Assembly (NCBI GenBank): GCA_021373175.1
Contig: JAJFTE010000144.1
Span: 1 to 35,354 of the forward strand
Direction of reading: 5' to 3'
DNA: 35,354 nt
DNA from: Actinomycetes bacterium
GTDB lineage: Bacteria > Actinomycetota > Coriobacteriia > Anaerosomatales > Anaerosomataceae
Part shown: one piece after another, positions 1 to 35,354 of the stretch
Position numbering within the stretch: the first letter of the stretch is position 1
Layout: every line of letters begins with the position of its first letter
Position numbers and translations under genes: made by a program
The notes under the pieces: model-generated
The model's database searches: none
What the model was told of the DNA's origin: nothing
Seen by the model: the letters and a program-made list of their open reading frames with translations, nothing else

Positions 1-1
1 G

Positions 2-436
2 AGCGCGCTCGTGGCGTGGCAGACGCCGCTGCGGTTGGTGGGAGGCGCGGTGCTCGTGTACCTAGGCGTGCGCGCGATGCTCACGCAGCCCAAGTCCGCA
101 GCGTGCGACTCGCCTGATGCGCTTGATGGCCGAGGACTGGCCGCGCTCGACGGCTCCTCGGTGGGGCTCACGCTCACCAACCCGATGACGATCATGGCAT
201 TTGGCGCGGTCTTCGCGAGCGCTGGCCTTGCAGCGCAGCCCGGCGTGGCGACGGCAGCGATCGCGACCGCAGGAGTTGCGAGCGGCTCGCTCGCGTGGTG
301 GGTCGCGCTCGTGACCGTGACGTCGGTCGCGCGGGCGCGCGTGGGCGACGGCGTGCTCGCAGGCGTGAGCCGCGTGTCGGGCGCGCTCGTGGCGGTCTTC
401 GGGGTGATCGCGATCGTGGCGGGAGTCGTGGGGTAG
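2..436 (+). CDS. LysE/RhtB-family amino-acid exporter, C-terminal part (5' end outside window)
   Basis: The reading frame is open from the window edge, so only about the last 144 residues are visible. They form roughly four hydrophobic segments, including one with LTNPMTIMAFGAVFA, which matches the conserved asparagine-proline helix of LysE/RhtB exporters. Members of this family are inner-membrane proteins of about 200 residues that export amino acids or related small metabolites; the substrate cannot be told from this fragment. The end of the protein is a hydrophobic helix followed directly by a stop, as is usual in the family. A hairpin follows the gene at 469-495. The family call is fairly sure; the start lies upstream of the window. 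Confidence 0.75.
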   Translation, partial: SALVAWQTPLRLVGGAVLVYLGVRAMLTQPKSAACDSPDALDGRGLAALDGSSVGLTLTNPMTIMAFGAVFASAGLAAQPGVATAAIATAGVASGSLAWWVALVTVTSVARARVGDGVLAGVSRVSGALVAVFGVIAIVAGVVG

Positions 437-468
437 GAGAGCGGCGCTGTGGCGATGCACACACGTCT

Positions 469-495
469 GGCTAGACCTCGACTTGAGGTTTAGCC
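469..495. terminator. Stem-loop after the LysE-type gene
   Basis: An 11-base inverted repeat with one mismatch: GGCTAGACCTC at 469-479 and GAGGTTTAGCC at 485-495, with a five-base loop. It lies 33 bases after the stop of the exporter gene and could end its transcript, but no clear T-tract follows. It also lies at the border of the RHS island, so an element end is an alternative. Confidence 0.35.
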
Positions 496-518
496 GATAG
501 TACTACCTCGTTAAGACT

Positions 519-537
519 GGTTCTGGTTTCCAGAATC
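519..537. other. Short perfect hairpin before the RHS gene
   Basis: TTCTGG at 521-526 and CCAGAA at 530-535 with a TTT loop, extended by a G-T and a G-C pair to 519-537. It lies just before the first possible start of the RHS reading frame. Apart from the two hairpins, nothing else recognisable was seen in 437-549. Confidence 0.3.
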
Positions 538-549
538 GTCTTCGCAACC

Positions 550-2886
550 TTGAATCCCTGTGCAATTCATGTGATCAACATAGGGGGGACGCCGGGGGGA
601 CGTCCGTTTCGGGCGGGGAGCGCCACGGGCGTGACGGGGGTCGTCGCGAACATGTCGTACGACTCCCGCGGGCGCGCGACCGAGACCTCAATCACGCCGC
701 CAGGCGGCACCAAGACTTCGCTGTCGAAGCGCTCCTACGACGAGCTCGACCGTATGAAGACGGTCGAGACCGCTCCCGGCTCCGGCCTCGGGATCACCGC
801 GAGCTTCACCTACGACGCGGCTGGCCGCCTCATGACCCTCACCGGGCCCCGTAGTACGACGACCACTCTCACCTACGACGCGGTCGGCCGCGTGGCGGGC
901 GTCGTCTCGCCGACCGACATACGCTCACGGACCGTCTACGACGACCTCGGGCGGCTCCTCGGGATGCTCGCGCCCGCGCAGGGCGAGGAGCCCACGCGCG
1001 CGATCTCGCTCACCACCTACGACCCGCTCTCGCGCCCGAAGACGACGACGACCTTCGCCGAGGACGGCACGACCTTCGCCGTCCGCACCCTCACCTACGA
1101 CATCGCCTCGCGGGTGACCGCGGAGGCGCTCACGGGTGCGACATCGGCGAGCGCCAGCACCGACTACGACGATCTGGACCGCGTGAAACTCAGAAGCGAG
1201 AGCGGGCCGGCAGGCGATACTTCCTTCGCGTACACCTACGATGCCGCGTCCCTCCCGCTGACGCACCGCATCACCGGGTTCGCGGAGAGCGCGACCACCA
1301 CGATGACCTACGCCAAGACGAACGAGCTCGCCACCATCGGCTCCGCGGGCCGAAACTGGTACGTGGCGTACGCGGGCTCAGGCCGCCTTTCGAGCATCTG
1401 GTCGAACCTGTCGATCCATACCCGCTCCTTCGACATTTACGGACGGCTTGAGGCGGTGCGCACGGGCTTCAAGCTCGCCGATGCGGCGTACCAGACCGAT
1501 CTTGCGGAGTCCGCCTTGTCCTACGACACGCGAGGCCGGACATCCGCGCAGAAGGTCCTCTCGAGCTACGTGGCTTCGAACGAGTCCTTCTCCTACGACG
1601 CCGCCGACCGCCTGAGCGCCTGGACGCGGACGGGGCTCGGCTCCGGGTCCGCGAACTACGGCTATGACCCCTCCGGCAACGTCACGACCGCGACCATCTC
1701 AGGCGCGACGATGACTTTCTCCTACGACCTCGAGAACCGGCTCACCGGCTCGGTCGCCGGCTCGAGTGTCACGAGCTTCACGAACGATCTCTACGGTCGG
1801 CGCACGAGCAAAGTCACTGGTTCGGCCGCAACCACCTACACCTGGGACCCCGCCAGCCACCTCGCGGCGCTCGCAAGCCCCGACGCCACCGCGACCTACG
1901 CCTACGGCATCTCCGGCATGCGGGAGGAAAAGACCGTCACGACCGCTTCCGGCACAACGACCACCAAGTCCGTCTGGTCAGGCGGCCAGCTCGCCGTCGA
2001 GCTCGACTCCGACGGCACCCGCTACACCTATCTCTGGGGTCCCGGCCGCATCCCGCTCTCGGTCACCGCGAAGACCGCCACCGGCGTCTCGACGACCTAC
2101 GCGTACCACACAGACGCGCTCGGGAGCGTCATCGCCATGACCGAGGCGGGTGGGGGCGTCGTCGCGACCTACGCCTACGACCCATGGGGCCGCGTCACGA
2201 GCACGACCGGCACCGGCATCGCCGCCAGGAACCCGCTTCGCTACCGCAGCTACTACCTCGATGCCGAGACCGATCTGTACTACATGCCCGCCAGGTACTA
2301 CGACCCGGCGACCTACCGGTTCCTGAGCGCCGACCCTGCCGCGCCGAGTGCCGGGGACCCGGGGACGCTCAATGCGTTCGCGTACTGCCAGGAAGATCCG
2401 GTGGACGCCATCGACCCGAGCGGAGCGCGTGCGGACTGGGACGGCGACGGCAAGGTCGGAGTCGAGGACAACAAGATATCGAACGAGCGAGACAAGGCGA
2501 ACAGCGACTCGAATAGCGACTCAGATTACGACGACGTCCAGAAGGCCGCTACCTCCACAATCTTCGGCGTCCTCGACTGGACTGCGAAGCACCGCAAGGC
2601 GTATATGACCGAAGCGATGTGGACCATGTACAGGAACTACCTTGAGGAGTATGGGTCGGGAGGCCCTGAGCACTACTCGTGGACGGAGTATTCTCAGAAG
2701 TCAAAAGATCTGATCCGAGCGAAGCTGCTTGGAGCTGTCGACAGCGGTACTGCCGCGAGATGGGCGCGGGGTCGACAGAATCATGGCGGTTTCCACGATT
2801 GGCGAAGTGACATTCCCCTGGAGAGGCGTTTTGAGCGTGCGTGTGTATCAGGGATAGGCGGGACGAGCGCTTGGGAGCGACCCTAA
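550..2886 (+). CDS. RHS/YD-repeat protein, probably 5'-truncated, with unknown C-terminal tip
   Basis: Up to 778 residues from a TTG with no convincing ribosome site, so the true start is uncertain. Most of the protein is tandem YD repeats (variants of SYDSRGR, TYDAAGRL, NDLYGRR). The RHS core follows: PARYYDPATYRFLSADP, then a variant of NPVNYIDPSG ending in DPSG near residue 622. RHS proteins form a beta cage around a polymorphic toxin tip; the core usually marks the cleavage border. The tip (about 155 residues) begins with a calcium-loop-like DWDGDGKVGVED and continues into a Ser/Asp-rich stretch and an unrecognised domain with many aromatic residues. Base use in the tip is visibly less GC-rich than in the repeats, as in exchanged tips. 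Typical RHS proteins are much longer and have a secretion signal, so this is an orphan or 5'-deleted module. Two small membrane ORFs follow. Confidence 0.75.
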   Translation: MNPCAIHVINIGGTPGGRPFRAGSATGVTGVVANMSYDSRGRATETSITPPGGTKTSLSKRSYDELDRMKTVETAPGSGLGITASFTYDAAGRLMTLTGPRSTTTTLTYDAVGRVAGVVSPTDIRSRTVYDDLGRLLGMLAPAQGEEPTRAISLTTYDPLSRPKTTTTFAEDGTTFAVRTLTYDIASRVTAEALTGATSASASTDYDDLDRVKLRSESGPAGDTSFAYTYDAASLPLTHRITGFAESATTTMTYAKTNELATIGSAGRNWYVAYAGSGRLSSIWSNLSIHTRSFDIYGRLEAVRTGFKLADAAYQTDLAESALSYDTRGRTSAQKVLSSYVASNESFSYDAADRLSAWTRTGLGSGSANYGYDPSGNVTTATISGATMTFSYDLENRLTGSVAGSSVTSFTNDLYGRRTSKVTGSAATTYTWDPASHLAALASPDATATYAYGISGMREEKTVTTASGTTTTKSVWSGGQLAVELDSDGTRYTYLWGPGRIPLSVTAKTATGVSTTYAYHTDALGSVIAMTEAGGGVVATYAYDPWGRVTSTTGTGIAARNPLRYRSYYLDAETDLYYMPARYYDPATYRFLSADPAAPSAGDPGTLNAFAYCQEDPVDAIDPSGARADWDGDGKVGVEDNKISNERDKANSDSNSDSDYDDVQKAATSTIFGVLDWTAKHRKAYMTEAMWTMYRNYLEEYGSGGPEHYSWTEYSQKSKDLIRAKLLGAVDSGTAARWARGRQNHGGFHDWRSDIPLERRFERACVSGIGGTSAWERP

Positions 2887-3023
2887 TCTACGTCGGGGCC
2901 GGGACATCTCCCACTGGCGTCGGAGTGCTGCTGATGATTGCGGGTGCTGGGCTAATCGCGATTGACTACATGATTCTCCAGCCAGCGGTTCAGGATTGGG
3001 TAGAGGCGCCGTATCGGCCCTAG
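2841..3023 (+). CDS. Small hydrophobic ORF overlapping the RHS 3' end
   Basis: A 60-residue reading frame starting with GTG inside the last codons of the RHS gene in another frame, with GGAGAGG about a dozen bases upstream. Its middle is a hydrophobic stretch (GVGVLLMIAGAGLIAIDYMIL) consistent with one membrane segment. Position after an RHS tip would suit an immunity gene, but this is only positional inference. It could also be the remnant of an alternative toxin tip, or a chance frame. Unrecognised family. Confidence 0.3.
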   Translation: MCIRDRRDERLGATLIYVGAGTSPTGVGVLLMIAGAGLIAIDYMILQPAVQDWVEAPYRP

Positions 3024-3049
3024 GTCTACTAGCGGAAGGAGACCAGGGG

Positions 3050-3346
3050 ATGGGGATTTTGGGACTCTGCGTGGTCGTCATGCAACTCGTCACAGGCATC
3101 TGGACGATTGCCTTGGCGCGAAGCGGGTCGGAAATGGCGCGTTTCGCCCGGAAGGTGCACTGGAGCATCCTAATTGGCTTCTTCACTATGGGTCTACTGC
3201 AATCGAGATCAGGTATTGTGATGAATCAGATCATCTTCTTTCCCGACAACGCCAAAACGTTCCTCATAGTGTGCGCGCTGGAGCTTCCGATTCTCCTATT
3301 TCCAGGTGATTACGTTCGGCGTGGGGGGCGAGGGGAGGCGCGATAA
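3050..3346 (+). CDS. Small multi-pass membrane protein, candidate immunity protein
   Basis: Starts at ATG 3050 preceded by GGAAGGAG, giving 98 residues. It has about three hydrophobic segments: near residues 1-20, 35-50 and 68-85. No family is recognised. It lies 163 bases after an RHS toxin-like gene, has a lower GC content than its surroundings, and its stop TAA overlaps the ATG of a displaced RHS fragment (TAATG). Immunity proteins of polymorphic toxins are often small membrane proteins placed right after the toxin tip, so this role is possible but inferred from position only. Confidence 0.5.
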   Translation: MGILGLCVVVMQLVTGIWTIALARSGSEMARFARKVHWSILIGFFTMGLLQSRSGIVMNQIIFFPDNAKTFLIVCALELPILLFPGDYVRRGGRGEAR

Positions 3347-3537
3347 TGTGCGCAACCGCGGGCTCCCAGCTCGCCGTCGAACTCGACTCCGACGGCACCC
3401 GCAACACCTACCTCTGGGGCCCCAGCCGCATCCCGCTCTCGGCCATCGCGAAGACCGCCGCCGGCGTCTCGACGACCTTCGCGTACTGCGTAGGCGCGCT
3501 CGGGAGCGTCATCGCCATGACGGCATGCGCTCGGTAG
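3346..3537 (+). pseudogene. Displaced RHS core fragment
   Basis: A 63-residue frame whose residues 7-59 repeat, with few changes, the segment of the upstream RHS protein encoded around 1985-2150 (QLAVELDSDGTR, TYLWGP, then SVIAMT). The DNA is also closely similar over about 160 bases, so the copy is recent. It begins with ATG overlapping the previous stop and has GGGGAGG at good distance, so it could be translated. It ends soon after the similarity ends. It is best read as a leftover of an exchangeable RHS cassette, not a working gene. The 98 bases up to 3635 hold nothing recognisable. Confidence 0.7.
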
Positions 3538-3635
3538 ACAGATCGACGAAGGTGAGTTGGTGTACCACACCACAAGCGGTGCATCCGGAGGCACCGGGCA
3601 AGTCGAGTCAGGCACGCCCCAGGGGCCGGGTCGGA

Positions 3636-4154
3636 CTACCCCAGCGCCTTCTTGATCGACCCGATGGCCAGCCACATAGGTATCGGACGAGGTCTGGCCG
3701 CGCCGCCGCCGGTAAGGACGCCGATCGGGCGAAAGCCGAACTGCTCGTAGAATCCGACTGCCTCGGGACGTGCGTCGACGACAACACCCGCACACCCGAT
3801 TCGCGTGGACTCCTCAAGGGCGATGCGCAGGACCGCGTGGAGCAGTTCCGAGCCAAGGCCGATCCCCTGGACGCGCGTGTCGACCGCGAGCCGTGCGACT
3901 CGCAGTACTGGGATCTCCGGGTAGCCACCCGGGGCGAGCGGTGCGTTCGTGGCATCACTCGCGATCGAGGCTGCTGAGATGGTGAAGTAGCCGACGACTC
4001 TTCGAGTCCGCTCATCGACCGCGCCGTATGTCACGCCGAGGTGGTGGCGCGTCTGGTTCTGCCACGCGTACCGCTCGAGGAACACGTCGAGCGAGGGCTC
4101 GCCGCACGAGAAGCCCGTGCGTACGTCCGAGCGTTCGAGCGTCCTAACCAGCAT
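3636..4154 (-). CDS. GNAT-family toxin of an RHH-GNAT toxin-antitoxin pair
   Basis: 172 residues with a GNAT acetyltransferase fold: RVARLAVDTRVQGIGLGSEL is the acetyl-CoA pyrophosphate loop (Q/RxxGxG/A type), followed by a helix and the FYEQFGFRPI strand near residues 130-140. The N-terminal part (LERSDVRTGFSCGEPSLDVF) is typical of the TacT/AtaT-like toxins, which acetylate aminoacyl-tRNA and stop translation. The start overlaps the end of the upstream antitoxin gene by 11 bases, the usual antitoxin-first order. An ordinary acetyltransferase is possible, but the N-terminal signature and the partner make the toxin call likely. The exact tRNA target is not readable. Confidence 0.82.
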   Translation of the reverse strand: MLVRTLERSDVRTGFSCGEPSLDVFLERYAWQNQTRHHLGVTYGAVDERTRRVVGYFTISAASIASDATNAPLAPGGYPEIPVLRVARLAVDTRVQGIGLGSELLHAVLRIALEESTRIGCAGVVVDARPEAVGFYEQFGFRPIGVLTGGGAARPRPIPMWLAIGSIKKALG

Positions 4155-4425
4155 CGCGCGATCGCTGCATCAGTTCGCGCAGCGCGGGAGTTGGCTCGGC
4201 AGGACGCTCGATGTCGGCGAGTACCGCGTCCCAGGTGGCCGCGTCCACGATGAGGCTTGCGGGCACGACGTACTCGGATGGAACAGCGTCGAGCGTGTCG
4301 AGGTGGGCGAGGATTGCGTCTTCTACAAGACGACTCTTCTTCATACCGGTCTCGCGGGCGTACAGGTCGAGCCTGTCCCGCGTTGCCTCGCTGATTTGCG
4401 CCGATATCTGCACGTAGTCGATCAT
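4144..4425 (-). CDS. Ribbon-helix-helix antitoxin paired with the GNAT toxin
   Basis: 93 residues. The N-terminal part reads as a beta strand (VQISAQISEATRDRLDLYA) plus two helices ending in MKKSRLVEDAILAHLD, a ribbon-helix-helix DNA-binding fold. The rest is polar and likely wraps the toxin. Ribosome site GGAGGTGA lies just before the ATG. The three regularly spaced inverted half-sites at 4439-4464, directly upstream, are the likely operator for autorepression by the toxin-antitoxin complex. The gene overlaps its toxin partner by 11 bases, so translation is likely coupled. Confidence 0.8.
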   Translation of the reverse strand: MIDYVQISAQISEATRDRLDLYARETGMKKSRLVEDAILAHLDTLDAVPSEYVVPASLIVDAATWDAVLADIERPAEPTPALRELMQRSRDAG

Positions 4426-4438
4426 GGCAAGTCACCTC

Positions 4439-4464
4439 CGTAGAAAAGTCTACGAAAACGTAGA
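4439..4464 (-). promoter_or_regulatory. Triple half-site operator of the RHH-GNAT module
   Basis: Half-sites CGTAGA (4439-4444), TCTACG (4449-4454) and CGTAGA (4459-4464) alternate in orientation with starts exactly ten bases apart, about one helix turn. Any two neighbours form a perfect inverted repeat. The array abuts the antitoxin ribosome site, as expected for an RHH autorepressor. The rest of 4465-4505 shows nothing distinct. Confidence 0.65.
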
Positions 4465-4505
4465 GAACAAGACAAGACTCGCCAGCGTGGCAGACCCTGT
4501 CCACT

Positions 4506-4919
4506 TCATCCCAGCGCCCGCACCCGGCGTGCGCCGCTCTCGGCGAGTTGACGGCCGTCGGTGACGAGTTCGCAGTCGAGGCGCTCGGCAAGGGCGGCGA
4601 AGACGGCGTCGTAGATCGAGAGTCGGTGCTCCACCGCGAGTGCGGCCGAGCGCTTGAGCAGCTCCGCGTCCGGCACCACGAGGGTCATCCGAAGGCCCAT
4701 CAGCAGGTCGAGCGCCTTCTGGATGTCTTCCGCCGAGGCGTGATGCGACCAGAGCGCGTTCATGACCTCCAGTAGAAGATGGGTCGGCGCTGCGAGCTCT
4801 ATTCGTCCGTCCTCGTGCGCCTCCAGCAGCGCGAACGCCTCGGCCACATGCTCTTCGCCCTGCGGCTTAAGCCATTTCACGGCGATCGAGGAGTCGACCA
4901 CCACCGGCCGCACGCTCAC
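4506..4919 (-). CDS. vapC: VapC-type PIN-domain ribonuclease toxin
   Basis: 137 residues with the PIN nuclease pattern: acidic residues D9 (VVVDSSIAVKWL), E51 (LLLEVMNAL), D104 (SIYDAVFAALAE) and D121 (LVTDGRQL), spaced as in VapC toxins, which bind metal and cut specific RNAs such as tRNA. The length is typical. The GTG start overlaps the stop of the upstream antitoxin gene in a GTGA, so the two are translationally coupled. The RNA target cannot be told from sequence. Confidence 0.88.
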   Translation of the reverse strand: MSVRPVVVDSSIAVKWLKPQGEEHVAEAFALLEAHEDGRIELAAPTHLLLEVMNALWSHHASAEDIQKALDLLMGLRMTLVVPDAELLKRSAALAVEHRLSIYDAVFAALAERLDCELVTDGRQLAESGARRVRALG

Positions 4920-5194
4920 GCTTCGCCCGCCGCCCGACCGTCGCGGTCGCGGTCGACGCGGATCGCGGCGGTCGAGTCGAACGGCTCCAGGTGCTTTGAG
5001 AGCTCGCGCATGCCGGTAATCGCCTCGGAGATGCTGCGCCGTCGCTCCTCGGCGGCCTGCTCATCCCGGATCTGCGCCACGTAGAGCGCGGTTGCTTCCT
5101 GCACGAGTCCGCTGCGCGAGCGCCCGAGCGCGGCGGCGATGTCGTCGACCTCGTCGAGCAGCGAGTCGGGGAGCGAGACGTTGACCTTGGCCAT
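4916..5194 (-). CDS. vapB: VapB-type ribbon-helix-helix antitoxin
   Basis: 92 residues from an ATG with GGAGGAC upstream; longer in-frame starts lack a ribosome site. MAKVNVSLPDSLLDEVDDIA followed by GRSRSGLVQEATALYV is a textbook ribbon-helix-helix (CopG/Arc type) DNA-binding unit. The C-terminal half is charged and would bind the toxin groove. It forms a GTGA overlap with vapC. The three GGTAGT repeats spaced 13 bases apart just upstream (5195-5230) are the likely binding sites for autoregulation. Confidence 0.85.
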   Translation of the reverse strand: MAKVNVSLPDSLLDEVDDIAAALGRSRSGLVQEATALYVAQIRDEQAAEERRRSISEAITGMRELSKHLEPFDSTAAIRVDRDRDGRAAGEA

Positions 5195-5230
5195 GGTAGT
5201 CCTCCACGGTAGTGCCAGGCGGTAGTGCCA
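5195..5230. repeat. Three 13-base direct repeats upstream of vapB
   Basis: GGTAGT occurs at 5195, 5208 and 5221, each 13 bases apart; the last two copies extend to GGTAGTGCCA. They cover the vapB ribosome site and the downstream side of its promoter, so they are a likely operator array for the VapBC complex. Confidence 0.6.
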
Positions 5231-5235
5231 CTCCG

Positions 5236-5241
5236 AGTATA
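5236..5241 (-). promoter_or_regulatory. vapB: -10 element for vapBC
   Basis: TATACT on the minus strand, about 42 bases before the vapB start and next to the repeat array. The -35 region is not close to consensus. It lies back to back with the plus-strand promoter of the glutamate synthase operon. Confidence 0.45.
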
Positions 5242-5266
5242 CCACCGCCATTGCTTCAAAATCCGT

Positions 5267-5282
5267 GTTTCCGCAGGGTTTC
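5267..5282 (-). promoter_or_regulatory. Paired GAAAC box, candidate GlnR-like site (glutamate synthase operon)
   Basis: GTTTC at 5267-5271 and 5278-5282, that is GAAAC-6nt-GAAAC on the minus strand. The same spacing is found upstream of glnA. Actinobacterial GlnR recognises GAAAC-type boxes at 11-base spacing. The pair sits about 20-36 bases upstream of the operon -10 element, over the -35 region. Confidence 0.5.
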
Positions 5283-5302
5283 GCCCGCGGCACGACGCGT
5301 GC

Positions 5303-5308
5303 TATACT
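5303..5308 (+). promoter_or_regulatory. -10 element of the glutamate synthase operon
   Basis: TATACT, a strong -10 match. The -35 region overlaps the GAAAC box and is poor, which suits an activator-dependent promoter. Transcription would start near 5315, giving a leader of about 118 bases. Confidence 0.5.
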
Positions 5309-5346
5309 CCCTGAACCGGCACAAAGGCGTGTCGGTCAAACGAATC

Positions 5347-5401
5347 GTGAGCAATGGCGCTCACCTCGGCCAAGCGGCCAGTGGTGGGCGTTTTCGTTTG
5401 T
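5347..5401 (+). promoter_or_regulatory. Candidate transcription attenuator or riboswitch expression platform
   Basis: Two hairpins compete for the same bases. Hairpin 1: GTGAGC (5347-5352) with GCTCAC (5359-5364). Hairpin 2: GCTCACC (5359-5365) with GGTGGGC (5383-5389), containing an inner GGCC-AAGC-GGCC stem, followed by the T-rich TTTTCGTTTGT (5391-5401). Hairpin 2 looks like an intrinsic terminator and hairpin 1 like its antiterminator. A further imperfect stem lies upstream (about 5314-5337). No known riboswitch consensus was recognised. Leader ends at the ATG at 5433. Confidence 0.55.
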
Positions 5402-5432
5402 CAGACACCCGATGACGATCGGCAGGAAGCGC

Positions 5433-6767
5433 ATGAAGGAGTTCGCGGTCTTCTGGGGATGCACCATCCCCGCGCGGTTCCCGTTCATCGAGAAAGCCAC
5501 ACGGCTTGTCTTCGATGACCTGGGCGCATCCGTGCACGAGCTCGCAGGCCACACGTGCTGCCCCGAGGGCGTGCTCGTGAAGTCCAACGACGAGCACACC
5601 TTCTACGCCACCGCGGCGCGCAACCTCGCGCTCGTGGAGAAGGCGGGCCTCGGCGTGGTCACCCCCTGCAACGGCTGCTACTCCACCTTCAAGGAGGCGC
5701 AGAGCCACCTCGCCACCGACTGGCGCCTGAAGGACGAGATCAACGCCAAGCTCGCCGAGCAGGACCTCAACTACGACGGCAAGCTTGAGATCACGCACTT
5801 CGCCGAGTGGCTCTCGGAGGATGTGGGCGCGTCGGTGCTCGGTTCCAAGATCACGAAGCCGTTCTGGGGCATGCGCATCGCCGTCCACTACGGCTGCCAC
5901 CTGCTGCGCCCGAGCCCGGCCGTGCGCTGGGACGATCCGCTCAACCCGACCAAGGTCGAGGCGCTTGTAGCGGCTCTCGGCGCAACGGTCGTGGATTACA
6001 CCACCAAGATGCAGTGCTGCGGCAACGCGCTCGACCGCGTGGGCGAGCGCGAAGGTTCGCTCGCATTCGCGCGTCGCAAGCTCATGGACCTCATGGGCAA
6101 CGACGTCGACGCACTCGTGGTGGTCTGCCCCAGCTGCTTCCAGCAGTTCGACCTCAACCAGGCCGCCCTGCAGCGCGCCAAAGAAGACGTCAATGTCCCT
6201 GTGCTGTATCTCTCGGAACTCGTCGCGCTTGGCATGGGTCACACGCCCGAGGAGATGGGCCTGGACATGCACCGCGTGCCGGTCGACCCCTTCCTGGAGA
6301 AGTGGGAAAGCCGAGCGGCCGACAAGACGCGGCTTGCGAGCATGTTCGACGTGTCGCTGCTTTCCAAGTGCGTGAACTGCCAGGCGTGCAAGGACGACTG
6401 CCCGGTCTGCAAGGTAGACCCCACCTACCAGCCGACCGAGATCATCGAGCGCCTGCTCAAAGGCGAGATCGACGAGGTGCTCGCCGACCCGCAGGTCTGG
6501 AAGTGCCTCGAGTGCTACACGTGCCAGGAGCTCTGCCCGAGCCGCATCGGCATGGCCGACACCTTCCGCAAGCTCAAGGAGCTCGCGATGGCAGCCGGCA
6601 CCGGCCCCGAGCAGGTCTCGGCAGCGTACGAGACGTTCCGCACGACGGGCATGCTCGGCACGCCGAGAGAGTCCGCACGCAAAAAGCTTGGGCTCGCATC
6701 CCTGCCCGCGACCGGCGGCGAAGCGCTCGCACGCCTGCTCGCCGATGACCTCGAGGGAGTTGAGTAG
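5433..6767 (+). CDS. HdrBC-like iron-sulfur protein, first gene of the glutamate synthase operon
   Basis: 444 residues from the ATG with CAGGAAG upstream. The N-terminal two thirds carry two complete HdrB-type CCG motifs of the form C-x31/39-CC-x35-CxxC: C10, C42-C43, C79/C82, and C155, C195-C196, C232/C235. In heterodisulfide reductase HdrB this motif binds noncubane [4Fe-4S] clusters. The C-terminal part has two CxxCxxCxxxCP ferredoxin motifs (C313-C323 and C358-C368) as in HdrC. It is thus a natural fusion in the order HdrB-HdrC, cytosolic, with no membrane segment. It lies one base before the amidotransferase gene of glutamate synthase. No GltD-type NADPH subunit is present, so I infer that this protein passes electrons to the synthase. 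A separate thiol/disulfide role is possible. The domain call is sure; the role is not. Confidence 0.88.
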   Translation: MKEFAVFWGCTIPARFPFIEKATRLVFDDLGASVHELAGHTCCPEGVLVKSNDEHTFYATAARNLALVEKAGLGVVTPCNGCYSTFKEAQSHLATDWRLKDEINAKLAEQDLNYDGKLEITHFAEWLSEDVGASVLGSKITKPFWGMRIAVHYGCHLLRPSPAVRWDDPLNPTKVEALVAALGATVVDYTTKMQCCGNALDRVGEREGSLAFARRKLMDLMGNDVDALVVVCPSCFQQFDLNQAALQRAKEDVNVPVLYLSELVALGMGHTPEEMGLDMHRVPVDPFLEKWESRAADKTRLASMFDVSLLSKCVNCQACKDDCPVCKVDPTYQPTEIIERLLKGEIDEVLADPQVWKCLECYTCQELCPSRIGMADTFRKLKELAMAAGTGPEQVSAAYETFRTTGMLGTPRESARKKLGLASLPATGGEALARLLADDLEGVE

Positions 6768-6768
6768 C

Positions 6769-7971
6769 ATGATCACACGACCCCGCTACGCCGAGGAGTC
6801 GCCGTTCAAGATCCATGGCGGCTGCGGCCTCATGGGCATCTGCGATGAGAGCGGAACGCTCATGAGCGGCGAAGACGCCATCCTTGCGATGGCCGTCCAG
6901 CACGACCGCGGCAACGGCCTCGGCGGCGGTTTTGCCGGCTACGGCATCTACCCCGAATTCCCGGACCACTTCGCCTTTCACATGATGTATCACGACATCC
7001 AGGCGAAAGAGGAATCCGAGGCGCTCTTCGACGAGTACTTCCTCGTCGACCTTGCCGAGCCGATGCCGACCCGCCCGGTCAAGGGCATCACCGGCGCGCC
7101 GCTGCTGTGGCGCTACTTCCTCACGCCGTACCCGAACAAGCTCGAAGAGTCCGAGATGTCCGCCGAGGACTACGTCGTAGAGGCGGTCATGACGATCAAC
7201 TCGTCGGTCGATGGCGCGTTCGTTGCCTCCTCGGGCAAGAACATGGGTGTCTTTAAGGGCGTGGGCTATCCGGAGGAGATCGGCCACTACTTCCGCCTGG
7301 AAGAGTACGAAGGCTATACGTGGACGGGCCACAACCGGTTCCCCACGAATACCCCGGGCTGGTGGGGCGGCGCGCACCCGTTCGCGCTCTTGGACTGGAC
7401 GATCGTGCACAACGGCGAGATCTCCAGCTACGGCATCAACAGCCGCTACCTGGAGCAGTTCGGCTACAAGTGCACGCTTGGGACGGATACCGAGGTTGCG
7501 GCATACCTCTTCGACCTGCTGTTGCGCCGCCACAAGCTGCCGCTCGAGCTCGCGTGCAAGGCGCTGGCGTCCCCGCTGTGGGACGAGATCGACCGCATGC
7601 CTGCATCGGAGCAGGCGCTCATGCGTTCCCTTCGCGCGGTGTACGGTCCGGGCATGTTGAACGGCCCGTTCGCGATCGTCCTCGGGCTCAACGGCGGCAT
7701 GGTCGCGCTGAACGACCGCATCAAGCTCCGCCCGCTTGTGGCCGCGCGCAAGGGGAGCGTGGTGATGGTCGCCTCGGAAGAAAGCGCGATCCGCGCCGTC
7801 ATCCCGGACCCTGACGCGTTGTGGATGCCGAAGGCAGGCGAACCCACCATCGCGCGGGTGAAAGGGATGGATTGGCCGATTCACGGCGACCTGCACCTGT
7901 CGCCGGAAGACATCTCATGCGCGGTCACCGGCACCGAAGTCTCCTGCGACGTGGTGGAGGTGAACGCATAA
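6769..7971 (+). CDS. Glutamate synthase, class II glutamine amidotransferase subunit
   Basis: 400 residues. It corresponds to the N-terminal glutaminase domain of bacterial GltB, encoded separately as in archaeal-type systems. GGCGLMGICD places the probable nucleophile at C19, so the first 18 residues would have to be removed or tolerated, as in related proteins. The glutamine-site blocks TGHNRFPTNT, HPFALLDWTIVHNGEIS and LGTDTEVAAYL are clear. It would hydrolyse glutamine and pass ammonia to the FMN subunit encoded next. GAGGGAG precedes the start, one base after the stop of the HdrBC-like gene, so the genes form one operon. Confidence 0.9.
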   Translation: MITRPRYAEESPFKIHGGCGLMGICDESGTLMSGEDAILAMAVQHDRGNGLGGGFAGYGIYPEFPDHFAFHMMYHDIQAKEESEALFDEYFLVDLAEPMPTRPVKGITGAPLLWRYFLTPYPNKLEESEMSAEDYVVEAVMTINSSVDGAFVASSGKNMGVFKGVGYPEEIGHYFRLEEYEGYTWTGHNRFPTNTPGWWGGAHPFALLDWTIVHNGEISSYGINSRYLEQFGYKCTLGTDTEVAAYLFDLLLRRHKLPLELACKALASPLWDEIDRMPASEQALMRSLRAVYGPGMLNGPFAIVLGLNGGMVALNDRIKLRPLVAARKGSVVMVASEESAIRAVIPDPDALWMPKAGEPTIARVKGMDWPIHGDLHLSPEDISCAVTGTEVSCDVVEVNA

Positions 7972-7972
7972 G

Positions 7973-9484
7973 ATGCCCGTCTCATTCATTCAGCCCGAAT
8001 TCAAGGTCAAGATCGACTACGATAAGTGCCACAAGTGCGGGCGCTGCGTGCAGCAATGCGGCTGGGGCGTCTACAACTTCAACGAGCGCCCGATCCCGGA
8101 CGACTCGAAGTGCCGCGCCTGCCACCGCTGCGTGACGTACTGTCCGGCGCACTGCATCTCAATAGAGAAGAACCAGCTCGCCTATCGCGACAACGACAAC
8201 TGGTCGCCCGCCGCGCGCAAGGCGATCTGGCGTCAGGCCGAGACTGGCGGCGTGTTGCTCACGTCCATGGGCAATCCGTTGCCCTACACGCGTATCTTCG
8301 ACCAATTGCTGCTTGACGCGTGCCAGGTCACGAACCCGTCCATCGACCCTCTCCGCGAGCCGATGGAGCTTCGCACGTTCATCGGCCACAAGCCGGACAG
8401 CGTGGGCGTCGAACCGGATGGCCAGGGCGGCTTCCGCCTGGCCGAAGGCGAGGGCCTGCAGAACAACCTCACGCTCAACACGCCCATCCTCTTCTCACCG
8501 ATGAGCTACGGCTCGGTCTCGCTTAACGTGCATAAGTCGCTCGCGATGGCCGCGCAGCGTCTGGGCACGTTCATGAACACGGGTGAGGGCGGGCTGCACG
8601 CCGACCTGTACCCGTACCAGGACAACGTCATCGTGCAGGTGGCGTCCGGCCGTTTCGGCGTGAATCAGGACTTCCTCAACCGGGGCGCCGGTATCGAGAT
8701 CAAGATCGGCCAGGGCGCCAAGCCTGGCATCGGCGGGCACCTGCCCGGCGAGAAGATCAACAAGGAAGTCTCGAGCACGCGCATGATCCCGCAAGGCACC
8801 GACGCGATCAGCCCGGCGCCGCACCACGACATCTACTCCATCGAGGACCTGCGGCAGCTCATCTACGCGCTCAAGGAAGCGAGCGGCTACAAGCCGGTCG
8901 GCGTGAAGATCGCCGCCGTGCATAATGTGGCCGCCATCGCTTCGGGCATCGTTCGAGCGGGCGCTGACTATATCTACCTCGACGGCTTCAAGGGTGGTAC
9001 CGGTGCGGCTCCACAGGTCATCCGCGACCACATCGGCATCCCGATCGAGATCGCGATAGCAGTCGTGGACCAGCGCCTGCGCGACGAGGGCATTCGCAAC
9101 TGGGCCTCGATCATCGCCGCCGGCTCGATCCGGTCCTCGGCGGATGTCGCCAAGGCCATCGCGCTCGGCGCCGATGCGGTGGCGATTGGCTCGGCATCGC
9201 TCATGGCGCTTGGCTGCCACCTGTGCCAGAGCTGTCACACGGGCTGCTGCAGCTGGGGCATCACCACGCAGAAGCCGGAGCTCACGCGCCGTATCGATCC
9301 TGAATGGGGCGCAGAGCAGCTCACCAATCTCGTGCACGCGTGGAGCCATGAGCTCCAGGAGATCCTCGGCGCGCTCGGCGTGAACGCGATCGAGTCGCTG
9401 CGCGGAAGTCGCGAGCGCTTGCGCTCCCTCGGCCTGGACGAGCAGACGAACAAGATCCTTGGCGTCAAGCCGGCGGGGATGTAG
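7973..9484 (+). CDS. gltB: Glutamate synthase, ferredoxin-domain/FMN synthase subunit
   Basis: 503 residues. The N-terminus has two [4Fe-4S] motifs (C19-C29 and C47-C57), and the rest is the FMN-binding TIM barrel of glutamate synthase: LNTPILFSPMSYGSVS, NTGEGG, IKIGQGAKPGIGGHLPG, then DGFKGGTGAAP. It would reduce 2-oxoglutarate plus ammonia to two-electron-reduced glutamate. The cluster region after the barrel reads CHLCQSCHTGCCSWGITTQ, cysteine-rich and slightly unlike the usual CPVGIATQ ending. GGAGGTGA precedes the ATG by a good distance and the gene follows the amidotransferase by one base. The Fe-S head suggests ferredoxin-type electron input, in line with the lack of GltD. Confidence 0.92.
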   Translation: MPVSFIQPEFKVKIDYDKCHKCGRCVQQCGWGVYNFNERPIPDDSKCRACHRCVTYCPAHCISIEKNQLAYRDNDNWSPAARKAIWRQAETGGVLLTSMGNPLPYTRIFDQLLLDACQVTNPSIDPLREPMELRTFIGHKPDSVGVEPDGQGGFRLAEGEGLQNNLTLNTPILFSPMSYGSVSLNVHKSLAMAAQRLGTFMNTGEGGLHADLYPYQDNVIVQVASGRFGVNQDFLNRGAGIEIKIGQGAKPGIGGHLPGEKINKEVSSTRMIPQGTDAISPAPHHDIYSIEDLRQLIYALKEASGYKPVGVKIAAVHNVAAIASGIVRAGADYIYLDGFKGGTGAAPQVIRDHIGIPIEIAIAVVDQRLRDEGIRNWASIIAAGSIRSSADVAKAIALGADAVAIGSASLMALGCHLCQSCHTGCCSWGITTQKPELTRRIDPEWGAEQLTNLVHAWSHELQEILGALGVNAIESLRGSRERLRSLGLDEQTNKILGVKPAGM

Positions 9485-9497
9485 GGGAGTGGGGACG

Positions 9498-10313
9498 ATG
9501 AGCATGGGTCCTGGAGTCGTTGAAGGGTATCGCAAGGTCGCGCCGGTCGTAACGCGTGACGGCGGCAGCGTCACCATCAACGCGGGCGGCATCTACTACC
9601 GCCAGATGAACGAGGCGATTCGCGCAGCCGTCGCCGACGGCACAACGCACATCGTGCTCGACAACGTGAACGGACAGCGCTATATCGGCACCGGCGTGAG
9701 CGCCAAGGGCGTGAAGATCGACGTCCACGGCACCGCCGGCAACGACCTGGCGATGTTCATGGACGGTCCGACGATAGAGGTCTTCGGCTCGGCGCAGGAC
9801 GGCGTGGGCAACACGATGAACGCCGGCAAGGTGATCATCCACGGCGACGCGGGCGATGTTCTCGGCTACGGGATGCGTGGTGGTTCCGTCTACGTGCACG
9901 GCGACGTGGGCTACCGTGTGGGCATCCACATGAAGGCGTACGAGAACCTCGTGCCGATCATGGTGTGCGGCGGGAAGGCGCGCGACTTCTTCGGCGAGTA
10001 CATGGCCGGCGGCATACTTGTGCTGCTTGGGATGAACACGCAGTTCGCCGAGCAGCCGCTGGTGGGCTCGTTCGTCGGCGCCGGCATGCACGGCGGCGTC
10101 ATCTACCTGCGCGGCCAAGTCGAGTCCTGGCAGTGCGGCAAGGAGGTCGGCATCACCGAGGCCACCGAGGAAGACATGGCCGCGCTCAAGCCCCTTCTCG
10201 CGGACTACTGCGAGACGCAGGGCACAGACCTTGCCGAGGTGCTCTCGGTGCCGTTCACCAAGCTCGCGCCCTTCAGCCACCGGCCCTACGGGAAGATGTA
10301 CGCGCCGATGTAG
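9498..10313 (+). CDS. Glutamate synthase, GXGXG-domain subunit
   Basis: 271 residues. It corresponds to the C-terminal right-handed beta-helix domain of bacterial GltB, encoded separately. The body is a series of glycine-rich turns (GDAGDVLGYGMRGGSVYVHG, then GYRVGIHMK), typical of the GXGXG fold. This domain is structural and links the amidotransferase and synthase parts. It is the last gene of the operon, 13 bases after the synthase gene, with GGGGAGTGGGG upstream of the ATG; a second in-frame ATG at 9504 is possible. A strong terminator follows at 10334. Confidence 0.9.
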   Translation: MSMGPGVVEGYRKVAPVVTRDGGSVTINAGGIYYRQMNEAIRAAVADGTTHIVLDNVNGQRYIGTGVSAKGVKIDVHGTAGNDLAMFMDGPTIEVFGSAQDGVGNTMNAGKVIIHGDAGDVLGYGMRGGSVYVHGDVGYRVGIHMKAYENLVPIMVCGGKARDFFGEYMAGGILVLLGMNTQFAEQPLVGSFVGAGMHGGVIYLRGQVESWQCGKEVGITEATEEDMAALKPLLADYCETQGTDLAEVLSVPFTKLAPFSHRPYGKMYAPM

Positions 10314-10333
10314 GCACGACCACCATTCGTTCC

Positions 10334-10376
10334 AAGACCCCGTCGCGATCGCCGTGGCGGGGTCTTGTTGTCTTCC
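10334..10376 (+). terminator. Intrinsic terminator of the glutamate synthase operon
   Basis: Perfect nine-base stem AAGACCCCG (10334-10342) and CGGGGTCTT (10358-10366) followed by T-rich GTTGTCTTCC. It lies 20 bases after the last stop of the operon. Confidence 0.85.
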
Positions 10377-10438
10377 AGACTTTGCTAATGTGAAAGACTA
10401 ACGAACGCCCCGGGGGTCGCTTAAGACAGGGGGCGCGC

Positions 10439-10678
10439 GTGGATCTGCGGGAGATGATCGCACAGGTAGAAAAGACGTTCGGCATCCTCGGGATACCTGT
10501 GTTTGCCGCCTACCTGGTGACGATCCTCATGTGGGTGCTGCGCAGGCGAAGCGCGGGCTTCAAAGAGCGCGGCAACGGGTGGTTCGACCGCTTCCGCCTT
10601 TGGCCTTCGGTACGTCCGAAGCCCGTACGCTGCAACCGGTGGGCTAGGAGCCGAGCGCACGCCGCCTCGCCGTGGTAG
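10439..10678 (+). CDS. Possible small membrane ORF
   Basis: A GTG-started frame of 79 residues. Residues 1-45 look protein-like: a short amphipathic start, one hydrophobic segment (GIPVFAAYLVTILMWVL) and basic residues after it. The second half is rich in Arg, Trp and Pro and looks like untranslated or frame-shifted sequence, so the gene may be shorter or broken. No good ribosome site. This is the only candidate gene in the interval between the terminator and mazE. Confidence 0.25.
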   Translation: MDLREMIAQVEKTFGILGIPVFAAYLVTILMWVLRRRSAGFKERGNGWFDRFRLWPSVRPKPVRCNRWARSRAHAASPW

Positions 10679-10712
10679 ACTCATTGTAGATACAGCGCGC
10701 TGAGAGGCTGCC

Positions 10713-10955
10713 GTGAAGACGAAGGTCCAAAAGTGGGGCAACAGCCTCGCCGTCCGGATTCCCAAGACGTTTGCCGAGGAGGTCGGTCTCAAAGACGACT
10801 CGCCCATCGAGATGCGTCTCGTGAAGGGCGGTCTGCTGCTGGAGCCCTCGGCGGAATGGGCGCCGAGTCTCGATGAGATGCTCGCTGGTGTCACCGAGTC
10901 CAACCTCCATGACGAGGTCGACGCGGGTCCCGCCCAGGGCTCGGAGGCTTGGTAG
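10713..10955 (+). CDS. mazE: MazE-type AbrB-fold antitoxin
   Basis: 80 residues. MKTKVQKWGNSLAVRIPKTF is the SpoVT/AbrB swapped-hairpin DNA-binding signature of MazE antitoxins. The C-terminal tail is acidic (PSLDEMLAGVTESNLHDEVD), as needed to fill the MazF groove. Start is GTG with GAGAGG upstream. Possible -10 elements TAGACT and TAGATA lie at about 10675-10691. The toxin gene follows after one base. Confidence 0.85.
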   Translation: MKTKVQKWGNSLAVRIPKTFAEEVGLKDDSPIEMRLVKGGLLLEPSAEWAPSLDEMLAGVTESNLHDEVDAGPAQGSEAW

Positions 10956-10956
10956 C

Positions 10957-11292
10957 ATGACCCGGGTTCCAGAACGCGGCGATATCGTCTGGATCACGAT
11001 GAACTCGAGCGTCGAACACGAGCAGCTCGGCCGCAGACCGGCCCTGGTGCTCTCACCGGGCTTCTACAACGGTAAGGTCGGTCTCGCGCTGCTCTGCCCG
11101 ATCGCCAGCCAGGTGAAGGGCTACCCGTTCGAGGTCGCGCTTCCCGACGGGCTTCCCGTTGAGGGCGTCGTCCTGTCGGACCAGGCTAAGAGCCTCGATT
11201 GGAAGTCGCGCGAAGCGGAGCTGGTCTGCAAGGTGCCCTCGGCAAGCGTCACGGAGGTCTTGCAGAAGCTGGGGAGGCTGGTCGCGCCGTAG
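10957..11292 (+). CDS. mazF: MazF-type endoribonuclease toxin
   Basis: 111 residues with the MazF/PemK fold: PERGDIVWITMN at the start, GRRPALVLSP with the conserved arginine-proline strand, LLCPIASQVKGYPFEV with the catalytic Thr/Ser-region strand, and VVLSDQAKSLDWKSR near the end. MazF enzymes cut single-stranded mRNA at short sites; the site is not predictable here. GGAGG lies about ten bases before the ATG. It is one base after mazE. Confidence 0.88.
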   Translation: MTRVPERGDIVWITMNSSVEHEQLGRRPALVLSPGFYNGKVGLALLCPIASQVKGYPFEVALPDGLPVEGVVLSDQAKSLDWKSREAELVCKVPSASVTEVLQKLGRLVAP

Positions 11293-11329
11293 GCGAGGCG
11301 TTCGGCGACGGCCGGGGTGGCTGCTGCGG

Positions 11330-11863
11330 TCACGCCGCCGCGTCAAGGTAGTTCACGAGCTCGTACGCCCGTTCAAGCGAGAGTTTGCTCGTCTTTGCCT
11401 GTGTCAGAAACGCGTGAAGATTGCCCGGGTTCAGCCCGAGATCCTTTGCCATGCGATAGCGAGTCACGCCCTTGGCCGCTTCCAGCTCCAGCGCGCGATC
11501 TCGCATCTTGAGCTTCAACTGCGCGTCGCGAGCTGATGCGTCGCGCCGGACCGTGTAGCTCCTCCAGACTTTCGTGTACTCGGGCCGAAGGCTCGAGTCG
11601 TCCTCGGCGAGCGCGGACTCGAGCTGTCCGCGTTCATTGAGCGCGGCGAGCGTTCTCAGCTCCAGCTCCAGAGACTGCGGTCCGTTCAGCAATCGTGACA
11701 GTCTGTTGGTGTGCCCGGACACCGCAGCCCAGAGCAGGAGCGGCTCGACGACACGCGGCTCGGACTTCGCCAGCTTCGTCAGCTTCGATAGGGACAGGGT
11801 ATTCTGCCCGACGAGATGCTGAACGTACGAGCTCAGGTAGCCCTCGAAGGTCAGTTGTCGCAT
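11330..11863 (-). CDS. Helix-turn-helix protein of unknown role
   Basis: 177 residues from the ATG with GGAG upstream; a longer frame to 11926 exists without a ribosome site. The N-terminal 60 residues are helical (GYLSSYVQHL, LSLSKLTKLA, RVVEPLLLWA). Near the C-terminus, YRMAKDLGLNPGNLHAFLTQ reads as an XRE/Cro-like helix-turn-helix. I do not recognise a named family. The gene stands just beyond mazEF, converging on it, so a link to the toxin-antitoxin group is possible; a stand-alone regulator or antitoxin are the alternatives. Confidence 0.6.
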   Translation of the reverse strand: MRQLTFEGYLSSYVQHLVGQNTLSLSKLTKLAKSEPRVVEPLLLWAAVSGHTNRLSRLLNGPQSLELELRTLAALNERGQLESALAEDDSSLRPEYTKVWRSYTVRRDASARDAQLKLKMRDRALELEAAKGVTRYRMAKDLGLNPGNLHAFLTQAKTSKLSLERAYELVNYLDAAA

Positions 11864-11943
11864 GGCCCGAACTCCAAGCTTGGCGTGCGCTCCATAGTCC
11901 ACATCCCGCAAAACGAGAATGTGCAAGCGCGCGACTCAGCGCC

Positions 11944-12210
11944 TCACTCCTGCGTCTTGAGCGTCCCAATCGCTTGCACGACCACCGGCACGCCCTCGAT
12001 CGAGCGTGGGAGCGCGACGGCTTCTTCCTCGGCAGTGGAGACGCCCACGACGATGACCGGCTCGCCGTTTGCGTCCTGCCCGACGCCCACCGACACCACG
12101 CCGGCAGCGGCCATGAGCGAGTCGGTGTAGCGCGCACGCACGTCGGCCGCGTGGGGGACATGCGGCTCTGGCTTCCGTGATCCGCCGAGGAGGCGCGCAA
12201 GCCAGCTCAC
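11944..12210 (-). CDS. Small protein resembling the N-terminal domain of the adjacent protease
   Basis: 88 residues, GTG start overlapping the protease stop in a GTGA. Its core (GVVSVGVGQDANGEPVIVVG, then a polar turn, then IEGVPVVVQAIG) follows the same hydrophobic pattern and length as residues 24-79 of the protease (NVVATGVGYKISNG through TVNGVRTDVVATG). I infer a shared small alpha-beta domain, here as a free-standing copy. It could act as an intramolecular-chaperone-like or inhibitor partner of the protease, but this is speculation. No signal peptide is seen. Confidence 0.6.
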   Translation of the reverse strand: MSWLARLLGGSRKPEPHVPHAADVRARYTDSLMAAAGVVSVGVGQDANGEPVIVVGVSTAEEEAVALPRSIEGVPVVVQAIGTLKTQE

Positions 12211-13205
12211 CGCAGTCCCACCTTCAGCGCCGAGAAGACGTTCTCGATGCGGTTGCAGAGCGTGGTGGTGTCGCTACCGGCGAAGAGCAGGCCGACGATG
12301 CGGTTCTGGCTGTCGAGCACCGCCGAGCCGCTGTCGCCGCCCTCGCTCATCGGCCCGGCCATGAGCTGGTCCGTGAACCGCGCGACCGTGCTGCCGAACG
12401 CCACGTCGGCGGTCACGTCCACTTGCACGATCTCGCCGCGGGTGAGGCCGGTGGTGCGCCCGCTCTTGGCGACCGCGTCGCCAAGCTCCACCTGGCCGAC
12501 GCCCGCGATTCGGCCGAGGTCGAGGATGTCGTCGGTCACGTAGCTGGCGTCGAGCGGCTTGGCGAGCGCGCAGTCCACGAGGTTGTCGGTCTTAGCGGTG
12601 CTCACGGCACGGAGCCTGGCCGAGCTGCCTAGGAGCGTGGCCAGCCAGTTGAGCGCAGTCGCGGAGCTCTTGGCGAAGACGCAGCCGCTCGCTTCCTCGG
12701 CCATACGGACGGGGATGAAGTCCGCCAGCACGGCGATGGCGTCGTCGGGGAGCTTGCCGCCGTCATACGGGCCCGGCTGCAAGATCGGATCGCCGAGCTG
12801 GCCGCGGTTCTCGTTCGCGAGCACGTGGTTGTTCGAGAGGATGAACGGCTCGCCGTCGCGGTAGACGATGCAGCCGAGCGTCCCGGCGGTGATGTCGCGG
12901 TGGCCGATGCTCGCGCCGCCCGGCGCCGGCCGGTAGCGCCCGGTGCGCTCGGCGAGCGTCCGGAACGCGCCGGTGGCGACGACGTCGGTGCGGACGCCGT
13001 TGACGGTCTCGGGGACGAGGTCTTGGGCGCGCAGCTCCGAGACGGGCACCTTGTGGGTGACGGAGCACACGATGCCGATCTCGCCCGTGCGCACGCCGTT
13101 GGAGATCTTGTAGCCCACGCCTGTTGCGACCACGTTGGGGCGGGCGAGCAGCTCGTCGCGCGCAGCCCGCAGCGCCGGCCTGATCTCGAGCACTTCGTCG
13201 GACAT
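12207..13205 (-). CDS. Chymotrypsin-fold serine protease (trypsin-like)
   Basis: 332 residues. The catalytic histidine is H127 in LSNNHVLAN, the serine S292 in EGGDSGSAVLD, and a likely aspartate lies in NLVDCALAKP between them. LGCIVYRDGEPFILSNNH is the usual strand before the histidine. The first 80 residues form a separate small domain repeated in the next gene. No signal peptide or transmembrane segment is visible, so it would be cytosolic unless exported another way. Substrate unknown. The ATG is preceded by GGGGGAA. It starts an operon with the small gene downstream (GTGA overlap), and a GNAT gene lies ten bases upstream on the same strand. Confidence 0.8.
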   Translation of the reverse strand: MSDEVLEIRPALRAARDELLARPNVVATGVGYKISNGVRTGEIGIVCSVTHKVPVSELRAQDLVPETVNGVRTDVVATGAFRTLAERTGRYRPAPGGASIGHRDITAGTLGCIVYRDGEPFILSNNHVLANENRGQLGDPILQPGPYDGGKLPDDAIAVLADFIPVRMAEEASGCVFAKSSATALNWLATLLGSSARLRAVSTAKTDNLVDCALAKPLDASYVTDDILDLGRIAGVGQVELGDAVAKSGRTTGLTRGEIVQVDVTADVAFGSTVARFTDQLMAGPMSEGGDSGSAVLDSQNRIVGLLFAGSDTTTLCNRIENVFSALKVGLR

Positions 13206-13214
13206 GGTTCCCCC

Positions 13215-13769
13215 TTAGTCCTGCGTGCCGTACCGCTCCCTGAACTCGCGGTCGAGCATGTCGAGCACCACGTGGTCGCGGAACTTCCCGCGCATGTAGA
13301 CGACCTCGCGCTCGCGGCCGACCTCGGTGAAGCCGACAGCGCGGTAGAGGTGCACGGCGCGTTCGTTCTCAGCATTGGCGACGATCGAGATGCGGTGCAG
13401 GCCGAGCGCGTCGAAGCCGAAGCGCAGGAGCGTCACGAGCGTGTCTCGGCCAAAGCCCTGGTTCTGGTCGGGGAGCGAGCCGATGCAGATGCCCACCTCG
13501 GCATGCCGATGGATGCGGTCGACCTGCTCAAGGCCGCAGTTGCCGATGTAGCGGTCGTCCTCGGCCACATGGATCTCGAAGCGGTATGCGGCGCCCGACG
13601 CGCGGTCGGCTTCATCTGCCGAGTAGAACGCGAGCTCGCCCTCGCGGGAGACCGGGATTTGGCCGGTGAGCAGCCACGTGTTGACCTCGGGATCGTTGAT
13701 CCAGGCGCGGCCTGTCTCGGCGTTGGCGCTGTCGAGAGGCGTGAGGAACACGGTGTAGCCGATGAGCAT
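13215..13769 (-). CDS. GNAT acetyltransferase (RimJ/RimL-like)
   Basis: 184 residues from the ATG after GGAGGAGGA; an upstream ATG lacks a ribosome site. The acetyl-CoA loop is DQNQGFGRDTLVTLLRFGF (Q/RxxGxG type) and the later motif NAENERAVHLYRAVGFTEVG is the classic RimJ/RimL ending. Such enzymes acetylate protein N-termini or small amines; the target is not known. It lies ten bases upstream of the serine protease gene on the same strand and may be co-transcribed. No antitoxin-like partner is next to it, so an enzyme role is more likely than a toxin role. Confidence 0.8.
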   Translation of the reverse strand: MLIGYTVFLTPLDSANAETGRAWINDPEVNTWLLTGQIPVSREGELAFYSADEADRASGAAYRFEIHVAEDDRYIGNCGLEQVDRIHRHAEVGICIGSLPDQNQGFGRDTLVTLLRFGFDALGLHRISIVANAENERAVHLYRAVGFTEVGREREVVYMRGKFRDHVVLDMLDREFRERYGTQD

Positions 13770-13860
13770 GATGTCCTCCTCCGTTTCTGCCATGCTGTCA
13801 CATCCCGGTCCGTGAATGAACCCCGCCGGCCGGGAAGATTCTCGCAGCTATCTCACGGCT

Positions 13861-13876
13861 GAAACGCGCCTGAAAC
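13861..13876 (+). promoter_or_regulatory. glnA: Paired GAAAC box upstream of glnA, candidate GlnR-like site
   Basis: GAAAC at 13861-13865 and 13872-13876, six bases between them. The same pair, inverted, is found upstream of the glutamate synthase operon. GlnR of actinobacteria binds such 11-base-spaced boxes. No clear sigma-70 elements could be fixed here. Confidence 0.5.
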
Positions 13877-13918
13877 ATACGCATCGTACGCTCGTAGACG
13901 TAGCGTCGAGAGTTCGTG

Positions 13919-13943
13919 CGCGAAGCGGAGCCGCCGCTTCGCG
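13919..13943 (+). other. glnA: Leader hairpin of glnA
   Basis: Perfect ten-base inverted repeat CGCGAAGCGG (13919-13928) and CCGCTTCGCG (13934-13943) with a five-base loop, ending 17 bases before the ribosome site. No T-tract follows, so it is more likely an mRNA structure than a terminator. Confidence 0.55.
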
Positions 13944-13971
13944 TCGGGTCCTTCATCGAGGAGGAATGAGC

Positions 13972-15312
13972 ATGGCAGCGCAGTTCGACAAGGATTATGT
14001 GCTCAAGAGCGTTGAGGAACGCGGTATCCGTTTTGTTCGTTTCTGGTTTACCGACGTTCTTGGCTTCCTGAAGTCCTTCGCCGTCACCGACACCGAGCTT
14101 GAGGGCGCGTTTGAAGAGGGCATGGGCTTCGACGGTTCCTCTATCGACGGCTTCACCCGCATCCAGGAATCCGACATGGTCGCTTTCCCCGACCCGTCCA
14201 CGTTCCAGCTGCTGCCGTGGCGTCCACAGGCCGGCGACGGCGTTGGCCGCATGTTCTGCGACATCTTGAAGCCCGACGGCACCCCGTTCGAGGGCGATCC
14301 CCGCTACGCGCTGAAGCGAGTGCTCAAGAAGGCTGCGGGCCTGGGCTACACCATGTACGTTGGCCCCGAGCTTGAGTTCTTCTACTTCGCCGACAGCGAT
14401 GGCACCGAGTTCCTGGACCAGGGCGGCTACTTCGACCTGACCCCGCTCGATGTCGCCTCCGACCTTCGCCGCGAGACCGTTCTCACCCTTGAGAAGCTCG
14501 GCATCCCGGTCGAGTACTCGCACCACGAGGTCGCCCCGTCGCAGCACGAGATCGACCTCCGCTACCAGGACGCCCTTACGATGGCCGACGCCGTCATGAC
14601 CTACCGCCTCACGGTCAAAGAAGTCGCCTACGCCAACGGCGTGTACGCGACCTTCATGCCGAAGCCGGTCCAGGGCATGAACGGCTCGGGCATGCACACG
14701 CACCAGTCGCTGTTCACCAAGGACGGCAACGCGATGTTCGACGCCAACGATCCCGAGGGCTACAACCTCTCGACGATCGGCAAGCAGTACATCGCCGGGT
14801 TGCTGAAGTACGCGCCCGAGTTCTGCGCTATCACGAACCCCCTCATCAACTCCTACAAGCGCCTGATCCCGGGCTACGAGGCTCCCGTGTACGTGTCGTG
14901 GGCGCGACGGAACCGCTCGGCAATGGTCCGCGTGCCGATGTACAAGCCCGGCAAGGAAGCCGCCACCCGCGTCGAGCTTCGCTCGCCGGATCCCTCGGCC
15001 AATCCGTACCTCGCCTTCGCTGTCATGCTCGGCGCCGGGCTCAAGGGTATCGAAGAGGGCCTGGAACTCATGCCCGAGGCGAGCAACAACATCTTTCGCA
15101 TGACCGAGACCGAGCTGGAGGATGCCGGCATCAAGCTCTTGCCGAAGGACCTTGGCGAGGCCATCGAGCTCTTCGAACAGTCCGCGCTCATGAAGGACAT
15201 CCTCGGCGAGCACATCCACAGCTTCTACGTGGAGAACAAGAAAGCCGAGTGGGCCGAGTACATCAGCAACGTTTCGCAGTGGGAGCTCGACAGGTACCTC
15301 TCGATCATCTAG
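13972..15312 (+). CDS. glnA: Glutamine synthetase, type I (alpha subtype)
   Basis: 446 residues, the normal length for GSI-alpha. It makes glutamine from glutamate, ammonia and ATP as a cytosolic dodecamer. Visible blocks: FWFTDVLGFLKSF, GFDGSSIDGF, GPELEFFYF, KPVQGMNGSGMHTHQSLF, NRSAMVRVP and VELRSPDPSANPYLAFA. The adenylylation loop of GSI-beta enzymes (NLYDLP) is absent; the region reads LEDAGIKLLPKDLGEAIE, so control by feedback inhibition is expected. The ATG at 13972 is chosen because GAGGAGGA lies seven bases upstream; the ATG six bases earlier is too close. The GAAAC pair and a leader hairpin lie upstream, and a GlnR-like regulator gene follows. Confidence 0.96.
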   Translation: MAAQFDKDYVLKSVEERGIRFVRFWFTDVLGFLKSFAVTDTELEGAFEEGMGFDGSSIDGFTRIQESDMVAFPDPSTFQLLPWRPQAGDGVGRMFCDILKPDGTPFEGDPRYALKRVLKKAAGLGYTMYVGPELEFFYFADSDGTEFLDQGGYFDLTPLDVASDLRRETVLTLEKLGIPVEYSHHEVAPSQHEIDLRYQDALTMADAVMTYRLTVKEVAYANGVYATFMPKPVQGMNGSGMHTHQSLFTKDGNAMFDANDPEGYNLSTIGKQYIAGLLKYAPEFCAITNPLINSYKRLIPGYEAPVYVSWARRNRSAMVRVPMYKPGKEAATRVELRSPDPSANPYLAFAVMLGAGLKGIEEGLELMPEASNNIFRMTETELEDAGIKLLPKDLGEAIELFEQSALMKDILGEHIHSFYVENKKAEWAEYISNVSQWELDRYLSII

Positions 15313-15340
15313 TCGCACGTGTGCGAGCATGGTCACGGCA

Positions 15341-15374
15341 ATGGCGCCGGGCGGGAGATCCCGTCCGGCGCCGT
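15341..15374 (+). terminator. Stem-loop terminator after glnA
   Basis: A 15-pair stem with an AGAT loop: the core GGCGCCGG (15343-15350) pairs with CCGGCGCC (15365-15372) and continues inward with GCGGG/CCCGT. The T-tract after it is weak (GCATTCC). It separates glnA from the promoter of the next gene. Confidence 0.7.
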
Positions 15375-15400
15375 GCATTCCGGCGAGGCGAGGGAGGCGG

Positions 15401-15406
15401 TAGAAT
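15401..15406 (+). promoter_or_regulatory. -10 element of the GlnR-like gene, leaderless spacing
   Basis: TAGAAT followed by exactly seven bases and then ATG at 15414, so transcription would begin at or next to the start codon. No ribosome site is present before this ATG. The same arrangement occurs before polA and the SmtB-type regulator. Confidence 0.55.
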
Positions 15407-15413
15407 CGTGCAC

Positions 15414-16079
15414 ATGAAGACGGTATTGCTTGCGTCGGACGACGTTCATACCCTCGCGTGGATGCGCGAGGCGCTCGACCGTCTCGATGCCCGGATCGCG
15501 ACGGTCGCTCTTGCCGACATCAGGACGAAGCTTGCTTCGACAAACGCCGAGCTGATCGTCATCGACGGCGGGCGCTCCCCCGAGGTGTTTGCCGGCATCG
15601 TCGAGTCGGCGGTTGCGGAAGGCGGCGACACACGTCTGCTGCTCGTGGTGGAGCCCGACGCGCTCGATTCGCTGAGGCTTCCCGTGCGCGTCTTCAGCGA
15701 CTTCCTCGTTCGCGGCGGCTCCGCCTCTGAACTTGCGGCCAGGGCACGCGCGCTGCTATGGCCCGGTGAGGAGGCTGCGGCCCAGGAAGTCATCCGCGTC
15801 GACGACCTTACGCTCAACCTCGCGACATATCAGGCATACATCGGCGGCGAGGCGCTCGAGTTCACGTATCTCGAATACGCGCTCTTCATGTTCCTGGTGA
15901 CGCACCCCAACCGCGTCTATAGCCGAGAGGTGCTGCTGCGACGGGTGTGGGGCAGTGACTACTTTGGCGGGCCACGGACGGTCGACGTGCATGTCCGGCG
16001 CGTCCGCGCCAAACTCGGCCCGGAGCTGTCGCGTAGGCTCGAGACCGTGCGCAACGTCGGATACCTGTGGAGGAGTTAG
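15414..16079 (+). CDS. GlnR-like orphan OmpR-family response regulator
   Basis: 221 residues. The N-terminal receiver is atypical: the phospho-site region reads LIVIDGGRSP (D51), like the LIDGRR region of Streptomyces GlnR, and the conserved lysine is missing (SDFLVRGGSASEL). The C-terminal winged helix is OmpR type and its end, VWGSDYFGGPRTVDVHVRRV followed by RNVGYLW, is close to GlnR. GlnR controls ammonia assimilation genes in actinobacteria and works without phosphorylation. No sensor kinase is adjacent. Position directly after glnA and the GAAAC pairs before glnA and the glutamate synthase operon fit this role. Other orphan OmpR regulators of this clade are possible. Start at ATG 15414 fits the leaderless -10; a GTG six bases earlier is the alternative. 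Confidence 0.8.
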   Translation: MKTVLLASDDVHTLAWMREALDRLDARIATVALADIRTKLASTNAELIVIDGGRSPEVFAGIVESAVAEGGDTRLLLVVEPDALDSLRLPVRVFSDFLVRGGSASELAARARALLWPGEEAAAQEVIRVDDLTLNLATYQAYIGGEALEFTYLEYALFMFLVTHPNRVYSREVLLRRVWGSDYFGGPRTVDVHVRRVRAKLGPELSRRLETVRNVGYLWRS

Positions 16080-16222
16080 GCGGCGTCTCCCGGTTTGTTC
16101 ACCGTGCCGAGGAACCGGTAGCTGGCACGCTTCTCGGCGGCGCACTCGCCAACGATGCCGTAAGCTGCCATGAACGCGCCCGGTTCGCCAAGGAGCTTTT
16201 CGCCGAGGGCGATAACTGACAT
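16076..16222 (-). CDS. Small hypothetical protein, convergent with the regulator gene
   Basis: 48 residues from an ATG; in-frame GTG codons upstream would add a dozen more (LVLVVDLDPRGFS). The sequence looks protein-like, with a hydrophobic middle and a basic end (AEKRASYRFLGTVNK). Its stop TAA overlaps the stop of the regulator gene on the other strand. No ribosome site stands out and no family is recognised. The remaining 16223-16347 shows no further gene. Confidence 0.4.
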   Translation of the reverse strand: MSVIALGEKLLGEPGAFMAAYGIVGECAAEKRASYRFLGTVNKPGDAA

Positions 16223-16347
16223 CGAAAACCCGCGCGGATCGAGATCCACAACGAGCACAAGGCCGCCCGACCGGGCGTGAAGCGGTCTCCGAGCCTGCGG
16301 ATCGCAGGTGCTGCTCAATTGAAGAAGCCCATGGCGCTCCTCTCGGC

Positions 16348-16353
16348 TAGAAT
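16348..16353 (+). promoter_or_regulatory. polA: -10 element of polA, leaderless spacing
   Basis: TAGAAT followed by exactly seven bases and ATG at 16361. No ribosome site precedes this ATG. No good -35 was seen. Confidence 0.5.
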
Positions 16354-16360
16354 CAACGGT

Positions 16361-19015
16361 ATGGATAAACGCACCCTCGCCGTCATCGACGGCAACAGTC
16401 TGCTCCACCGGGCTTTCCACGCGCTGCCGCCGACGATGACCGCGCCTGACGGACGGCCGACCAACGCTGTCTTCGGGTTCACATCGATGCTGGTGAAGAT
16501 GGTGGCCGACCTCAGGCCTGACGCTGTGGTCGTCGCGTTCGATCGCGGCAAGCCTGCTTTCCGTACCGAGGCGCTGGCAGCGTACAAGATCCAGCGCCCG
16601 CCGACGGATCGCAATCTCAAGGTGCAGTTCCCGATGGTGAAAGAGGTCATCAGCGCGCTCGGCGTACCGATTGTGGAGGTCGATGGCTGGGAGGGCGACG
16701 ACATCCTCGGCACGCTGGCGGTTCGCGGTGCGGCCGCCGGGATGCGGGTGTTGCTCGTCACAGGCGACAAGGACGCGCTGCAGCTCGTGAACGATGATGT
16801 GCAGGTCGTGAGCACGCGCAAGGGCATCACCGACATCGTCATCTACGACCGCGACGCGGTCATCGAGCGCTACGGGGTCGCGCCCGAGCAGGTCCCGGAT
16901 TTCCTCGGCCTGAAGGGCGACCCTTCCGACAACATCCCCGGTATAGCCGGTGTGGGAGAGAAGACCGCCGCCAAGCTGCTCCAGGAGTATGGAACGCTTG
17001 AGGCGGTGCTCGAGCACGCGCCTGCGATTACGGGCAAGCTCGGCGAGAACCTGCGGGAGCACGCGGACGAAGCCCTCGCGAGCCGCCTCGTCGCGACGAT
17101 CCGCCGCGATGTGCCCTTCGAGCTGGACCTCGAGGCCGCGACCTTCGGCGATTTCGACGCCGAGAAGGTCCTGCGGGTCTTCACTGACTTCGCGTTCATC
17201 GCGCTTGCGGATCGCGTGTTCGCGCTCGCGAAGCGCCGGGGCGGCGCAAGCGACGCGCCCGCAGCCTGTGCCGCGCCCGCATCCGCCGCACCCGAGTGGC
17301 GCGCGCTTACCGGCGGGGCCGCGCGCGAGTGGGCGAACGGGCTCGCGGCCGCGCGGCCTGCGGGCTGGGTGGGTCTTGCGACCCCTGACAGCGGCGGCGA
17401 GTGCCTCTTCGTCGACGAGCGCGAGCTCGCGGTGGCGAGCGACGGGACGGTCGCGACGCTCAAGGGCAGCGATGCCGACGCCGTCTGGCACGCTCTTCTC
17501 GGCAGCTGCGGGATCGCGGCGGCGGACATGAAGGCGCTCGTAGAGGCGGACTGCCCGCCGGGCAGCGTGGTGAACCAGGAGCGCAGCAGCACCGGCGCGC
17601 TTGTCCCCGCGCGGCTCTTCGACTGCGGCGTGGCCGCATACATGCTCGCCTCGAACCGCTCCAGCTACGATCTCCAGACGCTCGTAGGCGAGTTTCTCGG
17701 GAGGCGGCTGGCCGAAGGCGCCACTGCCGCCGACGCGGCCGTGGCTGTGGCCGAACTCGCGCCGATCCTTGAACGGGAACTCGACAGGACCGCGTCGCTC
17801 GACGTGTACCGCCGCTGTGAGATGGCGCTCGTGCCGGTACTCGTACGCATGGAGGAAGTCGGCGTCGGGCTTGACCGCTCGGTGCTCGAGGGGCTTGCTG
17901 CTGAGACGGGCATCCTCATCGAGCAGTTGCGCGCCGAGATTCTGTCGCTTGCGGGCCTCGAGTTCAACGTGGATTCCCCGAAGCAGCTCGGCGAGGTGCT
18001 GTTCGAGAAGCTCGGGCTTCCCTCGGGCAAGCGCACGAAGACCGGCTACTCCACCGACGCGTCGGTCCTGGGCACTCTTGCCGAGGGGTTCCCGATCGCG
18101 GGCAAGGTGCTCGAGTATCGCGAGCTCACCAAGCTCAAGAGCACGTACATCGACGCGTTGCCGCGGATGGTGGCCGATGACGGGCGGCTCCACACGTCGT
18201 TCAATCAGACGGTCGCAGCCACCGGACGGCTTTCGAGCAGCAACCCCAACCTGCAGAACATCCCGGTGCGAAGCCCGCTCGGGCTGCGGATCCGGGCAGC
18301 GTTCGTGCCCGCGCAGGCAGGCGACCTGATGGTCTCGGCGGACTACTCGCAGATCGAGCTCAGGATTCTCGCGCACCTTTCGGCCGACCGGGGGCTCATC
18401 GACGCGTTCACCTCCGGGCACGACTTCCACGCGGTGACCGCATCGCGCGTTTTCGGCGTCGACGCCGCTGATGTCACGCCCGAGATGCGCCGCCGCGCCA
18501 AGGCGGTCAACTTCGGCATCGTGTACGGGCAGAGCGCGCACGGACTCGGTGACACGCTCAAGATCGGCTACGGCGAGGCGCAGGAGATGATCGACCGCTA
18601 CTTCGCCGCATACCCGCAGGTGCGCGAGTTCCTGGATCGCACCGTTGCCGAGGCGCACCGCGACGGCTTCGCGGTGACGATGTTCGGTCGCCGGCGCCCC
18701 ATCCCTGAGCTTGCCAGCGGCAACTTCAACCTGCGTTCGTTCGGCGAGCGCACAGCGATGAATCACCCGATGCAGGGCACCGCTGCTGACATCATGAAGC
18801 TCGCGATGGTCGAGGTCGACCGGCGCTTGCGCGCCGAGGGTTTCGCGAGCCGGATGGTGCTTCAGGTGCACGACGAGCTCATCTTCGAGGCGGTGCCGGC
18901 CGAGCTCGAGCGTCTCTCGGCGATGGCGCGAGAGGCGATGAGCGGCGTCGTGACGCTTGCGGTACCGCTCGAGGTGAGCGTCGGCTCGGGCCGGAACTGG
19001 GCGAGCGCGAAGTAG
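16361..19015 (+). CDS. polA: DNA polymerase I
   Basis: 884 residues. The N-terminal flap/5'-3' exonuclease domain (about 1-290) begins AVIDGNSLLHRAFHAL and has EGDDILGTLA, GDKDALQLV and GDPSDNIPGI. The middle domain keeps the fold but its first strand reads VGLATPDSGG where proofreading enzymes have DTET, so 3'-5' exonuclease activity is probably absent. The polymerase domain has SSSNPNLQNIPVRS, DYSQIELR (D661), the O-helix RRRAKAVNFGIVYG and VHDEL (H837, D838). It fills gaps in repair and removes RNA primers. The start at 16361 matches the usual N-terminus of the family; a TAGAAT -10 lies seven bases before it, so the mRNA may be leaderless. Confidence 0.96.
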   Translation: MDKRTLAVIDGNSLLHRAFHALPPTMTAPDGRPTNAVFGFTSMLVKMVADLRPDAVVVAFDRGKPAFRTEALAAYKIQRPPTDRNLKVQFPMVKEVISALGVPIVEVDGWEGDDILGTLAVRGAAAGMRVLLVTGDKDALQLVNDDVQVVSTRKGITDIVIYDRDAVIERYGVAPEQVPDFLGLKGDPSDNIPGIAGVGEKTAAKLLQEYGTLEAVLEHAPAITGKLGENLREHADEALASRLVATIRRDVPFELDLEAATFGDFDAEKVLRVFTDFAFIALADRVFALAKRRGGASDAPAACAAPASAAPEWRALTGGAAREWANGLAAARPAGWVGLATPDSGGECLFVDERELAVASDGTVATLKGSDADAVWHALLGSCGIAAADMKALVEADCPPGSVVNQERSSTGALVPARLFDCGVAAYMLASNRSSYDLQTLVGEFLGRRLAEGATAADAAVAVAELAPILERELDRTASLDVYRRCEMALVPVLVRMEEVGVGLDRSVLEGLAAETGILIEQLRAEILSLAGLEFNVDSPKQLGEVLFEKLGLPSGKRTKTGYSTDASVLGTLAEGFPIAGKVLEYRELTKLKSTYIDALPRMVADDGRLHTSFNQTVAATGRLSSSNPNLQNIPVRSPLGLRIRAAFVPAQAGDLMVSADYSQIELRILAHLSADRGLIDAFTSGHDFHAVTASRVFGVDAADVTPEMRRRAKAVNFGIVYGQSAHGLGDTLKIGYGEAQEMIDRYFAAYPQVREFLDRTVAEAHRDGFAVTMFGRRRPIPELASGNFNLRSFGERTAMNHPMQGTAADIMKLAMVEVDRRLRAEGFASRMVLQVHDELIFEAVPAELERLSAMAREAMSGVVTLAVPLEVSVGSGRNWASAK

Positions 19016-19184
19016 AGGCCCGCCTCAGGACCGTTGCTTGACGGCGCTGCCGAGGGGGAGCCGCGTGGAGACCGATGGGCGGCCGGTCGGAGTGACTCCG
19101 CGGTACGATATCGCATCGATCGGCGGTCAATTCGTCTACCTCGACCTACACAAAGGCCTGTGGGCGGACCGCGACGGTGGGGAG

Positions 19185-19372
19185 TTGCCACCGCGCGCTC
19201 AAGCGATGTGGTGCGGTAGCCGATCGCCTCCCACCGCGATCTGCGGTTGCTTCACGCCAGGCCGCTCGCCCGACTCGCGCTGCGACATGCCCAGCGAGAT
19301 GCGCCGCGCAACGAGTGAGGGACCGATGTCAGACAGCGCATCTTTGCTGCGACCAATAACATAGGAGCTATG
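19185..19372 (-). pseudogene. Remnant of an XRE-family regulator with a frameshift
   Basis: On the minus strand one frame reads DIGPSLVARRISLGMSQRES then ERPGVKQPQIA, a helix-turn-helix of the XRE/Cro type. At about 19228-19236 the similarity moves to another frame, which reads RWEAIGYRTTSLERAV, the usual continuation after QIA. So a single-base indel breaks the gene. There is no clear start codon in the first frame and the C-terminal part runs out. It lies between polA and rpsA, where nothing else of this kind is expected. The rest of 19016-19184 shows no supported gene. Confidence 0.55.
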
Positions 19373-19395
19373 CCACAGCGTGGACTTGATACGCG

Positions 19396-19433
19396 GATGG
19401 AGTGATGGAGTGATGGAGTGACGCGGATGGAGT
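19396..19433. repeat. Short tandem repeat of GATGGAGT
   Basis: Three head-to-tail copies of GATGGAGT (19396-19419), then GACGCG and a fourth copy (19426-19433). The longer unit ACGCGGATGGAGTGA occurs at 19391 and 19421. It lies in the leader region between polA and rpsA. The interval 19434-19591 shows no further gene; a TATCAT at 19460 could be a -10 element of rpsA. Confidence 0.7.
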
Positions 19434-19591
19434 GACTCGCACTTCTCGCGTCTCGGTGGTATCATTCTAAAGCTTGCGCGCGCCTGCGTGCGAGTGATCA
19501 GTCCTGTAGGCCCCCGAGAGCATGACCGACCGGACAGCAAGCGACCGAGACGTTGGCACCCGGGGCCCCAATCTTGAGAGGGGCCACCACA

Positions 19592-20914
19592 GTGGTAGAG
19601 TACGACAGCATCATCGTGGACGACCGCGAGTACACCGATGAGGAGATGAACGCCCTCATCGACAGTACCATCACCGATTTCGACGACGGTGACTTGGTAA
19701 CCGGCACGGTGGTGCAGGTTGAGCGGGACGAGGTCCTGCTCGACATCGGCTACAAGTCCGAAGGCGTCATCCCGGCCCGTGAGCTCTCCATCCGCAAGGA
19801 TGCCGACCCGAGCGAGATCGTGAAGCTCGGCGACGAGATAGAGGCTCTTGTTCTCCAGAAGGAGGACAAGGACGGCCGGCTCATCCTTTCCAAGAAACGC
19901 GCGGCGTACGAGCGCGCCTGGGTTCAGGTCGAGGAGAAGTTCAACTCGGGCGAGAACGTCGAAGGCGAGGTCATCGAGGTCGTCAAGGGCGGTCTTATCC
20001 TCGACATCGGCCTGCGCGGCTTCCTGCCGGCATCGCTTGTGGACCTTCGCCGCGTGAAGGACCTGCAGGCGTTCCTGGGCACGCGTCTTGAATGCCGCGT
20101 CATCGAGATGGACCGCAATCGAAACAACGTCGTCCTCTCGCGCCGCGTGGTGCTGGAGGAGGACCGCAAGCAGGAGCGTCAGGACATCCTCGGCAAACTC
20201 GTCAAAGGTATGATCCTGCCGGGTACCGTGTCTTCGATCGTCGACTTCGGCGCGTTCGTGGACCTCGGCGGCATCGACGGTCTGGTCCATATCTCCGAGC
20301 TTTCCTGGAGTCACGTCAATCACCCGTCCGAGGTTGTCTCGGTTGGCGACAAGGTCGAGGTCCAGGTGCTCGATGTCGACCTCAACCGCGAGCGGATATC
20401 GCTTGGTCTCAAGCAGACCCAGGACGATCCGTGGAAGCAGCTCGTCAAGGGCTTCGCGATCGGCTCGCTCGTGAGCGGCACGGTCACCAAGATCGTCCCC
20501 TTCGGCGCGTTCGTCGAGATCGGCGACGGTGTCGAGGGTCTCGTCCACATCTCCGAGATGGCCAAGGGCCACGTGGAGAAGGCCGAGGACGTCGTAAGCG
20601 TCGGCAAGGAAGTCCAGGTCAAGATCATGGACGTCGATGTGGACCGCCGCCGTATCTCGCTGTCGCTCCGCGCGGCGAACGAGGAGCTCGGCATAGAGGA
20701 TGACCTTCCCGAGCCGTTTGACGATGAGGCCGGGGAGCCCGCCGAGGCTCTCGCGGCTGTCGAGGAGAACGAGGCCATCGAGGCCATGACGGCTGAGGAT
20801 GGCGCCGAGCCCGAGGAGGTTGCCGAGGAGCCGGAGGCCGTCGAGGCTGAGCCCGAGGCCGTCGAGGAGCCAGAGGCCGCTGAGGCCGACGCCACCGAGG
20901 AGACTGCCGAGTAA
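19592..20914 (+). CDS. rpsA: 30S ribosomal protein S1
   Basis: 440 residues from a GTG with GAGAGGGG eight bases upstream; earlier TTG codons lack a ribosome site. Four S1 RNA-binding domains are visible, near residues 31-98 (GDLVTGTVVQVERDEVLLD), 118-183, 204-273 (GSVSSIVDFGAFVDLGG-like block with GLVHISELSW) and 290-359 (VPFGAFVEIGDGVEGLVHI). The last two are the strongest matches. A long acidic Glu/Ala tail follows (about residues 370-440), as in actinobacterial S1. It brings mRNA to the ribosome. The gene lies between polA and coaE, a common actinobacterial order. A strong hairpin follows. Confidence 0.95.
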   Translation: MVEYDSIIVDDREYTDEEMNALIDSTITDFDDGDLVTGTVVQVERDEVLLDIGYKSEGVIPARELSIRKDADPSEIVKLGDEIEALVLQKEDKDGRLILSKKRAAYERAWVQVEEKFNSGENVEGEVIEVVKGGLILDIGLRGFLPASLVDLRRVKDLQAFLGTRLECRVIEMDRNRNNVVLSRRVVLEEDRKQERQDILGKLVKGMILPGTVSSIVDFGAFVDLGGIDGLVHISELSWSHVNHPSEVVSVGDKVEVQVLDVDLNRERISLGLKQTQDDPWKQLVKGFAIGSLVSGTVTKIVPFGAFVEIGDGVEGLVHISEMAKGHVEKAEDVVSVGKEVQVKIMDVDVDRRRISLSLRAANEELGIEDDLPEPFDDEAGEPAEALAAVEENEAIEAMTAEDGAEPEEVAEEPEAVEAEPEAVEEPEAAEADATEETAE

Positions 20915-20947
20915 GACCGGCTCGCGCCGGGACGTCACCGACACGCA

Positions 20948-20985
20948 CGGGGCCGGACCGCCGCTTCCGCGGAAGTCCGGCCCCG
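20948..20985 (+). terminator. Stem-loop terminator after rpsA
   Basis: Perfect 11-base stem CGGGGCCGGAC (20948-20958) and GTCCGGCCCCG (20975-20985); the loop contains a further CCGC/GCGG pair. It is followed by AGTTATCT, a weak T-tract. It separates rpsA from coaE. Confidence 0.75.
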
Positions 20986-21013
20986 AGTTATCTGGAACTT
21001 TGGAGGTACGCAG

Positions 21014-21625
21014 GTGTACGTACTAGCGATTACCGGAGGCATCGGTTCGGGCAAGTCGACGGCCGCGGCATACTTCGCGTCGCTCGGCGCGATCGTGCTC
21101 GATCTCGATGACATCGCCAAGCACCTGCTGGAGCCTCAGATGCCGGTGCATGCAGCCATCGTGGAGGCCTTCGGGCCGGAGGTTCTCGGCGTCGGCGGTC
21201 GCATCGACCATGAGGCGCTCGCAGCGCGCGCATTCGCATCGCCCGAGCGGGCACGCGTGCTGAACGAGATCGTGCACCCCGCGGTCTACGCGGTCGCGGC
21301 CGGCGCCCTTGACGCGCTTGCGATGCAGGCCGAGCCGCCGCGCTTCGTGGTGCTCGGCGTGCCGCTTTTGGCCGAGGCGCCGCAGTTCGCCGACCTTGCC
21401 GATGCGGTGCTGGCGCTCTCCTCGGACGAGGACTCGCGCATCGAGCGTCTCTCGGCACGCGGAATGGCTGAGGAAGAAGTCGAGCGCCGGATCGCCTGCC
21501 AGGCCTCAGATGCCGAGCGCCGCCAGATCGCGGACTACGTCATTGAGAACGATGGTGACCAAGCGGAGTTCCGCGAGGCCCTTGAACGGTTCTTCGAGGA
21601 GGAGGTGGCGCCGCGTGTCGCGTGA
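21014..21625 (+). CDS. coaE: Dephospho-CoA kinase
   Basis: 203 residues, normal for CoaE. It phosphorylates the 3'-hydroxyl of dephospho-CoA in the last step of coenzyme A synthesis. The P-loop is ITGGIGSGKST near the N-terminus, followed by LGAIVLDLDDIAKHLL and the conserved LNEIVHPAVY and VVLGVPLLAEA blocks. It starts with GTG after GGAGG. Its 3' end overlaps the next gene by 11 bases, so coaE, the lytic transglycosylase and uvrB probably form an operon. Confidence 0.95.
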   Translation: MYVLAITGGIGSGKSTAAAYFASLGAIVLDLDDIAKHLLEPQMPVHAAIVEAFGPEVLGVGGRIDHEALAARAFASPERARVLNEIVHPAVYAVAAGALDALAMQAEPPRFVVLGVPLLAEAPQFADLADAVLALSSDEDSRIERLSARGMAEEEVERRIACQASDAERRQIADYVIENDGDQAEFREALERFFEEEVAPRVA

Positions 21626-22199
21626 GCATCCGCTCTCGCTTCACCGCGCCTTGCCCGTCATCGTCATCGTCGCGCTGGGAGCGCTGCTTTTCCTTGCGCT
21701 GCGGGGCCCCGTGTGGTGGCAGCGGGTCTACCATCCGCTGCGCTATGAAACCGCGATCGCAGCATCTGCCGAGAAGAACGGCATCGATCCGTATCTGATC
21801 GCGGCCGTCATCAACGCCGAGTCAGGCTTCGACCGCACGCAGGTCTCCAGCGCGGGCGCGGTCGGGCTGATGCAGCTCATGCCGACGACCGCGATGGAAG
21901 TCGTGGCTGCCGAGGGATTCAACCAAAGCGTCAATGCCGAGAACCTCAAGGCCGCCGACCTGAACATCGCCCTCGGATCGCGACATCTTGCGGACCTGCT
22001 CGGTAGGTACACTGATACACAGACCGCCCTGGCCGCGTACAATGCGGGATCGGGCAACGTCGACCGCTGGATGTCAGAGCAGGGTGTTACAACACTCACG
22101 GTAGCCGGATTCTCAGAAACGCGCGCGTACGTCGAACGGGTGCTTTCCGAACGCGCGCGCTACGCGGAGCTCTATCCGCACGCGTTCGGCGGCAAGTAG
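21615..22199 (+). CDS. Membrane-anchored lytic transglycosylase (SLT family)
   Basis: 194 residues from a GTG inside the end of coaE, with AGGAGG upstream. One membrane anchor lies near residues 13-30 ([17 protein letters not shown]). The rest is an SLT domain: [20 protein letters not shown] with catalytic E69, MQLMPTTA, and [13 protein letters not shown]. It cleaves peptidoglycan strands outside the membrane to give anhydro ends. The position between coaE and uvrB is common in related actinobacteria (from memory). Family call is sure. Confidence 0.92.
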
Positions 22200-22212
22200 C
22201 GAAGGGAGCGGG

Positions 22213-24279
22213 ATGGCGGAACTCAAGGTCGTCTCGGAATACGAACCGGCGGGCGATCAGCCCAAGGCGATCGCGAAGTTGGCCGAGGGCATTGCCGCGG
22301 GCATGCGCGACCAGACGCTGCTCGGCGTCACAGGTTCGGGCAAGACGTTCACCGTCGCGAAGCTGGCGGAGGCCGTCGGCAAGCCCACGCTGATTCTCGC
22401 TCCCAACAAGACGCTTGCGGCGCAGCTTGCCTCCGAGATGCGCGACATCATGCCGGAAAACGCCGTCGTGTACTTCGTGTCGTACTACGACTACTACCAG
22501 CCCGAGGCGTACGTGCCGGCCTCGGACACGTACATCGAGAAGGACGCCTCGATCAACGAGGAAGTCGAGAAGCTGCGTCACGCCGCCACGGCGGCGCTGC
22601 TCTCGCGCAAAGATGTCGTGGTCGTGGCGAGCGTGAGCTGCATCTACGGCATCGGCTCGCCCGAGGACTACGCGGGCATGGCGGTCTTCCCCGGCGTGGG
22701 TGCCGAGTATGACCGCGACAAGCTCATTCGCGATCTCATCGAGATTAACTACGACCGCAACGACTACGACCTCTCGCGCGGCACGTTCCGGGTACGTGGC
22801 GATGTCCTCGACATCTTCCCGCCCTACGCCGACAACCCGGTGCGGGTGGAGCTCTTCGGCGACACCATCGAGGCCATCACCGAGGTGGACATCGTATCGG
22901 GCGAGATCGTCACGCCGCTGGAGTCGACGCCGATCTGGCCGGCCACGCACTACGTGACGCGACCCGACCGCCTCGCCGGTGCGCTCGACGGCATCCGTGA
23001 GGAGCTTCGCGAGCGGCTTGCGCAGCTCAAAAGCGAAGGCAAACTCCTCGAAGCGCAGCGTCTTGAGATGCGCACGAACTACGACCTCGAGATGCTCGAG
23101 ACGATGGGGTATTGCAACGGCATCGAGAACTACTCGCGTCACCTCGACGGCCGCAAACCCGGCGAGCCGCCGCACACACTCATCGACTACTTCGGCAAGG
23201 ACTTCTTGTGCGTCATCGACGAGTCGCACGTGACCGTCCCGCAGCTCCACGGCATGTACGAAGGCGACCGCTCGCGCAAACTCACGCTCGTGGAGCACGG
23301 GTTCCGGCTCCCCAGCGCGCTCGACAACCGGCCGCTTCGCTTCGAAGAGTTTCGCGCGCGCATCCCGCAGACCGTCTTCGTCTCTGCAACGCCGGGCGAT
23401 TACGAGTTGCGTACGTCCGAGCAAGTCGTCGAGCAGATCATCCGCCCGACGGGCCTTGTTGACCCGAAGGTCGAGGTGCGCTCCACGCACGGCCAGATCG
23501 ACGACCTCATCAGCGAAGTGCGCGAGCGCGCCGATCACGACGAGCGCTCGCTTATCACCACGCTCACCAAGAAGATGGCCGAGGACCTCACCGAGTACCT
23601 CTTCGAGCACGGCATCAAGGTCCGCTACCTGCACAGCGACATCGGCACCATGGAGCGCGTGGAGATTCTGCGCGACCTGCGCGCTGGCGTCGTTGACGCC
23701 GTCGTAGGCATCAACCTGCTACGCGAGGGCCTCGACCTGCCGGAAGTCTCACTCGTGGCGATCCTCGACGCCGACAAAGAGGGGTTCCTCCGCAACCATC
23801 GCAGTCTCATCCAGACGATCGGACGCGCGGCCCGAAACGTCTCCGGCGAAGTCATCCTCTACGCGGACAAGGTCACGGATTCCATGCGCACTGCCATCGA
23901 CGAGACCGACCGCCGTCGCGCCATCCAGAGCGCGTACAACACCGAGCACGGCATCGAGCCGCAGACGATCCGCAAGGTTATCCACGACATCGCGCAGTAC
24001 GTCCGCGAGACCGAAGTTGGCCTGGAGCCGAGCGTTTCTGTGGCCGAGGAGCTCGGCAAGCTGCCCAGTGCCGAGGTCGCCCGCATCATCTCGTCGATGG
24101 AGGAGGACATGCACGGCGCAGCCGAAGCGCTCGACTTCGAAGCGGCCGCCCGCCTGCGCGATCAGGTGGTCAAGCTCAAAGCCGAGGTGGAGTCATCGAC
24201 CGCCGATGAGGTCCTCACGCGTCTCAAGCAAGGTGCGCGCAAGGGCTCGGCCCACGGGGTCAGGAAGCGCGTGCGCTGA
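22213..24279 (+). CDS. uvrB: Excinuclease ABC subunit B
   Basis: 688 residues, full length. UvrB checks damaged DNA handed over by UvrA and recruits UvrC in nucleotide excision repair. Walker A is [10 protein letters not shown], the damage-probing beta hairpin is [15 protein letters not shown], the helicase motifs [11 protein letters not shown] and QTIGRAARN are present, and the C-terminal UVR motif for UvrC binding is [22 protein letters not shown] lies before the ATG, 13 bases after the transglycosylase stop. It ends in convergence with the minus-strand glycosyltransferase gene; 24280-24335 is short and holds no gene. Confidence 0.97.
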
Positions 24280-24335
24280 GATGCGCTTCACCACACCGGG
24301 CCGCGCAGACGCCGCTTCGCTCGACATGCGTGAAC

Positions 24336-25550
24336 TCAAGCGGTTGAGCTTTCGGTAGAGGGTTCGGGTTTGGCACCGCGCTCGACGACCGTGAGTGCCG
24401 CGGCGGCAGCCTGTTCGTAGAGCCCCTCATAGCTGTCGAATGTCAGCTTCTCAGCGTGCGGCTCCACCGCCTTCAAGCTGTTACGCGAGAAGGCAGCAGC
24501 GCGCTTCTTGTCCGCGAGAATCGTCACGAGTGCCGTTCCCATGGCCAGCGGATCGTCGGGGCGGACGAGGAATCCGTTCACGCCATCAGTGACGAGTTCC
24601 GGCAGCGATCCTGCGTTCACCGCAACGACAGGCAGACCAGTGGCGAGCGCTTGCAGGGTCGGGATCGACTGCACCTCGTACGGCGATGAGATGGCATAGA
24701 CGTCACAGCGACGGTAGAGTTCAGGCAGATCCGACTCAGGCACATGCCCGAGGAAATGGATCTTATGCTCAACGTGCGATTCCCTGGCGAGCTCTTCAAG
24801 ATGTGAGCGCTCGGGGCCGTCGCCTGCCAGTATGAGGTGTGCTTCCGATGCGGGCATGTTCGCAAGTGCGCGGACGAGCACGTCGATGTGTTTGTCTTTG
24901 GCCACTCTGCCGACCGCGAGGACCTTGGGCCCTTCAGGCAGGTTCGATTTCCAACTCAGATGGGTTTTGCCCATCGACGGATGATACCGGGTGGTGTCGA
25001 CGCCGTTGGAGATGACACGTGTTGGCGCACGAAGTCCCTCGCGTACAAACGCGTCGCGCTGCGTTGCGGTGGGAAAGACGACAGTGTCGTACCGGTTCAG
25101 CAGGGCGACCGCCAGACGCCACGTGACGCGCTCAACGGCATCGGCCGACCATTCGGGCCCAATGTAACGCGTCACGAACGTGGGGATGAAGTGGCAAGTC
25201 GCCAGAAGCGGTATCTGGTTGGAACGGCGCATCCTTGTGAGCTGGATGCCGAGCCAGGCTGATTCGTGTGAGTGGATGAGGTCGGGCGCAACGTTTCCGA
25301 TCACCTCCTCGAGCGTGTCGAGGTCGGTGACCGGGACGCGTGCGGCCGGCCAGTACGGGTTCGGGAGCGAGTGTACGCGAATCACTCGTACGCCGTCCTC
25401 GATCGTCTCGTAAGGGCTGCCCGTTTCGCTCGCCGTTACCACCGCAACTTCGTGACCACGACGGTGCATCTCATGCGCAGTCTTGCTCACCACCACCGTC
25501 ACGCCGCTCGTGATGGGTGGGTACGCGTGGCTCATCAAGAGCACGCGCAT
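24336..25550 (-). CDS. GT4-family glycosyltransferase
   Basis: 404 residues from ATG 25550. It has a GT-B fold: an N-terminal SHAYPPITSGVTVVV glycine-rich loop, HSHESAWLG, then the nucleotide-sugar half with ISNGVDTTRYHP, VLAVGRVAKDKHIDVLV and GDGPERSHLEELA. The usual EX7E donor motif is E then Q (SPYEVQSIPTLQALATGLPV), which is not rare but noteworthy. Such enzymes transfer sugars to lipids or polysaccharides on the inner membrane face; diacylglycerol or phosphatidylinositol-type acceptors are possible. No acceptor can be assigned. The ribosome site is weak (GGGAAC). The 117 bases before the gene hold no recognised feature. Confidence 0.88.
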   Translation of the reverse strand: MRVLLMSHAYPPITSGVTVVVSKTAHEMHRRGHEVAVVTASETGSPYETIEDGVRVIRVHSLPNPYWPAARVPVTDLDTLEEVIGNVAPDLIHSHESAWLGIQLTRMRRSNQIPLLATCHFIPTFVTRYIGPEWSADAVERVTWRLAVALLNRYDTVVFPTATQRDAFVREGLRAPTRVISNGVDTTRYHPSMGKTHLSWKSNLPEGPKVLAVGRVAKDKHIDVLVRALANMPASEAHLILAGDGPERSHLEELARESHVEHKIHFLGHVPESDLPELYRRCDVYAISSPYEVQSIPTLQALATGLPVVAVNAGSLPELVTDGVNGFLVRPDDPLAMGTALVTILADKKRAAAFSRNSLKAVEPHAEKLTFDSYEGLYEQAAAAALTVVERGAKPEPSTESSTA

Positions 25551-25667
25551 TGCCAGTTCCCGGTTCTCTTCGCGCTCCTCGCTTGCATCAGACTCCCCTC
25601 GGCGGGACCACAATGTTCTGAGCCCCTTGGGTGCGTGGCTTGTACGACTGATCTCGCGCGATCGCCC

Positions 25668-26297
25668 TTACGGCAGAAACTGCTCCGCGATGATCGTGAT
25701 GGTGCCGTTCTTGATCGTGATCCAGAACGGCTGACGCGAGAGATCGGGACCCGCGGTCACGCCGTTGAAGATGTTCTCGAAGTCGCCGAACGGCACGTTG
25801 TAGCCCTCGGGCTTCACGCCCTCAGAGGTCGAGGTCAGCGTGACCTTGATCGAGGTGTCGGCCGGGAATTCGCGCAGCTTCGGATTGGTGTTTCTGATGA
25901 AGTAGTCGTTCGGCGGGGGAGACTCCTCGCCGGCGGCCGCGGCGGCGTCAGCGGCCGCCTTTCCGGTGAGCATCTCCGCGTAGTCGACGGTGACGTGCGT
26001 GCCGCCGTCCTTGTCGACGACCTTCTTGATGTACGCGAAGTGCTTGCCGTCTTCGGCGGTGGAGACTGCGGGTGTGCCGGCCTTGGCTGGCGGCGTTGCC
26101 GGTTCGACCGAAGAGGTCGCTTCGGCGGGAGCGGTCGCTTCCGCGGCCGCGAGCTTCCTTTCTGCCAGATCGGCGCGATTGAGCGCTTCGTCGAGCGCCG
26201 GTTGCCGGAGCAGGAACCCGATGAGTCCGCCCGCGAGCCCGATGACGAGGGCTCCGCCCGCCAGGATCGCGATCGTCTTGCCCGAACGAAGGTCCAT
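25668..26297 (-). CDS. N-terminally anchored hypothetical protein
   Basis: 209 residues from an ATG with AAGGGA upstream. One membrane segment near residues 9-28 (IAILAGGALVIGLAGGLIGF) is followed by a helical stretch and an Ala/Pro/Glu-rich linker. The remaining part is a compact domain rich in beta strands (TSIKVTLTSTSEG, then PFWITIKNGTITIIAEQFLP at the very end). It is likely exposed outside the membrane. No family is recognised. It lies on the same strand between the glycosyltransferase and the MFS gene, and may be in their operon, but spacing is wide enough for separate promoters. Confidence 0.7.
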   Translation of the reverse strand: MDLRSGKTIAILAGGALVIGLAGGLIGFLLRQPALDEALNRADLAERKLAAAEATAPAEATSSVEPATPPAKAGTPAVSTAEDGKHFAYIKKVVDKDGGTHVTVDYAEMLTGKAAADAAAAAGEESPPPNDYFIRNTNPKLREFPADTSIKVTLTSTSEGVKPEGYNVPFGDFENIFNGVTAGPDLSRQPFWITIKNGTITIIAEQFLP

Positions 26298-26341
26298 AAC
26301 GCATCCCTTCCACTGTTGCCCCTCGGATGATGATACCCGCT

Positions 26342-27580
26342 TCAGAAGGCGGTGTGGATCTCCAGCGGCTTGAGCATCCGGCCGGCGACACCAAGCGCGA
26401 CAGCCGAAACCAGCATGAGCCCCGCGCTCAGGAAGAACGGCGCGCTGTGGCCCACGGTGTCCCACAGGATGCCCGCCACAGCGCTCGACGGCAGCGCCGC
26501 CAGGCCGAGGACGAACGTGTAGCTGCCCACGGCCGTCCCCCGGCAGTCAGGGCCGACGAGGTCGACGACGAACGCGCGCGCCATCCCCTCTGTCATCGCG
26601 TACGGCACGCCGTACGCGGCGAAGAGCAGCCACGGCACCCACCCGTGCGCTGGTGAGGCGAACGCGAAGCCCGCATAGACCACGCCGTACGCCGCGAAGC
26701 CGACGGTAAGCATGCGCCTCCGGCCAACACGGTCCGAGAGGATGCCCGCAGGTGTCGCGACGGCGGCACCCACGAGGTTGAAGACGAAGTACATGAGCGG
26801 CACGACCGCCGTAGCGGTGCCGAGGTCTTTCGCGCGTAGGATGAGCATGGCGTCCGACGAGTTCCCTAATGCGAAGACCGCCGAGATCGCCGTGAAGACG
26901 CCGAACGGCACGCCGAGGTGCTTGAAGCCGAGCGGTGGCCGCGTGTCTGCCGGCGCGTGAGGCCTGCGCTCGCGGACCGCGAACACGAGCACGACGATCG
27001 CCGCTATCCCGGGGATGGCCGAGATGAGAAAGACGGTTCGGAACCCCGCGGCCCCGTGCACGAGCGAGAGCGTCGCCCATGCCACAAGCGGTCCGATCGC
27101 CGCGCCGAGCGTGTCGAGCGCGCGGTGGAGCCCGAACGCTTTGCCACGCACCTCGGGCGGTGCCGAGTCCGCGATCAGCGCGTCTCTCGGCGCGGTGCGG
27201 ATGCCCTTGCCGAAGCGGTCGGCGAACCGGACCGCAAGCACCGCCGGCCAGTTCCCGGCGATGGCGAGCACCGGCTTCATGAGGTTCGAGAGTGCATAGC
27301 CGACCAGGATGAGCGGTCGGCGTCGGCCCACGCGGTCGGAGAGCCAGCCGGAGAACACCTTCATGAGCGAGGCGGTCGCCTCGGCGATGGATTCGATGAC
27401 GCCGATAACGGCAACCGGCGTGCCGAGGACGCTCGAGAGGAAGAGCGGAAGGATGGGGTAAATGGCCTCGGACGACGCGTCGGTGAGCAGACTCACGATG
27501 CCAAGCGCCTTCACGTTCTTGAGCGACGTGTCGGGAGCGGGCGGTTCTGCTGGCGCGGGCGCGACCGTGGACTCGGGCAT
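26342..27580 (-). CDS. Major facilitator superfamily transporter
   Basis: 412 residues from an ATG with GGAGGAA at ideal distance; longer in-frame starts are not supported. About twelve hydrophobic segments are visible with two copies of the MFS loop motif between helices 2 and 3 of each half: GWLSDRVGRRRPLI and GILSDRVGRRRMLT. RFADRFGKGIRTAPRDALIA is a hallmark of the bacterial MFS group often annotated as multidrug or heavy-metal/nickel resistance exporters. Substrate unknown. A 23-base perfect palindrome lies just before its ribosome site. It is divergent from a metal-sensing repressor gene, so a metal link is possible. Confidence 0.88.
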   Translation of the reverse strand: MPESTVAPAPAEPPAPDTSLKNVKALGIVSLLTDASSEAIYPILPLFLSSVLGTPVAVIGVIESIAEATASLMKVFSGWLSDRVGRRRPLILVGYALSNLMKPVLAIAGNWPAVLAVRFADRFGKGIRTAPRDALIADSAPPEVRGKAFGLHRALDTLGAAIGPLVAWATLSLVHGAAGFRTVFLISAIPGIAAIVVLVFAVRERRPHAPADTRPPLGFKHLGVPFGVFTAISAVFALGNSSDAMLILRAKDLGTATAVVPLMYFVFNLVGAAVATPAGILSDRVGRRRMLTVGFAAYGVVYAGFAFASPAHGWVPWLLFAAYGVPYAMTEGMARAFVVDLVGPDCRGTAVGSYTFVLGLAALPSSAVAGILWDTVGHSAPFFLSAGLMLVSAVALGVAGRMLKPLEIHTAF

Positions 27581-27593
27581 AGCGTTCCTCCTC

Positions 27594-27616
27594 GGCGTAT
27601 CGCACGATGATACGCC
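27594..27616. promoter_or_regulatory. 23-base palindromic operator before the MFS gene
   Basis: GGCGTATC (27594-27601) and GATACGCC (27609-27616) form a perfect inverted repeat with a seven-base spacer. It is 14 bases before the MFS start, next to its ribosome site, and in the divergent promoter region. It looks like a dimeric repressor site. Its half-sites differ from the TGAAC type site at the regulator gene. Confidence 0.5.
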
Positions 27617-27639
27617 TGCGAGGCGCTCGGTGGACGGGG

Positions 27640-27690
27640 TTGCTTCCATGGCGAACGCTCGGTACGATGCAACGTATGAACATACGCTCA
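27640..27690 (+). promoter_or_regulatory. Promoter and possible autoregulatory site of the SmtB-type regulator
   Basis: TTGCTT (27640-27645), 17 bases, TACGAT (27663-27668), then exactly seven bases to ATG 27676: a sigma-70-like promoter with a leaderless start. TGAAC-ATAC-GCTCA at 27677-27690 is an imperfect inverted repeat close to the TGAAC/GTTCA half-sites of SmtB/ArsR regulators and overlaps the first codons. Confidence 0.45.
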
Positions 27691-28068
27691 GATGAACCAA
27701 GCATTGACGACGGTTGCTGCCGGGTGTCCGAGCACCACCGTTCCGCGGTTGAAAGCGCGCTGGCGCAGCTGCCCGACACCGGACGTTTGAAGCGCGCGAG
27801 CGACGTCCTGGGAGCGTTCGGCGATCCGACTCGCTTGCGTATCGTACTCGCGCTGACTGTGTGTGAGCTGTGCGTGTGCGATCTTGCGGTGGTGGCCAAG
27901 GTGAGCGAGTCCGCCGTCTCTCACCAGCTGCGGTTGCTGCGGAACCTGGATCTTGTCGCGTTCCGGCGCGACGGCAAGCGAGCCGTCTATCGACTCGCCG
28001 ACGATCATGTTCGCGTTCTGCTGGAGCAAGCGCTCAGCCACGCCGGAGAAAGCGAAGGGGCAAAGTGA
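27676..28068 (+). CDS. SmtB/ArsR-family metal-sensing repressor
   Basis: 130 residues. The winged-helix core reads VLGAFGDPTRLRIVLAL, then ELCVCDLAVVAKVSESAVSH as the recognition helix region. Two metal sites are suggested: the CVC in ELCVCDL (alpha-3 site) and the C-terminal DDHVRVLLEQALSHAGE, which matches the alpha-5 zinc site of SmtB (Asp, His, His, Glu). An N-terminal CC is a possible extra ligand. Such repressors release DNA on Zn, Cd or Pb binding. It is translationally coupled (GTGA) to a metal P-type ATPase gene, its likely target. The start at 27676 fits the leaderless promoter; an in-frame ATG nine bases upstream is possible. Confidence 0.88.
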   Translation: MNIRSDEPSIDDGCCRVSEHHRSAVESALAQLPDTGRLKRASDVLGAFGDPTRLRIVLALTVCELCVCDLAVVAKVSESAVSHQLRLLRNLDLVAFRRDGKRAVYRLADDHVRVLLEQALSHAGESEGAK

Positions 28069-29626
28069 GCGAGTCGCTTGCTTCCATAACCGCCACCTAC
28101 CGGCTGAGCGGGCTCGATTGACCCGACTGTGCGCGCGCCGTTGGCGTGTCCGTTGCGGGGATCCCGGGAGTCTTGAGCGCGGACGTCAACTTCGCGAGCG
28201 GTCTTCTGACGGTCGATTACGACCCCAGGGCCGACCCGCGCAGCGCGGTGGTCGCGCTCGTTCATTCGACCGGGCACGGTGTCGAGCCGCTCGACAAAGG
28301 TGCGCCGGCGGTCGCGCCTCCGTCGTGGTGGGAGGCGAACCGCACAACCGTCGCGATGGTCGCGAGCGGCGCATTCATCGCGCTCGGCTGGGCGCTGCAT
28401 GCCCTCGGCGCGCCTGTGCTGGTGGCGACCGCGCTCTACGCGCTCGCGATCGCTTCGGGCGGCGCGATAACCTGGCGTCGTGCGTTCGTGTCGGTCAAGG
28501 CGCGCATGCTCGACATGAACGTGCTCATGTCAGTCGCTGTCATCGGTGCCGCCGCCATCGGGCAATGGCAGGAGGGAGCGACCGTCATCTTCCTCTTCGC
28601 GCTCGGCGGCTGGCTTGAGTCGCGTTCGCTCGAGCGCACGCGCAGCTCGATCCGTGACCTGCTCGCGTTCGAGCCCGCACAGGCGCGCGTCGTGCGCGCA
28701 GGCCGCCAAGGCGCCCGTGCAGCAGTTCGTCGACCGCTTCTCGCGCTGGTACACGCCGACGGTGGTGGGCCTGGCCGTCAGTATCGCCATCGTGCCGCCT
28801 GTTGCAGCCGGGGTGCTCGGCGCATCGTGGGGCGGCTTTGAGTCGTGGCTCTACCGGGCGCTTGTGCTGCTCGTCATCAGCTGCCCGTGCGCACTCGTGG
28901 TCTCCACGCCGGTGGCGATCGTCTCGGCCATCACGCGGGCGTCACGCGATGGCGTGCTCGTGAAAGGCGGTGCGTTCCTGGAGACGGCTGCGAAGGTGCG
29001 CGCGATCGCGTTCGACAAGACGGGCACACTCACGCATGGCCGTCCGGCAGTCGTGGAGGTCGCTGCCGGGCCGCGGCGTCGGCGGCGTCATCGCAGGGCG
29101 CCACGTGCGCCTCATGAGTCCGGCGTTCGCTGCGGACGTCGGCCACGTGAGCGAGTTGCTCGCCCAGCGGATCGGAATCGCCGAGGAGGCCGGGCGCACC
29201 GTGCTCGTGCTGCTCGACGAGGGCGAGGCGCGCGGCTCTATCGCCGTCGCTGACGAGGTCCGCAACAGCGCTGCCGGCGTGATGGATGGGCTGCGCTCGG
29301 CGGGCATCGAACACCTGGTGATGCTCACGGGCGACAACGAGCGCACGGCGGCAGCGGTTGCGGCGGCGGGCAGCGATACCGCCGTGGAGACCGCGGATGT
29401 GGACCTCATGCGAGACGACCTGTCTGCGCTGCCGGGGTTCTTCGACCTGGGTCGGCGAACGCTCGCCAACATCCGCCAGAACGTGGCGCTCTCCATCGCC
29501 GTCAAAGGCGTTGTGCTCGCACTAGCTGTGCTCGGCAAGGCGACGTTGTGGATGGCGGTCTTCGCCGACACCGGCGTGGCGCTCATCGTCATCGCGAACG
29601 GCCTGCGGCTGCTCAGGAAGCGGTAG
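28065..29626 (+). pseudogene. Decayed P1B-type heavy-metal ATPase with an in-frame TGA in its metal motif
   Basis: Starts with a GTG in a GTGA overlap with the repressor. An N-terminal HMA domain reads YRLSGLD, TGA at 28119, PDCARAVGVSVAGIPGVL; the TGA stands where the first Cys of CxxC belongs. Then come membrane helices and FEPAQARVVRAG. At about 28702 the frame changes and the text jumps to APVQQFVDRFSRWY, so the actuator domain with its TGE motif is missing. VISCPCALVV (CPC ion motif) and AFDKTGTLTHG are intact. At about 29070 the frame changes again to GRGVGGVIAGRHV, losing most of the nucleotide domain. In the last fragment MLTGDNERTAAAVAA runs straight into AGSDTAVETADV, so GDGVNDAP is also lost. 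The product cannot be a working pump. The CPC motif and SmtB partner suggest a Zn/Cd/Pb exporter before decay. Assembly errors are an alternative. Confidence 0.85.
28119..28153 (+). other. Candidate selenocysteine UGA with bacterial SECIS-like hairpin
   Basis: UGA (28119-28121) followed by C, the context favoured at bacterial Sec codons. GCGCGCC (28133-28139) pairs with GGCGTGT (28143-28149), with two G-U pairs and a small loop GUU, extended after one mismatch by three weaker pairs. The loop begins 18 bases after the UGA, inside the 16-37 base range of bacterial SECIS rules, and starts with G. Confidence 0.45.
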
Positions 29627-29759
29627 GGTCGTGCCAGAGCGCCGCCCAAGGCCACCAATAACAGGTGTGTCATCTTCATACGGAGCAGTGTAGCGTATGG
29701 TCATGACAGGAACCGCGCCGGCGACGCAAAGCCGCCCGGCAGATCGCTGGGGGAACACG

Positions 29760-30104
29760 ATGACCGATGATGTGATGCGCTTCTTCGCAGCATGGATGCT
29801 CACGCACGAGACCGCTGACGAGGGATTGAAAGCAGCGGTGCGCCGCGGCGAAGAGGGCGGAGTGGAAGGAATGGGTGGTGGTCCCGACGCGTTCGTGGAC
29901 GGCCTCGCCGCGATGGTGGCCGAGGAGAAGGAGAAGCTCAAGGCCGACCTTGAGGCACGCGCCCGCGGCGAGAACGTCGATATCGAGGAGCACCCGGACC
30001 CGGCGATCGAGGAGGTGCGGTTCGAGGTGTCCGAGATGCGCGGACGCCTCGAGAGCATCGAGTCGATGCTCGAGACGCTCGTGCGTCGTTTGGCCGAGAA
30101 GTAG
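29760..30104 (+). CDS. Small coiled-coil protein (phasin-like in character)
   Basis: 114 residues from an ATG with GGGGGA seven bases upstream. An in-frame ATG at 29703 would add 19 residues and has a TAGCGT six bases before it, so a leaderless longer form is possible. The protein is highly charged and helical; residues 50-70 (AAMVAEEKEKLKADLEARAR) and the end (RFEVSEMRGRLESIESMLET) look like coiled coil. It resembles small phasin-like or regulatory proteins found next to UbiB-family kinases, though I cannot name a family. The next gene starts seven bases later, so they are likely co-transcribed and may work together. Confidence 0.65.
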   Translation: MTDDVMRFFAAWMLTHETADEGLKAAVRRGEEGGVEGMGGGPDAFVDGLAAMVAEEKEKLKADLEARARGENVDIEEHPDPAIEEVRFEVSEMRGRLESIESMLETLVRRLAEK

Positions 30105-30111
30105 GCGCGCC

Positions 30112-31464
30112 ATGGCTTCCAGGTCGCTTCAGATCACCCGCATCGTTCTCAAGCACCAGATCGCCGCTCTTCCTGCCGCACGGTTCGGTTTCGCCCCCGG
30201 AACGCTGCGTCGGGCAGCATTCGCGCGTGGTTGGCGACGGGCGTTCGAAGAGCTTGGTCCGGCCTTCATCAAGCTCGGGCAGCTCATCTCGGTACGCCCG
30301 GACGAGTTCTCCGGCGAGCTTGTCGCCGAGATGCAATCGATGCAAGACGCGGTACCTCCGCTTCCGGTCGCCGCTATTCGGGCAGTGATCCGCGAGGAGT
30401 TCGCGCGCGAGCCCGAGGAGCTGTGGGCGACCTTCGATGACGACCCTGTCGCTTCGGCATCGATCGCGCAGGTGCATCGCGCAACGCTCGCGCACGTATA
30501 CAAGCCGGTGTGGGGAAGCGAGATGGCCGCGGGCACACTCCTCGCCATCAAGGTCGTGCGGCCTGGAGCAGCCGAGTCGATCCGGGCCGATATCGCGATC
30601 GCCCGCCGGCTGGCCGAGCGCGTGGGCGCGCTCACGCGCCGCTTCGACCCTGTCGCCTTGCTCGATGAGTTCGCCACGACGGTCGATCGAGAACTCGACC
30701 TTCGACAGGAAGGCCGCTTCGCGGACCGGTTCACCTTCGATTTTCGCGACGACCCGAAGATCGTCGCACCTCGCATCGTATGGCCGACGACCACTCCGCG
30801 GGTGCTGGCGATGGAGTTCATGACGGGTTGGCGGCTCTCTGATCTCGATGACGCCCATGCGGCGGGCGTGGACTGCTTCGGCCTCGCCGTCCATGGAGCG
30901 ACCGCGTTCATGCGGCAGGTGTTCGTCTACGGGCGCTACCACGCGGACCTGCATCCGGCGAATCTGTTCGTGACGCCAGACAACACGATCGCGTACCTTG
31001 ACTTCGGCATCGTTGGGTATCTCACGCCCGAAGAGCGGCTCAACATCACGCAGGTGATGGCAGCTCTCGTTTACCGCGATCCGGACCGGGCGCTCACGTA
31101 CTCGGCAAAGCTGGGTGTAGAGGTGCCGCCTGAGAGCGTGACGGCGGTGCGCAAGGGCCTCGGGGAGCTGCTCGATGGCACGTACCGCGATGACGGCACG
31201 CGGGACTTCGCGATCTTCGGGCTGGGATTCCTGAAACTGCTCGGTCAGCACAAGATCGCTGTGCCAAGCGGGTACGGGCTACTCATCAAGTCGCTCGCGA
31301 CTGTCGAGGGGGTCTCCCGGGCGCTCTATCCGCAGGTCGACATCATCGCTACGGCGCAGCCGTTCACGACGCGAGTGCTGGGAAAGGCGTTCGCCGATCC
31401 GGCCAGACTCTACGAGCGGATGCCGATCGCGGTGCGTGCGGCGCTGCGAGAGATCGTCGCGTAA
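30112..31464 (+). CDS. UbiB/ABC1-family protein kinase-like ATPase
   Basis: 450 residues from ATG 30112; upstream codons in this frame belong to the previous gene region. ABC1 signatures: FIKLGQLISVRPDEF near residue 51 (KxGQ motif), PVASASIAQVHRA near 112 (the Ala-rich nucleotide loop), LLAIKVVRPGA with the lysine, DRELDLRQEGRFA, HADLHPANLFV near 277 and YLDFGIVGYL (D297 in DFG). UbiB proteins are ATPases needed for ubiquinone or other isoprenoid-lipid handling. Most have two C-terminal membrane helices; here the protein ends soon after RLYERMPIAVRAALREIVA, with no clear hydrophobic pair, so it may be soluble or peripheral. No quinone genes are in view, so its lipid partner is unknown. Confidence 0.85.
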   Translation: MASRSLQITRIVLKHQIAALPAARFGFAPGTLRRAAFARGWRRAFEELGPAFIKLGQLISVRPDEFSGELVAEMQSMQDAVPPLPVAAIRAVIREEFAREPEELWATFDDDPVASASIAQVHRATLAHVYKPVWGSEMAAGTLLAIKVVRPGAAESIRADIAIARRLAERVGALTRRFDPVALLDEFATTVDRELDLRQEGRFADRFTFDFRDDPKIVAPRIVWPTTTPRVLAMEFMTGWRLSDLDDAHAAGVDCFGLAVHGATAFMRQVFVYGRYHADLHPANLFVTPDNTIAYLDFGIVGYLTPEERLNITQVMAALVYRDPDRALTYSAKLGVEVPPESVTAVRKGLGELLDGTYRDDGTRDFAIFGLGFLKLLGQHKIAVPSGYGLLIKSLATVEGVSRALYPQVDIIATAQPFTTRVLGKAFADPARLYERMPIAVRAALREIVA

Positions 31465-31467
31465 CGC

Positions 31468-32292
31468 TTAGGTGACCGGCGACGATCTGTCAGGCGTCGC
31501 AAGCAGATCGTTGAGGCTGCCGGAACGGTAGCCGTCGAGGTCCTGCGCCACGAACGTGAAGCCAGCGTTCTTGATCGCGAGCGCCACCTGGTCGCGGAGC
31601 TCCCATGCGCGCTCCATCTCGTCGGGGCCGACCTCAAGCCGCGCGACCTCGCCGTGCGAGCGCACGCGGAACTGACGCAGGCCTAGCTCGCGCAGCTCGG
31701 CCTCGGCACGGCGAACGCGCTCGAGCCCCTCGTCGGTGATGGGCACGCCGTAGGGGAATCGGCTTGCGAGGCAGGCCATCGACGGCTTGTCCCATGTCGG
31801 AAGGTCGAGCATGTGGGACAGCTCGCGGATCTCGGCCTTATGAAGGCCGACTTCGAGCAACGGGCTTACGACCCCATACTCGACCGCCGCCTTGCGACCC
31901 GGCCGATGGTCAGCGACGTCGTCGGCGTTACTGCCGTCGAGCACCCACTTGATCCCGCGGGCGTTCGCGACCGTGCGAAACAGTCCGAACATCTCCGACT
32001 TGCAGTAGTAGCAGCGATCAGGAGGGTTGAGGAGGAAACGTGGGTCGGAGAGCTCGTACGTGTCCACTTCGTGCAGCCGGAAGCCGAGCTGAGCCGCAGT
32101 CCTTCGCGCGTCTTCGACCTCGTTGGCAGTGCGGACGTCCGAGGTCGCGAGCAGGGCGAGGCAGTTTTCGCCGAGTACCGCGTGCGCTGCGAAGGCGACG
32201 AGCGTGGAGTCGACCCCACCTGAGTATGCGACGAGCGCACTGCCCAGATTGGCGAGACGGTTCCTCAGACTGTCGTACTTGCGAGCGAGCAC
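31468..32292 (-). CDS. larE: LarE-type ATP-dependent sulfur transferase, three-cysteine form
   Basis: 274 residues from a GTG with AGGGGA upstream; this start gives the usual LarE length, longer starts do not. The PP-loop is AYSGGVDST (residues 22-30). Cysteines C94 and C97 (RCYYCKS) and C174 (DKPSMACLASR) are all present. LarE adds sulfur to the nickel-pincer cofactor precursor used by lactate racemase-type enzymes. The single-cysteine form gives up its own sulfur; forms with these three cysteines bind a [4Fe-4S] cluster and can act repeatedly (Thermotoga LarE). This protein fits the second type. No larB, larC or larA lies in the window. It is divergent from the acetyl-CoA synthetase gene. 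Confidence 0.88.
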   Translation of the reverse strand: MLARKYDSLRNRLANLGSALVAYSGGVDSTLVAFAAHAVLGENCLALLATSDVRTANEVEDARRTAAQLGFRLHEVDTYELSDPRFLLNPPDRCYYCKSEMFGLFRTVANARGIKWVLDGSNADDVADHRPGRKAAVEYGVVSPLLEVGLHKAEIRELSHMLDLPTWDKPSMACLASRFPYGVPITDEGLERVRRAEAELRELGLRQFRVRSHGEVARLEVGPDEMERAWELRDQVALAIKNAGFTFVAQDLDGYRSGSLNDLLATPDRSSPVT

Positions 32293-32403
32293 GCATTCCC
32301 CTGACCATGCGAATGAGGCAACCTTCATCGTGCCACGTCGGCAGCGAGCTTTGTAGTGCTGAAACGGGAAAAGACCGAGCAAGCCGACGAACGGAGGTTA
32401 CGC

Positions 32404-34401
32404 ATGCCCGACGAGCAGCTGGACCGTGGCATCGAGGCGCTGAGCGGTGAGGGCAGGATCGTGGCACCGCGCGTGGATTTTGCTGAGAAGGCCGTCATCC
32501 CGGGGCGAGACGCATACGCCGAGATGTATCGTCGTTCTCTGGAGGACCCGGACGGGTTCTGGGGCGATGTCGCGCGAGAGAAGCTCGCGTGGATGACGCC
32601 GTTTACGACGGTGCACGCTGGCGGTTTCGATGCGCTCGACTACACGTGGTTCGCTGGCGGAAAGCTCAATGTCAGCGCGAACTGCCTCGACCGGCACCTC
32701 GGCACGTGGCGGCGCAACAAGGCGGCGCTCATCTGGGAGGGCGACGATGGCTCGTCCCGCACGTTCACCTATCAGCAGCTGCACTACGAGGTCTCCAAGT
32801 TCGCGAACGTGCTCAAGAAGAAGGGCATCGAGCGCGGCGACCGTGTCGCGATCTATCTGCCGATGATTCCTGAGCTCCCGATCGCCATGCTTGCCTGCGC
32901 GCGCATCGGCGCCATCCACTCGGTGGTGTTCGGCGGGTTCTCGGCAAGCGCGCTGCGCGAGCGGATCCAGGACTGCTCGGCAAAGCTGCTCATCACGTCC
33001 GACGAAGGCATTCGCGGCGGCCGCAAAGTCCCGCTCAAGGCCGCGGCAGACGAGGCGCTGTTCGAGTGCCCCAGCGTGGAGGCGTGCGTGGTCGTGAAGC
33101 GCGGTGCGGGCGACGTGGACATGGAACCGGGGCGTGACACGTGGTGGCACCAAGAGATCAGCGCGCCCGAGGTCCGCAAGGTGTGCGAGCCTGTTGCGAT
33201 GGATGCCGAGGATCCGCTTTTCATCCTGTATACCTCCGGTTCCACTGGCAAGCCGAAGGGCGTGCTGCACACGACCGCGGGCTACCTGCTCTACACCGCG
33301 CTCACGTTCAAGACGGTAATGGACTACCGCGACGAGGACGTGTACTGGTGTACCGCCGACATCGGCTGGGTGACCGGTCACAGCTATATCGTCTACGGTC
33401 CGCTTGCCGAGGGCGCGACGACGCTCATGTTCGAGGGTGTGCCCACCTATCCCGATCCTGGTCGTTTTTGGGCTGTCATCGAGAAGTACCGCGTGAACAT
33501 CTTCTACACGGCGCCAACCGCGATACGCGCCCTCATGCGTCACGGCGCTGGCTGGCCCGAGCGCTACGACCTCTCGTCGCTTCGGCTGCTTGGCACGGTC
33601 GGCGAACCCATCAACCCTGAAGTCTGGACCTGGTACCAGGACACGATCGGTCGTGGCGAGGTGCCGATCGTCGACACCTACTGGCAAACGGAGACAGGCG
33701 GCTTCCTGATCACGCCCTTCCCGGGCGCCACGCCGCTTAAGCCGGGATCGGCAAGCTGGCCGTTCTTCGGCATCGAGCCCGAGGTCGTCCGAGAGGATGG
33801 CAGCCGGGCCGAGCCGGGCGAGGGAGGCTACCTCACCGTGAAACGGCCGTGGCCCGGCATGTTGCGTGGGACCTGGGGCGACCCGGGTCACAAGCGCATG
33901 CGCGAGGTCTACTTCGAGCGCTTCCCGGGCAGCTACTTCAGCGGAGACGGCGCTCGCGTCGACGCGGACGGCGACTACTGGCTTCTCGGCCGGGTGGACG
34001 ACGTCATCAACGTGAGCGGACACCGCCTTGGCACCGCAGAGATCGAGAGCGCGCTCGTGAGCCATGACGCGGTGAGCGAGGCGGCGGTCGTCGGGTTCCC
34101 GCATCCCGTGAAGGGCGAAGGCATCCACGCCTACGTGGTCTTGCGGGACGGACAGCTGCCGGGCGACGACCTGGCGACGATCCTCAAGGGGCATGTGCGC
34201 AAGGTCATCGGGCCGATCGCACAACCGGATGTCATCCAGTTCGCGCACGATCTGCCAAAGACACGCTCGGGCAAGATCATGCGGCGGATACTGCGCAAGA
34301 TCGCTGCGGGAGAAACGGACATGGACTCGTTTGGCGATATATCGACGTTGCAGGATCCGAAGGTCGTCAAGGACCTGTTGGCCGCCGGGCCCTCTCATTG
34401 A
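32404..34401 (+). CDS. acs: Acetyl-CoA synthetase (AMP-forming)
   Basis: 665 residues from an ATG with GGAGG seven bases upstream; longer in-frame starts lack support. It makes acetyl-CoA from acetate, ATP and CoA through acetyl-AMP. Motifs: [15 protein letters not shown] (A3, from about residue 275), [29 protein letters not shown] with the tryptophan that limits the pocket to acetate, [20 protein letters not shown], and near the C-terminus [11 protein letters not shown], whose lysine (K624) is the residue regulated by acetylation in this family. The whole length fits Acs. It is transcribed alone, divergent from larE, and followed by a hairpin. Confidence 0.95.
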
Positions 34402-34537
34402 CGGACTCTGAAATCGGCGCGTGTTGACCGGGAAGGTCCCGACCTCGGCGTACGCCTTCAGGGTGCCTCGCGCATGCGCCTCACCGACTTCGCTGAAGGG
34501 GTTGTCCACCGGTTTGGTCAATGTCCCGGTTTGGGAA

Positions 34538-34560
34538 GGTTCCTTGGTGCGTTAGGAACC
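34538..34560 (+). terminator. Hairpin after acs, possible terminator
   Basis: Perfect six-base stem GGTTCC (34538-34543) and GGAACC (34555-34560), followed by TGTTTG. A weak terminator candidate, 137 bases after the acs stop. The stretch 34402-34537 holds no supported gene; a minus-strand peptide frame there (TKPVDNPFSEVGEAHARG) could be a gene remnant. Confidence 0.35.
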
Positions 34561-34590
34561 TGTTTGCGATGCATTGAGATGTGATAACCT

Positions 34591-34620
34591 ACGCCGTGCG
34601 GGTTCCTTGAGACACGGCGT
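34591..34620 (+). other. Inverted repeat in the long leader of the cytochrome-like gene
   Basis: Perfect eight-base inverted repeat ACGCCGTG (34591-34598) and CACGGCGT (34613-34620) with a 14-base loop. A second six-base stem, CGTGGG (34681-34686) and CCCACG (34713-34718), follows. The region 34561-34841 has no gene and may be a structured leader; no known riboswitch was recognised. Confidence 0.4.
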
Positions 34621-34841
34621 GCTGGTAATGAGAGAGCGCTGCGAGGCCGCGCGTCGCATAGAGCGTTAGCCGAGGGTTCTCGTGGGACGGGAGACATGCG
34701 GCCATTGCACAGCCCACGGTATCTTCGCGTAGGCGTGCGGACCACGACGGCTGTGGAGGGGAGGTGGTGCCTGGCGAGATGTGACGAGCTGTCCGCTGCA
34801 CAGCGTGGAGCGGTTCAGTCCTATTCAGCCTGGAGGGGAAG

Positions 34842-35354
34842 ATGATGCACAGAACTCGTGTTCTGGCGTTTTCGTGTGCGGTGGCTCTGGCCGCGGTGTT
34901 GGCCATCCCGAGCACAGCCTTTGCTGTTCTGCAGAATGAATACGGAATGAAGTATGCAGGTCAGCAGATATGTACGTCGTGTCACGAACTATCGTATGGA
35001 GAGACCACCCACGGCCGATTCGCCAAAGTCGGCGCGGATCCCTCGGCAGACTACATGTGGCCGGCGGGACGCAACGGCGTGGGTGAGATGCTCCTGAAAT
35101 CACAGGTCGCGTTCACGCTCGGCGCTGGTACAGGGCTGCGCGAGTATCTGGTGAACAATGAAGCTGGCTCACCGGCCCCGTCGCCCGTCGAGTACACAGA
35201 GATCCAAGGCACTGATCGCTATCTGACCGCTGTCGAAGCGTCCAAGAAGTTCGGCTCGGCTGCGACGGTTGTCGTCGCGACAGGCGAGACGTTCCCGGAC
35301 GCACTGGGCGGAGCTGCGCTTGCGGGTGCCGTGAACGGCCCGCTGCTTCTCACC
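34842..35354 (+). CDS. Secreted c-type haem protein with cell-wall-binding (CWB2) repeat, 3' end outside window
   Basis: 171 residues are visible and the frame is open at the window end. The ATG follows GGAGGGG closely. Residues 1-28 are a signal peptide ending in PSTAFA. C44-H48 (CTSCH) is a haem c attachment motif, and a histidine follows at TTHGRF, a possible second ligand. After a short domain and a Pro/Ser linker (AGSPAPSPVEY), residues from about 121 match the start of a CWB2 repeat: GTDRYLTAVEASKKFG, VVVATGETFPDALGG, AGAVNGPLLLT. CWB2 repeats bind anionic cell-wall polymers in Gram-positive bacteria, usually as three copies. So this is probably a wall-attached haem protein, perhaps for electron transfer outside the membrane. 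Further haem sites may lie beyond the window. Confidence 0.8.
   Translation, partial: MMHRTRVLAFSCAVALAAVLAIPSTAFAVLQNEYGMKYAGQQICTSCHELSYGETTHGRFAKVGADPSADYMWPAGRNGVGEMLLKSQVAFTLGAGTGLREYLVNNEAGSPAPSPVEYTEIQGTDRYLTAVEASKKFGSAATVVVATGETFPDALGGAALAGAVNGPLLLT

Follow-up and report, generated by a model that had tools for sequence, protein, structure and literature searches.

The TGA codon and its reading frame

The window (the whole stretch of DNA that was analyzed, 35,354 nucleotides long) contains a gene for a heavy-metal pump in which the first Cys of the HMA motif is replaced by a TGA codon (GLD-U-PDC), and the question is whether this codon is read as selenocysteine (Sec) or marks a gene in decay. 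The source is a draft genome (G000) of 144 contigs that is 98.9% complete. In the frame that begins at GTG 28065 the sequence reads VSESLASITATYRLSGLD-TGA-PDCARAVG, the TGA being the only stop in that reading and the base directly 3' of it a C, as the initial annotation had described. The GTGA overlap with the repressor gene that it had pointed out is also there, the ArsR-family ORF stopping at TGA 28066-28068 (Table 1). The first in-frame ATG of arsR is at 27607, and translation may actually begin at ATG 27688. The relatives support GTG 28065 as a conserved overlap start only in part: an ArsR-like C terminus ends just upstream of the ATPase in L038, L040, and L046, but in L020 and the same-genus relatives the pump is preceded by something else, either a different sequence or an additional domain in frame. 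Elsewhere in the window, positions 550-2886 hold a 778-amino-acid ORF with RHS repeats (PF05593, E 7e-25).

Table 1. Features of the pump locus, in window positions
Feature	Position	Strand	Basis
ArsR-family repressor gene (HTH_5), ELCVCDL metal-site motif	27607..28068	+	ORF, profile match
ATPase segment 1: predicted Sec-HMA and first four membrane helices	28065..28695	+	HMA E 1e-11; pN/pS 0.38
UGA codon, predicted Sec (U19) and first metal ligand of the HMA site U-P-D-C	28119..28121	+	frame and homologue comparison
bSECIS hairpin: stem 28133-28139/28143-28149 (7 bp), loop GUU 28140-28142	28133..28149	+	folding, bSECIS model
Deletion junction 1: 278 bp gone (actuator domain, TGE), frame shifted	28695..28696	.	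vs L019/L020/L022/L023
ATPase segment 2, other frame: CPC helices, DKTGT phosphorylation site	28696..29068	+	E1-E2_ATPase E 3.9e-15
Deletion junction 2: 137 bp gone (nucleotide-binding domain, SNHPLA motif), frame shifted	29068..29069	.	
ATPase segment 3, third frame: remaining nucleotide-binding/HAD part, to TGDNERT	29069..29361	+	
Deletion junction 3: 162 bp gone (GDGxNDxP hinge), frame kept	29361..29362	.	
ATPase segment 4: last helices (NIRQN...K, FADTG), original stop TAG	29362..29626	+	

A homologue of the pump is encoded in 56 of the 69 genomes of the order Anaerosomatales (Coriobacteriia), and the close ones have TGA, not TGC or TGT, at the aligned codon. Each of the 30 best matches, the window's own included, contains one TGA and no other stop along a matched stretch of ~200 codons, the context being GLD-U-PDC in all of them, with as many as 700 open codons downstream. 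One TGA, always as GLD-U-PDC and with ~240 to 700 open codons after it, is found in L018-L047, L131-L134, L139, L140, L143, and L150. In total, ~40 homologues of the order have a single in-frame TGA at this codon, which excludes a chance origin. At the same position, the sequence is GLDCPDC in homologues from Bacillota, Armatimonadota, Chloroflexota, and other Actinomycetota, although these were recovered with a peptide pattern containing Cys and the search is hence biased toward Cys forms. When 396 genomes of the phylum were searched without this bias, nearly all the homologues outside the order were free of stops, the exception being G103. On the tree, the Sec/Cys label changes at least six times, four of the changes being forced by well-supported branches, which implies repeated exchange between Sec and Cys. 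L139 has tandem HMA domains, the first with Sec (GLDUPDC) and the second with Cys (GLDCADC).

The machinery for Sec insertion is encoded in the genome: a tRNA-Sec gene (selC) with anticodon UCA (C124:5844-5936), selB (C124:85-1959; 377.9 bits, cut-off 242.25), selA (C63:18-1304; 585.7 bits) and, adjoining the latter, selD (C63:1857-2774, L203; 370.5 bits, over its cut-off). SelD has an in-frame TGA of its own (SG-U-AAKWGPGDLA), at the known Sec/Cys site of this protein, so that the genome has at least one further Sec codon. Against Sec, two genomes keep the pump TGA although searches for selA, selC, and a full selB came out empty in both, G005 (96% complete) and G025 (98%); a binning gap is the probable reason. 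G029 (99% complete), which lacks selA and selC, has Cys at the pump codon. Considering the sel genes, the TGA in close homologues and the hairpin that is selected at Sec sites (see below), the TGA of the pump gene almost certainly codes for Sec, as had been suggested initially.

Other readings of the codon fare badly. Were it a true stop, with the pump starting downstream and its HMA domain cut, one would use the ORF that exists from GTG 28146; this restart is very improbable and was rejected, because the frame before the TGA is conserved (a YRL-GLD motif and, in same-genus relatives, also an upstream in-frame domain) and the residue replaced by the TGA is an otherwise invariant Cys. A general recoding of UGA in this genome was rejected as well, since the overlapping arsR ends in UGA and the homologues have one TGA, at the motif. 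Finally, there is next to no chance of an ordinary TGC-to-TGA nonsense mutation in a dying gene, the alternative offered by the initial annotation; the gene copy is indeed broken, by three internal deletions downstream, but the mutation is refuted by the same TGA being fixed in ~40 homologues, most of them intact and with the hairpin conserved, and by the full Sec machinery in the genome.

Hairpins downstream of the predicted Sec codon in two pump families

The hairpin that had been noticed after the TGA was found as claimed, with seven pairs, a loop beginning with G, and 18 nt from the UGA to the loop. Its local minimum free energy is -10.6 to -10.7 kcal/mol, and it fits the published bSECIS model in each of its constraints (PMC13188914). 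A search against Rfam gave no match to a SECIS family. In GC-rich DNA such as this a single hairpin would prove little, and the weight comes from comparison. All of the 37 distinct Sec sequences form a stem of 5 to 7 bp that uses a shared 5' arm and one of two registers, exemplified by ACGCGCC-GUG-GGCGCGU (class A) and GCGGAC-CGUGGCCAA-GUCCGU (class B). In nearly all Sec sequences a GU is located at equal distance from the UGA; L031 has UU there. Variation along the hairpin is limited, most stem pairs being invariant. In class A, 92.9% of the cells are paired, and 5 of the 12 sequences show a compensatory double change between G-C and A-U at one pair. Class B has 100% of its cells paired, but most of its pairs are the same throughout, which leaves its covariation count weak.

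Taken as a whole, the 73-nt stretch does not fold unusually compared with dinucleotide shuffles (z 0.68), and for this reason we used a synonymous-codon test instead, in which the codons over nt 13-36 were swapped for synonymous ones drawn from the usage of the same gene. Sec sites were more stable than their recodings (mean z -1.75, negative in 48 of 48, although n=48 does not count independent events, as the rows are related and include near-duplicates from two collections), whereas Cys sites were not (mean z -0.03, n=82). This supports selection on the hairpin at Sec sites and not at Cys sites.

The same genome encodes a second, intact ZntA-like P1B-2 ATPase (C129:35741-37804; L128, L163), also with an in-frame TGA (GIT-U-LDC). 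It has the same architecture, the same Sec position and a strong hairpin of its own, but it is about 38 to 46% identical and is located on a separate branch of the tree (family 2). The Sec codon of this family is shared with relatives in the phylum of Desulfosporosinus. Its hairpin is of the type GGCC-A-A-GUUC-GAGAA-GAAC-G-U-GGCC, and L154-L156 have a variant with GGCG/CGCC. For family 2 the synonymous test is weak (mean z -0.99, n=11), since nt 13-36 do not span the whole hairpin. In L151, L152, L153, and L162, the family 2 pump is closely followed by a second P-type ATPase without an HMA domain, which in L153 has APC instead of the CPC motif.

Deletions in the window copy

Comparison with the relatives L019, L020, L022, and L023 revealed that the pump gene of the window has lost three internal pieces (Table 1). 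With Sec at the TGA, the readable product has 258 amino acids and ends at the stop at 28839-28841, the last ~45 residues being out of frame. Of the motifs expected of a functional P1B-2 pump of the ZntA type, the TGE actuator loop, the HP motif, and the GDGxNDxP hinge are absent from the window copy and present in the relatives. CPC, DKTGT, and the Lys and Asp of the last helix are still there, over two frames, neither of which is that of the Sec-HMA domain. As written, this copy can be predicted to yield only the 258-amino-acid fragment (the Sec-HMA domain plus four helices) and no working pump, since three blocks essential for ATPase action are lost.

The remainder of the gene is well preserved. 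Along 518 codons compared with L019, no stop in the ancestral frame was found besides the Sec TGA. The pN/pS values of the segments range from 0.11 to 0.38, like those of intact relatives (that of segment 1 resembles the value of L020), and their synonymous difference (pS) from the nearest relatives is ~0.48. The lack of any other lesion and the normal purifying selection in the rest of the gene indicate that the deletions are either very recent or an artifact of assembly. Both situations are compatible with Sec. We would give even chances to a real loss, in a gene that only very recently became a pseudogene or in a deletion allele at the strain level. The deletions removed catalytic blocks, and the intact Sec paralogue, 46% identical to L019, may cover the role of the pump, although it belongs to a different branch and may do another job; it is also odd for real decay to have left three separate deletions and not one point lesion. 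Errors of the draft assembly, the real gene being an intact Sec pump, are plausible too, at a little below even chances. They would account for three large, clean deletions in a gene otherwise free of lesions, in a draft of 144 contigs, and for purifying selection on all the segments at a pS near 0.48, while a decaying gene should also have small indels and stops. Against such errors, the further P-type ATPase genes that our search recovered from the genome are open, and no damage is seen in the neighboring genes (uvrB, a glycosyltransferase, an MFS transporter, an ABC1 kinase, and an acetyl-CoA-synthetase-like gene). Besides, the junctions are apparently at short repeats (~4 to 7 nt, by eye), as is often the case in true deletions. 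We searched the rest of the assembly for the missing pieces of the pump and did not find them, so their presence elsewhere in it was rejected, and this also speaks against misassembly.

Pump type, proposed role of Sec, and known systems

Intact relatives allow the type of pump to be assigned. L020 matches TIGR01525 with 585.6 bits (cut-off 346.25) and the cadmium family TIGR01512 with 510.9 bits (cut-off 313.5), the match of the truncated window protein to TIGR01525 being only partial (45.2 bits). From what is generally known of ArsR/CadC, the neighboring repressor with its ELCVCDL motif would presumably place the pump under the control of Cd/Pb/Zn or As-type ions. The locus is very probably a metal-regulated operon of arsR and a ZntA-type (P1B-2) pump in which the UGA at the first HMA Cys is read as Sec.

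In such an operon, metal would release the ArsR repressor, and the pump mRNA would be made and read. SelB charged with Sec-tRNA-Sec would bind the hairpin, which starts 11 nt past the UGA, leading to the insertion of Sec. The resulting Sec-x-x-Cys site would consist of a selenolate and a thiolate facing the cytosol; it would probably bind a soft metal ion of the Zn/Cd/Pb/Hg class and regulate or feed the ZntA-type transport site. More tentatively, we advance one joint proposal, as a possibility that we do not consider probable: that the selenolate-thiolate site of the HMA domain is the normal P1B-2 state in Anaerosomatales, kept in two branches with several Cys exchanges, and that the SECIS hairpin shifted from one pairing register to another, inside a single stretch of codons, as the family evolved. 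If true, selenium would be used as a ligand for a soft metal and not as a redox residue. Most known Sec residues are redox-catalytic, and here Sec would be placed in the metal-binding motif of an ion pump, of which the Cys form is well studied (ZntA). As many natural Sec/Cys pairs exist within one order, the effect of selenium on metal affinity or selectivity is directly testable. It should be noted that standard gene calling will take such genes to be broken, or cut short, at the HMA domain.

The nearest solved structure to an intact relative is ZntA (PDB 4umv, E 2.8e-127). The similarity of the relative is full length, and the DCxxC of the HMA domain, CPC, and the K and D of the last helix align; the window pump differs from ZntA in the predicted Sec for the first HMA Cys and in the absence of TGE, HP, and GDGxNDxP. 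The NCBIfam family NF041115 (UxxU_metal_bind) also has Sec in the metal motif of an HMA-like domain, but it is a small stand-alone (seleno)protein, named for two Sec, and the HMA domain of the window matches it weakly (28.8 bits, far under the cut-off of 95 bits). The Sec-containing cation ATPases that the initial annotation mentioned are real and appear in published selenoprotein listings, as heavy-metal P1B ATPases (TIGR01525/COG2217; for example, ABB15669.1) (PMC13188914, PMC9312934, PMC5029168, PMC2398784), with 25 organisms and 32 genes counted in one of them (PMC5029168). Our literature search found no paper coupling Sec with Anaerosomatales. The window pump belongs to this already reported family, having a predicted Sec first in U-x-x-C of a heavy-metal P1B ATPase. 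It departs from the published members in that the window copy is deleted and in that its genome has two separate Sec branches. A further difference is the lineage, the order Anaerosomatales within Coriobacteriia, where pumps of this kind commonly have the Sec form.
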